The notes under the pieces: model-generated
Seen by the model: only the letters and a program-made list of their open reading frames with translations
Database searches by the model: none
Told to the model about the DNA's origin: nothing
NCBI GenBank assembly: GCA_958296385.1
Contig: OY282494.1
Location: forward strand, 1,533,416-1,597,415
Length of the DNA stretch: 64,000 bases
From: an uncultured Dehalococcoidia bacterium
Lineage (GTDB): Bacteria > Chloroflexota > Dehalococcoidia > Lucifugimonadales > UBA3495
Direction of reading: 5' to 3'
Shown: piece after piece, positions 1 through 64,000 of the stretch
Layout: every line of letters begins with the position of its first letter
How positions within the stretch are numbered: the first letter of the stretch is position 1
Made by a program: the position numbers and the translations under genes

Positions 1-746
1 GCCAGGGCAACGAGCATAGCCACTACCCCGCCGCGCAGTATGCCGCCCTGGGCATCCTGGCCGCCCTGTATCACCGGGATTTTGGCGACGGCGACGGCGG
101 TTCGGGAACCGGGCAGCACATTGACGTATCCGCGCAGGAGGCGCTGATTACCTACTATACCGATGCACACCCGGCCCTCTTGTGGCGGCGGCTGGGGCAG
201 AACGTTACCCGCGTCGGCACCAACTCCACGCTGGTCATCCCGCTGGGCGCCTACCCCTGCAAGGACGGCTGGATTGCCGCCGGCGTCATCACGCCCCGGG
301 AATGGGACGCTCTGGCGCAATGGATTCACGAAGTCACTGGCAACGACGAAGTGCTTAGCGACGCGTATCGCGGGGGCAATCAGGACCGGGCCGAACACAT
401 TGACATCATAACCGCAATGTTTCTGGAGTTTGCCGAGAACTTTACCGTGCAGGAACTGTTCCACGAGGGGCAGCGGCGCAACCTGGTGTTTCTGCCGGTG
501 AACGACGTTGCCGACTTGCTGGCCGACCCGCAGCTGGCCGAATCCGGGTTCTGGACCGACATTGAACATGAGGATGCGGCCATCGGCACGCTGCAATACC
601 CGCTGGGCATCTTTCACAGCGACGAAGTTGCGCCCGGCAAGCGGCCGGCGCCGTCGCTGGGGGCCGACAATCTGGCGGTGTTCCGGGGTGAACTGGGGCT
701 GAACAGCGCAGAACTGGCCGCCTTGCGCGCCGACGGCATAATCTGA
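1..746 (+). CDS. CaiB/BaiF family III CoA-transferase, C-terminal part
   Basis: The reading frame is open from base 3 at the window edge, so the 5' end is missing; about 247 residues are visible. The family moves CoA between a CoA thioester and a carboxylic acid through an active-site Asp, which would lie upstream of this fragment. The family signature GTGQHIDVS followed by QEAL is read at about 108-150, and the end (ELAALRADGII) matches the usual 'L...GVI' terminus. It lies 40 bp before a Uma2 gene. The substrate cannot be judged from sequence. The last 15 bases of the gene (GACGGCATAATCTGA) recur before the second Uma2 gene, so the downstream duplication has copied this gene's end. Confidence 0.88.
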   Translation, partial: QGNEHSHYPAAQYAALGILAALYHRDFGDGDGGSGTGQHIDVSAQEALITYYTDAHPALLWRRLGQNVTRVGTNSTLVIPLGAYPCKDGWIAAGVITPREWDALAQWIHEVTGNDEVLSDAYRGGNQDRAEHIDIITAMFLEFAENFTVQELFHEGQRRNLVFLPVNDVADLLADPQLAESGFWTDIEHEDAAIGTLQYPLGIFHSDEVAPGKRPAPSLGADNLAVFRGELGLNSAELAALRADGII

Positions 747-786
747 TATTCAACAAACCCGCAATCACAAACCGGGGGATTTTGCA

Positions 787-1509
787 ATGGTAACTGTCAA
801 ACCGGAGCCTGCCGTTACACCGGAGATTACCACCAAGCCGGGGATTACCGACGGGGCCGACGAGGCCGAACCGGGGGTTGGGCTGCCGCTGGTGGGCGAG
901 CTGCGCCTGAACCTGTCTGCGCTGGGGGTGGATGGCAGCGCGCCGGATTTTGGCGAGCGGCTGTGCCAGCTGTCCAGCGACAACCATCCTTACGATTTCC
1001 AGTACTCGGCGCAAGGAGAGTTAATCGTAATGCCTCCTACCGGCTTCGAAAGCAATATAGGCGAAACCGAAATCAACATCCAATTGGGAATATGGCGGTA
1101 CTCGAACGGCGGAATGAGCTCCTCTCAAACGTCGCTTTTCCGTCTGCCCAGCGGCGCGGCTTTTATGCCTGATGCTGCCTGGATTACGCAGGAACGCTTC
1201 GATAATCTGACTGATTTGGAGATGCGCGGCGGGGTTAACGGTGCGCCTGATTTTGTGGTGGAGGTGCGCTCGCGGAGTGACCGGCTGCCGCCTTTGCTGA
1301 CCAAGATGCAGGAATGGATGGACGGGGGGGCGCGGCTGGGGTGGCTGCTGGATTACCGCACCCGCCGCGTCCATATTTACCGCCCCGGCCAAGCAGTGGA
1401 GGTGTTGGAAAATCCGGAGACGCTCTCCGGAGAGGACGTGCTGCCCGGTTTTACCTTTGAGGTACGCCGTCTGATTTTTGACCGCCTGAATCCCGCTGCA
1501 TCTGAATAA
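787..1509 (+). CDS. Uma2 family putative endonuclease (DUF820), copy 1 of tandem pair
   Basis: A 240-residue protein of the Uma2/DUF820 family, which has a PD-(D/E)XK nuclease fold and is greatly expanded in cyanobacteria and Chloroflexota; its cellular role is unknown. Visible motifs are PDAAW (128-132) and PDFVVEVRSRSD (154-165), giving the Asp155...Glu159-x-Arg161 pattern, then GWLLDYRTRRVHIYRPG (185-201), the usual C-terminal strand pair. The first 40 residues are Pro/Glu-rich and vary between copies. The ATG follows GGGGG at about 8 bp. It is roughly 85 percent identical by eye to the next gene, so the duplication is recent. Nuclease activity is inferred from the fold only. Confidence 0.85.
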   Translation: MVTVKPEPAVTPEITTKPGITDGADEAEPGVGLPLVGELRLNLSALGVDGSAPDFGERLCQLSSDNHPYDFQYSAQGELIVMPPTGFESNIGETEINIQLGIWRYSNGGMSSSQTSLFRLPSGAAFMPDAAWITQERFDNLTDLEMRGGVNGAPDFVVEVRSRSDRLPPLLTKMQEWMDGGARLGWLLDYRTRRVHIYRPGQAVEVLENPETLSGEDVLPGFTFEVRRLIFDRLNPAASE

Positions 1510-1554
1510 CGCTTGACGGCATAATCTGACAGTCAACAAACGGGGGGATTTGCA

Positions 1555-2277
1555 ATGGTTACCGTGAAACCGGAACGTACCGTAGAGCCGGAACGTACCG
1601 TCAAGCCGGGGCTTGACGACGGAGCCGACGAGGCTGAACCGGGGGTTGGGCTGCCGGTGGGGGGTGAGCTGCGCTTGGACCTGTCTGCGCTGGGGGTGGA
1701 TGGCAGCGCGCCAGATTTTGGCGAGCGGCTGTGCCGGTTGTCCAGCGACAACCACCCCTACGATTTCCAGTATTCGGCGCAAGGAGAGTTAATCGTAATG
1801 GCCCCTACCGGCCCCGACAGCAACATCGGTGAAAACGAAATCAACATATTCCTGGGAATGTGGCGGCATGGGTATGGCGGAATGAGCTACTCCCAAACGG
1901 TGCTGTTCCGTCTGCCCAGCGGTGCGGCGTATATGTCTGATGCTGCCTGGATTACGCAGGAACGCGACGATAATTTGACCGATTTGGAGCGGCGCGGTGG
2001 GGTCAACGGCGCGCCGGATTTTGTGGTGGAGGTGCGCTCGCGGAGTGACCGGCTGCCGCCTTTGCTGGCCAAGATGGAGGAATGGATGGACGGGGGCGCG
2101 CGGCTGGGGTGGCTGCTGGATTACCGCACCCGGCGCGTCCATATTTACCGCCCCGGCCAGGCCGTGGAGGTGTTGGAAAATCCGGAGACGCTCTCCGGCG
2201 AGGACGTGCTGCCCGGTTTTACCTTTGCGGTACGCCGTCTGATTTTTGACCGACTGAACCCCGTCGAATCCGAATAA
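1555..2277 (+). CDS. Uma2 family putative endonuclease (DUF820), copy 2 of tandem pair
   Basis: This is the second 240-residue Uma2 protein, with the same PDFVVEVRSRSD active-site stretch and GWLLDYRTRRVHIY strand. Differences from copy 1 cluster in the N-terminal Pro/Glu-rich segment (VKPERTVEPERTVKPG is itself a short repeat) and in residues 85-115. Its leader (GACGGCATAATCTGA, then TCAACAAAC and GGGGGATTTGCAATGGT) repeats the leader of copy 1. The duplicated unit therefore starts inside the end of the preceding CoA-transferase gene. The two genes are 45 bp apart and probably co-transcribed. The function is as uncertain as for copy 1. Confidence 0.85.
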   Translation: MVTVKPERTVEPERTVKPGLDDGADEAEPGVGLPVGGELRLDLSALGVDGSAPDFGERLCRLSSDNHPYDFQYSAQGELIVMAPTGPDSNIGENEINIFLGMWRHGYGGMSYSQTVLFRLPSGAAYMSDAAWITQERDDNLTDLERRGGVNGAPDFVVEVRSRSDRLPPLLAKMEEWMDGGARLGWLLDYRTRRVHIYRPGQAVEVLENPETLSGEDVLPGFTFAVRRLIFDRLNPVESE

Positions 2278-2323
2278 CGCTTGCCCGAATAACGTTCATC
2301 AGAACGCTCATCCGGCAACCGTT

Positions 2324-2353
2324 ACGCTCGTACCATCTACGCTCGTACCATCT
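2324..2353 (+). repeat. 15-bp perfect tandem repeat, two units
   Basis: Two exact head-to-tail copies of ACGCTCGTACCATCT lie in the 95-bp gap between the second Uma2 gene and the next CoA-transferase, just upstream of that gene's GGAG ribosome binding site near 2361. It could be a regulator site or simple slippage; nothing more can be read. Confidence 0.6.
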
Positions 2354-2372
2354 ATCTATCGGAGCTGTCGCT

Positions 2373-3626
2373 ATGACTTCTACTGCCCGGACATCCTCCA
2401 TTGCCCGAACATCCCCGCTGGCCGGCATCCGCGTTGTCGAGTTTGGCCCTTACGTGGCGTTGCCGCTTACGGGGCGTATTCTCGGTTCGCTGGGGGCTGA
2501 GGTTATTAAGGTGGAGACTAACAAGGTGCTGGATGAGATGGCGTTTATACCGGCCTGGTCGCGGGGGGCGGGGCAGCCGGAGTATCAGCGGGGCAAGAAA
2601 CGGATTACGCTGGACGTGCGTACTCCGGAGGGGCGGGACTTGATGCTGGCGCTGGCCGGCGTCAGTGATGTCTTTATGACCAACTTTCGCCGCAACGTGC
2701 TTGACCGCTGGGGCATTGACTTTCCGGCGATACGGGAGCGGCGGGCTGACTGTATCATCATGTGGCAAACCGGGCTGGGCGGGCATGGGCCGTATTACAC
2801 CTACAAATCCTTTGGGATTCTGGTGCAGCATCTGTCCGGCGTGTCGCTGATGACGGGGGAGGCGGATGAGCCGCCGGGCGTGGTGAACACGTCGTACTCC
2901 GATTATCATACCGGCGTGTTTCAGCCGGCGGCTATCATCGCCGCCCTGATGCGGCGGCGGCTGACGGGCAAGACGGCTACTATGGAGTCGTCCATCTTTA
3001 AGTCGGGGGTGGCAACTTGCGGGCCGGCGCTGCTGGATTATCAGGTGAACAACCGGATGCCGGAGCGACGGGGCAATCGGGACGCTTACGCGGCGCCGCA
3101 CGGGGTGTATCCCTGCGCCGGCATTGACCGTTACATCGCCATCTCGGCCGCCAACGATGGGCAATGGCGCGGTCTGCGGGGGGCGATGGGCGACCCGGGT
3201 TGGGCGGCCGCGCCGGAATACGAAACGCGCATCGGACGCCGCCGCAACGAAACTGCGCTGGACGACGGCATCGCCGCCTGGACGCGTCCGCAGGATTCGG
3301 CAGAGCTGATGGGGGCGTTGCAGGCCGCCGGCGTACCGGCCGGGCTGGTTGCGCAGGGACAAGACCTGCACGACAGCCGGCATCTGCAATCCCGAAAGTT
3401 TTATCAGGATACGCGCTATTGGGAGGCGGAACGCGGCGTAAAGGCCACCGAGTGGGCGGAGGGCGAGAGCGTGTCATGGTCAATTCCCGCCCGCCTGTCG
3501 GAAACGCCGATTGCCTTTGGCGAATACCGGAACATCGGGGCCGACAACGCCTACGTATTCGGCGAATTGCTGGGCCTGCCCTCCGCTGAGATAGCACGGC
3601 TGGAGGAGGGCGGCGTTATTTACTGA
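2373..3626 (+). CDS. CaiB/BaiF family III CoA-transferase
   Basis: A complete 417-residue family III CoA-transferase, the normal length for the family. The N-terminal Rossmann part carries the typical PLTGRILGSLGAEVIKVE (residues 31-48). The candidate catalytic Asp is Asp177 in SYSDYHTG, near the position of Asp169 in formyl-CoA transferase. The C-terminal region has the usual GAPAGLV-like segment (AAGVPAGLVAQGQDLHDSRHLQSR) and ends ARLEEGGVIY. The ATG follows GGAGCTGTCGCT. With the CoA-transferase fragment upstream and the two-subunit transferase at 9-10.5 kb, the area is rich in acyl-CoA chemistry, but the substrate is not predictable. Confidence 0.92.
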   Translation: MTSTARTSSIARTSPLAGIRVVEFGPYVALPLTGRILGSLGAEVIKVETNKVLDEMAFIPAWSRGAGQPEYQRGKKRITLDVRTPEGRDLMLALAGVSDVFMTNFRRNVLDRWGIDFPAIRERRADCIIMWQTGLGGHGPYYTYKSFGILVQHLSGVSLMTGEADEPPGVVNTSYSDYHTGVFQPAAIIAALMRRRLTGKTATMESSIFKSGVATCGPALLDYQVNNRMPERRGNRDAYAAPHGVYPCAGIDRYIAISAANDGQWRGLRGAMGDPGWAAAPEYETRIGRRRNETALDDGIAAWTRPQDSAELMGALQAAGVPAGLVAQGQDLHDSRHLQSRKFYQDTRYWEAERGVKATEWAEGESVSWSIPARLSETPIAFGEYRNIGADNAYVFGELLGLPSAEIARLEEGGVIY

Positions 3627-3659
3627 TGCGCCGGCCGCGCGCAGCGTTGCGTTTCAGGG

Positions 3660-4125
3660 GGGTTTGGTCAAGTCATGATGGGTCATCCTCTGGGAGTGGG
3701 TTTTTCGGTTGGCTGGTATCGGGCGTTTATCGGGCGGTGGGTTTGGTTGGTTTGTGTCGGAGATTCAAGTCGTTGTCAGCCCTACGGCCGGAGGTTGGTA
3801 CGCAACTATTTTGTACCTTCATTTTACGTGGCCTATCCCTAATGAGAGGACAGCACGCGGGCTGAAGCTCGATACCCTGCGGAGGCAGCCCACGCCGTGA
3901 AAGCGGGGATGGGACTACCCTTGCCGATTGCGATTTTGCTGACTGGCCGTTTTTGACTTGAATCTCCGGCGGTTGTGCTAGCGGTGTGATGGCCCCGGTT
4001 CCTCAGGGGTGTTCTCGAGCGAGGACGGCTGAGGGGGGATTGGTTGGTTGATTTGCCCGATAGATGTATCTTACACGAACTGATGTACGGTTGCAAGGGG
4101 TTGGGGTCGTTGATTTTTGGGATTT
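3660..4125 (+). ncRNA. Structured repeat element, copy 1 (candidate mobile non-coding RNA)
   Basis: An approximately 465-bp intergenic element also found at 54040-54475 (+) and 57600-58055 (-). A perfect 14-bp inverted repeat, CGGAGATTCAAGTC at 3758-3771 and GACTTGAATCTCCG at 3955-3968, closes a 211-nt core. The core contains GCGGGCTGAAGCTCGATACCC and GCCGTGAAAGCG, both conserved in all copies. Downstream a hairpin pairs 4001-4006 with 4029-4034 and, inside it, 4011-4016 with 4021-4026. Short reading frames across it do not match between copies, so it is not coding. The family is unknown to me; HEARO/omega-RNA is possible. A palindrome (4150-4172) and a decayed CATTCTGAGCGC-type tail (about 4200-4250) follow. 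Confidence 0.6.
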
Positions 4126-4149
4126 GACGGTGAGGCGTGGGGGCTTCCG

Positions 4150-4172
4150 CTGGGGGAAATCATTTCCCCCAG
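4150..4172. repeat. CTGGGGG...CCCCCAG palindrome, copy 1
   Basis: A 10-bp perfect stem (CTGGGGGAAA with TTTCCCCCAG) around a TCA loop, flanked by CCGC and ACCCCCTCGG. The same hairpin, with AAA/TTT changed to ACA/TGT and the same TCA loop, occurs at 56000-56022. The paired change suggests a REP-like repeat whose hairpin is maintained. Confidence 0.7.
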
Positions 4173-4256
4173 ACCCCCTCGGTGTGTCTTTGGGGGCAAG
4201 GGGCTGCTGCGGCGTTGGGGTTTTGCGCTGTGTTCGGAATGACAGGTTAGGGGCGG

Positions 4257-6368
4257 TTAAGGCGTAACTTGCAGCTCAACTTCGGCTATTTTGCGCCCGC
4301 TTTCGTACACGTACAGCCAGTAGCGGCCCGGCGCCCAGCGGCGCGGGGGCATCGGGCCTATGGAGAACCACTGCGTGCCGCCGCTGTAACCGGCGCGGGC
4401 GGTTAGCTCGGAATTGCGCCGGCTGTACTCAAAGCCGTCCTCGTAGAACTCGGCAATCGTGAGCTGTATGGTGCGGAGGCCGGAATCCATTTGGTGGGTG
4501 TATTCTACGTTCAGCCATACGACGTCGTTGACGGCGGCGGCGGAGAACTGCGTTAGCGGCGAACCGCGCTCTCCGATGGACACGTAGGCGGCGGTGAGCT
4601 GCCCGTTGACGGCGGGGATGGCGGAGTCAACCGGCCGGGTATCCCGCGCTCCGGTGTCGTAGGGTTCCGTGCCGTTGTACCAGCGATCTACGACACTCCG
4701 GGCGGCGGCCGTATCCGATGGGGATACGAAAGACGAGGTAAGCTGGTCAATGCCTACGGCAGTCCCGGGCATATCGTCGGCGTGGTCATCGGCAGTGGAC
4801 AGGAGGTAGAGCGTGCGGAGGCCGCGCCGGAAAGCGGGTTCGCCCAGGCGTTGGTACAGGTCCACAAAAAGCCGTTCGCCGAGGGCGTAGTTGCAGGAAA
4901 AGGCGCCCGAATCACGCTGGGCCGCCAGACCCTCCAGCGTCTGGATGCTGCGCGCGGCGGCGCAGGGCGTGTTGGTCACTCCCACCGTCCGGCCGATGCG
5001 GGCCAGTTCCGCGATGGAGGCCAGAAAATCGGACGCGCCCTCGTCAATCCAATCGGCGTTGCTGCTCCAATAGTAATGCGCCACTTCGTGGGCAATCACG
5101 TGGCCGGCGCTCTCGGCTTCCTGGCTGCCGTCGTCGGCGTCAAATTCGGGGAGGATGGCGATGTGAGTGCCGAAATTGGTGCCGACGGACGAGGCGGCGA
5201 CGGCGTTCTCAAACAGGACGACGACGTAGTTAGTGGGGAATGGCACGTCCATAAAGGATTCGGCCTGGCGCACGGAATGTTCCAGCAAATCCATACTGCG
5301 GGGCACGCCGGCGCCGGTGCTGATGATTGCCAAATCCACCCGTCCGGCGTGGGGCAGCTCAATGGAGCGTTCCTCAATGACGGCCCGGCTGGGGTCGAGC
5401 AGGGTGTCGACCAGGGCGGGGTTGACCTTGCTGACGCCGCCCAGCACGGCGACGACTTTGGCCCAGCCATCGGTGATTCCGCCGGCCAGCGTGGGGTGGT
5501 CCAGAATCCGGCGCAGCGTATCCGGCGAGAGGAATACCAGCTGGCGCAGCGCCATCAACGTCGTTGCGTCGGCGGGTTCCAGGGACGGCAGAAAGGGCAT
5601 GGCAGAAATGCGGCGGGCCGACGGGGCGTCCTGCTGCGCGATGGCGTGGAGATGCTCGACGGCGGCGAGTTCCGTATCCAGCAGGCCATCGGCAACCCAG
5701 CTATAGCCGAGCAGGTTGTCGGCTACGTTGGGATAAGAGGCGGCCAGCGTAATCAAGTCTTCCGCCGCCACCCGCTCGCTGTCGTTAATCCCGTCGGCCA
5801 GCCAGGGCAGCGCCTTAATCCGGGCCGCCGCCGCCGGCGCCTGCTGCTCCAGGTAGGGGCCGTTGCGCAAATCCCGGAACATCAACAGCATGGACGGCGA
5901 TGGTGACGCAGTCGGTGCAACGGGAGCGCCGGGGATCGCGGGGCGCGGGGTTGGTGGTGGGGCCAGGGCCGGAGTTGGAGCGGGGACGTCCGCGGACCGG
6001 GCCGGCGCCGGCGTGGGGCTTACGGGGGCCGGCGTCGGGGTGGTTCCGGTTGAGGCAGTTTCAGTTGACGGGGCCGGCGCAGCGGGGTGCGGCGCGGCGC
6101 CGGATGACGCAACGGGTTCCGGCGTCCGGATGCTGGCCGCAGCGCCGTCGGGCGCGCTGGCCTGGGATTGAGTGGCCACCCGCGTGCTGATAATCCGGGC
6201 CCGGGCGTCGTCGATGACCGCTTGCAATTCGGGAGTGGGCGGCGGCGCCGGCTCGCCGCACGCCAGAACCGCCGTCAACAGGATGACGGCAAACAGCAGC
6301 AGCGCCGGGCTATGGGAGCTCCGGCGGCTCGAACGGCGGCCAGCCAAAAAGCGCAGCATAAAACGCAT
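4257..6368 (-). CDS. Lipoprotein with HExxH zinc metalloprotease domain
   Basis: About 703 residues from the ATG at 6368; an upstream TTG (6413) and a second ATG (6359) are alternatives, and none has a clear ribosome binding site. Arg-rich N-terminus, hydrophobic segment, and lipobox LTAVLAC (Cys37) predict an outer-face lipoprotein. A Pro/Ala/Thr-rich linker (about 45-160) leads to helical repeats of the 'LPWLADGI..SE' type (185-310). The peptidase domain has HEVAHYYW (427-434) and DWIDEGASDF, whose Glu443 is the likely third zinc ligand. That spacing fits the peptidase-MA superfamily better than classical M1. The C-terminal 150 residues look like a beta-rich domain. The substrate is unknown. 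Confidence 0.8.
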   Translation of the reverse strand: MRFMLRFLAGRRSSRRSSHSPALLLFAVILLTAVLACGEPAPPPTPELQAVIDDARARIISTRVATQSQASAPDGAAASIRTPEPVASSGAAPHPAAPAPSTETASTGTTPTPAPVSPTPAPARSADVPAPTPALAPPPTPRPAIPGAPVAPTASPSPSMLLMFRDLRNGPYLEQQAPAAAARIKALPWLADGINDSERVAAEDLITLAASYPNVADNLLGYSWVADGLLDTELAAVEHLHAIAQQDAPSARRISAMPFLPSLEPADATTLMALRQLVFLSPDTLRRILDHPTLAGGITDGWAKVVAVLGGVSKVNPALVDTLLDPSRAVIEERSIELPHAGRVDLAIISTGAGVPRSMDLLEHSVRQAESFMDVPFPTNYVVVLFENAVAASSVGTNFGTHIAILPEFDADDGSQEAESAGHVIAHEVAHYYWSSNADWIDEGASDFLASIAELARIGRTVGVTNTPCAAARSIQTLEGLAAQRDSGAFSCNYALGERLFVDLYQRLGEPAFRRGLRTLYLLSTADDHADDMPGTAVGIDQLTSSFVSPSDTAAARSVVDRWYNGTEPYDTGARDTRPVDSAIPAVNGQLTAAYVSIGERGSPLTQFSAAAVNDVVWLNVEYTHQMDSGLRTIQLTIAEFYEDGFEYSRRNSELTARAGYSGGTQWFSIGPMPPRRWAPGRYWLYVYESGRKIAEVELQVTP

Positions 6369-6494
6369 TATAGCCCAAACACACGCCGCCGCAAAACAAG
6401 TCCGATGTCGCAAGCCTGGCGGCTGCGGTGGGTTATAATGCGGCTACGGCAGGCGTTGCCGATGCGCGATTGACGATTGACGGAGGATGCACTG

Positions 6495-7247
6495 ATGGGA
6501 AAACTGGACGGCAGAGTGGCGCTGATTACCGGCTCAGGCCGCAACATTGGGCGGGCGACGGCTTTGATGATGGCCGCGGAGGGCGCCAACATCGTGGTGA
6601 ACGCCCGCAGCAATCGGGACGAGGCGGAGGCTACCGCCGCTGCGGTGGAGGAGCTGGGCGTCAAGGCGCTGCCAGTGCTGGCGGACGTGGCGCAGAAAGA
6701 CCAGGTGGACGCGATGATTGACGCCGCAATGTCGGCCTTTGGGCGCATTGACATACTGGTGAACAACGCGGCCATCCGCCCGCACAAGCCCTTTACCGAG
6801 CTGACGGTGGCGGATTGGGAACACGTGCGCGGCGTGGTGCTGGACGGGTCGTTTTACACGGTGCGCGGGGTCATTGAGCAGATGGTGGCGAACGACTTTG
6901 GACGCATCGTGTTTCTGACCGGCGACGGGGCGTTTCGGGGCAGCGCGCTGCGGGCGCACGTATCGGCGGCCAAGATGGGGATGGTGGGAATGGCGCGCAG
7001 CCTGGCCTCCGAGTTTGCCGGGAATAACATCCGGGTCAACGTGGTATCGCCAGGCAGCATTGACACCAGCCGGGCCAACCCGGAATGGTACGCCGGCCGG
7101 CCTCCGGACGCCGCCGGGATACCGCTGGGCCGACAGGGTAAGCCGGAGGAGATTGCGGCGACGGTTACTTTTTTGTGCACCGACGACGGGGGGTTTATTA
7201 CCGGGCAGACGATACACGTGAACGGGGGGCAGGGGTACTTTGGGTAG
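6495..7247 (+). CDS. SDR family oxidoreductase lacking the catalytic Tyr
   Basis: A 250-residue classical short-chain dehydrogenase/reductase. I start at 6495 because GGAGG lies at 6482-6486; the longer frame adds six residues. The NAD(P)-binding TGSGRNIG (12-19), NNAA (90-93) and the C-terminal GQTIHVNGG are present. The YxxxK motif reads HVSAAK, so Val156 sits where the catalytic Tyr belongs while Lys160 is kept. The usual Ser about 13 residues earlier is replaced within LTGDGAF. The fold is clear, but ordinary SDR catalysis is doubtful; it may use other residues or only bind a ligand. It is transcribed divergently from the lipoprotein gene. Confidence 0.88.
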   Translation: MGKLDGRVALITGSGRNIGRATALMMAAEGANIVVNARSNRDEAEATAAAVEELGVKALPVLADVAQKDQVDAMIDAAMSAFGRIDILVNNAAIRPHKPFTELTVADWEHVRGVVLDGSFYTVRGVIEQMVANDFGRIVFLTGDGAFRGSALRAHVSAAKMGMVGMARSLASEFAGNNIRVNVVSPGSIDTSRANPEWYAGRPPDAAGIPLGRQGKPEEIAATVTFLCTDDGGFITGQTIHVNGGQGYFG

Positions 7248-7257
7248 GTGAGGGAGG

Positions 7258-7884
7258 CTAGAGGCTGCTCAGAAATTGGGCAACCTGTGCGAATGCCGGC
7301 GCTGTCCAATCCCATACGCCGGCATCAGCCGCTTCACCGAGGCGGCGGCCGGGTTCGTTGCCGGCGGCGAGGTACGCGTACAAACGGGTTTTGCCCAGTT
7401 GACGATCGGGGACGCCGGCGGCAGATAAGCAAACGATGTACTGGTCAATGCACGGCGATTCCGGCCGGTCTGCGATAGAACGCAGGCAAAGGTCTTCCAT
7501 TGTTCCCGGCGATGCGCCATCGGGGAGTATGGCAACCGAAACGCTCAAGTTGCCGGTTTGAGCGGGTTGCCACGGCGACGATGGCGCCGGGAGATTAGCG
7601 TTGGCCAAAGCGTCGCGCAGGCTTTGGAATGATGATGCCGCGCTGGCGTCAGCATCCCGGACAATGCCCAACCTACGCAGGCGGGTAAGATTATCGGAGC
7701 GCGCAAGCACGTTGGACAGGAAAGGACGGAAGTTAGCAGTTCCTCTTACTGCTGCTATCTGAACGTCGGGCTTGTTTAAATGCCTCAGCAAAGCGGCGCA
7801 AAACCTGGCGTCATCAATGCCCTCAACCAGCAACAAAGCATCGCTCTCTATATCATCGAAGTCGAACTGGTTTCTACGCGGCAT
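7258..7884 (-). CDS. Toprim-like protein (DUF3226/DUF4435-type) paired with AAA ATPase
   Basis: 208 residues from the ATG at 7884, which overlaps the stop of the ATPase gene by one base (TGATG), implying translational coupling. LLLVEGIDDARF (18-29) supplies the Toprim Glu21, and IVRDADAS (74-81) the DxD pair Asp77/Asp79. Toprim proteins bind Mg2+ and cut or rejoin nucleic acid phosphodiesters. Partners of this kind next to AAA15-type ATPases include the OLD family and the PARIS system (AriA/AriB). The resemblance here is at the level of domain order and motifs, so PARIS-like is an inference. The last 60 residues carry no motif I know. Confidence 0.75.
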   Translation of the reverse strand: MPRRNQFDFDDIESDALLLVEGIDDARFCAALLRHLNKPDVQIAAVRGTANFRPFLSNVLARSDNLTRLRRLGIVRDADASAASSFQSLRDALANANLPAPSSPWQPAQTGNLSVSVAILPDGASPGTMEDLCLRSIADRPESPCIDQYIVCLSAAGVPDRQLGKTRLYAYLAAGNEPGRRLGEAADAGVWDWTAPAFAQVAQFLSSL

Positions 7885-9014
7885 CAACGAATCTCCGCGC
7901 CATAGTCAAGCGTAAAGTCGAGGGCCTCGAACGGGTACGTAGTTGCCACGATTCCATCATCGTGATGGCTCAAACGGTGGATGGAAAGGTCCTGGCTTTC
8001 CATAGCGGCGAAAGCATCCCGCGCGGCGACCATGCACTCGTAGCTGTGGGTAGTGGCAAACACCTGCACGTTGAATTTCTGGGACAGTTGGTTTATTGAC
8101 TGCCACACATCTTGCAGCACGGAGTGATGGAGGCCATTTTCGATTTCGTCAATCAAAATTGAGCCATTTTGTACTTCAACGAAGGCGAGGGTTAGTTCCA
8201 GCAATCGCACAAATCCGCCTCCCATCAATGCGATTGGAATGATTCGCGTGGCGCCAATGTCACCGTATATCAGGGCCGGGCCTTCCGCGATGGGCACGGC
8301 AGTTAGCCGCTTCAGTCTTGGCTCTACAAACTTGAGAATTGTTTGGACATCATCCAAGTGTCCCCCAATCTCTGCTCGACCAAATCTTGCGCTGAGTTCC
8401 TGTGGTGCTATCCGCCCGACGGACTGCATGAATACACTCCCTCTGCGGTCAGTGCTGTTTGATGCTCGCTCTGTTCGCAATGCGGAGACATTGGCATCAA
8501 AGCTTACCCCCGGTGGCAGAGGTAAATCAAAGGAGACTGGCGTTGTCTCTACCCAAGCGCGCGACAGAAATTGGTCACCGTCTCCATCCGTAAAATCAAA
8601 CGCAATTTCGTTATCGAAAATACTTTCCGGATGAGTCCGCCTGGTCTGCGGGCCAGCGGCAAGAGTTGACGCCATCGGCGTAGTCCGTTCTGTGCGCGGT
8701 TTGTAAGTTATCGTCAATGTACCGGCATCACCATCACCGTTTAGTGAAGCGGTGAGTTTGATGGGTGATTTTGGTTGGTATTCCCGGAACAAGTCCAAGA
8801 ATAACCCGCCCGGTTCAGCTCCGGGCAAACCACGCCAAAGGTTAATCCGTTGCGCCAGTTCAGGGTTGTTCTGACCGGTGTGCAGCCACAGCGCCTCGAG
8901 GAGGGCGGTTTTGCCGGCGTTGTTTTGGCCCGCTATCAGGTTGACGCGGGACAGCGGCGCGACGGTTAGATGGTCAAAGAGCCGGAAGTTTTCGATGGTG
9001 AACGAGGTGTACAT
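7884..9014 (-). CDS. AAA15/AAA21-type ATPase (OLD/SMC-like)
   Basis: A 376-residue ABC/SMC-like ATPase of the AAA15/AAA21 group. It begins with FTIENFRLFDHL, the usual first strand, and has Walker A GQNNAGKTA (29-37). Walker B ILIDEIENGLHHS (286-298) includes the two acidic residues and a signature-like GLHHS, and ATTHS (320-324) is the switch His segment. There is no transmembrane or nuclease domain; the adjoining Toprim gene likely supplies the effector. Base composition is slightly lower in GC than neighbours in the middle portion, which would fit transfer. It is probably a two-gene defence or DNA-maintenance module. Confidence 0.85.
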   Translation of the reverse strand: MYTSFTIENFRLFDHLTVAPLSRVNLIAGQNNAGKTALLEALWLHTGQNNPELAQRINLWRGLPGAEPGGLFLDLFREYQPKSPIKLTASLNGDGDAGTLTITYKPRTERTTPMASTLAAGPQTRRTHPESIFDNEIAFDFTDGDGDQFLSRAWVETTPVSFDLPLPPGVSFDANVSALRTERASNSTDRRGSVFMQSVGRIAPQELSARFGRAEIGGHLDDVQTILKFVEPRLKRLTAVPIAEGPALIYGDIGATRIIPIALMGGGFVRLLELTLAFVEVQNGSILIDEIENGLHHSVLQDVWQSINQLSQKFNVQVFATTHSYECMVAARDAFAAMESQDLSIHRLSHHDDGIVATTYPFEALDFTLDYGAEIR

Positions 9015-9033
9015 GGCAACGCTCGCCGGCTGA

Positions 9034-9723
9034 TTATGCCGGCCGTACTCGCATTTCGCGCAGGTCGTCGGCGATAATCAGCTCGGCTTCGGTTTGTTCC
9101 TGGATGTCTGCGGGGGACCAGCCGGGGGCGTGTTCGCGTAGTTTGATGCCGGCGTTGGTTATTTCGAATAGCCCTAAGTCGGTGGCCAGCAGTTTTACTG
9201 CGCCGGGGGCGGTGATGGGGAGGGCGCAGCGTTTGAGGACGCGGGGGGCGCCGTTGCGCTGGTTGTGTTCCATGGCGATGAAGACGCGCTTGGCGCAGGC
9301 GGCCAGGTCCATTGCGCCGCCGATGCCGCCGCCTTTGCGTACCGGGATGCGCCAGTTGGCGAAGTCGCCGTTCTCCGACACTTCGTAGGCACCCATTACG
9401 GTTACATCGACCATGCCTTTGCGGATTAGGCCGAAGGAGTCGGCGTGGTGGACGATGGCCATGCCGGGGAGGGCGACTACGTTCTGGCCGCCGGCGTTGA
9501 CCAGGTGCTTGTCCTCCGCGCCGGCGGGGGCCAGGGGGCCGAAGCCGATTACGCCGTTCTCGGAGTGGAAGATGATTTCCTTGTCGGGCTCACATTCCAG
9601 GTAGTTGGAACACAGGGTGGGCATACCGACGCCCAGGTTCACAATCCAGCCGTCCTGAAACTCCATGGCCAAGCGGTCGCACATGGTTTGGCGGGACAGA
9701 CGGGGCTTATCGGCGGTAGTCAT
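9034..9723 (-). CDS. 3-oxoacid CoA-transferase family, beta subunit
   Basis: 229 residues, typical length for the B subunit of family I CoA-transferases (succinyl-CoA:3-oxoacid, acetoacetate or 3-oxoadipate type). The catalytic Glu55 is in HSENGVIG, preceded by GVGMPTL. GGIGGAMDLA and the C-terminal 'ADIQEQTEAEL' region are standard. The ATG follows AAGGAG at 8 bp and lies 51 bp downstream of the alpha-subunit gene, so the two are one operon reading alpha then beta. The heterodimer would swap CoA via a gamma-glutamyl-CoA intermediate. The acyl substrate cannot be told from sequence. Confidence 0.93.
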   Translation of the reverse strand: MTTADKPRLSRQTMCDRLAMEFQDGWIVNLGVGMPTLCSNYLECEPDKEIIFHSENGVIGFGPLAPAGAEDKHLVNAGGQNVVALPGMAIVHHADSFGLIRKGMVDVTVMGAYEVSENGDFANWRIPVRKGGGIGGAMDLAACAKRVFIAMEHNQRNGAPRVLKRCALPITAPGAVKLLATDLGLFEITNAGIKLREHAPGWSPADIQEQTEAELIIADDLREMRVRPA

Positions 9724-9773
9724 CGTTGCGCTCCTTGCGAGAGTATTCCAAGCGGTATCGGGCGGGCGGTCAG

Positions 9774-10472
9774 TCAGTCCCAGTTGCCGTCGGGGGGGAT
9801 TTTGACCAGGCGGTCGACGTACACGCCGGGGACGTGGACGCAGTCGGGGTCGATTTCGCCCGGTTCAACGATGCTGTCCTCTACTTCTACGACGGTGATG
9901 TCGGCGGCCATGGCCATTACGGGGTTGAAGTTGCGCTGGGTCAGGCGGAATTGCAGGTTGCCAAAGGTGTCGGCGCGGTAGGCGCGGATGAGGGCAAAGT
10001 CGGCGGGCAGGGGGTATTCCAGCACGTAGGTGCGGCCATTTATCGCGCGGTGTTCCTTGCCCTCGGCCAGCTCGGTGCCGACGCTGGCGGGGGTGTAGAA
10101 AGCGCCGATGCCGGCGGCGGCGGCCCGTATCCGCTCGGCCAAAGTACCCTGCGGCACCAGCTCGGCATCCAGTTCGTCGTCGTTATACATACGGACGAAA
10201 GGCGTTATCTGCGACGGGTGCGTTGGGGCGGTGAAAGCGCAAATCATCTTTTTGATTTGGCCGGCCTCGATGAGCGTGCCGACGTCAACCTTGTCGTCCA
10301 TGCTGCCGGCGTTGTTGGAGATGCCGGTGAGGTTTTTGACGCCCAGGCGATGCACGGCGGCCAGCAGGTTGCGCGCCAGGCCCACGTTGCCGAAACCGGG
10401 GGACATGAACGTCATGCCGTCTTTCATGTCGGCGACGGCGGAATCGAAATCGGGATAAACCTTGTTTTTCAT
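9774..10472 (-). CDS. 3-oxoacid CoA-transferase family, alpha subunit
   Basis: 232 residues from the ATG at 10472, preceded by GGGAG; an in-frame start at 10523 would add 17 unlikely residues. The N-terminal MKNKVYPDFDSAVADMKDG and the CoA-binding Gly-rich SPGFGNVG (24-31) are typical of the A subunit. 'GISNNAG' and the EYPLPADFALIRAY segment also match. It pairs with the beta subunit gene directly downstream. Together with the CaiB-type enzymes near the window start it points to active organic-acid activation. Confidence 0.92.
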   Translation of the reverse strand: MKNKVYPDFDSAVADMKDGMTFMSPGFGNVGLARNLLAAVHRLGVKNLTGISNNAGSMDDKVDVGTLIEAGQIKKMICAFTAPTHPSQITPFVRMYNDDELDAELVPQGTLAERIRAAAAGIGAFYTPASVGTELAEGKEHRAINGRTYVLEYPLPADFALIRAYRADTFGNLQFRLTQRNFNPVMAMAADITVVEVEDSIVEPGEIDPDCVHVPGVYVDRLVKIPPDGNWD

Positions 10473-10562
10473 CGGGAATGGCTCCCTGGAAAGATTGGCC
10501 GGCGTTGGGCCGACGCCGGCCATTATACTGGCAACGGGGACGCTGGCAATGCGGAGCTGCCG

Positions 10563-10757
10563 CTAGGGTTCGGTATCGTACACAATCTTGCCGTCGCGGT
10601 AGCTGACCGCCGAGCCGGTCAGCGCGATGTCGCGCTTGCGGGCCTTTTTGGCGGCGCGGCGCAGGGCGTCCAACGCCCCGTCCCGGTAGGGGTCGTAGGG
10701 CCGCTGTTCCGATTCCTGTTCCGGCTTTTGGTTTTCGGTGTTCGGTTCAGTCATCAT
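10563..10757 (-). CDS. Small acidic/basic protein, putative partner of zeta-like kinase
   Basis: 64 residues, or 63 if the second ATG is used; AGGAGG lies 4 bp before the first ATG and 7 bp before the second, so the second may be preferred. It overlaps the kinase stop codon by 4 bp (ATGA). The N-terminus is Glu/Gln/Pro-rich and the middle (DALRRAAKKARKRDIA) is a basic helix. The end, SAVSYRDGKIVYDTEP, looks like a short beta hairpin. I recognise no family. Tight coupling to a zeta-like kinase suggests an antitoxin or accessory role, although zeta antitoxins are usually encoded upstream. Confidence 0.6.
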   Translation of the reverse strand: MMTEPNTENQKPEQESEQRPYDPYRDGALDALRRAAKKARKRDIALTGSAVSYRDGKIVYDTEP

Positions 10758-11275
10758 TTGCCTCCTTCGTCAATGCGAATTGGCGCATCGCCGGTGTTGT
10801 CGTACAGCACCCACTCGTCAACCAACTCCCGGTAAATGGTATCAAAATTGCGGCGTCCGGCATAGAAACGGCGGCGGATTGTTTCCTCCGGAATACTGTG
10901 CCCGCCCGTTTGCGCGCGTTTGCTGACCCGCTCGATGGCGACTTCCGGCGTGGGCAGGGTCAGGAAAAAGAGCCGGACCCGGTAGCCTTGTTCCTGCCAT
11001 TGGGGAATCAGACCGGCGTAGGTGCGTCCGCTCAACGTGGTCTCAAAGGCGAAACTCTGGCCGCGACCGACGTAGGTTCGTATCATGTTGAGCATCATCC
11101 GGCCGGCGGCGATGGCTTCGAGCTCCGGCTGCAAGGGATTCAGCCCGGCCGCGATGAGGTCGGCGTTCACGAAAGTGGGGCAGTTGGCCTCGTTGAGCAG
11201 AAACTCGGTGGCGAACGTGGTTTTGCCGGCGCCGTTAGGGCCGGCGAATATCAGGATTGTCTTTGCCGGCGTCAT
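10754..11275 (-). CDS. Zeta-toxin-like P-loop kinase
   Basis: 173 residues with Walker A GPNGAGKT (12-19). It then has NADLIAAGLNP and FAFETTLSGRTY, the arrangement of zeta toxin/AAA_33 kinases, where the Asp and the ETT-S-R residues contact the sugar-nucleotide or other substrate. VSKRAQTGGHSIPEETIRRRF is the typical lid segment with Arg residues. In toxins of this family UDP-N-acetylglucosamine is phosphorylated; many chromosomal relatives are uncharacterised. The start lies one base after the stop of the lyase gene upstream (11277), so it is probably read in the same operon. The small downstream gene overlaps it by 4 bp. Confidence 0.85.
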   Translation of the reverse strand: MTPAKTILIFAGPNGAGKTTFATEFLLNEANCPTFVNADLIAAGLNPLQPELEAIAAGRMMLNMIRTYVGRGQSFAFETTLSGRTYAGLIPQWQEQGYRVRLFFLTLPTPEVAIERVSKRAQTGGHSIPEETIRRRFYAGRRNFDTIYRELVDEWVLYDNTGDAPIRIDEGGK

Positions 11276-11276
11276 G

Positions 11277-12164
11277 CTAGTGTCCCACCCGGTCCTGGAA
11301 CTCGCGCTCGGTGGTGGCGGCTTCTACGGCCTGGTATTCGGGCAGGCTGATGAGGGCTTCCACTGCGGCGCGGCGGGCGGCGACGTCGGCGGCGGCGATG
11401 CCGATGTGTCCGGTGTCGCGCAGGCTGGCATAGACGCGCTGCAAGCCCTCTACGGCGGCGATGGCCGGGGTGGTGGCGTAGATGATTACCTGGTAGCCCA
11501 GGGCTGCGTATTCCTCTACCGTGATGTCGTCGGTGCCGGCGATGACCAGCAGGGGGACGTCGGGCACGCCGGCGCGGAAAGTCGCCAAATCATCCCGCTG
11601 GCGGACGCCCCGGGGCATCACCACGTCCACGCCCAGGTCGCGCAGGGCATTGCCCCGCCGGATGGCCTCCGCCATATCGCCCTCGACGGCGGTGAAAGCA
11701 TCGGTGCGCCCGATGACCAGAAAGTCGGGGTCGGTGCGGGCCTCCAGGGCGTAGCGCATCTTTTCGATGAACTCGTCCATGGGGATGACGTGTTCCAGGC
11801 CGGCGTGGTAGGACGCGCGCTTGGGGAATACCTGGTCCTCGATGTGGATGCCGCAGATGCCGGCGCGCTCGAAAGTGCGGACGGTGTGCATGGTGTGCAC
11901 GGGATCGCCGTAGCCGGCGCCGGCGTCGCAGAGGACGGGCAGGTTCACCGACCTGGCCACTCGCTGGGCCACGTCCACCTGCTCGGTAAGGGTCATCAGC
12001 GGCTCGGTAACGGCCAGGTGCGCGCCGCTCATATAGCCGCCCACGTACACGGTGTCAAAGCCCAGCGACTGCACCACGCGGGCGGACATGGGGTCGTATG
12101 CGCCGGGAGCGACGATAGTTTCGCCGGACGTAAGGCGGGCTTTCAGATTGGAACGCAAAGTCAT
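11277..12164 (-). CDS. Isocitrate lyase/PEP mutase family C-C lyase
   Basis: 295 residues, the length of methylisocitrate lyase, oxaloacetate decarboxylase and PEP mutase homologues. Metal-site residues are seen in PVLCDAGAGYGDP and GIHIEDQVFPKRASYHAG, where isocitrate lyases have KRCGH; the Cys is absent. 'FLVIGRTDAF' and 'VVMPRGVR' match the TIM-barrel strands. It is therefore a lyase-family member that may act on a 2-oxo or hydroxy dicarboxylate rather than (methyl)isocitrate. The ATG follows GGAGGTACATTCCC. It lies one base ahead of the kinase gene. Confidence 0.88.
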   Translation of the reverse strand: MTLRSNLKARLTSGETIVAPGAYDPMSARVVQSLGFDTVYVGGYMSGAHLAVTEPLMTLTEQVDVAQRVARSVNLPVLCDAGAGYGDPVHTMHTVRTFERAGICGIHIEDQVFPKRASYHAGLEHVIPMDEFIEKMRYALEARTDPDFLVIGRTDAFTAVEGDMAEAIRRGNALRDLGVDVVMPRGVRQRDDLATFRAGVPDVPLLVIAGTDDITVEEYAALGYQVIIYATTPAIAAVEGLQRVYASLRDTGHIGIAAADVAARRAAVEALISLPEYQAVEAATTEREFQDRVGH

Positions 12165-12254
12165 GGGAATGTACCTCCGGTTGGGGTAGAGATTGGCGGC
12201 CGGTTTTAGGGGATGACGGTGATGGCTATGATAGCCGGCAGCGGCGGTTTAAAC

Positions 12255-12278
12255 AAAAAAGGCCCCGTGCCGGGGGCC
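12255..12278 (-). terminator. Rho-independent terminator
   Basis: On the minus strand GGCCCC pairs with GGGGCC across a six-base loop and is followed by six T residues. It lies about 28 bp after the stop of the HicB-like gene at 12306 and separates it from the lyase operon. Confidence 0.8.
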
Positions 12279-12305
12279 GGATGATAGCGGACTAGGGGGC
12301 AGGCA

Positions 12306-12515
12306 CTACTCAAACAGCGTCCGGCGCAGATTGGATTCCAGCCGGCGCTGAATCTCGTCAGGAGATGCCTCCTCAAAGAACAATTCCAACGCCGCTCGCA
12401 GATTGTCGCGGGCCTCATGCACGGTGGCGCCCTGGCTGGCGATGTCCAATTCGGGGCAAAGGGCAACGTAACCATCGCCCTCCCGTTCGATAATCACCCT
12501 CAACCGTGCGGTCAT
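12306..12515 (-). CDS. HicB-like antitoxin-domain protein (UPF0150)
   Basis: 69 residues with the HicB N-terminal fold: RVIIEREGDGYVALCPELDIASQGATVHEARDNLRAALELFFEE in several strands and one helix. It lacks the C-terminal DNA-binding helix of full HicB. No HicA-like double-stranded-RNA-binding toxin is found beside it. A terminator follows 28 bp downstream. It may be an orphan antitoxin or a general regulator; a second HicB-like gene lies 130 bp upstream on the same strand. Confidence 0.8.
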   Translation of the reverse strand: MTARLRVIIEREGDGYVALCPELDIASQGATVHEARDNLRAALELFFEEASPDEIQRRLESNLRRTLFE

Positions 12516-12645
12516 CGTACCCTCTGCAATAATGCCGATTTCCGAGTTCGGCTCGTTAAATTGTAAAACCCCCCCTGGTGCGCCGTTCCGATGAGAGGCG
12601 TGAGGGGCTTGGTCGAATCCAATTTAGCACCGCCATTGCCGGCTG

Positions 12646-12828
12646 TCAACCTTTTCCCGGAACCGGCAAGCCGTCATCGACCAGGGTGGATATGTACAGG
12701 GCAATGGCCTCTTTGATGTTGGCAATCGCCGCCGCCCGGCTTGGGCCCTGGCTGATACAGCCGGGCAGGCTGGGACATTCGGCAACCCAATAGCCATCCT
12801 CGCCGGGATACAGAATTACTTGCCGCAT
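12646..12828 (-). CDS. Short HicB-like antitoxin-domain protein
   Basis: 60 residues: QVILYPGEDGYWVAECPSLPG, then CISQGPSRAAAIANIKEAIALYI, the canonical HicB_like_antitoxin pattern with the conserved CPSLPGC. It ends shortly after the helix (DDGLPVPGKG), as in many minimal HicB proteins. No hicA is visible in the 130-bp gaps on either side. The two HicB genes are only weakly similar to each other, so this is not a recent duplication. Confidence 0.82.
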   Translation of the reverse strand: MRQVILYPGEDGYWVAECPSLPGCISQGPSRAAAIANIKEAIALYISTLVDDGLPVPGKG

Positions 12829-12870
12829 TGTTTCAACTCCCGCTCGCCACCAACTGATTGGCCGGCTGCA

Positions 12871-13353
12871 TTATTCAGCGCGGAAATCCAGCTCGCGGAT
12901 GAGCCGGAAGGTATTGTAGCAGGGTACGCCAAAATCGTAGCACACATCGGGTAAATGTCGGTTCGCACCGCGCCGGCTGGGCCGGGAGCGTTCCGTCGTT
13001 ACTATGCAGCGTTCCCCCTGGGCGGCCAGGGCGTAAGCAATCAGGAAAGGGTCTTCGTTCAATCTTTGAATATCGTCTTCGGTAGGGTCGTTGGTATAAC
13101 CTTCTCGCACCACTTGCGCCACCAGTTCCATACGAACGGCTTCTTCCAGCAGCAGCGCATCTTGGTTGCGTCTCAGCCACCGGGATAGGTCATCATCCGT
13201 AGCAGTCACCTTTTGATAAACTTCCTGTGGAATCTTCACTTGACCGTTCGTTCCAACTTCTAGCAGCCAATGCCAAAATTGCGGCACCCGGTCAATCGGG
13301 TAATAGTCGCGGTTCGCGTCAATGAGTACGTTCGCGTCCAGTATGTAAAGCAT
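12871..13353 (-). CDS. PIN-like toxin, DUF4411 family
   Basis: 160 residues of the DUF4411 family with a PIN-domain core. LYILDANVLIDANRDYY at the start supplies the first acidic residues, EDPFLIAYALAA the second, and CIVTTERS the third strand. PIN domains are Mg2+-dependent RNases. The start codon lies 9 bp after the stop of the XRE-ImmA gene, and this gene order (regulator-protease first, DUF4411 second) is a recurring pair across bacteria. I therefore read it as a type II toxin-antitoxin module, with the upstream protein as antitoxin or repressor. Confidence 0.85.
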   Translation of the reverse strand: MLYILDANVLIDANRDYYPIDRVPQFWHWLLEVGTNGQVKIPQEVYQKVTATDDDLSRWLRRNQDALLLEEAVRMELVAQVVREGYTNDPTEDDIQRLNEDPFLIAYALAAQGERCIVTTERSRPSRRGANRHLPDVCYDFGVPCYNTFRLIRELDFRAE

Positions 13354-13362
13354 AATGCGCTT

Positions 13363-14412
13363 TTACGCCCGCTCGTCGTTTTCAAACAGCCGGTGAACCT
13401 TTCCCGGTTTGACGCCCAGAATCTGGGCGGCTTTGGATGTGGTCAGCGCTCCGGAGGCCATCATACGCCGGACTAAACCAGGCAGCCTGTTTCCCAGACG
13501 GTATAGTTGCAAATCGTAGCCGGGGCTGCCGTCTTGCTGGCCCGTCCGTTCGCGCGGAGCGGCCCGCTTTTGAAGCCGGTCTTGGGGAAAGTCGTCATCA
13601 GGCCGGCCAATCTCATCCGATGGCAGCAGGAATTCGCTGGCGACGTTGTTGCAAAACCGTTCCACTTCGTTGCCGGCGTATTCTCCACTGACGCCGGTTT
13701 GCCCAAGGAACAAGTGCACCAATTCGTGAAGTAATGTAAATGACCATTCCGGCCTGGAATTATGGGGATTTATCACTATAAAGGGCGCTACCGTGTCCGA
13801 TATGGTGAATCCGCGAAAAATGTTCAGGTCGATGGCAGTCTGATGATTGCCCAAATCGCCTTTGAGCAGCACGAACACGCCGGCGCTTTCGGCCCGGCTG
13901 CGCAACAGATTGAAACCCGCCGCCGCATCGGGCTGGCCCCGGTATTCTTTCAGACCAACATCCAGCAAGTCTTGCAGCGATTTGAGAACCGCCGGCTGGC
14001 CGTCTGAGATGATGCGGGAGCCGACGAAGTGCAGCGGTTCGGCCTCGTCCTCATCCTCCAAAACGGCGCGTACCATGCTTTGCCGTGCCCGGACATCGCG
14101 CAGCAGCGCGTCCAGCAGCGCATCATCGGCCGCCGAATGACCGGCGGGCAGGGTGCGAAAGTCCGCCCCCCGGTCGCCTTTCGACGGTGGTTTGGACAGG
14201 TAGAACGTGAGCAGCGGGCGTCGGTATTGCTGCGCCATCCTGACCAGGACCGGGCGCGTCGGCTCCGCTTGGCCGGATTCAAGAGCAGCCAGCTTGTTAA
14301 CCGCCGTGGCCTTGCGGGTATCTCGGAATTGCAGCTTTTGGGCGGCCTGCTCCGGCGTAAGGCCGGCCGTTTCCCGCGCCCATACCAGTATTTCCGGGTT
14401 CACCCTGGGCAT
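13363..14412 (-). CDS. XRE-family HTH plus ImmA/IrrE metallopeptidase
   Basis: 349 residues. Residues 5-65 form an XRE-type helix-turn-helix (ETAGLTPEQAAQKL, LAALESGQAEPT). The C-terminal half is an ImmA/IrrE gluzincin with HELVH at 229-233 and NNVASEFLLP, the typical downstream segment. COG2856 proteins of this form repress the partner toxin gene and can be relieved by proteolysis. It sits immediately upstream of the DUF4411 gene in one operon. The final 60 residues contain a second possible HTH (TTSKAAQILGVKPGKVHRLF). Confidence 0.88.
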   Translation of the reverse strand: MPRVNPEILVWARETAGLTPEQAAQKLQFRDTRKATAVNKLAALESGQAEPTRPVLVRMAQQYRRPLLTFYLSKPPSKGDRGADFRTLPAGHSAADDALLDALLRDVRARQSMVRAVLEDEDEAEPLHFVGSRIISDGQPAVLKSLQDLLDVGLKEYRGQPDAAAGFNLLRSRAESAGVFVLLKGDLGNHQTAIDLNIFRGFTISDTVAPFIVINPHNSRPEWSFTLLHELVHLFLGQTGVSGEYAGNEVERFCNNVASEFLLPSDEIGRPDDDFPQDRLQKRAAPRERTGQQDGSPGYDLQLYRLGNRLPGLVRRMMASGALTTSKAAQILGVKPGKVHRLFENDERA

Positions 14413-14518
14413 CGTGCTGGTTCCTGCGTAGCGTGCGTTGCTGGATTGCCGTATTGTAAAGCCGGCCGGGGCGTTTCGCCAGCGGCGGTCTGGACGCTGC
14501 TTTCCTCGGCTGGCGTGG

Positions 14519-14974
14519 CTAGTGTGTGGCTACTCTGCAATCTTTGAACTTTATTGCTTTGTTGTCTTTGAAACCTAGTCCTTTCAGCATTCCGGTTGGG
14601 AATGCTTTGTCCAGGTAGCCGTACACGGTGACTTGGTCCCCGATATTCAGGGGTAGAACCTTGTCGGAACTTTCCAAATCGCACTCTACGTATGAGTCTT
14701 TTCCTACGCTTTGTTCGCTGATGACGAATTGAATAACTGAACCGTCGATTTTGCTGATGCGGCCGGTGAAGCCGAATGATTCGCCGTCGTCGGCCCTCTT
14801 TTCCAGGCGCTGGGGGTTTTTCTCTTGTTCGTCCAGAAAGAACTGATAGAGCCCCTCTACGGGCTGAGCGGTGGGCGTGGGGGTGGGCATGGGTGTGGGC
14901 GCGACCTCCCCACAGGCCAGAATAAGGGCGAGGGTTACGATGCCTATGAGGCATATTTTTGATGAGAAATGCAA
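14519..14974 (-). CDS. Small lipoprotein with OB-fold-like domain
   Basis: 151 residues from a TTG at 14974, chosen because AGCCGGAGG lies 5 bp upstream and it places a clean signal peptide at the N-terminus. The first 21 residues end in the lipobox LILAC (Cys21). A Pro/Thr linker follows (TPMPTPTPTAQP). The remainder, with 'GFTGRISKIDGSVIQFVI' and 'LNIGDQVTVYGYLDKAF', resembles the tRNA_anti-like/OB-fold domain of secreted proteins that bind unknown ligands. Longer frames to 15109 lack a signal peptide at the start. Function unknown. Confidence 0.72.
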   Translation of the reverse strand: MHFSSKICLIGIVTLALILACGEVAPTPMPTPTPTAQPVEGLYQFFLDEQEKNPQRLEKRADDGESFGFTGRISKIDGSVIQFVISEQSVGKDSYVECDLESSDKVLPLNIGDQVTVYGYLDKAFPTGMLKGLGFKDNKAIKFKDCRVATH

Positions 14975-15071
14975 GGTTACCTCCGGCTGGTTCCTGCATG
15001 GCGCGCAGCGGTGAATGGCCGCATTGTACTGCCGGCCGGCGCATTTCACCATAGCCGGCCGCAGCGCCGGC

Positions 15072-16748
15072 CTACCCCGCTGCCCACACCCGCCCGATGG
15101 CGGCGTCAATGCGGGCCTGCATCCGGGCGGCCAGGCGTTGGGCGTGGTTGACGGCGGTTTGCTCGGCCTCCAGGTCGGCTACGATGGCTTGCTGGGTTGC
15201 CAGCGGGGGTAGTGGGAGTGCGAACGTGCTGTACTGTTTGGCGTTGATATTATTGATTGTGCCGACTTTTGAATTTCTCGCTATCCACGATGTCCAGACG
15301 TCGGATTTGGTGACATAAAACACGTACTTGGGCAAGGCTTTGGCCCGGTCAATGCGGAAGCGGATAAGATAGCCGGCATACTGGTGTGGAATTGGCCGGT
15401 CTTGATGCAGGTAGGTACGTCCTACTGAGCCGGAGCGGGCAATAAGTAGGTCATCAGCCTCAAGGAAATACTGCTCGTCAATTTCCGATGGCGATACCGG
15501 GTCAATTTCTTTGAGTTCCCCGGTTTCGGTAATGTCCGTTATGCGGACGTAGCGGATTTTGCCGTCGAAGTCCGCTTTGCTGGCGGTTGAGCCGTACTTG
15601 GGCTTTTCTGAGGCAATTTCGCTGAATGTCTCGGTTGACCAATCAGGGTCAAAATCAATGCTGGGCCGCCAGTTGTCAACCACCGCACGCGCCCCGTCTA
15701 TCACCCGCTGATACGCCTCAATCTCCGCTACAATCTCCCGCTGTACTTCCAGCGGCGGCAGGGGGATTTCGATGTTGCCGATTTCTTTCAGACGCAGCGA
15801 GGGGTAGGCTTGCTCCGGCGTAATATCGCGGGCATCTACCCGGCACAGTAAGTTGTAGGCGTACTTGGGCAAAATCTGGGCCTCATCGCAGATGATGCAG
15901 GCCAGGTGGCTGGATACATAGGCCGCTGTGCTGGTGAGGGCACGGTGGTTGAGGAAAGTTGACGCCCCGCTTTTGGGGAAAAGAATCGTCCCCGGTGGCG
16001 ACAGCCGCAGGCGCAGTTCGTCAACGGCTTTCCGATTCACTTTGTCCGCCGTCGCCGCGAAATTGTCTGAGCGGTGCACCGCTCCAACATCCGAGGTGCG
16101 GATAAACGGAAACTCGCCGTCCTGGAAATACTCCACGCCTTGCGGAGCAGGATTGCCGGCAGCAATCTTGGCCACGGCGTCAAGCCGCACGTAGGGAAAC
16201 TCGGAATCACGCCGGCCGTTCTCCCGATACCGCTCCCCGCTCAGGTTGTATTCGCCGCCGTCGGCTAGGCGGTTTTTGCTTACTACTTGCCCCAGCGTCG
16301 GCGTAAAGTCGTCCAGCGTTGCGCCGGTTTGCAGGCGGCGCAGGTATTCGGCGATTTCGGCTTGGGCGGTTGGGAGGTCGTTGGTGGTGATGGGGCGGCG
16401 CTGGGCGCCCAGGTTGTAGCCGTCGTGCTGCACTTTGAAAAAGGCGATGCCGTCGGCTTTTTGCGCCAGCGACTTGTCCATAATCAGGATGGTCGTTTTG
16501 ACGCCGCTGTACGGCTGGAATACGCCGCCGGGCAGGGAGACGACGGCGACCAGGCAGTTCTGCACCAGCCGCCGGCGCAGCTGCTTGTAGGCGTTACCGC
16601 TCTGGAATATCACCCCCTCCAGCACGATGACGCCGGCCCGGCCGTCATCGTTCAGATGGCTGATGATGTAATCCACGAACAGCACTTCGGAGCGTTTGCT
16701 GCCGGTGGCAAAGCGCCGGTGCGGGCGGATGCCGCCTTTGGGCGACAT
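15072..16748 (-). CDS. Truncated HsdM C-terminus fused to HsdS specificity subunit
   Basis: 558 residues. Residues 1-135 match the part of type I methylase HsdM that follows the NPPF motif (SPKGGIRPHRRF, KRSEVLFVDYI, GVFQPYSGVKTTILIMD). SAM-binding motif I and NPPF itself are missing. Residues 165-350 and 375-545 are two HsdS target-recognition domains, each ending in an IPLPPLEVQ or LPLPPLATQ helix-start motif. The ATG at 16748 is separated from the TAA of the large methylase gene by one codon and is in the same frame. It cannot methylate alone. It may be a degraded gene, or a specificity module serving the upstream protein. Confidence 0.8.
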   Translation of the reverse strand: MSPKGGIRPHRRFATGSKRSEVLFVDYIISHLNDDGRAGVIVLEGVIFQSGNAYKQLRRRLVQNCLVAVVSLPGGVFQPYSGVKTTILIMDKSLAQKADGIAFFKVQHDGYNLGAQRRPITTNDLPTAQAEIAEYLRRLQTGATLDDFTPTLGQVVSKNRLADGGEYNLSGERYRENGRRDSEFPYVRLDAVAKIAAGNPAPQGVEYFQDGEFPFIRTSDVGAVHRSDNFAATADKVNRKAVDELRLRLSPPGTILFPKSGASTFLNHRALTSTAAYVSSHLACIICDEAQILPKYAYNLLCRVDARDITPEQAYPSLRLKEIGNIEIPLPPLEVQREIVAEIEAYQRVIDGARAVVDNWRPSIDFDPDWSTETFSEIASEKPKYGSTASKADFDGKIRYVRITDITETGELKEIDPVSPSEIDEQYFLEADDLLIARSGSVGRTYLHQDRPIPHQYAGYLIRFRIDRAKALPKYVFYVTKSDVWTSWIARNSKVGTINNINAKQYSTFALPLPPLATQQAIVADLEAEQTAVNHAQRLAARMQARIDAAIGRVWAAG

Positions 16749-16751
16749 AAA

Positions 16752-19742
16752 TTAGCTACCCGGACCAGTTTGCTTGGTGCCCACTACCGTCGGTTCGGCG
16801 CACCACTGGTTGCGCAGGATTGCCAACTGCTCAACCGCCGCATCGTCTAGGCTGAGCACTTCGGTGAGTAGCCGGCGGTCTAGTTCTTGCCGCACCGGGT
16901 CGCGGTAGGCTTCGTTGGCCGGGAGCATACGCTCGTTGCACAGGTCGTCGTAGATTTGGGAGGCGGCCTGTAGGCGGTTAGCGTCAAGCTTGGTGACGTC
17001 CAGCGTAGGGATATTGGGGATGGCGGTTACGGTAGTGCCGCCGCGCCCGCTCTGCGTCCTATTACTTGCCAGCCAGTAACTGATAAGGCCGAGTGTTCCG
17101 TTCAGCCAAGCGCAGGTAGCTTTCTCCATATTTGCCGTTGCCATTTTAATATTCGGCCAAGCCCGACCGCCGGCTGACTTTCTTTCGGTGAACGCTGCAC
17201 AGGTGGGATTAGAATTGAAACGACATTCTGCGCTGATGTGTAAGCTACTTACCAATTCCCATAGCCGATTGGCCTCGTTCTGCTTGCCACTCCTAATGGT
17301 GCCGGAATGATCAGGCGAAATAGCCATGCTATACTGATTGTCGCTGTCGCGGTTCCAAAGCATTGGCCATGTTGTTCCTGAGTTCGCTCCTTTCTGGCGT
17401 GTGTAGGTCGTTTCAAACGAGCGGTGCACCGGGCCAACATTGCCGATTTGTCCCATAGCCACTATCGGTATGGCCACGGGATTTTGACGCTGGGGCAGAA
17501 TGAGGCTGCCCTGGGCCATTTCCTCAGCGGCCTTTACCAAGTCCAAGTTAACAACTCGGGCAGTGGTCCATTTCCCCAATGGGTTAATATTTTCTAGCCG
17601 CACGGTGCCAACCGGGTTATCCCCGACGCACGTGGTAGTCCAAGTACCCGGATGAGTCACTTTGGCGATGGTCTGCCTGATGGCTTTGGCAGTTTCCTGA
17701 GCGGTCAATTTGTCTGCCGGGCGTTTCGACAAGTTGACGAAGTGCGCTAGTCGCTGGGGAGTTTCGTTTTCGGCGAGACGTCGGGCAATTATCATTACTT
17801 CGGCCAAATCGGTATCGGCAGAAAACGATGCGTCATTGTCTGCATTTTGAGCAATGCTAACAATGATGATGTCGTTGTAATTTTCTGCCAGTAGTCGGCG
17901 AAGTTTTTGCCAACTCCGTAAAATATCGCCGTCATAACTTCCCCCCAGCATAGTGGATATTGGCAGTATTAAAGCGATATGACCATTCGGTTTGACCATG
18001 TTGTCGGCGATGGCAGTGAAGTGTGAACCGAGCCCGGCATAGCCGTCGCTGATAGTGTCTTTACCGAGATGCGCGGTCTTTGTTTTCATCGCAGTTTGCT
18101 CTGCTTGTGATGTTCCAAACGCGGCAAAAGCGGGGTTGCCGGGCTTGGCGTGGTCAGCAGCGTGATTGGTGGGCGTGGTGAAGGGCGGGTTCATTATCAC
18201 GAGACTCTGGCTCTGAGGACTCATTTCCACTTCAATAGCCTTGCGTTCCTGCGTTGCACCCAGCGCCATCTGCTCGTTCAGCGGCAGCACTGCCTGATGC
18301 AAGCTAGCGTTAACATCGAGCAGTTCCAACGACCCAATGTCAACGATGGGTATGCCCTTGTTGTCGAACTCCCCGGTGCCGCCGAATGGATACAGGATAT
18401 TGCGGGTTCCGGTGTACTGCTCTCTGGGTGCTACGGACGACAGTAGGGACGAAGTGAGATGGACAGCGGCCGGCATTATGTCGCAGGCAGTGAGGCTGTT
18501 TTCCATCATATAGGCGTGGAGGATGTCAGGGTCGTTGCCGTGGCTACGGTGTAGTTCCCGCGCGCGCTGGTAAGCGGCTAGAACCAAGCCGCCGGTGCCG
18601 CAGGCATAGTCGGCGATGCGGTAATTTTTTAGCGTCTCCGGGTTGCTCCAGTCCAGGTCGGTAGGTATAGACAGATAAGCGGCCAGTGTGGTGGATTCGG
18701 GCCGGGTGTAGTAAGTTGCTAGGGTTTGCCGGTCGGCAATCAGTCTTTGGAACACCGTACCGGCTACGTCGTTTTGCTTGACGGCGTCCTGTATGGCATT
18801 GGCGGTGGTTGACATACTGGCGATAGCCCCAACCGCCGCCGGGGCTGGGATTAGCAATAGCAATTGCCGGGCGATGTGAAAGATAGGCCAATAGTTGATG
18901 CTAAGGATATTGTCCCATTCCGCAAGTACCGCCGCTTTGGTCAGGCGATTGCCGGGCGTGTCGGCTTGTACTCGTTCCAAATCCCGGATTCCCCGGTAGC
19001 CGGCCAAGTTCTGCTGGTAGGCCAGGGCATTGATGATGATAGCGGCACACATTTTAGCCGTTTGCTCGCGGGCGTTCTGGTCGGCCCTTTCCTGCTTCAA
19101 CTCTGCCGGTGTAGTAAGGGCTTTGGTAGGATAAACTGGCCACGGCTGCCGCAATGTCGTTCCGATGTTCTCGCCGACGTTGGAACCTTCCGCGCAAGCG
19201 AGTATCAGTTTGGCGGCGTCCTCTACGCCCCGCTCAAAAGCGGTGGTAGCCGCGTCAATAGCATCTTGGGGTTGGGCCGCCGGCCGGATGAAGTCAACCA
19301 GGTCGCGAATGTCTCCAGAGATAAACCCATTCTCCGGGAATCGAGTATGCTGTCCAGCAGTGCCTTGATAAACGGCGTACTCAATCTGATGGCCGTTTTG
19401 TAGCATCCTCTCGGCATCAGCCCCAGTAGAACACTGGTGCAGCTCATCCGTGGCCCGTATGGCGATGACGGTAGCAACCTTGCCGGTAGCGTTGGCTACT
19501 GACGGGTTGAGTTCCCGCCCGATGCTTTTCATGCAGTCGTCGGCTACGGTTGCAGCCGGCGGGTACTCAACTTCCAGCACTACGGGCGGGCCATCCGTGC
19601 GGGTAATCAGCACGTCCGGTTTGGTAGTCCGTCCCCGGAAGGCTCCCCGAAGCTCTTCCATAGCTTGCCAACCAGCCGATTTGGTCAGCTTGTTAATGAC
19701 GCTGGCAATGCGCCCGTTCAGTTGCGGTTCTTCCAGTGGCAT
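16752..19742 (-). CDS. Large N6-adenine methylase with nuclease-like N-terminal domain
   Basis: 996 residues from the ATG at 19742, preceded by AAGGAG; a TTG at 19808 would add 22 residues. The N-terminus has KPDVLIT and PVVLEVEY (Asp43, Glu57/59), which could be a PD-(D/E)XK-type nuclease site without an obvious Lys. The methylase core shows ADYACGTGGLVLAAY (377-391, motif I) and LVIMNPPF (514-521, motif IV). The C-terminal half resembles target-recognition and helical regions of type IIG or type I enzymes. It is followed in frame, after one stop codon, by the HsdM/HsdS remnant. Probably a restriction-modification or defence protein; the sequence specificity is unknown. Confidence 0.82.
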   Translation of the reverse strand: MPLEEPQLNGRIASVINKLTKSAGWQAMEELRGAFRGRTTKPDVLITRTDGPPVVLEVEYPPAATVADDCMKSIGRELNPSVANATGKVATVIAIRATDELHQCSTGADAERMLQNGHQIEYAVYQGTAGQHTRFPENGFISGDIRDLVDFIRPAAQPQDAIDAATTAFERGVEDAAKLILACAEGSNVGENIGTTLRQPWPVYPTKALTTPAELKQERADQNAREQTAKMCAAIIINALAYQQNLAGYRGIRDLERVQADTPGNRLTKAAVLAEWDNILSINYWPIFHIARQLLLLIPAPAAVGAIASMSTTANAIQDAVKQNDVAGTVFQRLIADRQTLATYYTRPESTTLAAYLSIPTDLDWSNPETLKNYRIADYACGTGGLVLAAYQRARELHRSHGNDPDILHAYMMENSLTACDIMPAAVHLTSSLLSSVAPREQYTGTRNILYPFGGTGEFDNKGIPIVDIGSLELLDVNASLHQAVLPLNEQMALGATQERKAIEVEMSPQSQSLVIMNPPFTTPTNHAADHAKPGNPAFAAFGTSQAEQTAMKTKTAHLGKDTISDGYAGLGSHFTAIADNMVKPNGHIALILPISTMLGGSYDGDILRSWQKLRRLLAENYNDIIIVSIAQNADNDASFSADTDLAEVMIIARRLAENETPQRLAHFVNLSKRPADKLTAQETAKAIRQTIAKVTHPGTWTTTCVGDNPVGTVRLENINPLGKWTTARVVNLDLVKAAEEMAQGSLILPQRQNPVAIPIVAMGQIGNVGPVHRSFETTYTRQKGANSGTTWPMLWNRDSDNQYSMAISPDHSGTIRSGKQNEANRLWELVSSLHISAECRFNSNPTCAAFTERKSAGGRAWPNIKMATANMEKATCAWLNGTLGLISYWLASNRTQSGRGGTTVTAIPNIPTLDVTKLDANRLQAASQIYDDLCNERMLPANEAYRDPVRQELDRRLLTEVLSLDDAAVEQLAILRNQWCAEPTVVGTKQTGPGS

Positions 19743-19829
19743 TTGGGTATGCTCCTTGCTATTTCCGGTACGGACCAGATGATAGTATGTCGCGATTGCC
19801 AGCGTCAATTTGCAAGTGTCACTGCTTTT

Positions 19830-20795
19830 CTAATCCCCCGGCACCAGGGGCATTACTTCCCGGGCGAATTGTTCCATGGCTTCTTGCTGTTCGTTGGGGG
19901 TGGTGGCGGGGAAGGTTAGGATGAAGTGGGTTACGCCCAGGTCCTGGTATTGGCGGAGGTCGGCGGCGATTTGCTCGGGGCGGCCGGATACCAGGCGGCG
20001 GTTGGCGTTGGCGTTGGCGTCGGGGGTGTTTTGGAAGGTGCAGTCGGTGCTGAATACCAGGTCGACGGCGTTCTCGGGGCGGCCGGCTCTGGCGCTGATG
20101 CGGCGGAGGCGGGCGATTTTCTCGGAGAGTTCCTCGGGCTCCAGGATGGCCGGCGGGCGCAGGCCAATGGGCATCCAGCCGTCGCCCAGCGTGGCGGCGC
20201 GGCGGATGGCCGGGTTGGTGTGGCCGCCAATCCAGATGGGCGGGTGCGGCTTTTGCACCGGCTTGGGCAGAAAGCCGACGCCGCTGACGTCGTAGTGCCG
20301 GCCGTGAAACTCCGGGGTGTCGGACGTCCACAGCTCTTTAAAGATTTGGATGTACTCGTTGGTAACCTCGCCGCGCTGGGCGTAGGTGTCCAGTCCCATG
20401 GCCTGGAACTCCTCCTCCATCCAGCCTACGCCGGCGCCCAGAATCAGCCGGCCGCCGCTGAGCACGTCCAGCGTGGCCAGTATCTTGGCGGTAAGCACGG
20501 GGTTGCGGTAGGGCAGGATTAGCACGTGGGTGCCCAGGCGCACGCGGGTGGTGCAGCCGGCGAGGAAGTTGAGGGCGGCCAGCGGTTCAAGGTAGGTGTT
20601 GTCGCGCTGGAAAGGCGCCACGCCGTCGGCGGCGTAAGGGTAGAAAGAATCCACCTCGTGAGGAATCACGATATGGTCGCTCACCCACACGTGGTCAAAG
20701 GACAAGTCCTCGGCGCGCTGGGCCAGGCGGCGCATATTGTCGGGCGAAGCCATCTGCCCCCGGCTGGGCAGCGAGCATCCAAAAGTGACGGGCAT
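19830..20795 (-). CDS. LLM class F420-dependent oxidoreductase
   Basis: 321 residues from the ATG at 20795, preceded by AGGAGG; the much longer open frame to 21161 is non-coding extension. The N-terminal MPVTFGCSLPSRG and VWVSDHIVIP are typical of the luciferase-like monooxygenase fold. 'YLEPLAALNFLAGCTTRVRLGTHVLILPYRNP' and 'LILGAGVGWMEEEFQAMG' are hallmarks of the F420-dependent subgroup, which includes N5,N10-methylene-H4MPT reductase-like enzymes. The C-terminus has 'HFILTFPA'. A flavin or F420 cofactor is inferred from the family; the substrate is unknown. Confidence 0.9.
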   Translation of the reverse strand: MPVTFGCSLPSRGQMASPDNMRRLAQRAEDLSFDHVWVSDHIVIPHEVDSFYPYAADGVAPFQRDNTYLEPLAALNFLAGCTTRVRLGTHVLILPYRNPVLTAKILATLDVLSGGRLILGAGVGWMEEEFQAMGLDTYAQRGEVTNEYIQIFKELWTSDTPEFHGRHYDVSGVGFLPKPVQKPHPPIWIGGHTNPAIRRAATLGDGWMPIGLRPPAILEPEELSEKIARLRRISARAGRPENAVDLVFSTDCTFQNTPDANANANRRLVSGRPEQIAADLRQYQDLGVTHFILTFPATTPNEQQEAMEQFAREVMPLVPGD

Positions 20796-20895
20796 GAGAT
20801 TGCCTCCTGCGAAAACGGTGTGCATCAGATTGGGGTTTTCGGGTGATGCTATACTACCGGCAAGACCGCCGCAAGCAAGGCCGGAGCCGCTGACT

Positions 20896-21348
20896 ATGCC
20901 CCCACTAATCCGCCGGCAATCCCCCGAACGCCGGGATACCGCAATCCGCCGGCACTTGCCCAAAGCCCGCGAATACTGGTCAAAATGGCCGGCATACCTG
21001 GCCGATGACGACCTGTGCCAAGCCGGCGAAAAGGCGTGGGGCGCAGTAGCGCAGCTTACCAAAGCGGTAGCCGCGCATCGGGGCTGGCAGCACTCTGACC
21101 ACGACAAGATACGGGAAGTGATTCGCGCCATCGCTAACGAATCGGCAGATGGTACACGCATCGCGCGCGGGCTGATGGCGTCGGAAATGCTGCGCGGCGA
21201 TTTCTACGAGATTTGTCTGGACGACCGCGAGACCCGTATCGCCATTGATGACGTCCGGCTTTTGCTGGCGGAACTGTGGGCGCAGCTACCGGACGAGTAC
21301 ACCGGCGGCATTCCGTTTGACCTTTGGGCGTCGGGCGGCGACAATTGA
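20896..21348 (+). CDS. PaREP1/HEPN-like family protein
   Basis: 150 residues from the ATG at 20896. The helical pattern HLPKAREYW....YLADDDLCQAGEKAWGAVAQLTKAVAAHRGW resembles the PaREP1 (DUF1886) family, a HEPN-type all-helical fold first seen as a repeated family in Pyrobaculum. No Rx4-6H RNase motif is seen, so it is likely not an active HEPN RNase. The stop is 3 bp before the mnmA start, so the two genes are co-transcribed. The function is unknown; it may be a helper or nucleotide-binding partner. Confidence 0.65.
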   Translation: MPPLIRRQSPERRDTAIRRHLPKAREYWSKWPAYLADDDLCQAGEKAWGAVAQLTKAVAAHRGWQHSDHDKIREVIRAIANESADGTRIARGLMASEMLRGDFYEICLDDRETRIAIDDVRLLLAELWAQLPDEYTGGIPFDLWASGGDN

Positions 21349-21351
21349 CGT

Positions 21352-22521
21352 ATGACTGCTACTGCTATCTCTGACAACCTTTTGACTGATAATCTCCCGT
21401 CCCGCCGCGTCGTGGTTGCGATGAGCGGGGGGGTTGATTCGTCGGTGGCGGCGCTGCTGCTGCGACGGCAGGGGTATGATGTCATCGGCGTGACGATGAA
21501 GCTGTACGACATCGACCAGGCGGAACTGCCCGACTACTATCGGGGCTGCTGCACCGTTGACGACGTGGAGGACGCCCGCGCCGTTTGCCGTATTCTCGGC
21601 GTGCCGCATTACGTGCTGAACGTGCAGCAGGAGTTTCGCACGTTTGTCATTGATTATTTTCGCGCTGAGTACGCCAGCGGGCGCACCCCGCATCCGTGTA
21701 TCGCGTGCAACGACAAGATAAAGTTCAGCTTTCTGGCCCGGCGCGCGCAGCTGATGCAGGCTACTCACGTCGCTACCGGCCATTACGCCCGCATTGCGCC
21801 GGACGGCGGCGGCGGCTGGGAGCTGCGGCGCGGTGCGGATGCCGACAAGGATCAGTCTTACGTGCTGTTCGGGATGCGGCAGGAGCAGCTGGCCGCTACG
21901 CTGCTGCCGGTGGGCGGCTATCCCAAAGCGCAGATTCGCCAGCTGGCCGCCGATGCCGGCTTTCCTAACGCCGACAAGCCGGACAGCCAGGACATCTGCT
22001 TTATTCCTACCGGGGATTATCGGGAGTTCTTGCGGGAGCGTTCCGACGGCAGCCCCGGCGACATCGTGGACGCCGCCGGCAACGTGCTGGGGCGGCACGA
22101 CGGCATCCAGTATTTTACGGTGGGGCAGCGGCGCGGCCTGGGCATCTCCGGCGGCCCGCCCCGTTTCGTCATCCGGCTGGAACCGGACACCCGCAGCGTG
22201 GTCGTCGGCTCGGAGCAAGACCTATACCGGGATACCCTGTACGCCAATCCGGTGTCGTGGGTGGCCGGCGTTCCTCCGGCCGATACGATGGCGGTCACCG
22301 TAAAGATTCGCTACAAGTTTGCCGAGGCGCCGGCAACGGTAACGGCGGCCGGCGGCGGGGCGCTGGTGCGTTTTGACGAACCGCAGCGGGCCATCACGCC
22401 CGGCCAGGCGGCGGTATTCTATCGGGGCGATACGGTGCTGGGCGGCGGCCCCATCGCCGGCCACGAACTGCCCGCCGATACTCCCGCCGACGCAAGCAAC
22501 GCCGTTCCGGTCAATGCCTGA
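21352..22521 (+). CDS. mnmA: tRNA-specific 2-thiouridylase MnmA
   Basis: 389 residues, slightly long for MnmA. The PP-loop SGGVDSS (25-31) binds ATP. Catalytic Cys residues lie in HPCIACNDKIKF (Cys116/119 region) and QDICFIPTGDY near 217. MnmA adenylates U34 of tRNA Lys/Glu/Gln and transfers sulfur to give 2-thiouridine, so the tRNA-Gln(TTG) elsewhere in the window is one of its expected substrates. The C-terminal beta-barrel has 'VGQRRGLGISGG'. It overlaps rnhB by 8 bp and begins a translation-linked cluster mnmA-rnhB-yraN. Confidence 0.96.
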   Translation: MTATAISDNLLTDNLPSRRVVVAMSGGVDSSVAALLLRRQGYDVIGVTMKLYDIDQAELPDYYRGCCTVDDVEDARAVCRILGVPHYVLNVQQEFRTFVIDYFRAEYASGRTPHPCIACNDKIKFSFLARRAQLMQATHVATGHYARIAPDGGGGWELRRGADADKDQSYVLFGMRQEQLAATLLPVGGYPKAQIRQLAADAGFPNADKPDSQDICFIPTGDYREFLRERSDGSPGDIVDAAGNVLGRHDGIQYFTVGQRRGLGISGGPPRFVIRLEPDTRSVVVGSEQDLYRDTLYANPVSWVAGVPPADTMAVTVKIRYKFAEAPATVTAAGGGALVRFDEPQRAITPGQAAVFYRGDTVLGGGPIAGHELPADTPADASNAVPVNA

Positions 22522-23140
22522 CCTGTCGCTGGAGGCGGCGTTCCGCACCGAGGGCTATCGTCTGGTGGCCGGCGTGGACGAGGCCGGACGGGGGCCGCTG
22601 GCCGGGCCGGTGGCGGCCGCCGCCGTCATCCTGCCGCCGGACTTGACCGGCGCCGAGGAATGGCTGAACGGCATCGACGACAGCAAACGCCTCACCCCGG
22701 CGCGACGGGAAACCGCCGCCGCCGGCATCAAACGGCACGCGCTGGCCTGGGCGGTAAGTCAGATTGCGCCCGGCGAGATTGACCGCATCGGCATCGGCGC
22801 GGCGGCGCTTAAGGCGATGCTGGACGCGGTGTCTGCGCTGCGGCCGGCGCCCGATGCGCTGCTGCTGGACTGGATTCACGTCACGTGCTGCCCGCTGCCC
22901 TACCGAACCATCGTCAAGGGCGATGCCAAGTCGCTGTCCATCGCCGCCGCCAGCATCCTGGCCAAAGTCGCCCGCGATGCGGAGATGCGCCAGGCCGACG
23001 TTTGCTATCCCGGATACGGGTTTGCCCGGCACAAAGGCTACGCCACCGCGCAGCACATCCGCAGCCTGTCGGAGCGCGGGCCAACGCCGCTGCACCGCCG
23101 CTCGTTCCGCCCCCTGCGCCAGTCCCATCTGCCGGAATAG
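22514..23140 (+). CDS. rnhB: Ribonuclease HII
   Basis: 208 residues from the ATG at 22514, inside the end of mnmA (overlap 8 bp); the longer frame from 22373 is a shadow. GVDEAGRGPLAGPV holds Asp22-Glu23 of the DEDD active site and the GRG motif that recognises the RNA-DNA junction. Other family blocks are 'IDDSKRLTPARRE', 'LLDWIHV' and the Ala/Lys-rich 'KGDAKSLSIAAASILAKVARD'. RNase HII removes single ribonucleotides and RNA primers from DNA. Confidence 0.96.
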   Translation: MPDLSLEAAFRTEGYRLVAGVDEAGRGPLAGPVAAAAVILPPDLTGAEEWLNGIDDSKRLTPARRETAAAGIKRHALAWAVSQIAPGEIDRIGIGAAALKAMLDAVSALRPAPDALLLDWIHVTCCPLPYRTIVKGDAKSLSIAAASILAKVARDAEMRQADVCYPGYGFARHKGYATAQHIRSLSERGPTPLHRRSFRPLRQSHLPE

Positions 23141-23145
23141 CCGCG

Positions 23146-23556
23146 ATGCCGGAGGATGTTCCCGCAGATATTCCCGCCGGGGATTACCTTTCGCCGCAGC
23201 AGATTGGCCGCATTGGAGAGCAGCTGGCCCGCGCGCACCTGGAGGCCAAAGGCTGCCGCATCGTGGCGTCCAACTACCGCTGCCGCTGGGGGGAGGTTGA
23301 CCTGATTGCCCGCGCCGGGGCGGTTTGGGCGTTTGTGGAGGTGCGCACCCGCCGCAGCAACGCCTACGGCGGGCCGGAGGAATCAATAACGGCCGGCAAG
23401 CTGGAGCGGCTTGCAATGGCGGCGCAGGACTTTTTGGACAAGCATACGGCGGCATCGTCCGATACGGAATGGCGCATTGACCTGGTGGCGATACGGCTGG
23501 GGCCGGGGCGGCGGGTTTTGAGCATCCGCCATCTGCCCAACATTGCCGAGGGGTAG
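23146..23556 (+). CDS. YraN family (UPF0102) endonuclease-like protein
   Basis: 136 residues from the ATG at 23146, five bases after rnhB ends. IGRIGEQLARAHLEAKGCRIVASNYR is the family N-terminus. WGEVDLIAR and VWAFVEVRTRR give the E...D...ExR/K pattern of the PD-(D/E)XK nuclease fold. yraN next to rnhB is a widely conserved arrangement. The precise role is unsettled; a link to Holliday-junction or DNA repair processing has been proposed from its fold. Confidence 0.93.
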   Translation: MPEDVPADIPAGDYLSPQQIGRIGEQLARAHLEAKGCRIVASNYRCRWGEVDLIARAGAVWAFVEVRTRRSNAYGGPEESITAGKLERLAMAAQDFLDKHTAASSDTEWRIDLVAIRLGPGRRVLSIRHLPNIAEG

Positions 23557-23623
23557 GCGGCAACGGATGCTATAATCCCCAACACCGTCGCCGACGCGCA
23601 ACCGCCCAACCGCGAGGCCCGCT

Positions 23624-24493
23624 ATGACTACCAAACCCGCAGCGCAACCCCATACGGCCGGCGTAAGCCATCGCCTGACTTACCTGCCGGACCCGCCCCG
23701 GTACATTGACGCTATGCCGCGGGCGCCGCACATCCATCGAACTTATATGGTGCTGGAACACCACTTCCGCTTCCAGCCCGACGTTCTGGTTGGGTCTGGC
23801 GGCTACCTCTGCTACGACGCCCGAAACGTCAGCCGTTCGCCCTACCCCGATTGCATGGTTGCTTTCGGCCTAGCGGTGCCGCCGGGCGAAATCGTGGAGG
23901 CCAACGGCTATACCATCAGCGAAGTCGGCAAGCCGCCCGAATTTGTGCTGGAAGTGGCATCAAGCAGCATGGGCCCGCAGGATTACATCGTCAAGCGGAA
24001 AATCTACGCCAGCTATGGGGTGCAGGAATACTGGCGCTTTGACTACACCGGCGGGCGCTACCACGCTACGGCCCTGGCCGGCGACCGGCTGGTCAACGGG
24101 CAAAATGGGGAAAATGGGCAATACGAGCCAATCCCGATGGCCACCGAAACCGACGGCATCCTACGGGGTTACAGCGCAATGCTGGATTTGGAACTGCGCA
24201 TACGCAACGGAGAACTGCGTTTCTGGGATCCCAAAACGGGCGAATATCTGCTCAACTTGACGGAAGTCAAAGACCAGATTACGAAAATGGAAGCCCAGAT
24301 TATGGAGATCAAAGCCCAGACTGAATTAATCAATGCTCAACGCGATACGGCGGCGGCTCAGCGCGATGCGGCCGCCACCGAGCGTGATGCGATGGCGGCC
24401 GCGCGCGATACGGTCTATGCCAATCGCGATGCGGCCCTGGAGCGCATACGGCAACTGGAGGCGGAATTGCGCCGCCGGCAGTCGGAAAGCTAA
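23624..24493 (+). CDS. Uma2 family protein with C-terminal coiled coil, copy 1
   Basis: 289 residues. The Uma2/DUF820 core spans about 40-195: SPYPDCMVAFGLAVPPGE, PPEFVLEVASSSMG and GVQEYWRFDYTGG, the last matching 'GVREYWLVDP' of the family. After residue 205 comes a long Gln/Ala/Arg/Asp coiled coil (IMEIKAQTELINAQ, then QRDTAAAQRDAAATERDAM). Such tails probably make multimers. The leader TAATCCCCAACACCGTCG is repeated in front of the next gene, so the duplication includes the 5' region. It is a different subgroup from the Uma2 pair at 0.8-2.3 kb, which lacks the tail. Confidence 0.86.
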   Translation: MTTKPAAQPHTAGVSHRLTYLPDPPRYIDAMPRAPHIHRTYMVLEHHFRFQPDVLVGSGGYLCYDARNVSRSPYPDCMVAFGLAVPPGEIVEANGYTISEVGKPPEFVLEVASSSMGPQDYIVKRKIYASYGVQEYWRFDYTGGRYHATALAGDRLVNGQNGENGQYEPIPMATETDGILRGYSAMLDLELRIRNGELRFWDPKTGEYLLNLTEVKDQITKMEAQIMEIKAQTELINAQRDTAAAQRDAAATERDAMAAARDTVYANRDAALERIRQLEAELRRRQSES

Positions 24494-24541
24494 TCCCCAA
24501 CACCGTCGTCGCCGCGCAACCGCCTATCAGCGAGGCCCGCT

Positions 24542-25456
24542 ATGACTACCAAACCCGCAGCGCAACCCCAGCCGGCCGGCGTAAGCCATCGCCTGACTTA
24601 CCTGCCGGACCCGCCCAAATCTCCCGACGCTATGCAACAAGCCCCGTACATCTCACTAAATCATATGGTGCTGGCAGACCATTTCCTCTCCCAGCCCGAC
24701 GTTCTGGTTGGCGTCAACGGCTACCTTTGCTATGACGCCCGCGACATCCGACGCGCGCCCGTCCCCGACTTGCTGGTTGCTTTTGGCGTGGCGGTGCCGC
24801 CGGCGGAAATTGTGGACGCCAACGGCTATACCATCAGCGAAATCGGCAAGCCGCCGGATTTCGTGCTGGAAGTAGCCTCAAGCAGCACCGGCTGGCGGGA
24901 TTACACCGTCAAGCGGGACATCTACGCCGGCTACGGGGTGCAGGAATACTGGCGCTTTGACCACACCGGCGGGCGTTACCACGATACGGCCCTGGCTGGA
25001 GACCGGCTGGTCGACGGGGCATACGAGCCAATTCCGGTTACCACCGGAACCGACGGCATCATCCGGGGCTACAGCGCTGTTCTGGATTTAGAGCTGCACT
25101 CATACTACGGAGAACTGCGCCTCTGGGACCCCAAAATGGGCGACTACCTGCCCGACTTGACGGAAACCAAAGCCCAGCGCGATGCGAACGCTGTCCAGAG
25201 TGCTGCAAACGCTGCTCAGCGCGACGAAGCCTATGCTCAGCGGGACGTGAACGCTGCTCAGCGCGATGACGCCTATGCTCAGCGGGACGTGAACGCTGCT
25301 CAGCGCGATGACGCTTATGCTCAGCGTGATAGCGCCATCACTCAACGCGACGAAGCCGTTGCTGAGCGTGATGCGATGGCTGCCGTGCACGATGCGGACC
25401 TGGCGCGCATACGGCAGCTGGAGGCGGAGTTGCGCCGCCGGGAGTTGGAGGGTTAG
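24542..25456 (+). CDS. Uma2 family protein with repeat-expanded coiled coil, copy 2
   Basis: 304 residues, a tandem paralogue of the previous gene starting with the same MTTKPAAQPQPAGVSHRL-type N-terminus. The nuclease-fold core has APVPDLLVAFGVAVPP, PPDFVLEVASSSTG and GVQEYWRFDHTGG. The coiled-coil tail is longer than in copy 1 because of a 42-bp tandem duplication giving two extra AYAQRDVNAAQRDD units of 14 residues, exactly two heptads. The expansion keeps the heptad phase, which argues that the coil matters. Confidence 0.86.
   Translation: MTTKPAAQPQPAGVSHRLTYLPDPPKSPDAMQQAPYISLNHMVLADHFLSQPDVLVGVNGYLCYDARDIRRAPVPDLLVAFGVAVPPAEIVDANGYTISEIGKPPDFVLEVASSSTGWRDYTVKRDIYAGYGVQEYWRFDHTGGRYHDTALAGDRLVDGAYEPIPVTTGTDGIIRGYSAVLDLELHSYYGELRLWDPKMGDYLPDLTETKAQRDANAVQSAANAAQRDEAYAQRDVNAAQRDDAYAQRDVNAAQRDDAYAQRDSAITQRDEAVAERDAMAAVHDADLARIRQLEAELRRRELEG
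25229..25326 (+). repeat. 42-bp tandem repeat encoding two heptads
   Basis: Two exact or near-exact 42-bp units (25229-25270 and 25271-25312) and a partial third lie inside the Uma2 coiled-coil tail. The unit encodes AYAQRDVNAAQRDD. The length is a multiple of both the codon and the heptad. Confidence 0.85.
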
Positions 25457-25573
25457 CCCTCGTAGCAGCGGTTGACTGTACCGGCGGCGAATACTAGACT
25501 TATTGCGCCGGTGTTCCTGGCGCTGCCGGCGGCGCGCGTTCTTTGCCAGACGATACCATTGACGAACGATATT

Positions 25574-26104
25574 ATGTCTGTTGACTTGACCGAACACATC
25601 CGCAACGTGCCCGACTTTCCGATAGCCGGGGTTCAGTTTAAGGATATTACGTCGCTGCTGTTGTCGCCGGCGGCTTTTGCGGATGCCGTTGCGCGGATGG
25701 TGGCGGGCGCCGGCGGGCGCGACGTTGACTGCCTGGCGGCGATTGACTCGCGGGGTTTTTTGTTTGCCGCTCCGATGGCCGTGCGGATGGGGCTGCCGCT
25801 GGCGCTGGTTCGCAAGGCGGGCAAGCTGCCGGGCGATACGCTGGGGTTTGAGTACAGCCTGGAGTACGGGCAGAGTACGCTGGAGATTCACGCCGGCGAT
25901 ATTGCGCCCGGCAGCCGGGTGCTCATCGTTGACGACTTGCTGGCTACGGGGGGCAGTCTGAAAGCGGCGGCCAGCCTCATTGAAAAGGCCGGCGGCGTTA
26001 CGGCCGGCATCGGCGTAGTCATTGAACTCATCGGCCTGGGCGGACGGGACGCGCTGGCCGGTTACGACCTCTATTCTCTGGTTACCTTTGAAGTCGACGA
26101 GTAG
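25574..26104 (+). CDS. apt: Adenine phosphoribosyltransferase
   Basis: 176 residues from the ATG at 25574, typical for Apt (170-180). The start MSVDLTEHIRNVPDFPIAGVQFKDIT is close to the family pattern 'I...PDFP..GI.FKDITPLL'. VLIVDDLLATGGSL (116-129) is the PRPP-binding loop and RKAGKLPGDT the flexible loop. The enzyme makes AMP from adenine and PRPP. The start codon lacks a strong ribosome binding site, but the longer frame from 25472 has no similarity to Apt. Confidence 0.96.
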   Translation: MSVDLTEHIRNVPDFPIAGVQFKDITSLLLSPAAFADAVARMVAGAGGRDVDCLAAIDSRGFLFAAPMAVRMGLPLALVRKAGKLPGDTLGFEYSLEYGQSTLEIHAGDIAPGSRVLIVDDLLATGGSLKAAASLIEKAGGVTAGIGVVIELIGLGGRDALAGYDLYSLVTFEVDE

Positions 26105-26168
26105 ATTCGGTTGACGGTCGGGTAACGTCCCTAAATTGCAGTGCATTACATTCAGGAGGAAAACTGGA

Positions 26169-27041
26169 ATGTCAGAACAAGGAAAAATCGGCAATGTTGA
26201 AGTGACCGCCGTCATTGACATGGTGCCGCCGCCGCGCGAACCCTGGGCCATGTTCCCCGACGTGCCGGCCGACGCCTGGGCCGCCTATCAGGACACCCTG
26301 GAGGATGGCCAGCTGCAACTCTATTACGGCGTCTTTCTGCTCAAAAGCCAGGACGACGTTATCCTGGTGGACACCGGGATGGGCCCCGGCCCGCACCCGG
26401 ACCGGGGCAACCTGACCGGCAACCTCTACGAGGAACTGCGCCCGCATCTGGAGTCCAACGTGGGGGTGAACAATACCAACGTTGGCCCCAGCGACTCGGT
26501 GAATTACGTCATTCACACGCACCTGCACGGCGACCACGTGGGCTGGAATCTGCGGTACTCCGGCGGGATGCCGGCGCCCAACTTCCGCCGCGCCCGCTAC
26601 ATTATGTCCCGCCCGGACTATGACTGGTTCACCTCTGAGGAGGGGCGCCGCAACTATCCGTATATCGACCGGCAGGTGATGCCCCTGCGCCGTTTGCGGT
26701 TGCAGCAGATTCTGGAGGAGCCGGAACACGTCGTCAACGACGAAATCTCTATTGGGCCCGCGCCGGGGCACACGCCGGGCCATCAGGTGGTGTACATCAA
26801 CTCCAACGGGCAGCGCGGCGTGGTGATGGGCGACGTGCTGCACACCATCGCCCAGGTGTCGGAGCCCACGTGGTGCGCCGGCGTTGACACCGACAAGGAT
26901 CAGTCCGCGGCGTCGCGCTCCCGCCTGCTGGACGCCGCCGAGGAGGGGGACTGGACGATTTGCGCCGGCCATTTCCCGCCGGGCAAGCAAATCGGCAAGA
27001 TTGCCCGCGCCGACGGCAAACGCGTCTGGCAGCCTTTGTAG
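26169..27041 (+). CDS. Metallo-beta-lactamase fold hydrolase
   Basis: 290 residues from an ATG preceded by CAGGAGGAAAACTGGA, the best ribosome binding site in the window. The zinc motif HTHLHGDHVGW lies at 116-126, with further ligands in 'GPAPGHTPGHQV' and 'MGDVLHTI'. 'CAGHFPPGKQIGKI' near the end carries the last His. It resembles the lactonase/alkylsulfatase-like MBL proteins of the AttM type. The substrate is unknown. It is followed by a hypothetical gene after 85 bp. Confidence 0.9.
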   Translation: MSEQGKIGNVEVTAVIDMVPPPREPWAMFPDVPADAWAAYQDTLEDGQLQLYYGVFLLKSQDDVILVDTGMGPGPHPDRGNLTGNLYEELRPHLESNVGVNNTNVGPSDSVNYVIHTHLHGDHVGWNLRYSGGMPAPNFRRARYIMSRPDYDWFTSEEGRRNYPYIDRQVMPLRRLRLQQILEEPEHVVNDEISIGPAPGHTPGHQVVYINSNGQRGVVMGDVLHTIAQVSEPTWCAGVDTDKDQSAASRSRLLDAAEEGDWTICAGHFPPGKQIGKIARADGKRVWQPL

Positions 27042-27126
27042 CCGGCCGGCGCACTGCCTGATTGCAAACCGCGCGCACGCCGGGGCGATTCAACCCCGTC
27101 CCGGCACGGCAAGAGGCGTATCTACA

Positions 27127-27861
27127 ATGAGCCAACTGCTCAACCTGCTGGAACGCATTGAACAGGGCGCCGGCCCGTCGCTGGGGTTCGGGTCGGGTCA
27201 AGCCGCCCGGCTGCCCGGAATGGCGCTGATTGGACGCTGTTCCGGCGATTTGACGGCGGCGTTGGCAGCGGCCCGCGGGTCAGCCGATGCCGTAGTTATC
27301 GCATCGCCCGGCATTGCTCCCGACGACTTGCCGGATTTGGATGGCCTGGTTTGGGGCGCCGGCGGCGTTGCGCTGCGGCCCGACGTGATGGCCGGCTGGC
27401 GGGAGGCTGGCGCCGATTTTGCCGTATCGCCCCTCGCGGGCGCTCTGGTTGACGGTATTGACGTTGGCGCTCCGGGGTTGATGCACGCCATCCGCATACC
27501 CGATGACGTGGACGACGATACGTGGCGCATCCTGTCCGCAGTTCCCGTCCAAGCTTTGGTATCGGACAACTCAGACCTGGCCGGCGCCTGGGAGCTGGCC
27601 AGGTTGGGCAAGGTAGCCGACTGCGCCCGTCGCACCGACAAGCATCTGATAGTGCGGGTGGGGCCGGCGCCCAGCACCAACGAGCTGCTGGCCCTGCGGC
27701 AGGCCGGCGCCGTGGCCATCGTTGCCGAGGCCAGCGCGCTGGGCGCTGATGGAATGGCGTCGCTCAAGCACGATTTGATGGCCCTGCCCCGTCCGCAGCC
27801 GGCAACGCGACGGCGGGGCGCGCCGCTGCCCGGCGTTGAATCCGGCAATCCGGCTGCATAG
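27127..27861 (+). CDS. Hypothetical protein, TIM-barrel-like
   Basis: 244 residues from the ATG at 27127; a longer frame from 26884 overlaps the MBL gene and is not real. Alternating hydrophobic strands and helices (ADAVVIASPGI, GADFAVSPLAGALVD, VQALVSDNSD, KHLIVRVGPAPS, AGAVAIVAEASA) suggest a (beta/alpha)8-like or flavodoxin-like barrel, perhaps related to nitronate monooxygenase or thiamin-phosphate synthase barrels. I do not recognise a catalytic motif. No signal peptide. It sits between the MBL hydrolase and a site-2 protease with short gaps, so it may be in their operon. Confidence 0.7.
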   Translation: MSQLLNLLERIEQGAGPSLGFGSGQAARLPGMALIGRCSGDLTAALAAARGSADAVVIASPGIAPDDLPDLDGLVWGAGGVALRPDVMAGWREAGADFAVSPLAGALVDGIDVGAPGLMHAIRIPDDVDDDTWRILSAVPVQALVSDNSDLAGAWELARLGKVADCARRTDKHLIVRVGPAPSTNELLALRQAGAVAIVAEASALGADGMASLKHDLMALPRPQPATRRRGAPLPGVESGNPAA

Positions 27862-27915
27862 TTCACCGGCGCTGCCGGCGGCCTGAATCCACGATACTTT
27901 TAATGCCGGGGCCGC

Positions 27916-28617
27916 GTGCTGTTTCTACTCTGGGAACTCCGGGATGACCCCGCTGCCGCCGGAATGGTTGCCGGGATTGTGCTGCTGGGCCTGGTCATCG
28001 GTTTTACCATCCACGAGTTTTGCCACGCCCTGGCCGCGCTGGGCGAGGGCGACCCCACCGCCCGCCGGATGGGGCGGCTGACTTTCAACCCGGTCAAGCA
28101 CATTGACCCGCTGGGGTTTATCCTGATACTTACCATCGGTTTCGGCTGGGCCAAGCCGGTGCAGGTTGACCCTTACAACCTGCGCCATGGCCGGCTGGGT
28201 ATGTCGTGGGTGGCGCTGGTGGGGCCGCTGTCCAACTTTGCGCTGGCGTTTCTGCTGGGCCTGGTGTTCCGGCTGGGCGTGCTGTCCCTTGACGTCAGCC
28301 AGACGGTGTACGAGATTACGGGGCTGCTCAGCCTGGCCATGTTCTTTATCATCTACCTGAACCTGGTGCTGGGCATAGTCAACCTGATACCGTTCCCGCC
28401 TTTGGACGGCAGCAAGGTGCTGGCCGGCCTGCTGCCCGAACCGCTCTACTACCGCTATCTGATGATTGAGCGTTACGTCTGGTTTTTGCTGATTGGCGTG
28501 GTCGTCGTCAACCTGATTCTCAGCTACAGCCCGTTGGGATTCAGTTTGCTGAGCTACGTAATCCAGCCGCCGGCGCGGTTCTTTTTCACCCTGGCCACCG
28601 GCGAAACCCCGTTTTAG
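27916..28617 (+). CDS. Site-2 protease family (M50) membrane metallopeptidase
   Basis: 233 residues from a GTG at 27916 preceded by GGGG. It has about five transmembrane segments. HEFCH at 33-37 within FTIHEFCHALA is the first zinc motif, and NLIPFPPLDGSKVL holds Asp164, the third ligand. 'GWAKPVQVDPYN' matches the family's conserved linker. It belongs to the short S2P group without a PDZ domain, which is common in Chloroflexota and Firmicutes. The likely role is intramembrane proteolysis. Its immediate downstream neighbour is a homologue that lost these ligands. Confidence 0.92.
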   Translation: MLFLLWELRDDPAAAGMVAGIVLLGLVIGFTIHEFCHALAALGEGDPTARRMGRLTFNPVKHIDPLGFILILTIGFGWAKPVQVDPYNLRHGRLGMSWVALVGPLSNFALAFLLGLVFRLGVLSLDVSQTVYEITGLLSLAMFFIIYLNLVLGIVNLIPFPPLDGSKVLAGLLPEPLYYRYLMIERYVWFLLIGVVVVNLILSYSPLGFSLLSYVIQPPARFFFTLATGETPF

Positions 28618-28655
28618 CCGCCCCCGTCCCGGTCGAGGACTGCGCCTGCCACGCC

Positions 28656-29351
28656 ATGCTCATATCATCCGCCAGCCTGCTGCCCGACGACCTGGGGTTA
28701 TTCCTCCGTCTGGCGGTGCTTTGCGCCCTGTCCGCCATCTTTGCCGGCGTGGTGAACGGATGGTTTCAGGCGGTGGCGGCCACGTTCTTTGGCGACCCGG
28801 CCCCGCGCGCGCAGGGGCGTTTGCTGGGGAATCCGCTGCGTCATATCAGCCCCGCCGGTGGGCTTTTGATGCTGGTGACCGGCTTCGGATGGAACCGGCC
28901 GCTGCCGGGGCCTCCGGACCGGCACGGGCGTTGGCCGTCGGTGGCCATCTCAATCGCCGGGCCGCTGGGCAACGTTACGGTTGCTTTTCTGCTGGCCACG
29001 CCCATCAAAGCCGGCCTGCTTTCGTGGGCGGCGCCGTCGCCGGACAGCCTGGCGCTGGTGATGACGGGCGGGCTGCGCTCCGGCATATCAGATGTCGTTG
29101 GGCTGCTGGTGATGTACAACCTGCTGGCGGCGGCGTTCAGCATCCTGCCCCTGGCGCCCCTGGCCGGCTACCGAGTACTTTCCGCATTGCTGCCGGCGTC
29201 GGCGGCGGAAACCCACCGGCGGTTCCAGCGATTCGCCCCCGCGCTGCTGGTGGCGCTGATTGCATTCAGCTACGTCTGGCCGCCGGGGATTTTGTGGCCC
29301 ACCATCTTGCAGCTGGCCCAGTGGCTGGGCAGCCTGGCCACCGGCTACTGA
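28656..29351 (+). CDS. Site-2 protease paralogue without catalytic residues
   Basis: 231 residues that align with the upstream M50 protease over the whole length: GDPxxRxxGRLxxNPxxHIxPxG and LxTGFGWxxP are shared. The HEFCH motif is replaced by NGWFQ (34-38) and the zinc-binding Asp by Ala170 (APLAGYRVL against PPLDGSKVL). It keeps about five hydrophobic segments. The reading frame is intact and the gene is 38 bp from the active copy, so it looks like a maintained pseudoprotease, perhaps a partner or regulator of the active one. Confidence 0.85.
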   Translation: MLISSASLLPDDLGLFLRLAVLCALSAIFAGVVNGWFQAVAATFFGDPAPRAQGRLLGNPLRHISPAGGLLMLVTGFGWNRPLPGPPDRHGRWPSVAISIAGPLGNVTVAFLLATPIKAGLLSWAAPSPDSLALVMTGGLRSGISDVVGLLVMYNLLAAAFSILPLAPLAGYRVLSALLPASAAETHRRFQRFAPALLVALIAFSYVWPPGILWPTILQLAQWLGSLATGY

Positions 29352-29354
29352 TAC

Positions 29355-30152
29355 TTACGACGTTGGCCCAAAGCGTTCCGTCCTGATGGACGTTTCCGAA
29401 ATGCCGACGGACAGCAGCGCATCGGCGGCGTTCTCCACGAATCCCGTCGGCCCGCAGGCGTAGCAGAGGGGAGGGCGGCCGGCGTCGTCCAGATGGGCCA
29501 GCGCGGCGATGCAATCGGACAGCATCGGCGGGTCGATGCGGCGGGCGTAGCCGTCCCAAAGCGGCGGCGGACGGCGGGTGAACGCATAGCGCACCGCAAC
29601 CTTGCCAGCGCATTGCGCCTGAGCATCCAGCCAATCCCGGTAGATGACGTCCGCCGGCGTCCGCGCGGAGTACAGCAGCAGGGCCGCCGAATCCGGCGCC
29701 GCCGTTGCCCGGTGCGCCAAGATGGAGCGCAGCGGCACGATGCCCGACCCGCCGGCCAGCAGCAGCAGCGGGCCGCCCAAATCGCTGCCCCACGTGAACG
29801 GGCCGCCGATGGGGCCTCTAACCTCCAGCGCATCGCCCGGCTGCACCACCTCGTGGAAGTACGGCGAAACCTCGCCGTCCGGGATGAGTTCTACCGTCAG
29901 GTCGATTACATCCGCAAGCCCGGCGCCGGCGGCATCGCTACCGTCCGGCGGCGGCGGTGAGGCGATGGAGTAGGATCGCTGCGCCTGGTAGCCGTCGGGC
30001 GCGGTGAGCCGGACGTCGTAGTGCTGGCCGGCGCGAAAGGAACGGGGTTCGGCAAGCCGCAGCGAGAACGTCCTGGCCCGGTAGGTTTCCACCACAACCC
30101 GCTCCACCGTGGCAATCTGCCAGGGAGTGGGCGTGCCAAAGTCAGCGGTCAT
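29355..30152 (-). CDS. FAD/NAD(P)-dependent ferredoxin reductase-type oxidoreductase
   Basis: 265 residues of the ferredoxin-NADP reductase superfamily. QRSYSIAS (57-64) binds FAD, 'PGDALEVRGPIGGPF' is the second flavin segment, LLLLAGGSGIVPLRSIL is the nicotinamide-binding loop, and LCYACGPTGFV the CGP motif. No 2Fe-2S domain is attached. It follows the molybdopterin enzyme gene by 44 bp on the same strand. That pairing suggests it feeds electrons to, or takes them from, that enzyme. Confidence 0.9.
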   Translation of the reverse strand: MTADFGTPTPWQIATVERVVVETYRARTFSLRLAEPRSFRAGQHYDVRLTAPDGYQAQRSYSIASPPPPDGSDAAGAGLADVIDLTVELIPDGEVSPYFHEVVQPGDALEVRGPIGGPFTWGSDLGGPLLLLAGGSGIVPLRSILAHRATAAPDSAALLLYSARTPADVIYRDWLDAQAQCAGKVAVRYAFTRRPPPLWDGYARRIDPPMLSDCIAALAHLDDAGRPPLCYACGPTGFVENAADALLSVGISETSIRTERFGPTS

Positions 30153-30196
30153 AGAACGGCCATTGCCGGAAACTCCAGATCATTGATGCGGCGCCG

Positions 30197-30802
30197 TCAG
30201 TCGCCCCAGTAGCGCTGCTCTTTCCAGGGGTCGCCGTACATATGATAGCCGTACTGCTCCCAAAAGCCCGGCCGGTCGGCGTCCATAAAGCGGATGCCTT
30301 GCAGCCACTTGGCCGACTTCCAGAAGTAGAGATGCGGCACCACCAGACGGGCGGGGCCGCCGTGCTGCGCCTCGATGGGCTTGCCGTCAAACTCCAGCGC
30401 CACCATCCCCCGCCCACCCAGCACGTCCCAGGAGGGCAGATTGGTGGTGTAGCCGCCGTAAGAGAAGGCCATCAGATAAGGCGGCGTATTGACGACGCCG
30501 GCGGCGGCCAGCAGGTCGTCGATGGTTACGCCCTTCCAGGTAGTATCCAGCTTGCTCCACTTGGTAACGCAGTGGATGTCGGTAAAAACCTCAGTCTGCG
30601 GCAAAGCGCAAAACTGCGCCCAATCCCACTGCCCCAAAGGTTCGCCATCCACGCCAACCAGCGAGAACTGCCACTGCTCCAGAGGAATGCGCTGAGTAGG
30701 CCCGGCAGTAAGCACCGGGAACCCCCGCTCCAGATACTGCCCCGGCGGAATAGGACGCGGCGGCGCCTCCCGGCGGCGGCCAAAAAAACCCCTGGTAGTC
30801 AT
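30197..30802 (-). CDS. Sulfite oxidase/MsrP-like molybdopterin oxidoreductase
   Basis: 201 residues from the ATG at 30802, preceded by GAGGAGCCGTTGCTT; a TTG at 30808 is the alternative. It is a single molybdopterin-binding domain of the sulfite-oxidase family. Cys78 in DIHCVTKWSK is the molybdenum ligand, and GGYTTNLP, EAQHGGPARLVVP and YFWKSAKWLQGI are family blocks. It lacks a Tat signal, so it acts in the cytoplasm, unlike periplasmic MsrP. It forms an operon with the flavin reductase just downstream. Confidence 0.92.
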   Translation of the reverse strand: MTTRGFFGRRREAPPRPIPPGQYLERGFPVLTAGPTQRIPLEQWQFSLVGVDGEPLGQWDWAQFCALPQTEVFTDIHCVTKWSKLDTTWKGVTIDDLLAAAGVVNTPPYLMAFSYGGYTTNLPSWDVLGGRGMVALEFDGKPIEAQHGGPARLVVPHLYFWKSAKWLQGIRFMDADRPGFWEQYGYHMYGDPWKEQRYWGD

Positions 30803-30819
30803 AAGCAACGGCTCCTCAC

Positions 30820-30841
30820 AAAAAATCCCATCATGTGGGAT
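30820..30841 (-). terminator. Rho-independent terminator of the FRG-TPR gene
   Basis: Read on the minus strand, ATCCCA pairs with TGGGAT across a short loop and is followed by six T residues. It lies about 67 bp after the FRG-TPR stop and just ahead of the molybdopterin gene's ribosome binding site, so it separates the two units. Confidence 0.65.
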
Positions 30842-30907
30842 GGGGTATCAATCATAGCGTATCAGAATAAGGCCGACAAACGGGCCTAGCGCGCGATTTG
30901 CGGTTGT

Positions 30908-32158
30908 TTAGCCGCCCAGCATCGCGGCAATATCATCCGGTAGGGTGATGTTGTTGTGCCGCTCAAAATCGGCAACGCTTTCGTAGTCGCTGCGGAATGA
31001 TTCTACAATGTCGACCCCCATATCCTGGGCAGTAGCAAGGTCGGCCTTAGCATTATCCCATTCGGACAGGTGCAGCCAAGCTTCACCACGATTGCAGTAG
31101 TATGAGGAATTGTCTGGGTTCAATACGATGGCCTGATCGAAGTCGTCAATGGCGTGGTAGTAATCATCCAGGTAGGCGTATACAAGACCGCGACCGCTGT
31201 AAGCCGCAGCATCCTCTGTGTTCAGTGCTATGGCTCGGTTGAAGTCGTCAATGGCGCGTTCGTAATCGCCAGTGAGGGCGTATGAAAAACCGCGACCGCC
31301 GTAAGCCGCAGCATAATTTGGGTCTAATACGATGGCTCGGTTGAAGTCGTCAATGGCGCGTTCGTAATCGCCAATGAGGAAGTACGCAAAACCTCGAATG
31401 ATATAGGTAGGTGCGAATGGGTCGAGGTTGAGTGATTCGGTGCAAGAATCTATTGCACTTTGACAGTCTCCGTTTAGTAAATTAACAATAGATACAATGG
31501 AATGATTCAAAACATCGCGGTGGGTTTCTTTGTACCGGACGAATCCGTGAAGGTCGTTATAGACGGTTTGTTGAGAAATGCCATGAGATTTATGCAAATA
31601 ATCCAGCGTAAAATGCTTGAGGTTGTTTGGAATTATGACAATATCATTGTCCTCAACCTCAATGTAGCCCAGCGGGGGCTGTACGAATACGCTTTTCTGT
31701 GCAATGACGCGATTAACCGGATTACGAGGTCCATGGATATGGTTGCTCATCTCTCCACCCCGTGCTAGTAAAACAACCCGGCCGTCGCATAGATAACTGC
31801 CGTCGCAGGCGAAGAAAAGTGCGATGAGATAATCAGCCGTGAAGTCAATCAAATTGGTCTTACCGCCGTAATGTTGGAGTTCAGTCAAAATTGCCAAATC
31901 GTCGGTCTCAAACGTGAATTTCCGAGCCTCGTCCAAATGCGCTTCCTGTAAGGCATCGATATTAAAGCCCTGAGGAACAGCGAATGGAATATCCCGGTAG
32001 AGGCTCGACGATATTTTGTCATAGCACTCCGGCTCACCCCTGTAGATATAATTGCCATTGGCCGACTTTCGAGCCAGCTCATTTACTACTTGCAGGACTG
32101 CTTCCAATGCGGATGTGTCGGATTGAGTAGAATCTTCGGAGCTATTCTGCATATTCAT
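30908..32158 (-). CDS. FRG domain protein with C-terminal TPR repeats
   Basis: 416 residues from the ATG at 32158, preceded by GGAGG. Residues about 20-200 form an FRG domain: NYIYRGE (37-42) supplies the name-giving [FY]RG, and LTELQHYGGKTNLIDFT is the conserved QHYG-hydrophobic-D block. Residues about 245-385 hold at least three TPR units (GDYERAIDDFNRAIVLDPNYAAAY and near copies). FRG domains occur in several phage-defence and toxin contexts and have been suggested to be ADP-ribosyltransferase-related. GC content falls to about 48 percent in this gene, much lower than neighbours, a sign of transfer. A small basic protein gene precedes it by 23 bp. Confidence 0.88.
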   Translation of the reverse strand: MNMQNSSEDSTQSDTSALEAVLQVVNELARKSANGNYIYRGEPECYDKISSSLYRDIPFAVPQGFNIDALQEAHLDEARKFTFETDDLAILTELQHYGGKTNLIDFTADYLIALFFACDGSYLCDGRVVLLARGGEMSNHIHGPRNPVNRVIAQKSVFVQPPLGYIEVEDNDIVIIPNNLKHFTLDYLHKSHGISQQTVYNDLHGFVRYKETHRDVLNHSIVSIVNLLNGDCQSAIDSCTESLNLDPFAPTYIIRGFAYFLIGDYERAIDDFNRAIVLDPNYAAAYGGRGFSYALTGDYERAIDDFNRAIALNTEDAAAYSGRGLVYAYLDDYYHAIDDFDQAIVLNPDNSSYYCNRGEAWLHLSEWDNAKADLATAQDMGVDIVESFRSDYESVADFERHNNITLPDDIAAMLGG

Positions 32159-32181
32159 AATCAATCCTCCGGCAGTTGGAA

Positions 32182-32388
32182 TCAGGCGTAGTAGCCTCGA
32201 ACCTTCGGTTGCCGGCTTTCAACCCGACGGGCACCGATGCTCGTCCTGCCCCGGCTGTCAACCGTCAGACGGCCTCCTGGATGCGCCAACTGGTCTTCGC
32301 GCTCACGGTGGGTCGGGTCGTTGGTAGTTCCCCGGTGGGATACCTTACGGCCCCCCCTGTAGTTGTAGTTGTACGTATCGCGAATCAT
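32182..32388 (-). CDS. Small basic protein, family member 1
   Basis: 68 residues from the ATG at 32388, with GGTGAGG upstream. The sequence MIRDTYNYNYRGGRKVS then NDPTHREREDQ and HPGGRLTVDSRGR is strongly basic. It resembles the protein at 35217-35402 along its full length (TYxYRxGRxVS, ND..xREREx, PxGxLTxxxR). It has no known domain and no signal peptide. It lies 23 bp upstream of the FRG-TPR gene on the same strand, so it is likely its operon leader. Possibly a small nucleic-acid-binding protein; that is only an inference from charge. Confidence 0.65.
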   Translation of the reverse strand: MIRDTYNYNYRGGRKVSHRGTTNDPTHREREDQLAHPGGRLTVDSRGRTSIGARRVESRQPKVRGYYA

Positions 32389-32443
32389 AAGCCTCACCTC
32401 GCATAATCTAGATTCAGCGTACCATTGTTCTTGCTTCGTGAAC

Positions 32444-32476
32444 TTGACAAATATCCGTTGGCAGCACCTGTATAAT
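32444..32476 (+). promoter_or_regulatory. Possible sigma-70 promoter with long spacer
   Basis: TTGACA at 32444-32449 and TATAAT at 32471-32476 are both perfect hexamers, but 21 bp apart instead of about 17. The 275-bp gap is otherwise AT-richer than the surroundings and empty. It would read toward the membrane protein at 32664. Confidence 0.3.
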
Positions 32477-32663
32477 CATTGTACCTAGCGCACCGGCCCT
32501 GTCAACCTACCGCCGTCCCACCACCGGGGGCAGCCCCGCCGTGTTAGCCTCTCTCCCTGGCAAGCAGATGGCAACGCAGCCTATTCACAATAGCATAGCC
32601 GTCCATTGGCGCAGTTTAGATTGAATGTTTGTAGCGCGCTCTGCCCTGATGCTACACTAGGCT

Positions 32664-33113
32664 ATGCTTACCAGGAATTACACCAGCGGCTTGCTGACCC
32701 CGGCCTATTTGGCCCGCGCTTTTGCTTTGCCTTTCGCCGTAGTGGTCGGCGGGGCTGCGGTGATGCTGGCCCTTGCCGCCGTTACCGTTGGGTTGAATCC
32801 GGCTGCTTTGGCTGTGGATTTTTTGGGGGATGCTGCGGCGCTGCTTAGTCCGGTGGCGTTGCGGCTGCTGTTGTTTTGGGCGGTTTATACCGGGTTCTAT
32901 TTGCTGCTGGCCTGGGATTTCCGGTTTTATGCTCCGCGCCCCGGCGCTGGCGCCAATCCGGCCCTGGCGGCTTTTGCCGGCATCTTTGTGCGCTTTTGCC
33001 CTGGGGCTGTCGGATTGCCTCCGGCACGGACGCGCGCGCTGGCGCGGTATCGCTTTTGCGGGGGCGGATTAAGCTCCACCTGGGCGCCCGGGACGCATCC
33101 TCAAATCGAATGA
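32664..33113 (+). CDS. Hypothetical membrane protein, possibly frameshifted at the end
   Basis: 149 residues. Residues 18-50 and 55-90 are strongly hydrophobic (FALPFAVVVGGAAVMLALAAV and LRLLLFWAVYTGFYLLLAW), giving two or three transmembrane segments. After about residue 105 the composition becomes Arg/Pro-rich and unlike a membrane protein, while another frame gives an alternative ending (stop near 33070). A frameshift near 32995 is therefore possible. There is no recognisable family. It is the only plus-strand gene in the surrounding 13-kb minus-strand island. Confidence 0.45.
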   Translation: MLTRNYTSGLLTPAYLARAFALPFAVVVGGAAVMLALAAVTVGLNPAALAVDFLGDAAALLSPVALRLLLFWAVYTGFYLLLAWDFRFYAPRPGAGANPALAAFAGIFVRFCPGAVGLPPARTRALARYRFCGGGLSSTWAPGTHPQIE

Positions 33114-33528
33114 CGGCGGTGTTGGGGCCGTAGCGCCCCGGCTGCGTCCGCTCTGCCCGACGGCGGCGGCGGACATCCTGCAATCATTCGCCAGTGAGGG
33201 ATGCGAGCATCCCGAGGAGCAGTCTTATGTCTGCACAACAGTGGGGCAGCGCTGCCCCGGCCTACCCGTTCCGGCGCCTATCCCTGAACAACCGGGAGGC
33301 CAGCCGATGCTAGCGAGCTTTGCCATTGCGCTGCTGGCCGTTGGCGCCATACTCGGCAATGTCCGGTCGCCGGTTGCCGATGCCGGTGTGCTGCACACTG
33401 CGACCGGCAATCGCTTCCGCAGCGATTGGAAGTGGCCGATGCCCCACTAGGGGCCGCGCCCGGCGTCCAGTCGCTGCCCGACGGGGCGGGGTTATCGGGG
33501 GTACTCTATTCCCGTCCCGCCCCGCCGG
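33114..33528. other. Intergenic region with one possible small ORF
   Basis: About 415 bp without a clear gene. A 47-residue frame at 33307-33450 (+) starts with an ATG behind GGGAGG and has a hydrophobic first half (MLASFAIALLAVGAILGNV), so a small membrane peptide is conceivable. GC-rich inverted segments (GGGGCAGCGCTGCCCC around 33242) are also present. I see no RNA gene or terminator with a T-run. Confidence 0.35.
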
Positions 33529-33927
33529 TTATGGCCGGCTTTCCGCGATGGTTACGCTGCCGCCGGCCCACGCTTCTACGGTGAGGCGGCTGCCTTCCAG
33601 CATTGCCATTCCGACCAGAGGGGCGCCTTCCGATTGATGCACCACTACCGGGCGGGGTTGGCCGTGCCAATCGACCAGTGCGCCGTAAAGGTGGAACATA
33701 CTCACCTGTCCGCTGGCCAGGGTAGCGCGGCGTTGACCGTAGTGGGTCAATCCCAGCTCCGCTATGATGCTTGCCGGCAGGGTTAGCCAGCCGGTGAACC
33801 CGGTATCCACCGTTGCTTCCGCATCCCGGAAAACGCGATTGCCGCCAGCAATGCCGACGACGATGCGCGGCAACAAGTGGGTATGCCCGGATTCATCCCG
33901 TAGGGCTGTTACCCGTCCGTTAATCAC
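33529..33927 (-). CDS. Clan AA (retropepsin-like) aspartic protease
   Basis: 132 residues, the size of a single retropepsin-like domain. The catalytic motif VDTGFTGWLTLP (40-51, Asp41-Thr-Gly) is followed by a hydrophobic strand and 'PLVGMAMLEGSRLTV', the equivalent of the second hydrophobic-Gly block. Bacterial clan AA proteases of this size act as homodimers. It starts 6 bp after an 81-residue gene of unknown function, and such pairs are frequent in cyanobacteria and Chloroflexota. The substrate may be the partner protein; that is speculation. Confidence 0.85.
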   Translation of the reverse strand: MINGRVTALRDESGHTHLLPRIVVGIAGGNRVFRDAEATVDTGFTGWLTLPASIIAELGLTHYGQRRATLASGQVSMFHLYGALVDWHGQPRPVVVHQSEGAPLVGMAMLEGSRLTVEAWAGGSVTIAESRP

Positions 33928-33933
33928 GGTTCG

Positions 33934-34179
33934 CTAGATAAACCGTTGGGGCATATAGTAAATCGCCGGATAGCCCACCAATTCGCCCCAGGTGAGCGCG
34001 TTGGGCCGCCGCTCGAACATCCGCAGCGTGGCTGTTAGGTCGTCGTCGGCAATCTCATAATCGCCGCTGTTGACGTCAATAACCACCACTCGCCCCCATT
34101 GGGTGGCCTCCATTTCGGCCCGCATCTGCTCGTACATTGCCTGACCTACGGTGGCTATATCCTCTCTTTCGACTGCCAT
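33934..34179 (-). CDS. Small conserved protein preceding the aspartic protease
   Basis: 81 residues from an ATG preceded by AGGAGGCAAATCTG. It contains WGRVVVIDVNSGDYEIADDDLTATLRMFERRP, a pattern seen in small partner proteins of clan AA proteases: a short beta hairpin whose Asp-rich turn is followed by a helix. It ends in PAIYYMPQRFI. The spacing of 6 bp to the protease gene shows one operon. I cannot name a family with certainty. An antitoxin-like role, with degradation by the adjoining protease, is possible. Confidence 0.7.
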   Translation of the reverse strand: MAVEREDIATVGQAMYEQMRAEMEATQWGRVVVIDVNSGDYEIADDDLTATLRMFERRPNALTWGELVGYPAIYYMPQRFI

Positions 34180-34232
34180 CAGATTTGCCTCCTGGCCACT
34201 TTTAGCGCTTTGGCATCGGGGGTTATCATTCT

Positions 34233-34667
34233 CTATTCCCTCTCGTCGTGGGATGGGAATAAGTACCTCACCACTACGAAAGTCATTCCGGACACTTCCC
34301 CCAATGTTCCGCCTATGAACGTGATGGTTACCCAGCGGTTTAGCTCAATAAGGCCAAAGCCCATTAGAAACGCGAAAACGGTTACCGCAATAATTTGCCC
34401 GGCAAGCAGCGCTAACAAGACATTCGCGTACAACAGCCGGAGCCGGCGGTTGCCGCGCTGCTCGGCAGACCTTGATTGTACCTGCTCTAACCTGTCGTAG
34501 GTATCTACGGCTTCCGGAGTTACTCGAGCGCCGATGTGTACGATGTAATCGCCGATGTCTTTACCCGTATCAGGCCGCGCTTGGGGTTCCCCAGACCTCC
34601 AAGGCGTCGATTCGGTACCCCATAGCTTCTTCAGAAACGTTGCAAGTTTTCGCCAGGCTATAAACAT
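34233..34667 (-). CDS. Hypothetical membrane protein (DUF2335-like)
   Basis: 144 residues if it starts at the ATG 34667, but that overlaps the upstream ImmA gene by 98 bp, so a later start is likely; I see no good ribosome binding site to fix it. Two transmembrane segments are clear: LLYANVLLALLAGQIIAVTVFAFLMGFG and WVTITFIGGTLGEVSGMTFVVVRYLF, split here by a short loop. The preceding helix (EAVDTYDRLEQVQSRSAEQR) resembles the coiled region of DUF2335 membrane proteins. It is probably co-transcribed with the ImmA gene. Confidence 0.6.
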   Translation of the reverse strand: MFIAWRKLATFLKKLWGTESTPWRSGEPQARPDTGKDIGDYIVHIGARVTPEAVDTYDRLEQVQSRSAEQRGNRRLRLLYANVLLALLAGQIIAVTVFAFLMGFGLIELNRWVTITFIGGTLGEVSGMTFVVVRYLFPSHDERE

Positions 34668-35109
34668 TCGGATTTACTTCCCAGGCGACACGAACCAGTT
34701 CTTCCGGCATCAGCAGCGCCGCGGCAAACCAATTCGCCTGAATTTCCTTGAAGCGGTCTTGGTCCGGAAGTTTTTCGGACGGATGCCGGTCGCGGAACAT
34801 ATCGGCGTGCTGGTCAACAATTTCCCCGTCCTCCGGCAGATGACTGAGGAAGTGGTGGCCAAGTTCGTGGGCTATTGAGAACCGTTTCCGGTACGGTGTG
34901 GCAGATTGTTCAACAAAAATCTGTGTGGTTTGCCCACGCCTGGCAAGCAATGCCGCCAAAGAGTCATCCGCAAATTGGGCGTTATTGACGGTGACGCCAA
35001 GTTTGTCGGCAAGAACCACCGGGTTAATTGGCAATGAGTAGAGGCCGTGCTGTTTTAGGATTTGATTAGCGTGCTGCTCGATTTGAGAACGAGAATCCAG
35101 CGTGTCCAT
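34570..35109 (-). CDS. ImmA/IrrE family metallo-endopeptidase
   Basis: 179 residues without an attached HTH. HELGH at 81-85 within FSIAHELGHHFLSH is the zinc motif, and KEIQANWFAAALLMP is the second conserved block, with Glu as third ligand. It lacks the N-terminal XRE domain of the ImmA protein at 13.4-14.4 kb, so it would act with a separate repressor, which I do not see here. ImmA of ICEBs1 cleaves its cognate repressor. It is followed by a membrane protein and preceded by a small basic protein gene. Confidence 0.88.
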   Translation of the reverse strand: MDTLDSRSQIEQHANQILKQHGLYSLPINPVVLADKLGVTVNNAQFADDSLAALLARRGQTTQIFVEQSATPYRKRFSIAHELGHHFLSHLPEDGEIVDQHADMFRDRHPSEKLPDQDRFKEIQANWFAAALLMPEELVRVAWEVNPNVYSLAKTCNVSEEAMGYRIDALEVWGTPSAA

Positions 35110-35216
35110 ATTTTACCCCCGATTATGACAGTAGCAGGTCATTGCTGACAAAGGTTGCGCCCTGGCCAGCGTGGACGCAACTCGCAGTCGTCAGGCGTGG
35201 CAGCCCCGGGCTTGCG

Positions 35217-35402
35217 CTATTGGTTTTCAACCTGTTGAGCGCCGGCGGCGCGGGGCTTGACCCGGCCTTCGAGCGTTAGCCAGCCGGCGGGACGCGCCCG
35301 TTGCCGTTCGCGCTCGCGGCGCTCCGAGTCGTTGGCAACCTCCCGGCTGGAAACCCGGCGTCCCCTCCGGTACGTGTAGGTGTGGGTATTGAGAGTAGGC
35401 AT
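35217..35402 (-). CDS. Small basic protein, family member 2
   Basis: 61 residues from an ATG behind AAGGAGGTACGCTG, a strong site that supports a real gene. HTYTYRRGRRVSSREVANDS is followed by RRERERQRARPAGWLTLEGR; 15 of its residues are Arg. It aligns with the protein at 32182-32388. Both lie on the minus strand as the first gene ahead of an accessory gene (here ImmA, there FRG-TPR). No known domain. Confidence 0.68.
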   Translation of the reverse strand: MPTLNTHTYTYRRGRRVSSREVANDSERRERERQRARPAGWLTLEGRVKPRAAGAQQVENQ

Positions 35403-35545
35403 CAGCGTACCTCCTTGCGGGTGGGCGGCATTGTATCACGCCCTGTACGACATCATACCACACGCCGCCCCGCACCCGCTCAGACATTGCCCGACCTGCG
35501 GCGGGTAATCCCCTCTTGCGGCTGGCAGCAGGTTTTTCGTCCTTG

Positions 35546-36625
35546 TCAGTTAAACAAGTTGACCAATCGCAGGCGTTTTGCGTGCCATTGTTCGACAGGC
35601 GTAACGGTGGGCGCATCCGGTATGTACAGGCCATTGTCCGGTGCAGTAGCCATAAAGTAATCACAGATGGCTTGCTTTTTCTCCTCGCTGAAATCCGACC
35701 ATGCCTCAACCGGAATGACGATTTCTTCGCAGTGGCGCAAGATGTCCTGGCTAATCCTGCGTTGAAGTGTTTCGCCGGTGGCATTATACAGGTGCCAATT
35801 TGACTTTCTAATGCCGGCTTCATCCCCTGCCGTGTAGTGATACACAACGACATGCTCGTTTTCAAGCGGATACACGGTGCATCCGGCTTGGGAGATTAAT
35901 TCAATTGTGCCACCGTCCGGAGACGGTGTTACGCTACTCCGTAGCCCATTACTCCATCCGCTCACGGCTACCGCACGCCGTTTGCTGGGCACTCTGATGA
36001 CACGGTGCAGCAACTCGTCCGGCTCTGCATCGTATTCCGGATGTGGAGTTGCGATACCAAGCGCTTGCTCGGCTCTATGCTTGTAATATCCGATTCCGTA
36101 TTCCATCATCGTGCATAAATGCACCATGTAAGCCGGGAAATCACTTTTGGTGTCCTCTTGCGCCTGAGCCTCGAAAGCAACTCGCAGAACCTGCTTGTCC
36201 AGCATAGCTTTTAGCAGGGGCTTGTAAGCGAGGAGAGAAAGGTGTACGGGGTTGTTGAAGTCTGGAATTTCCTTTTCAATCGGCGCGAACAAATTCTCGT
36301 GCTTTTCGCAGGCAAAATATCCGGTCAGAGTGTGGCTTATTGGCTGCTCGGTCGGGGGAGAGTACGGTTCAACAACCACCGGCTGCTTGGCAAATGTCAT
36401 CACCGTCGTCCCTTGCGTCATGCTTCGCAATACAGACCTTGGCACAGTGTGTCCTTCGACTGCTTTGCGTTTGCAGCCCCCAGGTGCGAGGCATTTTCTG
36501 ATTGCCGTCCTTTTCGTCTTTTGGGTAAGGATTTGCATGATGCGCCGTTGCTCGTTGTCCGGCATATTGCCCAACTCGTTGTGGAATTTCCTGCCAAACC
36601 ATTCCGGAAACTCTGGATTGACCAT
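35546..36625 (-). CDS. Hypothetical zinc-binding, HNH-like protein
   Basis: 359 residues from the ATG at 36625, preceded by GGAGGGACGTCTG. CLAPGGCKRKAVEGHTVPRSVL (given here in two parts: Cys45/Cys51, then His59) together with FACEKHENLF (Cys106, His109, Asn111) forms a Cys2-His...Cys-His pattern like the zinc finger of HNH nucleases, with EGHT and HENLF as possible catalytic pieces. The remaining 240 residues match nothing I know. Base composition is lower in GC than the flanks. In a defence-rich island it may be a nuclease effector, but that is unproven. Confidence 0.62.
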   Translation of the reverse strand: MVNPEFPEWFGRKFHNELGNMPDNEQRRIMQILTQKTKRTAIRKCLAPGGCKRKAVEGHTVPRSVLRSMTQGTTVMTFAKQPVVVEPYSPPTEQPISHTLTGYFACEKHENLFAPIEKEIPDFNNPVHLSLLAYKPLLKAMLDKQVLRVAFEAQAQEDTKSDFPAYMVHLCTMMEYGIGYYKHRAEQALGIATPHPEYDAEPDELLHRVIRVPSKRRAVAVSGWSNGLRSSVTPSPDGGTIELISQAGCTVYPLENEHVVVYHYTAGDEAGIRKSNWHLYNATGETLQRRISQDILRHCEEIVIPVEAWSDFSEEKKQAICDYFMATAPDNGLYIPDAPTVTPVEQWHAKRLRLVNLFN

Positions 36626-36786
36626 CAGACGTCCCTCCGTTCTAGCGATTTCCGTCTATCATAAGTTCCAAACTCTCGTTTGTCAATAGTCTGCCACAAC
36701 CAACCTACCATCACCCGCTAAAGTTCTGCGCCCGTTGCTTGCGGTTGCCTACGAGCTCTTTCACGCCATCATACACCGCATCCCAC

Positions 36787-39700
36787 CTACCCCGAGCGCC
36801 CCAACCACTCTGCAATCGCATCCTGTTCGGCTTCGGTTACGCCGTAAGTATCGTAGATTATAGCATCAATCCGACGCTCCAGGTCGGCAATATCGCCGGC
36901 TTGCTTTTCGCGGCTTGCTACCAGTTGCGCCAGTTCGGACATCGCAGTTGCATCCGGGAAAATTATCGGCAGTTCGCGCAGGCCGGACAGCGTTACCTGC
37001 CGGAAGTCGTCCTTTACTGCTGCCGTCGAACGGCTCAAGTACAGGAACGACATCAAGCTGGAGTTCAGAATTGCCAGCAAAGCGGTCATCTTTGGTACGT
37101 CATCAAAGTTTGGCTTTGTAACGTATATGTCCTTTTTGACGACGAAATCATCGCAAGTTAGAGCCGACATCAGACGATTGGCACGGTTCACAATTCGCCT
37201 GGTCCAGATGCGTAGCCCTTTGTGGTACGACGAATCCCGCTCGCTCACAACCACATAATTGTCGTTTGGAGATTGCTGGATTGCGTATCGGTGTACTTGT
37301 CCACCGAAAAATGGCGACGCTCCTGCCTCTTGATTACTCAAAATATCAAACTGATATGCCTCGATTCCGCGCTTTGAGGATGTAATCTTTCCCAACGGCG
37401 TCGCTTTGGCTCCTACTCGACCGAACAGGTCTGCGGCCCAATCGAGCAGTGGCACTCGCAGGCCGGGGTCGCTGGACACTGCCGACCAGTCTGCCGTCGT
37501 CATGTAATCCGCAATCTGCGTCAAGTCCAGTTCGGCCCGCTTGTCCAGCGTGGCCAGGCGAAACTGCGATGGCGGCGGCTGGCCGATGGCCGCAATCGTA
37601 ATCGCCGTGTCCACGTAAGGCGTATCAAACACGTCATAGGGGAGATTGAGCACGCTTTGCAGGGCCATTTTGCTGAAAAGATATTGCCGGAACTTTCTGA
37701 ACCGCTCGCCCGTTTCCCACGACGTCGGCGTGATGAACGCCATAATCCCGTTGGGCGCCAGGTCAACGGCCAGTCCCATAAAGTTGGTGTACGAATCGTT
37801 GTGGCCAATGGCGGCGCTGCGCCGGTCTTTGACCGTAATCCCGTAGGGCGGGTTGCTTATCACCACGTCAAACCCGTCGGTTACGCCGAACATATACTCG
37901 GCGTCGAACCATTCGGCGGGGTTGGCGCTTTGGTCGAAGGGTTCCCAGGCGATGATTTGGCGGGCGGAGCCGGCGGGAAAGCCGTCGTCTTGCAGGGCGT
38001 CGGCCAGCTGCTGGCGCAGGTCTTGGTCGTCGTCCCGGCGCCTCTTTTTGGCGTCGCGGTTGTTGGCGTGGAAATACTGTTCCCGGTTGGCGGCCAGTTC
38101 CCGGCGCAGGCGTTCTACGGCGTCGGTTTGGCCCAGGGCCATTTGGGCCGGCTTGTCCAGGGGCAGCAGCGTGTCGGCGGCCACAAAGCGGGTTTCCAGG
38201 TTGGGCAGGGGCTTGATGCCGTAGTTGTCCGCCGCATCGTTGCTGGCCTTTTGCTCAATGGCCAGCGAGATGAAAAAGCGCAGCTTGGCAATCTGCGTGG
38301 CAATCGACTGGATGTCCACCCCGTAAATGCTGTTCTGGATTAGGTACAGCTTGCGGCCAAAGTCGGAATCGCGGTAGCGCTCAAAGATGTCGCTGATTTC
38401 GTCCAGCTCGGCATCGCGGGCGGCCCGGTCGTCGGTGTCAAAAGCGGCGTCGGCCCGGGCCCGGGCCTGCTCCCGCTGGATGCTGGCCCAGATGGAGTTG
38501 TCGGCGTCCAGCCGGCGCAGGGCCAGGGTGAGCTTGTGCAGGATGCCCATGGGAAAGGCGCCGGAGCCGACAGCGGGGTCGAGGACGCGGGTTTGGGCGA
38601 TGGCGCGCACGATGGCCTTGCGTTCATCAAGCAAGAACGGCGTATTGGCGTCGGCCGGCGCGTCGTCGTAATCCAGCAGATAGCGCAGGCGGTCTTGCCA
38701 GAGGGTGTAGTCGCCGTCATCCGGAAACGCCTTTTGCGACAGTGTGGCGGTGAGGGCCTCGTCCACCATGTAGTCCACCACCGCGCGGGGGGTGTAATAG
38801 GAGCCGGTTTGCTTGCGGGCGTTCTCCCGCGTCTCCGGGTTCACGGCGGCCAGCAGGTTCTCAAACACCTTGCCCAGCAGCTCCGGGTCCAGCGCCACCT
38901 CCTGCTCGGCGGGGGTATTCTCCTCCACCGTGAACTGGTAACGGTTGAACAGGTCAATCAGGCCGATGCCGGCGTCGGCGCCGGCATCGTCAGCGCCGTC
39001 GTCGTCAGCGTCGTTGTCGTCAGCCTCGTTGTCGTCAGGGTCATTGTCGTCAGCGCCGTTGTCGTGAGGGTCGTTGAAAAACAGCCGGTTGGGGATGCTC
39101 AACAGCTGGCGATGCGCGTGGTTGTCGGAGAAACAGTCGATGCGATAGCCGCCGTCGCGGGTAGCCACCACGCTGTCCAGGCAGTCAAACAGGCCGCCGT
39201 TGATGAACGGCGTCTTGCCGAACAAGGCCGTCAGCCCGTCCGGGTCGGCCATCTCCCGGCGGTAGCGGTAGCGGGAAAACACCCGGTGGGCAGAGTTGCC
39301 GCCGGCGCTGAAACCCCGGTCGGCAAGGGGCGTGTTCAGGGTGGCAAAGAACAGGTTTTGCAAGACGGCCCGGTAGTAGGAATCGCCGTCAGCCCGGTCG
39401 TAGTTTTTCAGCAGCTGGCGTACCTGACTCTCGACGAACAGTTCCTCGGCGACCAGCCCTTTCTCCTTGATGAACCAGACGAACATCAGACGGGTAATCA
39501 GCCGGATGACGTGCCACTCCGGTTCCAGCGTGCGGGCCTGGCCGTCGGGAAAGCGGGCCACGTCAACGGCGCGCTCAAACCACTGGAACAGCTCCCGATA
39601 AAACTTGCGGTTCAGTTCCTCGGTGTCCAAAGCCTTCAGCCACGCCGCCAGCAGCCCGTCAAAGTTGCGGGGCCGGTGGTAGATTTCCAGCCAGTCCAGC

Positions 39701-40305
39701 CGCTTCCGCAAGGACAAGTCGGCCAGGCTGTCCAAATCGGCCCGGTGGGGGTTGGCGGGGTTGATTTCCCGGATGAGGAACACGCTGCCCAGCACGTCCC
39801 GCTCCGGGTCCCGCCGGTGGGGGCGCCGGTGCACAAAGGCCAGCGTAACCAGGTTGGCGGCGGTGCGGAACAGGACGACGGTAGGAATCTGCCAGCGCTT
39901 GTTGATTTCGCGGGTGAACGCAGCGTACTCGCCCCGGGCGTAGGCATTGCCCCGGAGTTCCACCGCAACAAACATAAAGCTGCGGATGTTGCCGGTGTCA
40001 AAGCCGGCGGCGTCCGGCGGCCGCGGCAGCATAGCCGCGCGGATTTCGTCGTCGGTTATCTGCGACACGATGTGCAGCGACTGCGCGTTGGCCTGGAATG
40101 TGCGTTCCGAGGCTGCGCCGGGGGTGGGGGCCGGGAGTTGCCGGATAAAGTCGCCGGCGTCGCCGGACTGTTCGTCGAGCAGCCGCTCGCTGCGGTAGCC
40201 GAGGGTGTGCAGCAGGGCGGCAGCGGATGCCGGCCAGTCGCTGCCGATGCTGGCCGCCAGGCCGTTGGCGATGGCGGTTCGGATGTCGGTATCGTGCATC
40301 ATCAT
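36787..40305 (-). CDS. Eco57I-type N6-adenine methylase of a two-gene system
   Basis: 1172 residues. Motif I LDPAVGSGAFPMG lies near 573-585 and motif IV NPPYG near 816-820, the Eco57I-class arrangement. A long N-terminal domain (1-490) precedes it; ANARKQTGSYYTPRAVVDYMV is the usual lead-in to the methylase core. The C-terminal 280 residues probably recognise target DNA. Near 408-440 is an acidic Asp/Asn-rich insert encoded by a 15-bp tandem repeat. The ATG overlaps the helicase stop by one base (TAATG). With the PLD-helicase it forms a modification plus restriction pair. Confidence 0.87.
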   Translation of the reverse strand: MMMHDTDIRTAIANGLAASIGSDWPASAAALLHTLGYRSERLLDEQSGDAGDFIRQLPAPTPGAASERTFQANAQSLHIVSQITDDEIRAAMLPRPPDAAGFDTGNIRSFMFVAVELRGNAYARGEYAAFTREINKRWQIPTVVLFRTAANLVTLAFVHRRPHRRDPERDVLGSVFLIREINPANPHRADLDSLADLSLRKRLDWLEIYHRPRNFDGLLAAWLKALDTEELNRKFYRELFQWFERAVDVARFPDGQARTLEPEWHVIRLITRLMFVWFIKEKGLVAEELFVESQVRQLLKNYDRADGDSYYRAVLQNLFFATLNTPLADRGFSAGGNSAHRVFSRYRYRREMADPDGLTALFGKTPFINGGLFDCLDSVVATRDGGYRIDCFSDNHAHRQLLSIPNRLFFNDPHDNGADDNDPDDNEADDNDADDDGADDAGADAGIGLIDLFNRYQFTVEENTPAEQEVALDPELLGKVFENLLAAVNPETRENARKQTGSYYTPRAVVDYMVDEALTATLSQKAFPDDGDYTLWQDRLRYLLDYDDAPADANTPFLLDERKAIVRAIAQTRVLDPAVGSGAFPMGILHKLTLALRRLDADNSIWASIQREQARARADAAFDTDDRAARDAELDEISDIFERYRDSDFGRKLYLIQNSIYGVDIQSIATQIAKLRFFISLAIEQKASNDAADNYGIKPLPNLETRFVAADTLLPLDKPAQMALGQTDAVERLRRELAANREQYFHANNRDAKKRRRDDDQDLRQQLADALQDDGFPAGSARQIIAWEPFDQSANPAEWFDAEYMFGVTDGFDVVISNPPYGITVKDRRSAAIGHNDSYTNFMGLAVDLAPNGIMAFITPTSWETGERFRKFRQYLFSKMALQSVLNLPYDVFDTPYVDTAITIAAIGQPPPSQFRLATLDKRAELDLTQIADYMTTADWSAVSSDPGLRVPLLDWAADLFGRVGAKATPLGKITSSKRGIEAYQFDILSNQEAGASPFFGGQVHRYAIQQSPNDNYVVVSERDSSYHKGLRIWTRRIVNRANRLMSALTCDDFVVKKDIYVTKPNFDDVPKMTALLAILNSSLMSFLYLSRSTAAVKDDFRQVTLSGLRELPIIFPDATAMSELAQLVASREKQAGDIADLERRIDAIIYDTYGVTEAEQDAIAEWLGRSG
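38988..39075 (-). repeat. 15-bp tandem repeat encoding an acidic linker
   Basis: About five imperfect GTCAGxGTCGTTGTC units (plus-strand reading) inside the methylase gene, encoding a DDNDx-type linker between its N-terminal domain and core. The length is a multiple of three, so the frame is kept. Confidence 0.75.
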
Positions 40306-43300
40306 TATTGCGCGTCCTTGATGACCAGCCAGGTTACCAGCTGAAAGTCCGTGGGTTGGTTGGGCGACTCCGATGCTTTGGGCAGCACGAAATCGCGCCC
40401 GCCGCCGATGCCCAACCCCCGCAGCTGCGTGGCGTTGTGCGCCTGCCGGATGTGGGCGATGACGTCGCTGAGCAGTTTGTCGTAAAAGGACATATCCCGT
40501 CCCTGGGCGGTTTCCGCGTCAAAGCGGTCGCAAAGCGCGGTGATGGGCTCCGTCCGTCCGGCGGCCGCCGCCTCAAAGACGGCCAGGGCCTGGCGGGCGT
40601 TGCCGCAGCCGAAGCGGATGCTGCCGTTGTTCTGAATGTAGCAGAAATAGTGGGGATGCACCGGGCTGGCCGTCCGCTGGCCCGGCCCAACTTCGCCGGC
40701 GTTGCGCTGGCGCAGGCAGAATATCACGCCGGGCGGGGCAGCGGCCGACGCGGGCGCCACCCCGTGCACGCCGGGGGGCATGGCCTCCAGCGCATCCTTG
40801 TTGGCCTCCAGATAACGCAGCAGCTGGGTCAGGAAGTAGTCCAGGGTGAAATCGCCCAGCACCGGGCCATCCTCCAGGTCCTCGATGGCCAGCACTTCAT
40901 CCCGCAGCTGGAGCAGCTGCTCGTCGCGGAAGTTCAACTCCCGCTGGGCGTCGTCTGTGGAGAACGGGTTCTCATCGAAGGGGTCGGCGTCGCCGCTGGC
41001 GGCCAGGTCGGCCAGGGCCATGCGGGCCTGCACGCGGCTTTCCAGCTTGAGGTACACGTCCATATCGGACGTGGGCCAGTAGTTGATCATCCGCACGGCG
41101 CGGCTGCGGCTGCCGATGCGGTCAATGCGCCCGAACCGCTGGATGAGGCGCACCGGGTTCCAGTGGATGTCGTAGTTGAGCACCGTATCGCAATCCTGCA
41201 AGTTCTGCCCCTCGGAGATGCAGTCGGTGGCAATCAGCAAGTCGATGTCGGCGGCGGCGCCGGCGGCGGCGGCCCGGCTGCGGGCGACGGGGGCGAAGTT
41301 GGTGAGGATGGCGTTGAAGTTGTTGTCGCCGGCGGCGCGGGTTTCGTCCCCGGACACCATCGCAATGTTGATGCCCAGCTCGGCGGCCAGCGGGGAGAGA
41401 TTGTCGTACAGATATATCGCCGTGTCCTTGAAAGTGGTGAACACCAGCAGCTTGCGGTTGGGGTTGCCATCCCGGTCAAGGGTGGGATGTTCTGCCCGCT
41501 TGCGGACGGCCTCCGTGATTGCGCTCAGCTTGCCATCCCGCGCCGGCGTGATGGCGGCAACCTGCCGGCGCACCCCGTCCAGCGTGGCCTTGTCCTGCGC
41601 CAAATCCGCCTGCCAGCGCGCCACGTCCAGCTCCGCCAGACGGTAAGGGCGCCGGCGTCCGCCCACGAAAAACTCCTCGTCCTCATCATCCGCCTCGGGC
41701 AGAACGTCGGCATCCGCCAGGTCGTCAAACGCGGGCTGGTCTGCTTGATAGCGGTCAATCTTGTCGAGCAAGTCGTCAATCTTGGCAACGGTGCGTTGCA
41801 GGGTTAGCGTTAGCGAGTGGGCGGAGCTTTCCAGGCGCTTGAGGAAGTTAGTCCGCATCATTCCAATCAGGAAACGCTCACTGTCCTGCTGGTTGAAGTT
41901 TTGCTGCCGGCGGTCGTCCGCCAGTTGTTGCAGCCGCGTCGGGTCGCTGACGTACTCGCTGGGCTGGTACAGGGACAGCTTGAATTGGCCGATGCGTTCG
42001 GCTAATGCCTGGTAAGAGAGTTCGCCCTGCAAGTCGGTTGGCGGGTGGTGATTAGTGGGCCTTTCGTGCTGGGGGAACTGGCCGATGCGCTCCATTTCGG
42101 CGGCGTAGAACTGCTCAATCTGGCGGCGGGAGCGGGAGATGGAAACGCCGCTGAGCAGCCGGAGGAAGTCGGCGCCGAGTTTCTCCAGCAGCTCCGCCTT
42201 GTTGCGGCGGCCCCGCCGGGCCTGCGCGGTTTCCCACGCCTTGAACTGCCGCTGGGCCGCCGCCATCACCGTGCGGATGCTGCCCACTTGCAGGCTGGCG
42301 CGGAAGGCGTCCTGCCGCCCCGCGGTCATCAGGTAAATCTGGTTGCGCAGGTCAGCCAGCGACGTATTCACCGGCGTTGCCGACAGCATCAGCACTTTGG
42401 TGCGCGTGCCGCCGGCGATGACTTCGTCCAGCAGCCGCCGGTAGCGCCGCCCCTCGTCGTTGCGGAAGTTGTGCGACTCGTCAATGACCACCAAATCGTA
42501 GTTCTGCCAGTTGAAATTCGCCAGGTTGATTCCCCCGGAAACGCCGGAATCGCGGGACAAGTCGGTATGGGCCAGCACGGTAAAGCCGAAACGGTCATCC
42601 GGGAATGGGTTCTGCCGGTGGCCGTAGATGGCCGGGTAGAGCGACCAGTTCTCGCGCAGCTTGCTGGGGCAAAGCACCAGCACGCGCTCGTTGCGCAGCT
42701 CAAAGAACTTGATGGCCGCCAGCGCGGTGTAGGTTTTGCCCAGGCCCACGCTGTCGGCCAGGATGCAGCCGTTGTGCGCCAGCAGCTTGGCGATGACGCT
42801 TTTCGCCCCGTCCTTTTGGAACTCGTAAAGGGCGTTCCAAATCATGCTCTCGGTAAAGCCGGTAGCGGCGGCGGCGGCATCGCCGGCCTGGCGGGCCGCA
42901 ATGTCTTTGCTAAACAACTCGTACAGCGTTTTGTAATAGACGTCCTCTGGCGCGTAATCCCCGCCGAGGCGTTGCAGGGCGTCCAGCACCCGCTGCTTCA
43001 CGTCCTCGGTGAGCCGGTCGCTGCGCCACAGCCGGTCAAACCAATCGTTCAGCTCGGCCAGCGTGCCGGCGTCGTCGGTGGCCAGGTTGATTTCCAGATT
43101 AGACTGCTCGCTGCCGCCCAGCCCGCGCCGGGTAAAGTTGGAACTGCCCACCACGCCCGTAGCGCCGTCAGATGACGTCGTGAGGTACATCTTGCCGTGC
43201 AGAAAGTTAGCGCGGCGCACCGAGCGGATGCCCACGCTGTCCTGCGCTACCCAAGCGGAGCACCGCCGGGCCAGCGCCTTTTGATACAGCGCATGGTTCG

Positions 43301-43556
43301 GCGCCAAGCCCGCCTCGGTAAGCTCAAACGACTTGGGTTCGCTGTCCCCAGGGTCAAGCTCCTCCACCGAAGCCGGGTCGCCAAACAGAAACCGGACGCG
43401 GCCCACCCCGTCCAGCTCATCCGCCAGCAGCCCGTAGCCGTAGATGGTGAAGTAGGCCGACACCAGATTGAAAGCGTCCGCGCCGGGCAGGCTGCGCCGC
43501 AGATGGGCGGCAACGGTAGCGGCGCGGTTGTCCAGAATGCGGTTGGGTAAAGCCAT
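40305..43556 (-). CDS. PLD-nuclease/SNF2-like helicase fusion
   Basis: 1083 residues from the ATG at 43556, behind GGAGGAACGTAACA; an ATG at 43580 is less likely. The N-terminus is a phospholipase-D-type nuclease with one HKD motif: HGKMYL near 119 and GSSNFT near 137. The SF2 helicase follows, with ILADSVGLGKTYTALAA (Walker A) near 265, VVIDESHNF near 357, LMLSATP, and C-terminal LVFTTF, DLLIATDCISEGQNLQ and QRFGRIDRIGS. It resembles DrmD/DEAD-type restriction translocases with a nuclease domain. Transcribed ahead of, and overlapping, the methylase gene. Likely the restriction arm of that system. Confidence 0.88.
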   Translation of the reverse strand: MALPNRILDNRAATVAAHLRRSLPGADAFNLVSAYFTIYGYGLLADELDGVGRVRFLFGDPASVEELDPGDSEPKSFELTEAGLAPNHALYQKALARRCSAWVAQDSVGIRSVRRANFLHGKMYLTTSSDGATGVVGSSNFTRRGLGGSEQSNLEINLATDDAGTLAELNDWFDRLWRSDRLTEDVKQRVLDALQRLGGDYAPEDVYYKTLYELFSKDIAARQAGDAAAAATGFTESMIWNALYEFQKDGAKSVIAKLLAHNGCILADSVGLGKTYTALAAIKFFELRNERVLVLCPSKLRENWSLYPAIYGHRQNPFPDDRFGFTVLAHTDLSRDSGVSGGINLANFNWQNYDLVVIDESHNFRNDEGRRYRRLLDEVIAGGTRTKVLMLSATPVNTSLADLRNQIYLMTAGRQDAFRASLQVGSIRTVMAAAQRQFKAWETAQARRGRRNKAELLEKLGADFLRLLSGVSISRSRRQIEQFYAAEMERIGQFPQHERPTNHHPPTDLQGELSYQALAERIGQFKLSLYQPSEYVSDPTRLQQLADDRRQQNFNQQDSERFLIGMMRTNFLKRLESSAHSLTLTLQRTVAKIDDLLDKIDRYQADQPAFDDLADADVLPEADDEDEEFFVGGRRRPYRLAELDVARWQADLAQDKATLDGVRRQVAAITPARDGKLSAITEAVRKRAEHPTLDRDGNPNRKLLVFTTFKDTAIYLYDNLSPLAAELGINIAMVSGDETRAAGDNNFNAILTNFAPVARSRAAAAGAAADIDLLIATDCISEGQNLQDCDTVLNYDIHWNPVRLIQRFGRIDRIGSRSRAVRMINYWPTSDMDVYLKLESRVQARMALADLAASGDADPFDENPFSTDDAQRELNFRDEQLLQLRDEVLAIEDLEDGPVLGDFTLDYFLTQLLRYLEANKDALEAMPPGVHGVAPASAAAPPGVIFCLRQRNAGEVGPGQRTASPVHPHYFCYIQNNGSIRFGCGNARQALAVFEAAAAGRTEPITALCDRFDAETAQGRDMSFYDKLLSDVIAHIRQAHNATQLRGLGIGGGRDFVLPKASESPNQPTDFQLVTWLVIKDAQ

Positions 43557-43684
43557 TGTTACGTTCCTCCGGTCAATCATCCTGCCATCCTACCACCCAC
43601 CAGTCTTGACGCCGGGATGGTGGCGGCGCACAATGTTAGGTGCGCGTTAGTTTGCGCCGCGGCCTCCGGGCGGGGTCGTTGCGG

Positions 43685-43758
43685 TGCCCCGTGGTGTAGT
43701 GGCAGCACGTCAGCCTTTGGAGTTGTAAGCCCTGGTTCGAACCCAGGCGGGGCAGCCA
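43685..43758 (+). tRNA. tRNA-Gln (anticodon TTG), CCA encoded
   Basis: The acceptor stem TGCCCCG pairs with CGGGGCA, followed by G and encoded CCA. The D arm is GTGT/GCAC, the anticodon loop is CTTTGGA with TTG at positions 34-36, and the T arm is CCTGG-TTCGAAC-CCAGG. The anticodon stem is weak at its outer pair (T-T). U34 of this tRNA is an expected target of MnmA encoded at 21.4 kb. Confidence 0.95.
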
Positions 43759-43770
43759 GTCCGTTTATTC

Positions 43771-43799
43771 CTTTGCCCCCGCTCTGTCCGGGGGCAAAG
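43771..43799 (+). terminator. Strong GC hairpin after tRNA-Gln, probable terminator
   Basis: An 11-bp perfect stem (CTTTGCCCCCG with CGGGGGCAAAG) with a 7-base loop begins 13 bp after the tRNA. There is no long T-run after it (TCTCTGTAATT), so it may be an imperfect terminator or a processing signal. Confidence 0.5.
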
Positions 43800-43847
43800 T
43801 CTCTGTAATTGGCGGAGGAACGCCAAGCAGAGATGCCCGAAATTTAG

Positions 43848-43853
43848 TATAAT
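43848..43853 (+). promoter_or_regulatory. Possible -10 box for the amidotransferase-like gene and gyrA
   Basis: A perfect TATAAT 64 bp before the TTG start of the next gene, in an AT-richer gap. No matching -35 box is seen at the usual distance, so this is a weak call. Confidence 0.3.
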
Positions 43854-43916
43854 GTAGCCGTATAAATGGCGATTTTTACGAACAATTGTATCTGTATCCG
43901 ATAGGTTCATTCCCTT

Positions 43917-44567
43917 TTGCCAACTATCGTTATCCCCGCTGGCGATGGCATTGTCCCGGCCCACTGCATCCGTGCGGTGGAATCGGCCGGCGGACAAGTC
44001 AACGTTGTGACGCCCGGGGCCTCTGCCGCTGACGTTATGGATGGCGCCGGCGGGCTGCTGCTGGCGGATGCCGGGCTTGACGATGCGGTGTCGTCGCTGG
44101 GCCGGGATTTGCTGGCGGCGGCGCTGGCGGCGGATCGGCCGGTGCTGGCGACGGGAATGGGGATGCACGCGCTCAACGCCTGGTTTGGCGGGTTGCCGGC
44201 GCCGCTCGTTGGGGGACATGATGCGCCCGATGATGACGCATCCGGTGACGCCGAATCGCCAGCGCCGCGCCATCAAATCTATTTGTCGCCCGGCTCCAAA
44301 GTGGCCGCCATCATTGGCAGCGCCGGGATGTTTCGGGTGAACAGCCGGCACCGGCTGGGGCTGCGGGAGGCGCAGCGGGCGGAGCGTTTGATGACGATTG
44401 CCTACCAGCTGGACGACGGCATCATTGAGGGGCTGGAAAGCAAGGAACACCGCTGGGTAATCGGGGTGCAGTTTTTGCCGGAACGCGCCGACGAATTGCC
44501 CGCCAGCTTTAACAATCTGTTTCTCGGCCTGGTCGAACGGGCGGACGAATTCGCGGCCGGGCCCTGA
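43917..44567 (+). CDS. Inactive class I glutamine amidotransferase-like (peptidase C26) protein
   Basis: 216 residues from a TTG start without a clear ribosome binding site. It has the peptidase C26/gamma-glutamyl-GABA hydrolase layout: RPVLATGMGMHALNAWFGG (74-92) corresponds to PVLGICRGMQLLN, VNSRHR (141-146) to the VNSxHH block, and IGVQFLPE (182-189) to GVQWHPE. The nucleophile Cys is Gly80 and the catalytic His is Leu187, while Glu189 stays. It therefore cannot hydrolyse glutamine by the known triad. It is 39 bp upstream of gyrA on the same strand and perhaps co-transcribed. Confidence 0.78.
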   Translation: MPTIVIPAGDGIVPAHCIRAVESAGGQVNVVTPGASAADVMDGAGGLLLADAGLDDAVSSLGRDLLAAALAADRPVLATGMGMHALNAWFGGLPAPLVGGHDAPDDDASGDAESPAPRHQIYLSPGSKVAAIIGSAGMFRVNSRHRLGLREAQRAERLMTIAYQLDDGIIEGLESKEHRWVIGVQFLPERADELPASFNNLFLGLVERADEFAAGP

Positions 44568-44606
44568 CCGGCCGGCGCAGGAGAACATCAACAGGAGAGC
44601 ATCAAT

Positions 44607-47327
44607 ATGACCACTGCCCCGCCGTCGCAATCGGACGACCAGTACACCAACATTGCCATTGAGGACGAGATGCGCTCGTCGTATCTGTCTTACGCCATGA
44701 GCGTGATTGTGTCGCGGGCGCTGCCGGACGTGCGCGACGGGCTTAAGCCGGTGCAGCGGCGTATTCTGTACGCCATGCACGACATGGGCATCCGTCCGGG
44801 CAGCCAGTACCGCAAGAGCGCGCGCATCGTGGGCGAGGTGCTGGGCAAGTTTCACCCGCACGGCGACAGCTCGGTTTATGACGCGCTGGTGCGGATGGCG
44901 CAGCTTTTCTCCATGCGCGCGCCCTTGATTGACGGGCAGGGCAACTTTGGCAGCATTGACGGCGACCCGCCGGCGGCCATGCGCTACACCGAGGCCCGCC
45001 TGGCCGCCATCGCCGACGAACTGCTGGCCGACATTGACCAGCAGACGGTGGATTACAGCGACAACTTTGACGACTCCATCAAGGAGCCGCGGGTGCTGCC
45101 GGCGCGGCTGCCTAACCTGCTGGTGAACGGGTCGTCGGGCATCGCCGTCGGTATGGCCACCAATATGCCGCCGCACAACCTGGGCGAAATCTGCGACGCC
45201 GTGTGCCACGTTATTGACCATCCGAACTGCGACGTTGACCAGCTGATGGCCATTGTGCCCGGGCCGGATTTTCCGACGTCGGCCCGGATTCGGGGCGTTT
45301 CGGGAATTCGGGATATGTACGCCACCGGGCGGGGGCGTATCGTGATGGAGGCGGTTACCGAGATTGAGGAAACCCGCCAGAACCGGCAGCGCATCATCGT
45401 CAGCGAACTGCCGTATCAGGTGAACAAGGCCAACCTGGTGGAGAAAATTGCCCATCTGGTGCGCGACAAAACGCTGGTGGGCATTACCGAAATACGGGAC
45501 GAATCGGACCGCCGGGGCATCCGGGTGGTCATCGAGCTGGGGCGCAACGCGCAGGCTACGGTCATCCTGAACAACCTGTACAAGCGGACGGCGCTGCGGT
45601 CGTCGTTCAACGCCATTATGCTGGCCCTGGTGGACGGGCAGCCGCAGGAACTGTCGCTGAAAGACCTCATCACCCACTTTGTAACGCACCGGGAGGACGT
45701 CATCCGGCGGCGCACGGAGTACCAGCTGGGGCGGGCCCGGGACCGGGCGCACATCGTGGAGGGGTTGCTGAAGGCGCTGGACGCCATTGACGCCATCATT
45801 GACACCATCCGCAGCAGCCAGGACGTGGAAACGGCGCGCAACAACCTGGTGCAGCAGTTTGACCTGTCGGAGATTCAGGCGCAGGCCATCCTGGATATGC
45901 AGCTGCGCCGGCTGGCCGCGCTGGAACGGCAAAAGCTGGACGAGGAATACAACGACCTGCTGGCCACCATCGCCCGGCTGGAAGACCTGTTGCAGAACCC
46001 GCAGAAAATCCGGGCCGAAATCAAGCGGGAAACCCGCGAACTCAAGCGCAAGCACGCCAACGCGCGGCGCACCGAGATTGAGGCCAGCGAATTGCAGGAG
46101 CAGTCCATTGAGCAGTTCATCGTGCAAGAGGACGTGGTGGTTACGCTGAGCCAGCGGGGTTACATCAAGCGGGTGCCTATCGGCACCTACCGCAACCAGC
46201 GGCGGGGCGGCAAAGGCGTGCGGGGCGCCAGCAACCGGGATGACGACGCGCTGATGCAGCTGGAGGTGGTGAACACGCACGACCAGCTGCTGTTTTTTAC
46301 CAACCGGGGGCGGGTGTATCCGCTGAACGTGTACGAAACGCCCAACGACGCCGGGCGCACCGCGCGGGGGATGCTGCTGGTCAATCTGATTAACTTGCAG
46401 CAGGGCGAGCACGTGCAAACGATGCTGCCGGCGCGCCGGGGCCAGTACAACCATCTGTACGTCTTTGCCACCCGGCGGGGACGGGTCAACGCCCTGCGTC
46501 CGGGCCAGTTGCAGAACTTGCGGAAATCCGGATTGCTGGCGATGAAAATTCAGGACGGCGACGAACTGGTTAGCGTCCGTCCGGCGCCCGCCGATTCGTC
46601 AATCATACTGGTAACCGAGCAGGGGCAGGCGCTGCTGTCGCCGGTGTCCAGCATCCCGGAACGCAACCGCAACGCCACCGGCGTAATCGGGATGAAGTTC
46701 AAGGGCAGCGACAAGGTGGTTGCGATGGACGTGGTGAACGACGCGCCGGACGAGTATCTGCTGATAGTTAGCGAAAAGGGCTACGGCAAGGCCACGCCGC
46801 TGTACAACAGCAAGGGCGAGGCGATTTACCGCGAGAAAGGGCGCGGCGGCATGGGCGTCAAAACTTTCGCCGTTGACCAGAGCGACAAACTTACCGGCCC
46901 GGTGGTGGACGCCAAAATCGTTACCTCTGCCGAAATGGACGACGAGGAAGGGCACGAAGTGTTTATCATCTCGGCCCGGGGCCAGGTGGTGCGTATCACG
47001 CTGGCCGAGGTCAAGGTGGTGAACACCCGGCAGACTAAGGGCGTCATCATCTGGCGGGAACGGGGCGGCGATGACAGCGTGGCTTCCATCGCCTGTTTCC
47101 GCGCCACCGATTACAGCCAGGACGACCCCACCCGGCAGAACGGCCAAGCCGGTTCGGTGCTGGCGCAGGCCGAGGAGATCGCAGCGGAGGCCGCCAGCCA
47201 GTACGCGGCTGCTGACGCTGCTGCCGATAGCGACGACGCCGACTTGCCCGAACACGACGACGGCGATGGCGTGGACGATGCCGGCGATGGCGGCACTCAC
47301 ACCAACGGGCAGGCGCCGCTGCTGTGA
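44607..47327 (+). CDS. gyrA: DNA gyrase subunit A
   Basis: 906 residues, ATG behind AGGAGAGCATCAAT. Start [31 protein letters not shown] is classical (first residues 24-53). The catalytic Tyr127 is in MRYTEARL. The quinolone region [10 protein letters not shown] has Ser88 and Asp92 (Ser83/Asp87 of E. coli), so no resistance change is seen there. The C-terminal domain has the GyrA box QRRGGKG near 531, which marks gyrase rather than topoisomerase IV. It ends in an acidic tail ([15 protein letters not shown]) that may tune supercoiling. gyrB is not in the window. Confidence 0.97.
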
Positions 47328-47374
47328 CGGCGCATTATCCGGAGGATGCCAAACGACACGGGAGTAGTTGAAAA

Positions 47375-48055
47375 ATGCAGTTGGTGATGGTTCACGGCTC
47401 CGGCCAGAACGAGCTTACTTATCACTACCAGACGGCCCGCTTTCCTGATGCGGACGCGGTGAATCTGCCGGGTCATCCCGACGGGGCGGCGCGGGACAGT
47501 ATCGGCGGCTATGCGGACTGGCTGCGGGAGTACGTGCAGGGTCGGGGTTATGCGCCTTTCGTGCTGTTCGGGCACTCGATGGGCGGGGCGATTGCGCTGG
47601 ACTACGCTTTGCGGTATCCGGGCGATTTGGCGGGGCTGGCGCTAATCGGCACGGGGGCGCGGCTGCGGGTGCATCCCGACTACCTGAACCGCTGCCTGGA
47701 CGATGCCCAATGGCGGGCCGAGGCGCCGGCCTACTACGAGGCCATCAACCGGGAGCTGGCCCCCCAACTGGCCGCCCGCGCCCTGCAATCCGGCCCAATG
47801 GTAGAGCACAACGACCTGGCGGCCTGCGACAAGTTTGACGTGATGGAACGCGTCAAGGAAATCACCCTGCCCACGCTGGTAATAGTGGGGCAGGACGACG
47901 TAATGACGCCGGTACGCTACGCCGAATACCTGGGCCGCGAACTGCCGGACGCGGAGGTGGTAGTAGTTCCCAACTCCGGCCACTTCGTAACGCTGGAGCA
48001 GCCCGACGCAGTGAACGAGGCGGTGGCCAGGTTTCTGGAGCGGCTGGGCGGGTAG
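47375..48055 (+). CDS. Alpha/beta hydrolase
   Basis: 226 residues from an ATG behind GGGAGTAGTTGAAAA. The oxyanion region is VMVHGSG at 4-10, the nucleophile is Ser68 in LFGHSMGGAI, the acid is Asp in VGQDDVMTP near 173, and the base is His in NSGHFV near 201. The cap is short (NRCLDDAQWRAEAPAYY). It belongs to the large serine hydrolase group (esterase, MenH- or dienelactone-like); the substrate is unknown. Confidence 0.9.
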   Translation: MQLVMVHGSGQNELTYHYQTARFPDADAVNLPGHPDGAARDSIGGYADWLREYVQGRGYAPFVLFGHSMGGAIALDYALRYPGDLAGLALIGTGARLRVHPDYLNRCLDDAQWRAEAPAYYEAINRELAPQLAARALQSGPMVEHNDLAACDKFDVMERVKEITLPTLVIVGQDDVMTPVRYAEYLGRELPDAEVVVVPNSGHFVTLEQPDAVNEAVARFLERLGG

Positions 48056-48080
48056 CGGAACGGCCGCCGGCACCGGGGGG

Positions 48081-48569
48081 TTATTCGTGGGCGGGGTGGT
48101 ACCACTGGCTGTCGTAGAACATTAGGGGGTTGACTTCCTGGTCGTCCTGCCGCATTTCTTTGACTTCGCCGACGTAGATGGTGTGGTCGCCGTACACGTG
48201 GGCGCCTACGATGTCGCAGTTGAAGAACACCATTGAGCCGTCGAGGGCGGGCACGTTGTGCTGGCCGGCGGTGTAGGAGTATTGGGGGTTGCCCTCCCGC
48301 TGCTCGGGGCGGCGGGCGAAGTAGCGGCCCAGTTCCTCCTGCTCCTCGCAGAGGACGTTCACGCCGATGCGCTGCTGTTCCTCTACGTACCCGTAGGTAA
48401 TGGTGTTGTGGGCCACGCAAACCAGCAGCGTCGGCGGCTCCAGGCACACCGACGTGAAAGCGTTGGCGGTCATAGCGTGGGGATTGCCCTCGGCATCCAG
48501 CGTAGTTATCACGGTAACGCCGGTAGCAAACTTGGACATCGCGTTACGGAATGCGAGCGAGTCAACCAC
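48081..48569 (-). CDS. Flavin reductase family protein
   Basis: 162 residues from a GTG at 48569 behind GAGGGG. FRNAMSKFATGVTVIT (8-23) and 'AMTANAFTSVCLEPPTLLVCVAHNT' are the flavin-reductase-like/FMN-binding split-barrel hallmarks. 'GVNVLCEEQEELGRYFA' also matches. Such proteins reduce FMN or FAD for a monooxygenase partner or are reductases of unknown range. No partner monooxygenase is adjacent; the LLM enzyme at 19.8 kb is far away. Confidence 0.9.
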   Translation of the reverse strand: MVDSLAFRNAMSKFATGVTVITTLDAEGNPHAMTANAFTSVCLEPPTLLVCVAHNTITYGYVEEQQRIGVNVLCEEQEELGRYFARRPEQREGNPQYSYTAGQHNVPALDGSMVFFNCDIVGAHVYGDHTIYVGEVKEMRQDDQEVNPLMFYDSQWYHPAHE

Positions 48570-48697
48570 GATGAAATCACCCCTCTAGTCTGGCGGTTTG
48601 CGGATGATTATACCCGGCTAGTATCACTAATGCCAGACGCCGCCGCATCTTAAAATTGCGAAACTCTGTATTGCGCTGGCTGTCGTCCTGAACTTAC

Positions 48698-48799
48698 TGT
48701 CATTCTGAGCGCAGCGAAGAATCTCGATGAGGTAGCGCACACGTTGGGGGAAACGCCGTTGCTACGCCGTCGAGATTCTTCGCTGCGCTCAGAATGACA
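48698..48799. repeat. 102-bp palindromic repeat, left flank of corrinoid gene
   Basis: Perfect 30-bp arms (48698-48727 and 48770-48799; TGTCATTCTGAGCGCAGCG at the left end) around a 42-bp interior. The interior is the reverse complement, with two differences, of the interior of the repeat at 49980-50085. It could form a very long hairpin. Confidence 0.9.
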
Positions 48800-48860
48800 T
48801 TGGGGGGAGGGGCGGATGACAGCCGGCGGGCAATGTGGCAGCGATGGGCAGTTGGGGCGT

Positions 48861-49841
48861 TTAGTGTGACGGGTACGGTCGGAATGCTGCGCCGATGCGC
48901 TCCGGTGGCAGGCTGCTGGCGATGTTGGGGTTTAGTTTGAGGGCCATTCCATCGGGGAGGTGGCCGGTGAAACGGTTGGGGTGGGTTAGTTGGGCCAGGG
49001 CTTCCAGGCCATCTACGACGCGGGGGCCGGGGCGGCTGAGGGTGCTGTGGTCAATCAGATAGACTTCGCCGGATTGTACGGCGGGGAGGTTGTGCCAGCC
49101 CGGTTGGGCCGCCAGCCAGGGTATCTCGCGGACGCTGCGGGGCAAGTCGGAGGAGCATAGGTCGATGTAGAGTTTCTCCGGGGCGGCGGCGGTTACTGCG
49201 CTCCAGTCGATGCGCTCGGCGGGGCAGCCGGGGGTGAATCTGGCGGGCAGTTGGCCGCCGGCGGTGAGCAGCAAGTCGGTTACCCAATGGCCGCCGATTA
49301 CCAGAGGGTTGACGCCTTCGAGGGAGAATACCCGGGGACGGTTTGGGGCGGCGCTGACTTTATCCTTGACGGCGGTGATGCGCTGGCGCAGTCCGGCTAC
49401 CAGCTGGACGGCGCGTTGCAGGGATTGGCAGGCCCGGCCTACTGCGATAAAGCTGTCCAGGATTTCATCCAGCGTGCGGGGGTTCAGGTTTAGCACGCGG
49501 GGCGGGATGGGGATGGGGGCTACGGCGCGGCCGACGGTGGCGGCGTCAATCTCGCAGTAGTAGCATAAGTCTTGCGTAAGCACGGCGTCGGGGGCGGCTT
49601 GCCGGAGCCAGGCGACGTCTAAATCGTAGGGGCTTTCGCCGGCGGCGAGGATGCGGTGCATCTCGGCCTCTACTTCGGCGCTGGAAAGTACGGACGGGTC
49701 GATGCGGCTGCGGCAGACGATGCGTTTGGCGGCGGCCTCTGGGGGGTAATCGCACAAGTCGGTAACGCCGATTATCTGCTCGCCCAGGCCCAGGGCAAAC
49801 AGGATTTCGGTGCCGCTGGGCAGCAGGGAGCAAATTCGCAT
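48861..49841 (-). CDS. Cobalamin/corrinoid-binding protein, BtuF-like, without signal peptide
   Basis: 326 residues of the TroA/BtuF periplasmic-binding superfamily. ICSLLPSGTEILFALGLGEQIIGVTDLCDYPPEA matches the conserved N-terminal lobe (shown in two pieces: residues 3-22, then VTDLCDYPPEA). The C-terminal 'TLSRPGPRVVDGLEALAQLTHP' is the usual closing helix. There is no signal peptide or lipobox, so it is a cytoplasmic variant, a common form in Chloroflexota and others. No BtuC or BtuD transport partner is in the window. The gene is bracketed by two inverted palindromic repeats. Confidence 0.85.
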   Translation of the reverse strand: MRICSLLPSGTEILFALGLGEQIIGVTDLCDYPPEAAAKRIVCRSRIDPSVLSSAEVEAEMHRILAAGESPYDLDVAWLRQAAPDAVLTQDLCYYCEIDAATVGRAVAPIPIPPRVLNLNPRTLDEILDSFIAVGRACQSLQRAVQLVAGLRQRITAVKDKVSAAPNRPRVFSLEGVNPLVIGGHWVTDLLLTAGGQLPARFTPGCPAERIDWSAVTAAAPEKLYIDLCSSDLPRSVREIPWLAAQPGWHNLPAVQSGEVYLIDHSTLSRPGPRVVDGLEALAQLTHPNRFTGHLPDGMALKLNPNIASSLPPERIGAAFRPYPSH

Positions 49842-49979
49842 AACGGTTCAGATGCCGGGCGGGTATGATGTGGGCGGGGATTGGGGGCGGCCGGGCATAG
49901 CCGGCAAGCGGGATTCTAACATATACTCTGCCTGTCCATTCCGAGCGCACCGCACACTGCCATGCTGATTACACCATCC

Positions 49980-50085
49980 AATGTCATTCTGAGCGCAACG
50001 AAGAATCTCGACGGCGTAGCAACGGCGTTGCCCCCAAAGTGTGCGCTACCTCATCGAGATTCTTCGCTGCGCTCAGAATGACATT
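49980..50085. repeat. 106-bp palindromic repeat, right flank of corrinoid gene
   Basis: 32-bp arms with a short mismatch (GCAACG against CTGCGC) at 49980-50011 and 50054-50085 around a 42-bp interior. The interior is inverted relative to the repeat at 48698-48799. Each repeat is followed by an ACATTGGGGG motif on its right. Confidence 0.9.
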
Positions 50086-50089
50086 GGGG

Positions 50090-50133
50090 GTGGGGACGGA
50101 ATCACATTGTGCGGGTGGGGACGGAATGACATT
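50090..50133 (+). repeat. 19-bp direct repeat upstream of MFS gene
   Basis: GTGGGGACGGAATCACATT (50090-50108) and a copy with one change (50115-50133) lie 28-71 bp before the MFS start. They continue from the right arm of the palindromic repeat. They may be operators or repeat debris. Confidence 0.6.
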
Positions 50134-50160
50134 ATGAGGATGGGGTAAAATCTGCCGATT

Positions 50161-51501
50161 ATGAGTGCGTTTGCTACACGTCCGCCGCGTTCTGCTCCGC
50201 CGGGGGCCTGGGGCAATAGGGACTTGCTGCGGCTGAATGCGTACAGCTTTGGAATATCGGGGTTCATCCTGGCGATGGACACCGTGGTTATTCCGGTGCT
50301 GGTGCTGGGGGTGGCGCCGGAGGCGGCCAAGAATACGCTGCTGGGGGTGCTGGGGCTGGTGGGGCTGGCGGCGGCGGCAGTGGTGCAGGTGCCGGTGGGC
50401 TGGGCCAGCGACCGCACCCGGTCGCGCATCGGGCGGCGGCTGCCCTATCTGCTGTGGGCGTGCGTGTGCATCCCCATCGGGCTGGCGGGGCTGGCGCTGC
50501 CGCTGAACTACGGCAGCCTGCTGGTCGTCTGGCTGTTCATCCAAATCAACGCCGGCATCGGGTATTCGCCCTACCTGGCCAGCGTGCGGGAGCTGGTGCC
50601 GGTGAGCCGGATGGGGGCGTCGGCGTCGGTCAAGACGATGCTGGAGGCCAGCGGCGGGGCGATCGTGCTGTTTCTGGCGAGTATGCTGATTGGGCGGTAC
50701 GAGGGGCCGGAGACGGCCTATTGGCTGTGGGCGATGCTGGGGCTGTTCGGGCTGGTGATATTCGGCTCGGCCGGCATCACCTTTACCGCCATCTACGGCA
50801 AGATGCGCCGGAGCGGTGGGCCTTATACCTCTACGTTCCGCCGGGCGGCGATGTCGTTCCCGGAATCGACGGCGATGTCCCGACTGCATCCGGACTTGGG
50901 CTGGTTCGTGGTATCGCGGGGCGCAACGCTGGGCGCGGTGGTGATATTCACGACGTATGGACTGTTCTTTCTGCGGGAAAAGGTGCAGGTGGATAATCCG
51001 GCGCAGGCGCTGGGGGTAGCGATAATCGGCATCGGCGGGATGCTGGTGCTGACTACCTACCCGGCCGGGTGGGTGTCGGACCGGGTGGGACGCAAGCCGG
51101 TGCTGACGGTGGGCTACCTGCTGTCGGTGGCCGCCACCCTGGGGATGATCTGGGCAAACACCTACCTGCTGGCGGTGCTGGTGGCGTGCGTGATTGGCGG
51201 GGCGGTGGGCATCGTGCTGTCGGCGCACTGGGCGATGGCGAATGACCTGGGGACGCGGGGGCGAGAGGGGCAGCACATGGGGATAGTGAACCTGGGTTCG
51301 GTGGCGGGGGCGGCGGGCGCCAAGATAATGGGGCCGCTGCCGGATTTGGTAACGGTGTGGTACGGGCCGGGGCTGGGCTACACCGCACTGCTGGCCGCCA
51401 GCGCGCTGCTGTTTCTCATCGGGGGGGCGCTGACGCTGAAAGTGCGGGTTAACCGTCCGGGCGTACAGCGGCTGGCGGTTCCGGAGGCCGGGGAGGGCTG
51501 A
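50161..51501 (+). CDS. MFS transporter, GPH/SLC45-like
   Basis: 446 residues with about 12 transmembrane segments and no extra soluble domain. Motif A is seen as GWASDRTRSRIGRRLPYL after helix 2 and GWVSDRVGRKPVL after helix 8, both with the conserved Asp-Arg. The N-terminal NRDLLRLNAYSFGISGFILAMD region resembles the GPH/SLC45 group that carries sugars or other solutes with a cation. The substrate is not predictable. The ATG lies 76 bp after the right-hand palindromic repeat. Confidence 0.88.
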   Translation: MSAFATRPPRSAPPGAWGNRDLLRLNAYSFGISGFILAMDTVVIPVLVLGVAPEAAKNTLLGVLGLVGLAAAAVVQVPVGWASDRTRSRIGRRLPYLLWACVCIPIGLAGLALPLNYGSLLVVWLFIQINAGIGYSPYLASVRELVPVSRMGASASVKTMLEASGGAIVLFLASMLIGRYEGPETAYWLWAMLGLFGLVIFGSAGITFTAIYGKMRRSGGPYTSTFRRAAMSFPESTAMSRLHPDLGWFVVSRGATLGAVVIFTTYGLFFLREKVQVDNPAQALGVAIIGIGGMLVLTTYPAGWVSDRVGRKPVLTVGYLLSVAATLGMIWANTYLLAVLVACVIGGAVGIVLSAHWAMANDLGTRGREGQHMGIVNLGSVAGAAGAKIMGPLPDLVTVWYGPGLGYTALLAASALLFLIGGALTLKVRVNRPGVQRLAVPEAGEG

Positions 51502-51543
51502 ACACGACGGCCGGCGTCGGGTGAATGGAGTCCGTGAAAGTCA

Positions 51544-52875
51544 TCAGGAGCGGCGGCGGCGGTAGGTTTCGCGGACGAACAGGATTACGCCGATGCCGGA
51601 GGCGGCGAATATGATGGCGTCAACCCAGAGGGCCCAGGGGAAACCGGCGACGTCGGCGATGGCGCCGAGGACGATGGCGCCGGCGACGGTGCCGATGGCG
51701 CCAAAGGTGCGGAACAGTCCGATGGTGACGCCCTCCAGGCCCGGCGGGGCGATGTCGGCGAAAAACACGGTGCCGGCGGGGCTGCCCAAGCCCTCGCCCA
51801 TGCCCATCAGCACGCCGGACAGCAGCAGCTGCCACAGGCTGCCGGCCCATACGAAGGTGGCAATGCCGGCGCACATCAGGATTAGCGACGGGATGATGGG
51901 CGATTTGCGCCCGAACCGGTCGGACAGGTAGCCGGAGGTTAGCGTGGAGAACAGCTGGGGGAAATGAGTCAGGCTGAGCCAGAGTCCGAGGTGGTTGGGG
52001 CCGAAGCCTTTGACCGCTCCGAACAGGGGCATCACGCTGAAACGGGCGCCCTGCCGGTTGGCGACTATCATCAGGCCGAACAGTCCGACGAAAATAAAGG
52101 CCGGGCTGAGCATCATGCGCCAGAAATCGCCGCGCTGCCGGCCGGGGGATGGCGACGGCGGCGGGCGGGATGGCGGCGCGGCATCAGATGGGGTCGTCGC
52201 AGCGGACGGCGTTGCAGCGGACGGCGTCGTTGAATCCGGGGGCGGGCCGGCGGTGGATGGGCGATGGGCCGGCGCCGGCGTTGGCTCGCGCCAGCGGGAT
52301 TCGGGGAGGGGGCCGACGATTACGGCGAAGGACAGGGCCATCATGATGGCTTGCGCGTAGAGGGGGATGCGGAGGCCGAATACGTTGGCGAGGTAGCCGC
52401 CGAGCAGGGGGCCGAGCGTCTGGCCGGCCAGGATGCTCAATTCCTGCGCGCTGAGGAGGCGGCCCCGGTTTTGCGGGGTTGACTCATCGCGGAGGTACAC
52501 CGTCGCTACGGTGTTGAGGACGCTGCCGCCGAGTCCGGAAACGAAACGCCATCCGATGAGCCACCAGTAGCTGAACGACAGGGCAACCATCAATGCGCCC
52601 AGCACGTTGACGGCTACGCCCAATGCCATCACCGGCTTGCGTCCGTAAATCTGGCAGAGGTAGCCGGAGGGGACGCTGATGACGAGGCGGCCAACGCCGA
52701 ACAGCCCGATGGCGATGCCGACTTGGGCGGCGTTGACGTGGTATTCCTCGGCGGTGAACAGGGGCAGCACGGGGGCGATGGTGCCCATGCCGAGGCTGTT
52801 GAGGGCAACGGCGAGGGAGAGGAACGTTACGCTGCGGTACTTGACGAACAGCGTTGCAGAGGCGCGGCGAATCAC
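51544..52875 (-). CDS. MFS transporter with Pro/Ser/Thr-rich central loop
   Basis: 443 residues from a GTG start that overlaps the DUF951 stop by 4 bp (GTGA). It has about 12 transmembrane segments; motif A is YLCQIYGRKPVMAL in the first half and YLSDRFGRKSPII in the second. The central cytoplasmic loop (about 205-250) is an unusual Pro/Ser/Thr/Ala-rich stretch (TPAPAHRPSTAGPPPDSTTP and more). The family covers drug and metabolite efflux. It is convergent with the preceding MFS gene and co-transcribed with DUF951 and pyrF. Confidence 0.87.
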   Translation of the reverse strand: MIRRASATLFVKYRSVTFLSLAVALNSLGMGTIAPVLPLFTAEEYHVNAAQVGIAIGLFGVGRLVISVPSGYLCQIYGRKPVMALGVAVNVLGALMVALSFSYWWLIGWRFVSGLGGSVLNTVATVYLRDESTPQNRGRLLSAQELSILAGQTLGPLLGGYLANVFGLRIPLYAQAIMMALSFAVIVGPLPESRWREPTPAPAHRPSTAGPPPDSTTPSAATPSAATTPSDAAPPSRPPPSPSPGRQRGDFWRMMLSPAFIFVGLFGLMIVANRQGARFSVMPLFGAVKGFGPNHLGLWLSLTHFPQLFSTLTSGYLSDRFGRKSPIIPSLILMCAGIATFVWAGSLWQLLLSGVLMGMGEGLGSPAGTVFFADIAPPGLEGVTIGLFRTFGAIGTVAGAIVLGAIADVAGFPWALWVDAIIFAASGIGVILFVRETYRRRRS

Positions 52876-53099
52876 GAGGCCGGCGATTCCGGGCTGGCGG
52901 CGCTTGAGGCGGGGGCGGGGCGGGTTACCGCGCGGAGGCGGCGCTCAATGCGGAACCGGGATACCATTATGTGGTGGCCGCAGGTTTGGCAAAGCAGGCC
53001 AACATCGCCGCCAACGCGGTTGACTTTCCAGAGGTAGCCGCCGCAGGGGTGGGGCTTTTTGAGGCGCACGACGTCGCCGGGCTTGATGTCTAAGGCCAT
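52872..53099 (-). CDS. DUF951 family small zinc-binding-like protein
   Basis: 75 residues. KPGDVVRLKKPHPCGGYLWKV is the DUF951 signature, followed by LLCQTCGHHIMVSR with a second Cys pair, so four Cys could bind zinc (Cys19 and the CxxC). The family is widespread in Firmicutes and Chloroflexota, of unknown function, and related to an RNA- or nucleotide-binding SH3-like fold. The C-terminal 20 residues are a low-complexity Ala/Pro/Ser tail. It overlaps pyrF upstream by 10 bp and the MFS gene downstream by 4 bp. Confidence 0.9.
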   Translation of the reverse strand: MALDIKPGDVVRLKKPHPCGGYLWKVNRVGGDVGLLCQTCGHHIMVSRFRIERRLRAVTRPAPASSAASPESPAS

Positions 53100-53935
53100 C
53101 CCAAACCTGCTTCGTCAAGGATGGCGTTGATGGAATCGCGCAGATTGGCGGCGGCGGCGCGGGCGGCGGCGGCGTAGTCGCTGCTCCGGGAGGCGTAAAT
53201 GATGCCCCGGGAGGAATTTACGACGGCCAGGCGGCCGGCAGCGTCAACGCCGTTGAGCACTGCGGCTTTGAGATCGCCGCCCTGTGCGCCAACGCCGGGG
53301 ATAAGGAAAGGCATGGTGGGGCAAATTTGACGCACGGCGGCCAGCTGCTCCGGAGCGGTGGCGCCGACGACGAGGCCCAGGTTGCCGGCGTCAGACTGGC
53401 GATGGGCCTGTCGGGCCAGATTGACGTAGAGGGGCTCACGCATGCCGTCAGCGTCGGTGTCGGCAACGGTTAAGTCCTGCAAGTCGGCGGCGCCGGGGTT
53501 GGAGCCGCGGCACCAGATAAAGGCGCCGAATCCGGGGTCGGTTAGCCAGGGGGATACGGTGTCAATGCCGCCCCAAGCGTTGATGGTTACGGCGTCAAAG
53601 CCCCAAACGCCGGTCATTGCCCGCCGGTAGGCGGCGGCCGACTCGCCGATGTCGCCGCGCTTGCAATCGCCGATGACGATGGCATCGGGGGCGTAAGCGC
53701 GGATGTGTGCGATGGTTTGGGCCAGGGCGTTCAGGCCGGGGAGGCCCAACGCCTCGTAGAACGCCAGGTTGGGCTTGTAGGCGCAGACCAGGCCGGCGGT
53801 GGCGTCAACGATGGCGCGGTTGAAATCGGCCGCATCCGGCACCGGCATGGCGTCGGGATTGGGGTCGAGGCCAACGCACACCAGACTGGCGGCGGCGGCG
53901 CACGCGGAACGCAGACGGTCAACAAAGGCAGTCAT
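53090..53935 (-). CDS. pyrF: Orotidine 5'-phosphate decarboxylase
   Basis: 281 residues from the ATG at 53935. An ATG at 53977 would add 14 residues but sits inside a TATAAT-like box (read on the minus strand as CTATAATG), which more likely is the promoter. LVCVGLDPNPDAMP and VIGDCKRGDIGESA (catalytic Lys with two Asp) mark the long type 2 OMP decarboxylase group. 'VGAQGGDLKAAV' and 'NSSRGIIYAS' bind phosphate. It makes UMP from OMP in pyrimidine synthesis. Confidence 0.95.
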   Translation of the reverse strand: MTAFVDRLRSACAAAASLVCVGLDPNPDAMPVPDAADFNRAIVDATAGLVCAYKPNLAFYEALGLPGLNALAQTIAHIRAYAPDAIVIGDCKRGDIGESAAAYRRAMTGVWGFDAVTINAWGGIDTVSPWLTDPGFGAFIWCRGSNPGAADLQDLTVADTDADGMREPLYVNLARQAHRQSDAGNLGLVVGATAPEQLAAVRQICPTMPFLIPGVGAQGGDLKAAVLNGVDAAGRLAVVNSSRGIIYASRSSDYAAAARAAAANLRDSINAILDEAGLGWP

Positions 53936-54039
53936 GGCACGGTGAGGCAAACGCTCAAAGTAAGGGGGTTGAGGCATTATAGACGCATTGCGCCGATTGC
54001 GAAACTGCGGCGGGAGGAGCGCGGCTGGACGGTAGCATG

Positions 54040-54475
54040 GTGGATTCTCCGGTTGGGGTTGGTATCGGGCGGGTGTTTATCGGGCGGTTGGTTTGGTTGG
54101 TTTGGTGTCGGAGATTCAAGTCGTTGTCAGCCCTACGGCCGGAGGTTGGTACGCAACTATTTTGGACCTTCATTTTACGTGTCCTGTCCCTAATGGGAGG
54201 ACAGCACGCGGGCTGAAGCTCGATACCCAGCGGAGGCAGCCCGCGCCGTGAAAGCGGGGTCGGGACTACCCTTGCCGATTGCGATTTTGCTGACTGGCCG
54301 TTTTGACTTGAATCTCCGACGATGGCGCTAGCGGTGTGATGGCCCCGGTTCCTCAGGGGATGTTCTCGAGCGAGGACGGCTGAGGGGGGATTGGTTGTTG
54401 ATTTGCCCGATAGATGTAATCCTACACGAACGAATGTACGATTGCAAGTAATTGGTGTCGCTGATTTTTGGATTG
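54040..54475 (+). ncRNA. Structured repeat element, copy 2 (candidate mobile non-coding RNA)
   Basis: Same element as at 3660-4125. The closing inverted repeat is CGGAGATTCAAGTC at 54109-54122 with GACTTGAATCTCCG at 54305-54318, enclosing 210 nt. The downstream hairpin pairs 54351-54356 with 54380-54385. Core blocks GCTGAAGCTCGATACCC and GCCGTGAAAGCG are conserved. By eye it is about 90 percent identical to copy 1 in the core and less in the flanks. It sits between pyrF and sfsA, which are transcribed divergently away from it. Confidence 0.6.
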
Positions 54476-54545
54476 GGCCGGGGCTTTTGCGGGGTTGCCA
54501 CTGCGGAACCGGGCGGGATAGGATGGGGGGGTATTAGAGGCCGGG

Positions 54546-55283
54546 TTGGGCTGGCCGGTTGTGAGGGTGTTGGCTTTGGTGCGGTTTCCTGCGTTGGTTG
54601 AGGGGCGGTTTATCCGGCGGCTGAATCGGTTTGCCGCTTTGGTGGACGTTGAGCGGCGGGAGCATCTGGCGCACGTGCCTAATTCGGGGCGGATGGCGGA
54701 GCTGCTGGTGCCGGGGTTTCGGGTTTTGCTGGCGCCGGCGCCGCAGCCGACGACGCGCAAGACGGCCTACGACCTGGCGATTGTGGACATCGGAACGACT
54801 TTATCGTCGGCGGACGCGCGGCTGCCGAACCATCTGGTGGCCGAGGCGATTGCCGAGGGGCGGCTGGCGGAGTTTGCCGACTATCCGCTGGTGCGGCCGG
54901 AGGCGGTGTACGGGGAGAGCCGGCTGGATTTTCGGCTGGAGAATCCCGTCATCGGACATCCGGCGGGGATTTGCTACGTGGAAACCAAGTCGGTTACGCT
55001 GGTGGTGGAGGGCGTTGGGCGGTTTCCCGATGCGCCGACGCTGCGGGGGGTCAAGCATCTGCGCAGCCTGATGGCGGCAAAGGCAGCGGGGCATCGGGCG
55101 GTGGTGATATTCGTCATCCAGCGGGGCGACGCCGTGGCTTTTACGCCTAATGACGCCGCCGACCCGCTGCTGGGGCGCGTCTTGCGGGAGGCGGTGTCCG
55201 TTGGGGTGGAGGCTTGGGCCTATCGCTGCCATCTGGACGAAACGGCGATTGTGCTGGCCGACGCTATTCCGGTGCGGCTGTGA
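54546..55283 (+). CDS. sfsA: SfsA family protein
   Basis: About 245 residues; the start is uncertain (TTG 54546 is the longest, while GTG 54579 gives the usual N-terminus near RFPALVEGRFIRRLNRF). The C-terminal half holds the signature GICYVETKSVTLV and FPDAPTLRGVKHLRSL. The fold is an OB domain plus a PD-(D/E)XK-type nuclease domain with Asp in SRLDFRLE and Glu in VETKS. Named for sugar fermentation stimulation in E. coli; the biochemical role is unsettled. Its stop overlaps the GTG of the next gene by 4 bp. Confidence 0.9.
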   Translation: MGWPVVRVLALVRFPALVEGRFIRRLNRFAALVDVERREHLAHVPNSGRMAELLVPGFRVLLAPAPQPTTRKTAYDLAIVDIGTTLSSADARLPNHLVAEAIAEGRLAEFADYPLVRPEAVYGESRLDFRLENPVIGHPAGICYVETKSVTLVVEGVGRFPDAPTLRGVKHLRSLMAAKAAGHRAVVIFVIQRGDAVAFTPNDAADPLLGRVLREAVSVGVEAWAYRCHLDETAIVLADAIPVRL

Positions 55284-56038
55284 GTTCGGGCGGGTGTCAA
55301 TCGGGTAATCGGGATACGCTCCGGGGAGATGCGGGGGCGCGGCTGACGGAGATTTACCGGCGGCTGCTGGCGGCCTACGGGCCGCAGGGCTGGTGGCCGG
55401 GGGACAGCCGGTTTGAGATGATTGCCGGCGCCATTCTCACGCAGGCGGCGGCGTGGCGCAACGTGGAGCAGGCGCTGGGCAACCTGCGGGCGGCCGGCAT
55501 CGCCGACTGGCCGGCGGTGCACCGGATGGACGCGGCGACGCTGGCGAGGGTAATTCGTCCGTCGGGGTATTACAATATGAAGGCGCGCAAAATGAAGGCG
55601 TTTGCCGCTTACGTCTGCGAAAGGCACGGCGGCGATCTGGACGCGCTGTTTGCATCGGATGATATGGACGGCCTGCGGGCCAGTCTGCTGGGTATCTACG
55701 GCATCGGGCCGGAAACGGCGGATGATATTCTGCTCTACGCCGCCGGGCTGCCGTCGTTTGTGATTGACGCTTATACTATCCGCATTATGGAGCGGGTGGG
55801 GATGGTTCCGGCGGGGCGGGCGGATTACGCCGGCTGGCAGGGGCTGTTTCACGCGGCGGTGCCGCCGGACGCGCCGGTGTACAACGAGTATCACGCGCTG
55901 CTGGACCGGCACCACAAAGAGGCGTGCACCAAGAACAACCCGCGCTGCGGGGGGTGCTGCCTGCGGGAGGTTTGCGCTGTGGGGCGGGGGTGGAGTCCGC
56001 TGGGGGACATCATGTCCCCCAGACCCCCTGCGGTTTAA
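55280..56038 (+). CDS. Endonuclease III-like DNA glycosylase with [4Fe-4S] cluster
   Basis: 252 residues from a GTG at 55280 in the GTGA overlap with sfsA. The helix-hairpin-helix LLGIYGIGPETADDILLYA is followed by FVIDAYTIRIM with the catalytic Asp. The Cys pattern C-x6-C-x2-C-x5-C near the end (CTKNNPRCGGCCLREVC) binds the iron-sulfur cluster. The position of the Nth catalytic Lys is not Lys (a Tyr-like MIG/HhH-GPD variant), so it may be a monofunctional mismatch glycosylase. The last 16 codons are encoded by a palindrome (56000-56022) and the start of a CRISPR repeat, so the original 3' end may have been overwritten. Confidence 0.85.
   Translation: MSSGGCQSGNRDTLRGDAGARLTEIYRRLLAAYGPQGWWPGDSRFEMIAGAILTQAAAWRNVEQALGNLRAAGIADWPAVHRMDAATLARVIRPSGYYNMKARKMKAFAAYVCERHGGDLDALFASDDMDGLRASLLGIYGIGPETADDILLYAAGLPSFVIDAYTIRIMERVGMVPAGRADYAGWQGLFHAAVPPDAPVYNEYHALLDRHHKEACTKNNPRCGGCCLREVCAVGRGWSPLGDIMSPRPPAV
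56000..56022. repeat. CTGGGGG...CCCCCAG palindrome, copy 2
   Basis: The stem CTGGGGGACA with TGTCCCCCAG around a TCA loop, within the coding end of the endonuclease III-like gene (SPLGDIMSPRPP). It matches the palindrome at 4150-4172 except for the paired A-T to C-G change in the stem. Confidence 0.7.
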
Positions 56039-56120
56039 CCCCGCGTGTGCGGGGGAATCCGGATAGCGTCCCCGACAGGACCACGAGCGGACGGTCTATC
56101 CCCGCGTGTGCGGGGGAATC
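56031..56120 (+). CRISPR. Minimal type I-E-like CRISPR unit: two repeats, one spacer
   Basis: Two 29-bp repeats (56031-56059 and 56092-56120) around a 32-bp spacer (56060-56091), exactly type I-E geometry. The shared part CCCCGCGTGTGCGGGGGAAT is the classic I-E palindrome CCCCGCGTGTGCGGGG. The repeats differ at two positions near the 5' end (CGGTTTAA against CGGTCTAT), each one change from the common CGGTTTAT. The first repeat overlaps the stop codon of the endonuclease III-like gene. No cas gene and no leader are in the window, so it is a remnant or solo unit. Confidence 0.8.
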
Positions 56121-56160
56121 GCCGGCCGCCCATGTCTAGCCGTTGGCAAGGGTTGGCGGG

Positions 56161-57390
56161 TTACCATTCTGCGGGCAGGCTTACTACGCCGCGGATGTTT
56201 AGGAGGTTGTGGTATTCCAGCTCGTCGGGGTTGCTGGCGAACTTGAAGGGGGGGAACTTGCGGGTCAGGGCGCGGAAGGCTTCCTGTCCCTCCAGGCGGG
56301 CCAGGTTGGCGCCGAGGCAGTGGTGGATGCCGCCGCCGAAGGCTACGTGGGGGTTGGGGTAGCGCGTGATGTCCAAATCCTCGGGGTTCTCGAAGGCCAT
56401 GGGGTCGCGGTTGGCGGCGTTGATGATGACCATTACTTTCTCGCCCTCGCGGATTTTCTGGCCGCCCAGCTCGATGTCGTCCAGGGCGATGCGGGGGGCG
56501 CGCTTGACGGGGGAATCGTAGCGCAGCAGTTCCTCGGTGGCGCGCACCAGCTGGCTGTCATCCTCTTTGAGCATATTCCACTGCTCCGGGTTGCGCATCA
56601 GCGCCATCGTGCCGTTGCCCACCAGGTTGATGGTGGTTTGATGGCCGGCGATGAGCAGCAGCAGCGTGTTGCCCAGCACTTCCTCGCGGCTCAGTTCGCC
56701 CTCGCGCTCGCCGATGGCCAGCACGGACAGCAGGTCGTCGGAGGGTTCGCTGACGCGGGATTCCACCAGCGGGTTCACGTAGTCGTTCAGCGTGGTGATG
56801 GCCTCGTGGACGCGGGTATGGCGGTCGGGCGTTTCCTGGTCCAGAGACAGCAGCTGGCGGGACAGGGTGCGGATGAACTCCCGGTCCTCGCCCGGCATAC
56901 CCAGCCAGTTGGCGATGACCAGCACGGGCATGGCGTTGGCGAAATCGCGCAGCACGTCCATCTCGCCGCTGGCGGGGTCAAAGTCCTGCAACAAATCCTG
57001 GATGATGCTCTGCACCATCATGCGGAATCGGTTGTCAATGTACTTGGGGTTGAACACCGGGTGAATCGTGCGGCGCATCCGCAGGTGGTCGGGGCGGTCG
57101 CGACGGATGAACCAGTTGTTCATATAGTCGAGATTGTACTGGTACTTGGGGAAATCCGACTCGGCAATGGGCGGGCTGGGCGGCTTGTCGTCGCGCAGGA
57201 ACACCTCGGAGGAGAAGTGTTCGGGGTGGCGCAGCGCCCAGACGACGGCCTGGTAGGACGTGACAACCCACGTGTCAAACTTGGCGTTCCAATAGACCGG
57301 CGCCTCCTCCCGCAGCATGGCGTAGTAGGGATACGGGTTGCGCAGGTTCTCCGGGGAGAGTAGCTCGTCGTGGATCCGGTCTTTCAGCAT
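56161..57390 (-). CDS. Cytochrome P450
   Basis: 409 residues, typical of soluble bacterial P450. The I-helix LLLIAGHQTTINLVG (AGxxT near 247-252) and the ExxR pair in ATEELLRYDSPV are seen. The heme-binding HVAFGGGIHHCLGANLARLE has Cys358 as thiolate ligand. No transmembrane anchor. No ferredoxin is adjacent; the FNR-type reductase at 29.4 kb is far off. The substrate is unknown. The gene lies between the CRISPR unit and the inverted third copy of the structured repeat. Confidence 0.94.
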   Translation of the reverse strand: MLKDRIHDELLSPENLRNPYPYYAMLREEAPVYWNAKFDTWVVTSYQAVVWALRHPEHFSSEVFLRDDKPPSPPIAESDFPKYQYNLDYMNNWFIRRDRPDHLRMRRTIHPVFNPKYIDNRFRMMVQSIIQDLLQDFDPASGEMDVLRDFANAMPVLVIANWLGMPGEDREFIRTLSRQLLSLDQETPDRHTRVHEAITTLNDYVNPLVESRVSEPSDDLLSVLAIGEREGELSREEVLGNTLLLLIAGHQTTINLVGNGTMALMRNPEQWNMLKEDDSQLVRATEELLRYDSPVKRAPRIALDDIELGGQKIREGEKVMVIINAANRDPMAFENPEDLDITRYPNPHVAFGGGIHHCLGANLARLEGQEAFRALTRKFPPFKFASNPDELEYHNLLNIRGVVSLPAEW

Positions 57391-57512
57391 CTTGGCAGCC
57401 TCGCAAGGGGATTTGGACGGATGATTGAATCCGGGGACAATTTAGCCGCAAGGCAGCGGAAATGTCAAATCAGATAGCCTAATCAGCCCCGGCCGGACAT
57501 CCCGCCATCCCT

Positions 57513-57575
57513 GATGTCATTCTGAGCGCAGCGAAAAATCGCGAGGCCGCAGCAGCGACGTTGACCTCCAAACGA
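57513..57575. repeat. Half copy of the CATTCTGAGCGC palindromic repeat
   Basis: TGTCATTCTGAGCGCAGCGA is followed by AAAATCGCGAGG, matching the left arm of the repeats at 48698 and 49980 with later drift. It adjoins structured repeat copy 3. A more decayed version of the same tail adjoins copy 1 at about 4200-4250. The right arm is absent. Confidence 0.65.
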
Positions 57576-57599
57576 TACGCCGCCCCCGTCAAAATCCCC

Positions 57600-58055
57600 C
57601 GCCAAACCCCAAAAATCAGTGACACCACCTACTTGCAGGCCGTACTTTCGTTCGCCATAATACATCCATCGGGCAAATCAAGCAACCCTCGCTCCCTACC
57701 CGCTCATCCGGAGAACGGCCATGGGGAGATGGGGCCAGCACACCGCTAGCACAACCGCCGGAGATTCAAGTCAATACGGCCAGTCAGCAAAATCGCAATC
57801 GGCCAGGCCGACCCATCGACGCTTTCACGGCGTGGGCGGTACTCCGCAGGGTATCGAGCTTCAGCCCGCGTGCTGTCCTAACCGGCAGGCCACGTAAAAT
57901 GAAGGTCCGTAATAGTTGCGTACCCACCTCCGGCCGTAGGGCTGACAACGACTTGAATCTCCGACAACCAGCATCAAACCAAACCGAACCCACCGCCCGA
58001 TAAACGCCCGATACCAGCCAACCGCAAGGTGACCGATTATGACTTGACCAAGCCA
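57600..58055 (-). ncRNA. Structured repeat element, copy 3 (inverted)
   Basis: The same element on the minus strand. The closing inverted repeat lies at 57950-57963 and 57759-57772, enclosing 205 nt. GCTGAAGCTCGATACCC and GCCGTGAAAGCG are conserved. The downstream hairpin has CTCCC with GGGAG and inner CGTTC with GAGCG, instead of CCTCAG/CTGAGG and GTTCTC/GAGGAC in copies 1 and 2: pairing kept, sequence changed. The 5' end also matches copy 1 from GGTTTGGTCAAGTCAT (here GGCTTGGTCAAGTCAT). It is the most diverged copy and lies 50 bp from plsY. Confidence 0.6.
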
Positions 58056-58106
58056 CCGGAAACAAAACACGCCCCGCCGTTGCAGTCGCTGCCGGCGGGG
58101 CGGCAG

Positions 58107-58832
58107 TCAGTTGCGCTGGGCCGGCGCTCCCAGGCGGCGTTCGGTGCCGGACAGCAGACGGCGTATGTTGTCCCGATGCTGCCAGAGGATCAGGGCGGCG
58201 CCGATGCAGGCGTAGGCGGTGTAAAGCCGGTCGTGGCCCCACCACAGGGTCAGGGCGAGGCTGGCCGCCGCCGTGAACAGGGTTCCGACGATGCTGCCCA
58301 GCGACAGGTAGCGGGTGGACAATGTTACGACGGCGAACAGCGCCGCTGCGCCCAGGGCGACCCAGGGGGCCATTACCGACAGCCCGCCCAGGCCGGGCAG
58401 GATGCCGCGCCCGCCGCGAAAGCCCAGGAATACCGGCCAGTTGTGCCCGCACAGGGTTACCAGTCCGGCTACGATTTCCGGCGGGCCGGGGCCGATGGCA
58501 AAGCGGGCCAGCAGCACCGCCAGCACGCCTTTGCTGCAATCCAGGACGAACACGGCGACGGCGGCTTTTCCGCCGGCCGTGCGCAGGGTGTTGGACATTC
58601 CGGTGCGGCCGCTGCCAAAGGCGCGTATGTCCTCGCCCCGCGCCAGTATCAGCAGCGTGTAGCCCCAGGAAACCGAGCCGATGAGGTAGGCGACGACGCA
58701 CAGCGCGGCGTACTGCGCGGCCAGCGGCATTTGGGGCGCCAGCTGCCACATCGCCAGGCCGGCGCCGACGAGCACGGGAACGGCAATCAGGGATGCCGCC
58801 GCGCCGACGGTGAGCCGGTTAATCAGCGGCAT
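58107..58832 (-). CDS. plsY: Glycerol-3-phosphate acyltransferase PlsY
   Basis: 241 residues with five or more transmembrane segments. GSGRTGMSNTLRTAG is motif 1 (GSGNIGATNxxR in most PlsY), GHNWPVFLGFRGGRG motif 2. PlsY transfers acyl groups from acyl-phosphate to sn-glycerol 3-phosphate to start phospholipid synthesis. It begins 15 bp after der ends, the order der-plsY being common in Dehalococcoidia. The N-terminus is about 30 residues longer than in many PlsY. Confidence 0.93.
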   Translation of the reverse strand: MPLINRLTVGAAASLIAVPVLVGAGLAMWQLAPQMPLAAQYAALCVVAYLIGSVSWGYTLLILARGEDIRAFGSGRTGMSNTLRTAGGKAAVAVFVLDCSKGVLAVLLARFAIGPGPPEIVAGLVTLCGHNWPVFLGFRGGRGILPGLGGLSVMAPWVALGAAALFAVVTLSTRYLSLGSIVGTLFTAAASLALTLWWGHDRLYTAYACIGAALILWQHRDNIRRLLSGTERRLGAPAQRN

Positions 58833-58847
58833 ACGGTCAGACTCAAG

Positions 58848-60395
58848 CTAGCGCGCACGACTCCGGGCCGCCGGCCGGGGAGTCCGCTCCTCCCGTTCGC
58901 GACGGAATACCAGCCGCAAGTGCGTCCGGTGAAAGCCGAACCGTTCGCGGATTTGGTTCTCCAGATAGCGTTCGTAAGAGAAATGCAGCAGTTTGGGGTC
59001 GTTGACGCTGAACACAAAGGTGGGCGGGTTGACGCCGACTTGCCGCACCCGCCGGATGCGCAGCCGGTTGCGCAGGTTGCCCCGACGCGAGGGGGGCGAG
59101 TGCGTGGACACAGCGTCGGCCAGCAGGTACTGGAGCTGCCGGAAAGGAACCCGCTTTTGCCGTTCCAGCCAGAGCGACAGGGCGGTATCCAGCAGGTCGT
59201 CAATGCCCTCGCCGGTCAACGAGGAGGTGAAACACACCGGCACGTAGGGCATAAAGTGCAGCCGCTCCCGCACCCGGTGCAGGCTGCGTTCCATCCGAAA
59301 GCGATTGCGATTGACCAAATCCCACTTGTTGACGACGACGATAAGCCCCCGGTTGGTGTCCCAGGCCAGGCCGGCGATGTGGGCGTCCTGAGCGGTGGCC
59401 AGCTCGGTGGCATCGGTAACCAGCAGGGTGATGTCGCTGCGATGGACGGCGTTGACGGCGCGCAGCACGCTGTACCGCTCAATGCCGCGCTGCACCTGTC
59501 CGGGGCGGCGCATTCCGGCGGTGTCAACCAGCGTAATGGTGTGTTCGCGGTACGAAATGGGCGTGTCCAGCGCATCGCGGGTAGTGCCGGCGACCGGGCT
59601 GACGATGCTGCGCTCCTCGCCGAGGATGGCGTTGGTGAGCATAGACTTGCCCACGTTAGTGCGCCCCACGATGGACAGACGCAGTTCGGTGGCCGGGGGC
59701 GGCAGCTCCGCATCGGGGCCGCTGTCGGATTCGCCGTCGTCGTCGAATTCAGGCCAGTCAGCGCCGGCAGCGGGATTTTCGGCGTCCCACTGGTCGGCCA
59801 ATTCCTGCGCCGGCAGCAGTTCCACCAGCCGCTCCAGCAAGTCGTAGATGCCGTAGTTGTGGTAGGCGGAGATGAACGAGGTTTCGGTGATGCCGAGCTG
59901 GTAGAACTCGGAGGCGGCCAGCTCTCGGTTGTCGTTGTCCACCTTGTTAACGGCCAGCATAACGGGCTTGTCGGTGCGGCGCAGACGCTGGGCTACGGCC
60001 TGGTCGGTGGCCGTCAACCCCTGCACGGCGTCGGTAAGGAACACGATGACGTCGGCGGCGCCCATGGCCATATCAGCCTGCTGCTGCACCCGCTGGGGGA
60101 TGTGGCCGTCCGGGTCGTCCTCCAGGCCGCCGGTATCCACCAGCAGGAAATGGCGCCCCTTCCACGACGCGCCGGAGATAAGCCGGTCGCGGGTAGTGCC
60201 GGCCACCTCCGACACGATGGCGTGCCGCCGGGACAGCACGCGGTTGAACAGCGACGACTTGCCCACGTTAGGCCGCCCGATGATAGCCACCATCGGGGTT
60301 GCATCGGCAACGGGAACCCGCTCGGCCGGCTGGACGAACAGCTCAGCCTCCGGGTCAACGTCAATTGATTCGGGCAAATGCTCAGTGGTAGTCAT
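58848..60395 (-). CDS. der: Ribosome-associated GTPase Der (EngA)
   Basis: 515 residues with two GTPase domains: IIGRPNVGKSSLFNRV, DTGG and NKVD in the first; IVGRTNVGKSMLTNAI, DTAG and NKWD in the second. A C-terminal KH-like domain follows. An insertion between domains (about 190-235) is Asp/Glu-rich (PEFDDDGESDSGPDAELPPP). Der is required for 50S assembly. The ATG overlaps the stop of the small coiled-coil gene upstream by 4 bp. Confidence 0.96.
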   Translation of the reverse strand: MTTTEHLPESIDVDPEAELFVQPAERVPVADATPMVAIIGRPNVGKSSLFNRVLSRRHAIVSEVAGTTRDRLISGASWKGRHFLLVDTGGLEDDPDGHIPQRVQQQADMAMGAADVIVFLTDAVQGLTATDQAVAQRLRRTDKPVMLAVNKVDNDNRELAASEFYQLGITETSFISAYHNYGIYDLLERLVELLPAQELADQWDAENPAAGADWPEFDDDGESDSGPDAELPPPATELRLSIVGRTNVGKSMLTNAILGEERSIVSPVAGTTRDALDTPISYREHTITLVDTAGMRRPGQVQRGIERYSVLRAVNAVHRSDITLLVTDATELATAQDAHIAGLAWDTNRGLIVVVNKWDLVNRNRFRMERSLHRVRERLHFMPYVPVCFTSSLTGEGIDDLLDTALSLWLERQKRVPFRQLQYLLADAVSTHSPPSRRGNLRNRLRIRRVRQVGVNPPTFVFSVNDPKLLHFSYERYLENQIRERFGFHRTHLRLVFRREREERTPRPAARSRAR

Positions 60396-60712
60396 ATACT
60401 GCCGTCGGTGGGGGGAGATTGGGGTTGCGGGGCGTTGTTGCGTTGCTGCACCAATTGGAGCAAGGTTTTCAGCATGGCCTGTTGGATGGCATCCGATCGC
60501 TGGCGTTCTTCTGCTAGTTGTTGTTCGGCTCGCCGGCGTTGTTCATCAAACCGTTTGCGTTCTTCGGCTATCTGCTGTTCAGCCCGCTGGCGTTGTTCAT
60601 CGGCCCACCGGCGTTCTGCGTCAGCACGTTCGCGTTCCTCGTCGGCCCGCTGGCGTTCTGCGGCTGCTCGTAGTTCGGCCTGTTGGCGGGCTTCGCGTTC
60701 TTTATTCAGCAT
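60392..60712 (-). CDS. Coiled-coil protein, downstream truncated duplicate
   Basis: 106 residues, almost all a Glu/Arg/Gln/Ala coiled coil (MLNKEREARQQAELRAAAE, ERQRADEERERADAE and so on), ending with LLQLVQQRNN and a short tail. It is closely similar to the C-terminal half of the 168-residue gene just upstream, from MLNKEREARQQAE onward, but lacks that gene's membrane segment. It overlaps der by 4 bp. The function is unknown. Confidence 0.65.
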   Translation of the reverse strand: MLNKEREARQQAELRAAAERQRADEERERADAERRWADEQRQRAEQQIAEERKRFDEQRRRAEQQLAEERQRSDAIQQAMLKTLLQLVQQRNNAPQPQSPPTDGSI

Positions 60713-60724
60713 AGTGATAAGAGG

Positions 60725-61231
60725 TTAGGGCTGCTGGCCGGTCGAGCTACCGCCGTTGCTTTGCTGGCCCAACCGGCCCAAGGCCTCAAGCACAGCCTGG
60801 TGGACCGCAGCCAATTGTTGGCGTTCTGCGGCTACTCGCTCATCGGCCCGTTGGCGCTCTGCGGCTACTCGCTCATCGGCCCGCTGGCGTTCTGCGTCGG
60901 CCCGTTCGCGTTCCTCGTCGGCCCGCTGGCGTTCTACATCGGCTCGCCTTTCGGCTTGTTGGCGGGCTTCGCGTTCTTTGTTTAGCATATAGGTATTGTA
61001 ACCTCCTTTGAGCGCGCCTACGGCCAGGCCGGCGCCGCCGGCTTTGGTGATTATCTCCAGGTTGACGAAGCTGGCCAGGACGCTGGGGTTGCAACAGCAG
61101 GCGCTGGCTTGGGACATTATGCACGGTGTTTTGGTGAAGTACCAGACTGTCCAGACGACTGCTGCGGTGAACAGGCCGAGGAGCAGTGGGCCGCGCCAGG
61201 TGGCTATGGCATCTTTGTAGCGTTCAATCAC
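60725..61231 (-). CDS. Membrane-anchored coiled-coil protein
   Basis: 168 residues from a GTG at 61231. A transmembrane segment (GPLLLGLFTAAVVWTVWYF, 14-32) is followed by ASACCCNPS, a CCC cluster, and a short second hydrophobic stretch near 60-75. The C-terminal 90 residues are a coiled coil with an 11-residue repeat (RADERVAAERQ), encoded by a 33-bp tandem repeat near 60835-60900. Its tail is duplicated as the next gene. Together they precede der on the same strand. Confidence 0.7.
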   Translation of the reverse strand: MIERYKDAIATWRGPLLLGLFTAAVVWTVWYFTKTPCIMSQASACCCNPSVLASFVNLEIITKAGGAGLAVGALKGGYNTYMLNKEREARQQAERRADVERQRADEERERADAERQRADERVAAERQRADERVAAERQQLAAVHQAVLEALGRLGQQSNGGSSTGQQP

Positions 61232-61260
61232 GATAGCGTTTAGTCACTTTGCCAACTTTA

Positions 61261-62193
61261 TCACGCCAGCAGGAATTCCAGTACCGCTTTTTGGGCGTGC
61301 AGGCGGTTGTGGGCTTGCTGGTAGGCAACGGATTGGGGGTGTTCCAACATTCCCTCGGCAACTTCCTCGCCGTAGTGGGCGGGCATATCGTGCATAAAGC
61401 AGGCGTTGGGGGCGGCTTGGGCCATCAGCGCGTCGTCAACCGTGTAGCCTTGAAAGGCCCGGATGCGTTCGGCGGTTTCGGCTTCGTCGCCCATGCTGGT
61501 CCAAACGTCGGTGTACACTACGTTGGCGTCGGTTACTGCGTCGGATGGGCGCACCAGGGGGTGCACGGTGGGTTTGGGGCCGCCGTCGTTACGGGCGCCG
61601 CGCGCGCTGGCCGCGTCCAGCGTGGGTTCCTCCAGCTGGTAGCCGTGAGGGGAGGCGATGGCGAAGTTGATGCCGACGGCGGTTGCGCCCAGGCAGAGGC
61701 TGCGGGCTACGTTGTTGCCGTCGCCGATGTAAGCCAGGTTCAGGCCGTCGGTGCTGCCGTGCGTTTCCGCGATGGTCAGCAGGTCGGCCATGGTCTGGCA
61801 AGGGTGTTCCCAATCGGAAAGGGCGTTGATGACGGGTATGGAGCCGTACTCGGCCAGCGCTACCAGTGAGCGGTGGGAGTTGACGCGGGCGACGACGCAA
61901 TCCACGTATCCGCTGAGGACGCGGGCGACGTCGGACACGGGCTCGCGGCGGCCTAATCCGACTTCATCGGGCGAGAGGTACATCCCAAATCCCCCAAGTT
62001 CGGCAATGCCAATCTGAAAGCTGACGCGGGTTCGCAGCGACGGCTTCTCAAACAGCAGCGCAACCCGCTTGCCGGCCAACGGCTGCACGGCGCCGGCGGG
62101 GGCCGCTTTCAGCGCAGCGGCCCGCTCGGTCAGCCGGCGCGTTTCGTCCGGGGTCAGGTCGGTGATGGACAGGAAATCACGCTTGGAGGGCAT
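61261..62193 (-). CDS. argF: Ornithine carbamoyltransferase
   Basis: 310 residues from the ATG at 62193 (62208 and 62262 are alternatives without a better ribosome binding site). The carbamoyl-phosphate motif reads EKPSLRTR (49-56, STRTR in most) and HPCQ lies at 130-133. The ornithine-loop motif HCLP is HDMP here, so the conserved Cys is Asp. 'EVGLGRREPVSDVARVLSGYVD' is typical. It makes citrulline in arginine synthesis; the HDMP change leaves open another amine substrate. Confidence 0.87.
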   Translation of the reverse strand: MPSKRDFLSITDLTPDETRRLTERAAALKAAPAGAVQPLAGKRVALLFEKPSLRTRVSFQIGIAELGGFGMYLSPDEVGLGRREPVSDVARVLSGYVDCVVARVNSHRSLVALAEYGSIPVINALSDWEHPCQTMADLLTIAETHGSTDGLNLAYIGDGNNVARSLCLGATAVGINFAIASPHGYQLEEPTLDAASARGARNDGGPKPTVHPLVRPSDAVTDANVVYTDVWTSMGDEAETAERIRAFQGYTVDDALMAQAAPNACFMHDMPAHYGEEVAEGMLEHPQSVAYQQAHNRLHAQKAVLEFLLA

Positions 62194-62331
62194 AAGTTGG
62201 CGTCCCATGTCGTTGGCGTTATTCGGATGCGGTTTCGGAGTTGCGAAAACGCTGCCCCGCATACATCTGCTATGATAGCACGACTATTTTTACCCGGCGG
62301 CAGCGCTGCCGCTACCGGAGACAATCCTCAA

Positions 62332-62733
62332 ATGTCCGAAACACCTCTCACCCCCGGCCTGGTGGGCCGCCGCGACTTGCTGGTTTGCGAGCACAACGTG
62401 GCGCCGCACGTGGCCAAGCTGAGCACGCCGTCGATGATTCGCGCTATGGAGCAAGCCTCGCAACGGGCGATTCTGGACTACCTGCCGGCGGAACAATCTA
62501 CCGTTGGCTTTGAGGTCAACATTCGCCACGTGGCCGGCGCTGACATCGGCGCTACGGTTACCGCCGTTGCGGAGCTGGAGCGCGTTGACGGGCGCTGGCT
62601 TTATTTCAAGGTGGAGGCGCTAGACGGCGAGCGCACTATCGGGGTGGGCACGCACCGGCGGGCGATAATTACGCTGCCGCCGGAATCAACTAACCGGGGC
62701 GGCGGCAACGACAGTCACACTCACGAGTTGTAG
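62332..62733 (+). CDS. Hotdog-fold thioesterase, FlK-like
   Basis: 133 residues from the ATG at 62332. VAPHVAKLSTPSMIRAMEQASQ is the FlK-like pattern, with the Thr/Ser and Glu of the catalytic set, and TVGFEVNIRHVAGADIG is the hotdog helix-strand with a His. Relatives hydrolyse acyl-CoA, fluoroacetyl-CoA in the founding case; most are general thioesterases. It is transcribed divergently from argF with a gap of 138 bp. Confidence 0.88.
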   Translation: MSETPLTPGLVGRRDLLVCEHNVAPHVAKLSTPSMIRAMEQASQRAILDYLPAEQSTVGFEVNIRHVAGADIGATVTAVAELERVDGRWLYFKVEALDGERTIGVGTHRRAIITLPPESTNRGGGNDSHTHEL

Positions 62734-62756
62734 CCGGCCAGTCCGGGAAAATCCGG

Positions 62757-63464
62757 CTAAAAAATGCGGTCGGTTTCGGCTACCAGTGGCGGGAGGATGG
62801 CCTCAATCCAGGGCACCATATCCCGCAGCACCTCGACGGGTATTTCGTGCCCCATGCTGTACTCGTTATAGGAAAGGGTGTAGCCTTCGGCGTCGAGAAA
62901 CTCCCGCGTCCGGCGGGCGCTGTCCATTGACACCATCTGGTCGTGGAGGCCGTGGGCGACGAATACCGGCTGGCTGCGGTGGCTGGGCAGCCGGGGGCGC
63001 AGCACTTCCGGGTCGGGCAGCGATGCGCTGAGGGCGACCAGGGCGGCGAACTTGTCGGGTCGTTGCAGCCCCATCCGGTAGGTCATACCGCCGCCCTGGG
63101 AGAACCCCAGCAGCAGCGCGCGGCCATCCTCGGCGCCAAACTCGGCCAGCGTTTCGGCAAAGAACGCGTCCAGAAACGCCTCGGCCTGCGCGTAGTGTTC
63201 CTCGGTGGCCTGGCCGCGCGGGGGGTGCCAGCCGTAGCCGGTCATCCCCGGCGCCAGCTCAAAAGGCACGGGGGCGTTGGGGCAGACGTACACGTAGCCC
63301 TTGCGGTTGATGGACGGGGCAAGGCCGGCCAAATCCTGCATATTGGCGCCGAAACCGTGGAGCATAACCACCAGCGGGTAGCGGGCGTCGGCATCGTAAT
63401 CGTCTGGAAAGATGACCAGGTAGTGCAACCCCTCGCCGGCCACCTGGCGCTGTTCTGCGTGCAT
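62757..63464 (-). CDS. Phospholipase/carboxylesterase family serine hydrolase
   Basis: 235 residues from the ATG at 63464, behind GGAGGGTATTTG; the longer frame to 63509 is not preferred. PLVVMLHGFGANMQDL is the oxyanion strand, LLLGFSQGGGMTY carries the nucleophile Ser, 'FVAHGLHDQMVS' the Asp and 'EYSMGHEIP' the His. The family covers lysophospholipases and carboxylesterases with an alpha/beta fold. No signal peptide, so cytoplasmic. Confidence 0.9.
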   Translation of the reverse strand: MHAEQRQVAGEGLHYLVIFPDDYDADARYPLVVMLHGFGANMQDLAGLAPSINRKGYVYVCPNAPVPFELAPGMTGYGWHPPRGQATEEHYAQAEAFLDAFFAETLAEFGAEDGRALLLGFSQGGGMTYRMGLQRPDKFAALVALSASLPDPEVLRPRLPSHRSQPVFVAHGLHDQMVSMDSARRTREFLDAEGYTLSYNEYSMGHEIPVEVLRDMVPWIEAILPPLVAETDRIF

Positions 63465-63773
63465 CAAATACCCTCCGGCAGCAACGTAAGCGGATTGGAA
63501 AACCGCCAACGCATCCTAACACATGGTGGGCCGGCAACGCCGGCCCGGCGTTAGCGCCGTCAACAGCCGGGCTGGGACAAGTTGCCGCAGCAGCGGCGGC
63601 GCGTGCGCAGCTTGCGCCAGTTGTTGGCCAGCACCGCTGCCGCCCACTGGTGGGGTGGCAAGCCGCTGGCCCGCAAGTTGCCTAGTGGGGCGAATTCTTT
63701 GCCGGATCTGCCATCGCCCGGCGGCTTGGCGGTGTCCTCTCTATCACACAATTGCAGGCACCGTGCGGCGCGG
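63465..63773. other. Intergenic region with one GC hairpin
   Basis: About 310 bp without a supported gene. An 8-bp hairpin (GGGCCGGC with GCCGGCCC, 63528-63546) lies after the esterase start region. Small frames here have no ribosome binding site or known motif. Confidence 0.5.
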
Positions 63774-64000
63774 CTAGGCGGCGGATGTTGTGGCGGCGTT
63801 GGCGTCGGCGCTGCCGAATATGCCGAAGGGGTTCATTGACCGGGGGGCGTCGTAGGCGTCGCTGTTCTCGGTGCGCTTTAGCCAGCCCACCGCCAGGTAG
63901 GTTAGCGGCGTGGCGATTATTTCGTACAGCGACTTGGCAATCCAGGCGCAAATCATTGCGTTGAATACCGGCGCCCACGAGCCGTTGTCAACCCACAGCC
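63774..64000 (-). CDS. Queuosine precursor transporter (VUT/YhhQ family), C-terminal fragment
   Basis: 75 residues to the window edge, where the 5' end is cut off. LWVDNGSWAPVFNAMICAW, then IAKSLYEIIATPLTYLAVGWLKRTE is the C-terminal part of the YhhQ/VUT family, with the conserved K-x(5-6)-ATPLTY segment. These membrane proteins take up preQ0/preQ1 or related queuosine precursors. The last 25 residues are a non-conserved tail. The earlier transmembrane segments cannot be seen here. Confidence 0.82.
   Translation of the reverse strand, partial: LWVDNGSWAPVFNAMICAWIAKSLYEIIATPLTYLAVGWLKRTENSDAYDAPRSMNPFGIFGSADANAATTSAA

Follow-up and report, generated by a model that had tools for sequence, protein, structure and literature searches.

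Positions 56031-56120 of the 64,000-nt stretch of DNA analysed here (the window), from a probable member of the Dehalococcoidia (Chloroflexota), hold a CRISPR unit of two 29-nt repeats and one 32-nt spacer. In our preferred reading, to which we give a probability of about 60% on the strength of sequence comparison, the unit is a minimal type I-E CRISPR that stands isolated but belongs to the host's own I-E system; moved or left by a rearrangement, it could give one guide RNA in trans. The unit would most likely make one extra guide RNA for the host system because its repeats match those of a complete CRISPR system elsewhere on the chromosome. It is ordinary in kind, an isolated minimal I-E CRISPR being a known sort of leftover, and unusual in place, lying on a stop codon at a rearrangement junction. 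On its own, a CRISPR repeat that has come to terminate a protein-coding gene where a rearrangement took place is a small curiosity. It also provides a worked example of an isolated single-spacer unit beside a large, active-looking I-E system, in a genome where such a unit can be contrasted with a crRNA-like regulator of cas genes.

The unit and the type I-E system of its host

The two repeat starts are separated by 61 nt, and the repeats agree at 27/29 positions (93%); the I-E geometry of the original prediction was confirmed, with repeats at 56031-56059 and 56092-56120 and the spacer at 56060-56091. On the minus strand, which is the functional (RNA) strand, the leader-side repeat (56092-56120; GATTCCCCCGCACACGCGGGGATAGACCG) agrees with the main-array consensus at 28/28 positions and has G at nt 29, among the usual variants there, while the spacer has the 32 nt standard for the main array. 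The leader-distal repeat (56031-56059), with TTAAACCG in place of the terminal ATAGACCG, agrees at 26/28, both mismatches being within the last 8 nt. Given the Cas6e cut site generally known for type I-E repeats, both sit 3′ of the expected cut, in the 8 nt that would be removed by Cas6e. Their location in discarded RNA is weakly suggestive: the chance is about one in four for two random changes over the 58 nt of both repeats.

The repeat core CCCCGCGTGTGCGGGG has 208 exact copies in the 3.298-Mb genome, all on one strand, with 0 in the reversed control, and a 25-mer with ≤3 mismatches gives 214 + 1 matches genome-wide, again with 0 in the control; the motif is therefore a CRISPR repeat and not a dispersed palindrome. 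A motif dispersed without spacers of constant length, named beforehand as evidence against a CRISPR, was not observed: 212 of the 214 forward copies make up one array, the remaining two being the lone unit, and 209 of the 211 intervals in that array are 32 nt long (one is 34 nt, and one is a 1398-nt insertion). This main array (genome 1629159-1643426, same strand as the unit) has 212 repeats with a consensus common to the unit, and its distal end is 39,623 nt (39.6 kb) from the unit. On the RNA strand the repeat reads GATTCCCCCGCACACGCGGGGATAGACC plus nt 29. The array has its degenerate repeats at the low-coordinate end and, at the opposite end, a short leader and cas2; therefore, the RNA strand is minus. 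Over 211 spacers, that of the unit included, nt 29 is C in 86 cases, G in 64, T in 59 and A in 2, as expected if this nucleotide comes from an AAN PAM.

Three spacer sequences are each present more than once in the main array (L011). The 1.4-kb insertion (G000:C1:1639987-1641384, L011) contains a small element with inverted ends (TTCTGTTGCAAAATGCAGGGTAGT...), present as two near-identical copies in tandem, and a 145-aa ORF.

A complete type I-E cas set (Cas3e, Cas8e, Cas11e, Cas7e, Cas5e, Cas6e, Cas1e and Cas2e by PADLOC models) lies on the minus strand ∼54 kb from the unit. The absence of cas genes nearby, as originally predicted, holds for the window region examined, where the genes identified at the unit are those of P450, HhH-GPD and SfsA, but it does not hold genome-wide. 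The proposed search of the genome for I-E cas genes and arrays with the same repeat found both the full operon and the 212-repeat array, and both agree with the suggested solo unit that a distant cas locus would use in trans. A 4,709-aa ORF adjoins cas3 (L012:5850-19979, minus strand).

A gap of 40 nt (56121-56160, minus strand) separates the P450 stop codon from the leader-side repeat; it is unlike the main-array leader, no promoter was scored in it, and no other copy of it was found in the 154 kb examined. Where a type I-E array is expected to have a leader with promoter, the unit has this gap only. A leader is needed by an array that gains spacers, and isolated arrays may do without one. 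Having no leader, the unit should not gain spacers and would be a frozen single-spacer guide.

We propose that a rearrangement brought the P450 and HhH-GPD genes together next to a REP-like palindrome and left a piece of an I-E array there. Read-through of P450 transcription would produce an RNA crossing both repeats in the sense direction, and Cas6e, acting in trans, would cut each repeat hairpin. The resulting 61-nt crRNA, made of the ATAGACCG handle, the spacer and a 21-nt hairpin, would have consensus sequence except for the spacer and could load Cascade. Function in trans via such a putative guide RNA is plausible. Points against the preferred reading are that no promoter was scored, no protospacer was found and no donor was identified: the source copy of the spacer is not in the main array, whose best spacer has 18 of 32-33 positions matching, and the moved array piece is thus left without an identified donor.

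It is improbable that we see a minimal CRISPR at an early stage, with intact repeats, a frozen spacer, expression confined to the 3′ end of the mRNA of another gene and a distal repeat altered only outside the mature RNA. If this were true, one Cascade guide would be tied to P450 expression, possible raw material for CreA/CreR-like regulators.

The junction between the HhH-GPD and P450 genes

The unit is situated between two convergent genes, an HhH-GPD (endonuclease III-like) ORF on the plus strand (55214-56038; PF00730), with a tail of ∼11 aa that ends in the repeat, and a cytochrome P450 gene (56161-57390; PF00067) on the minus strand, i.e. the strand of the unit, 40 nt upstream of it. The stop codon of the endonuclease III-like gene, a plus-strand TAA, was correctly placed within the ‘first’ repeat, which is the leader-distal copy on the minus strand. 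Homologues of the HhH-GPD gene stop earlier than the host ORF; the gene of one relative (G011) ends ...TGG TGA, where the host has TGG AGT and reads on to the TAA inside the CRISPR repeat. Judging from this comparison, the original stop codon of HhH-GPD has been lost, and the ORF now terminates at the TAA in the distal repeat.

Similarity to same-genus relatives is lost from about 55993 (left) to about 56160 (right). The segment of ∼165 nt at 55994-56160 (no strand assigned) carries a palindrome and the CRISPR unit and replaces the native stop region of HhH-GPD. The palindrome (56000-56022, likewise without strand) is a perfect 11-1-11 and a member of a dispersed REP-like family (CTGGGGGAAATSATTTCCCCCAGACCCCC; 75 genome copies at ≤3 mismatches, 36 + 39, control 0). 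As the similarity of relatives ends at both segment edges, the junction, palindrome and CRISPR unit are lineage-specific together. Copies of the REP-like palindrome occur in the window at 4150-4178 and 56000-56028; the latter has paired changes in both arms (ACAT/ATGT) that keep the palindrome. By eye, the REP-like tail and the end of the repeat share a 4-nt microhomology (CGGT), too short to use.

Searches reaching 1.5 kb from the HhH gene in the loci of 29 relatives (L017-L045), and the same distance from the P450 gene in 13 same-genus loci, found no CRISPR repeats, and none of the relatives examined had the same convergent P450/HhH junction. The sfsA-HhH pair is located just past P450, in the same direction, in five same-genus genomes (G001, G003, G010, G012 and G013); the pair and P450 are apart in G006 (far) and in G011 (separate contigs). 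The next gene after P450 in 11 of 13 relatives is convergent with it and, by eye, resembles an OmpR-type regulator; the best match to this gene in the host genome is 44%, in the C-terminal part only. The P450 has 93-95% identity in 13/13 same-genus relatives, while the adjoining HhH-GPD protein has only 66-79% in the 11 same-genus relatives having it. This gap in conservation points either to very strong constraint on P450 or to its recent spread.

Spacer matches and alternative origins of the unit

At ≤3 mismatches the unit spacer had no second copy in its own genome or in 246 relatives (247 genomes in all). Phages and plasmids gave partial matches only, with E-values of 0.9 or worse among the matches listed; 11 plasmid records were at least 99% identical, none covering 80% of the query, and an exact 26-mer search of IMG/VR returned no match. 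The search against phage, plasmid and host that had been suggested gave no convincing match in any of them. The lack of a phage match is uninformative because the control was nearly blank too: a 7,941-nt main-array stretch matched just 5 phage records at E ≤ 0.1, and none of these matches was convincing.

The unit could, though this is unlikely, be a product of ectopic Cas1-Cas2 integration, a neo-CRISPR in which a repeat-like hairpin already there was duplicated around one new spacer. The exact repeat-spacer-repeat form, the 32-nt spacer, the leader-side G at nt 29 (as if from an AAG PAM), the presence of cas1 and cas2 in the host and the adjoining palindrome all agree with such an event. Still, the prior target must have matched the repeat at 26-28 of 28 positions, while the best other repeat-like sites in the whole window have 9 mismatches on the plus strand and 8 on the minus strand; the flank is not leader-like, and the two repeats differ, whereas a fresh duplication would give identical copies. 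Neo-CRISPR loci from non-canonical spacer integration were reportedly described by Nivala et al. in 2018. Like the loci reported there, the unit is one repeat-spacer-repeat standing apart from any array, and its genome has a cas1-cas2 pair that looks active; unlike them, it has a repeat matching the consensus at 28/28, not just a repeat-like sequence, and no leader-like flank. Off-target integration is also treated as published in the part of PMC11788318 used here, which cites Nivala et al. 2018.

Quite unlikely is the decayed array of the original prediction, i.e. an in-situ remnant of a former second array. Terminal repeats of arrays are often degenerate, and the distal repeat of the unit is degenerate at its 3′ end. 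However, the 61-nt registers on either side contain no degenerate repeats (≥15 mismatches to the repeat, which is background), leader-like sequence is absent, and the homologous genes of relatives have no array.

A CreR/CreA-type regulatory crRNA-like element, steering Cascade to a host promoter, had been suggested as well; for the lone unit we consider it very unlikely. The minimal CRISPR form favors this possibility, as does the existence of such an element upstream of cas8e in the same genome, and the part of PMC8501985 used here traces creA back to minimal CRISPRs. Yet a target with AAN and a match to spacer positions 1-5/7-11 had 0 exact occurrences in the host genome, with 16 at one mismatch versus 17 in the reversed control, and a regulatory role is unlikely because of this lack of a PAM+seed target. 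Also, the spacer is absent from the 246 relatives, the repeats are not degenerate in the CreA manner, and the spacer scores 8/15 in the cas8e region versus a mean of 8.0 for 210 main-array spacers. Compared with CreA/CreR, as far as the portions of PMC8501985 and PMC12737573 used here describe them, the unit has the minimal CRISPR form and an expected dependence on Cas6/Cascade in common; it differs in its near-perfect repeats, in having no PAM+seed target, in its distance of ∼54 kb from cas and in not being beside a toxin. Least probable of all is a phage-borne mini-array or RNA anti-CRISPR (a Racr-like solitary repeat) in a prophage: solitary repeat units are known in viral genomes (PMC10651486, in the part used here), but the annotated neighbours SfsA, HhH-GPD and P450 are chromosomal genes, and both sfsA-HhH and P450 are widespread among same-genus genomes.

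The preferred reading, an isolated CRISPR of the host system, has its counterpart in isolated or orphan arrays from genomes that carry their cas genes at another place (Zhang and Ye 2017, PMC5294841, in the sections used here). Like those, the unit has a genuine repeat consensus and a host cas operon with matching repeat ∼54 kb away; unlike those, it is single-spacer and leaderless and sits on the stop codon of a gene at a rearrangement junction. Lone copies elsewhere were sought with a 22-mer, present in 82 stretches, of which 25 chosen ones, cut to ≤8 kb, were tested for Cas proteins. Fifteen of the 25 had no Cas match at E ≤ 1e-8, an absence that is local only, given the cuts. In other bacteria (L049, L059, L062, L078, L088 and L097), lone repeats close to the consensus, or units of two repeats, were seen in 8-kb stretches that gave no Cas match.

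A CreR/CreA-like element upstream of cas8e

More striking than the lone unit is an element between cas3 and cas8e, antisense to both (genome 1650073-1650151, plus strand, i.e. L012:2574-2652), which is composed of a psi-repeat, a 21-nt guide and a second psi-repeat. By its sequence it appears to be a regulatory mimic with CreR/CreA-like anatomy, as the latter is outlined in the portions of PMC12737573 and PMC8501985 used here.

As the PF09481 (Cse1) model missed the host Cas8e, we used the host's own Cas8e as query and obtained 23 matches in 18 genomes; 19 loci were examined, four partial ones (L196, L199-L201) being left out. Antisense repeat-like elements were found upstream of cas8e in 16 of the 19 loci; the relatives concerned lie within L180-L192, L195, L197 and L198, a range that also takes in L184, where there was none, and L193 and L194 had chance-level same-strand matches only. 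A handle like GGGGATAGACC was anchored by eye in 14 loci, L182 (no handle) and L185 (array of 12) being dropped from the guide set.

With an AAN PAM required, each of the 14 guides has a nearby site in its own locus that agrees with it at 12-15 of the 15 core positions. The 182 swapped guide-locus pairs have a mean of 8.4, five of them reaching 12, with the top ones from related species; in the same scoring the 210 main-array spacers have a maximum of 11. When the PAM was not required, the best match of 13/14 guides still had AAN (background AA 5.7%), L187 being the exception until it was anchored. In guide-target alignments for 13 loci, L187 left out, matches at positions 6, 12 and 18 were seen in 3/13, 2/13 and 6/13 cases. 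Position 6 was ignored in scoring, so that only positions 12 and 18 make a fair test; these two have 8/26 matches versus 76/104 for positions 13-17 and 19-21 (P ∼9e-5). The target of the host guide abuts, by eye, a TTGACT-like box. An earlier candidate target, an 8-nt match at the cas8e ribosome-binding site, was dropped in favor of this better, AAN-flanked one.

Since such a regulator is found in related I-E loci whose guides and targets correspond, Cascade autoregulation could be tested in a group on which few experiments have been done. A primary paper on CreR reportedly dates from 2023. No Chloroflexota case of a CreR/CreA-like element was found in the literature searched, which is weak evidence of absence. 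Upstream of cas8e in one relative (G006, L180) the element continues into a set of three nearly identical repeats that end in TTAATYT, and in another genome (G049, L185) a 12-repeat array takes the place of the element. These two loci may represent a possible link between CreR-like elements and small arrays.

Follow-up and report, generated by a model that had tools for sequence, protein, structure and literature searches.

The repeat that holds the hairpin studied here is an undescribed multi-copy structured RNA of sponge-associated Dehalococcoidia, with a parent form that includes a HEPN gene. The hairpin is a lineage-specific, fast-evolving side arm in the upstream part of this RNA, and compensatory change keeps it paired. 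We consider it probable that the family represents an RNA+HEPN module and that its RNA-only derivatives were spread by a MITE, the hairpin being a compensated side arm of that module. According to this explanation, each unit would begin with a promoter, followed by a structured RNA of about 350 nt that has a pseudoknotted core, and then by a ribosome-binding site and a start codon. The sequences show that the gene for a HEPN-fold protein follows the RNA on the same strand in parent copies and that in most host copies this gene is gone, with a start-X-stop remnant left behind; the MITE would disperse the RNA-only copies.

The DNA analyzed, referred to here as the window, is a 64,000-nt stretch (G000:C1:1533416-1597415) of a single-contig genome of 3.3 Mb. 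Three copies of the repeat lie in the window, the number on which the first-pass annotation had relied, but the genome contains 72, split 39 to 33 between the two strands. Of the 72 copies, 51 have an unchanged 23-nt core word, 19 share a single A-to-T change in it and 2 differ at one other base; two or three mismatches in this word occur in none. Whole elements are approximately 80–85% alike. Analysis by cmscan of the elements from this genome and from seven relatives gave no Rfam family above the gathering cut-off, including the abiF motif, and assignment to a known Rfam family was rejected on this basis. The exact core pattern had no match in viral contigs, and a phage origin was likewise rejected. 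Same-genus matches came from Dehalococcoidia/Chloroflexota MAGs, several of them sponge-derived according to their isolate names among the matches listed.

Table 1. Features of the repeat family and positions in the window.
Feature	Position	Strand	Remarks
Copy 1	3710..4130	-	
Copy 2	54057..54489	-	upstream of pyrF
Copy 3	57590-58050	+	holds the studied hairpin
Sigma70-like promoter TTGCAG-N17-CATAAT	57633..57661	+	pattern recurs in family
P1, 5' strand ATCGGGC	57668..57674	+	pairs with GCCCGAT at 57995-58001 or 58006-58012
Variable hairpin	57686..57735	+	in 70 of 72 copies; 52 versions; z -7.1 on arm swapping
P2, 5' strand GGAGATTCAAGTC	57760..57772	+	
Pseudoknot helix a, 5' strand ACGGCC	57776..57781	+	mostly invariant
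Pseudoknot helix b, 5' strand GTCAGC	57783..57788	+	
Helix a, 3' strand GGCCGT	57932..57937	+	
Helix b, 3' strand GCTGAC	57941..57946	+	
P2, 3' strand GACTTGAATCTCC	57950..57962	+	arm-swap over 47 representatives
P1, 3' strand, two tandem GCCCGAT	57995..58012	+	
Shine-Dalgarno-like AAGGTG and ATG ACT TGA (Met-Thr-stop)	58026..58047	+	Shine-Dalgarno and ATG in 64/72 copies
MITE family, ends GGCAGCGTTCCGTTTYAGGTGGTTT, target duplications of 9 bp	loci L333-L343		

The variable hairpin has three parts and lies between stems P1 and P2. Its versions are of several kinds, such as CCTCAGCCGTCCTCGCTCGAGAACATCCCCTGAGG, CCCCAGCCGTTCCCGGCCAGGAACGTCCCCTGGGG and CGCTCTCCGGAGAGCG inside CAG/CTG. When arms were exchanged among the 52 versions, the duplex formed by a version's own arms averaged -23.5 kcal/mol compared to -20.5 kcal/mol for swapped arms, and the own-arm energy was better than that of all 20,000 of 20,000 arm permutations. 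The earlier statement, drawn from three copies, that pairing is kept while the bases differ holds over a much larger set of copies, and it holds far more strongly in P2 between species. The complementary segments then cited are present in all three copies of the window, but the sequences quoted were those of the minus strand of copy 3. On the plus strand of copy 3, CTCCC (57692-57696) pairs with GGGAG (57724-57728) and CGCTC (57701-57705) with GAACG (57713-57717), the upper stem of this allele folding in a slightly different register; in copies 1 and 2 the equivalent strand carries CCTCAG/CTGAGG and GTCCTC/GAGAAC. The upper-stem pairs first proposed, GTTCTC/GAGGAC and CGTTC/GAGCG, each contain one G-U as quoted, which becomes a C-A mismatch on the promoter strand. 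Reading the pairing as conserved RNA structure was correct, but the hairpin is a side arm specific to this lineage, and the other species examined showed no such hairpin at this place between P1 and P2. Two of the 72 copies, L072 and L314, have lost it.

The constant part of the RNA is a domain of approximately 210 nt closed by P2. The two strands of P2 differ wholly between species yet remain complementary, being GACCAGGTTCCGAGCG/CGCTCGGAACCTGGTC in G010 and GACCGGGTTTCAGG/CCTGAAACCCGGTC in G006, as compared to the pair given for this genome in Table 1. Arm-swap analysis between species gave -27.6 kcal/mol for own arms and -16.0 kcal/mol for swapped arms (z -13.1). Within this genome P2 exhibits an A-U to C-G change, and in G010 P1 is replaced by GCAGGCGAT/ATCGCCTGC. 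Helices a and b are found inside P2 in crossing order, forming a pseudoknot. Helix a hardly varies, apart from a single double change to ACGGTC/GACCGT in L268. Helix b occurs as GTCAGC/GCTGAC 99 times and in the compensated form ATCAGC/GCTGAT 28 times, with a mismatched end pair in 14 copies. A second crossing core pair changes from GCAG/CTGC to GCTG/CAGC (A-T in 53 copies, T-A in 17), and another core pair also varies inside the genome (C-G in 57, T-A in 12). Taken between species, the sequences argue strongly for a paired structure.

The first-pass annotation had also looked to covariation above the phylogenetic background, and this was not borne out by the copies of this genome. Simulations along a tree of these copies supplied the null for the aligned core; the alignment of the variable hairpin was too poor for this test. 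No canonical pair fell below E = 0.05; the best, the A-T/T-A pair described above, had an E of about 0.8, and the single pair below 0.05 was non-canonical. The copies look mosaic, so tree-based tests are blurred. Under this strict null, covariation within this genome alone is only suggestive. RNAalifold, applied automatically to 50 aligned copies, failed to tell the strands apart and aligned the variable hairpin wrongly.

The arm-swap result for the reverse strand was also significant (z -6.4), so the strand is not decided by pairing alone. Information on the strand comes from the expression signals. Over the 72 copies the promoter follows the pattern TTGCAA/TTGCCA-N17(18,19)-TAAGAT/CATAAT, and the relative G006 has a consensus-grade promoter, TTGACA-N17-TATACT. 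The Shine-Dalgarno sequence and ATG are present in 64 of the 72 copies, and in relatives an open gene begins at or downstream of this site on the same strand. The promoter, the Shine-Dalgarno-ATG and, in parent copies, the gene all lie on the strand that is plus at 57590-58050; the sequences quoted earlier belong to the opposite strand. Wobble pairs were also counted. The unfiltered count was tilted to A-C (97 vs 45), a tilt that follows base composition, and for this reason the comparison was restricted to wobbles lying between Watson-Crick pairs; on the plus strand these gave a G-U:A-C ratio of 15:10, compared to 63:157 in shuffles. Hairpins that arose as DNA palindromes, by mutation or strand-switching and without RNA structure, would account for folding on both strands, for the reverse-strand result and for the mosaic alleles. 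They would not account for the agreement of promoter, Shine-Dalgarno and gene on one strand, for the excess of G-U over A-C, or for crossing helices with compensatory change, which form no simple palindrome, and we regard this origin as highly improbable. As part of the explanation we favor, the repeat would be a self-contained transcription unit on the plus strand.

In 11 of the 13 congeneric genomes whose upstream DNA was inspected, the RNA precedes a co-oriented protein gene; in G001 the RNA upstream of the gene is only partly preserved. The protein behind the RNA in relatives is 190–270 amino acids in length, and a homologue was present in 14 of the 14 genomes of the genus. AlphaFold models of three sequences contain a confident helical domain at residues 1–124, for which the best PDB matches are all HEPN proteins (2hsb, Z 16.4, rmsd 2.9 over 122 residues); HEPN toxins occur among the matches. 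On these models the N-terminal domain is a HEPN fold. Model confidence is low for the C-terminal part (DPHG...CxCH). An alignment of 15 sequences revealed invariant residues that include R36-x3-H40, and the canonical HEPN RNase motif Rx4-6H was not found conserved in this alignment. Scans with Pfam and PADLOC yielded only PF05168 HEPN at an E of 0.03, below the cut-off, along with unrelated weak matches, and no Abi_2/AbiD/F protein. Outside the genus, only short HEPN-like (PaREP1-like) proteins were matched, in 10 of 400 genomes of the phylum. These proteins of other Chloroflexota have a weak HEPN-domain relation (E 1e-5 to 1e-10), and those examined lacked the C-terminal DPHG...CxCH part and had no such RNA upstream. 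The host genome itself contains two 136-amino-acid HEPN-only genes, each behind an RNA copy, and 70 RNA-only copies.

The AbiF ncRNA acts both in cis and in trans to bind and neutralize a HEPN-type toxin, and RNA+HEPN modules have been proposed as the ancestry of Cas13 (PMC12373285). The present family resembles AbiF and the abiF RNA motif (RF03085) in having an ncRNA just upstream of a co-oriented HEPN protein gene, and resembles the type III toxin-antitoxin systems (ToxIN, CptIN, TenpIN) in having a pseudoknotted RNA upstream of a protein gene. It differs from the latter in that the protein has a HEPN fold and is not of the ToxN family, and in showing no tandem repeats of the RNA in the loci examined. 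It differs from AbiF in giving no match to the Abi_2 or abiF models, in its one pseudoknotted RNA of about 350 nt as opposed to 36-nt repeats, and in the RNA-only copies dispersed over one chromosome. By analogy, the HEPN protein may bind the RNA and be held in check by it, and toxin control of the AbiF/type III kind is the leading candidate for the function; the comparison with AbiF rests on PMC12373285. The RNA-only copies could persist through action of the RNA in trans or as passengers of the MITE.

A rival explanation holds that the family is an RNA antitoxin-toxin module, in which the RNA would neutralize a HEPN RNase toxin and the RNA-only copies would be antitoxins orphaned as the toxin gene spread and decayed. 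The order promoter-RNA-HEPN gene, as in AbiF (PMC12373285), the fold with its toxin matches, and the RNA pseudoknot are consistent with such a module. The missing Abi_2, PADLOC, abiF and Rx4-6H matches argue against it, as does the lack of tandem RNA repeats before the gene (one RNA per locus in the loci examined), and the two HEPN-only genes alone do not account for 72 RNAs. We view this explanation as possible but somewhat unlikely.

The coding remnant of the RNA-only copies was examined in the host genome. In 49 of the 72 copies one or two codons separate the ATG from a stop. The last codons of these start-stop ORFs are ACT, CAA, ATA, AAA, CGA, AGA, CAG and AAC, and all three stops are used; ACT TGA is common to 32 copies, and many of the ORFs are related by descent. 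Thirteen copies (L006, L009, L014, L022 and others) specify a short peptide containing R-A/S/T-P-P; ribosome arrest peptides are known to carry this motif. In most host copies start-X-stop is what remains after gene loss. We think it unlikely that the family is instead a new class of ribonucleoprotein element, in which an autonomous promoter-RNA-HEPN unit has many RNA-only derivatives whose folded RNA and two- or three-codon ORF are kept because ribosome binding is part of their action or spread. The position of the RNA 5' of the gene, with the Shine-Dalgarno at its 3' end, together with the presence of MITE ends, would also suit a leader that acts in cis to control how the HEPN gene is translated, the RNA-only copies being neutral, recently spread MITE debris. 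Debris should decay, yet the core word has no more than one mismatch in any of the 72 copies while similarity over whole elements is only about 80–85%, compensatory changes occur in RNA-only copies, and the Shine-Dalgarno-ATG is retained at the frequency given above; this reading is rather doubtful.

The sequence 3' of the start-stop ORF in 41 of the 72 copies is the terminal repeat of a MITE. Allowing up to 3 mismatches, this MITE end is found at 88 places in the genome, frequently in inverted pairs about 180–280 bp long that are free of the RNA and have clear ends with 9-bp duplications, for example GGACAAAGT and GCACGGCGA. Among the RNA copies, 41 have the right terminal repeat and only 3 of the 72 have both ends, so the idea that the right repeat proves transposon ends in every copy was rejected. 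Only one copy, L051, combines both MITE ends with an exact target duplication next to them, GATGACATC. MITE carriage of the RNA-only copies, with inverted terminal repeats and duplications of 9 bp, is shown for one copy and indicated for many, and it would explain their dispersal. The MITE-ended locus L345 retains the flanks of the RNA element and lacks the RNA core, an internal deletion. A dispersed ATTCTGAGCGCAGCGAAGAATC repeat at 50045-50093 and 57505-57553 of the window is part of the MITE body.

Genomic position was analyzed in a set of 50 copies with a perfect 21-mer; the 22 further copies hold an inserted A. All 50 copies tested are intergenic. The left neighbor is transcribed away from the element in 41 of these, and the right-hand neighbor is co-oriented in just 29, on which ground a simple 5' leader of neighboring host genes was rejected. 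The neighbors are mostly different in this genome and G006, with few shared genes, about the overlap estimated for chance. A site beside plsY is occupied in both, where the genes on its far side differ, and is empty in ten other genomes. That the RNA-only copies are host-domesticated regulators, acting in trans or close to promoters, would fit their intergenic location and the orientation of the left neighbors. Tolerated insertion upstream of genes would also give such an orientation bias, and the differing neighbors and empty sites speak against domestication, which we judge quite unlikely.

Bacterial MITEs and dispersed hairpin repeats of the Correia, RUP or BOX type are short, intergenic elements with hairpins, terminal inverted repeats and target duplications. 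The present family resembles such repeats in its short, dispersed, intergenic copies and its hairpins and, for some copies, in terminal inverted repeats and target duplications; it is unlike them in having its own promoter, a conserved pseudoknotted RNA, a start codon and a traceable protein-coding parent. The work adds an undescribed family of large pseudoknotted RNAs, present at roughly 10–100 copies per genome in uncultured sponge symbionts. Its copies constitute a natural library of compensatory variants for structure solution, and a test case of an RNA+HEPN module turning into a dispersed RNA-only repeat.

Other features of the window were also observed. Two copies of CCCCGCGTGTGCGGGGGAATC, resembling a type I-E CRISPR repeat, start 61 nt apart at 56039-56120 and adjoin the end of an ORF. 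A repetitive coding region at 60437-60990 contains two adjacent coiled-coil-like ORFs. Two pairs of adjacent ORFs, at 787-2277 and 23624-25456, have near-identical N-termini and are likely tandem duplications.
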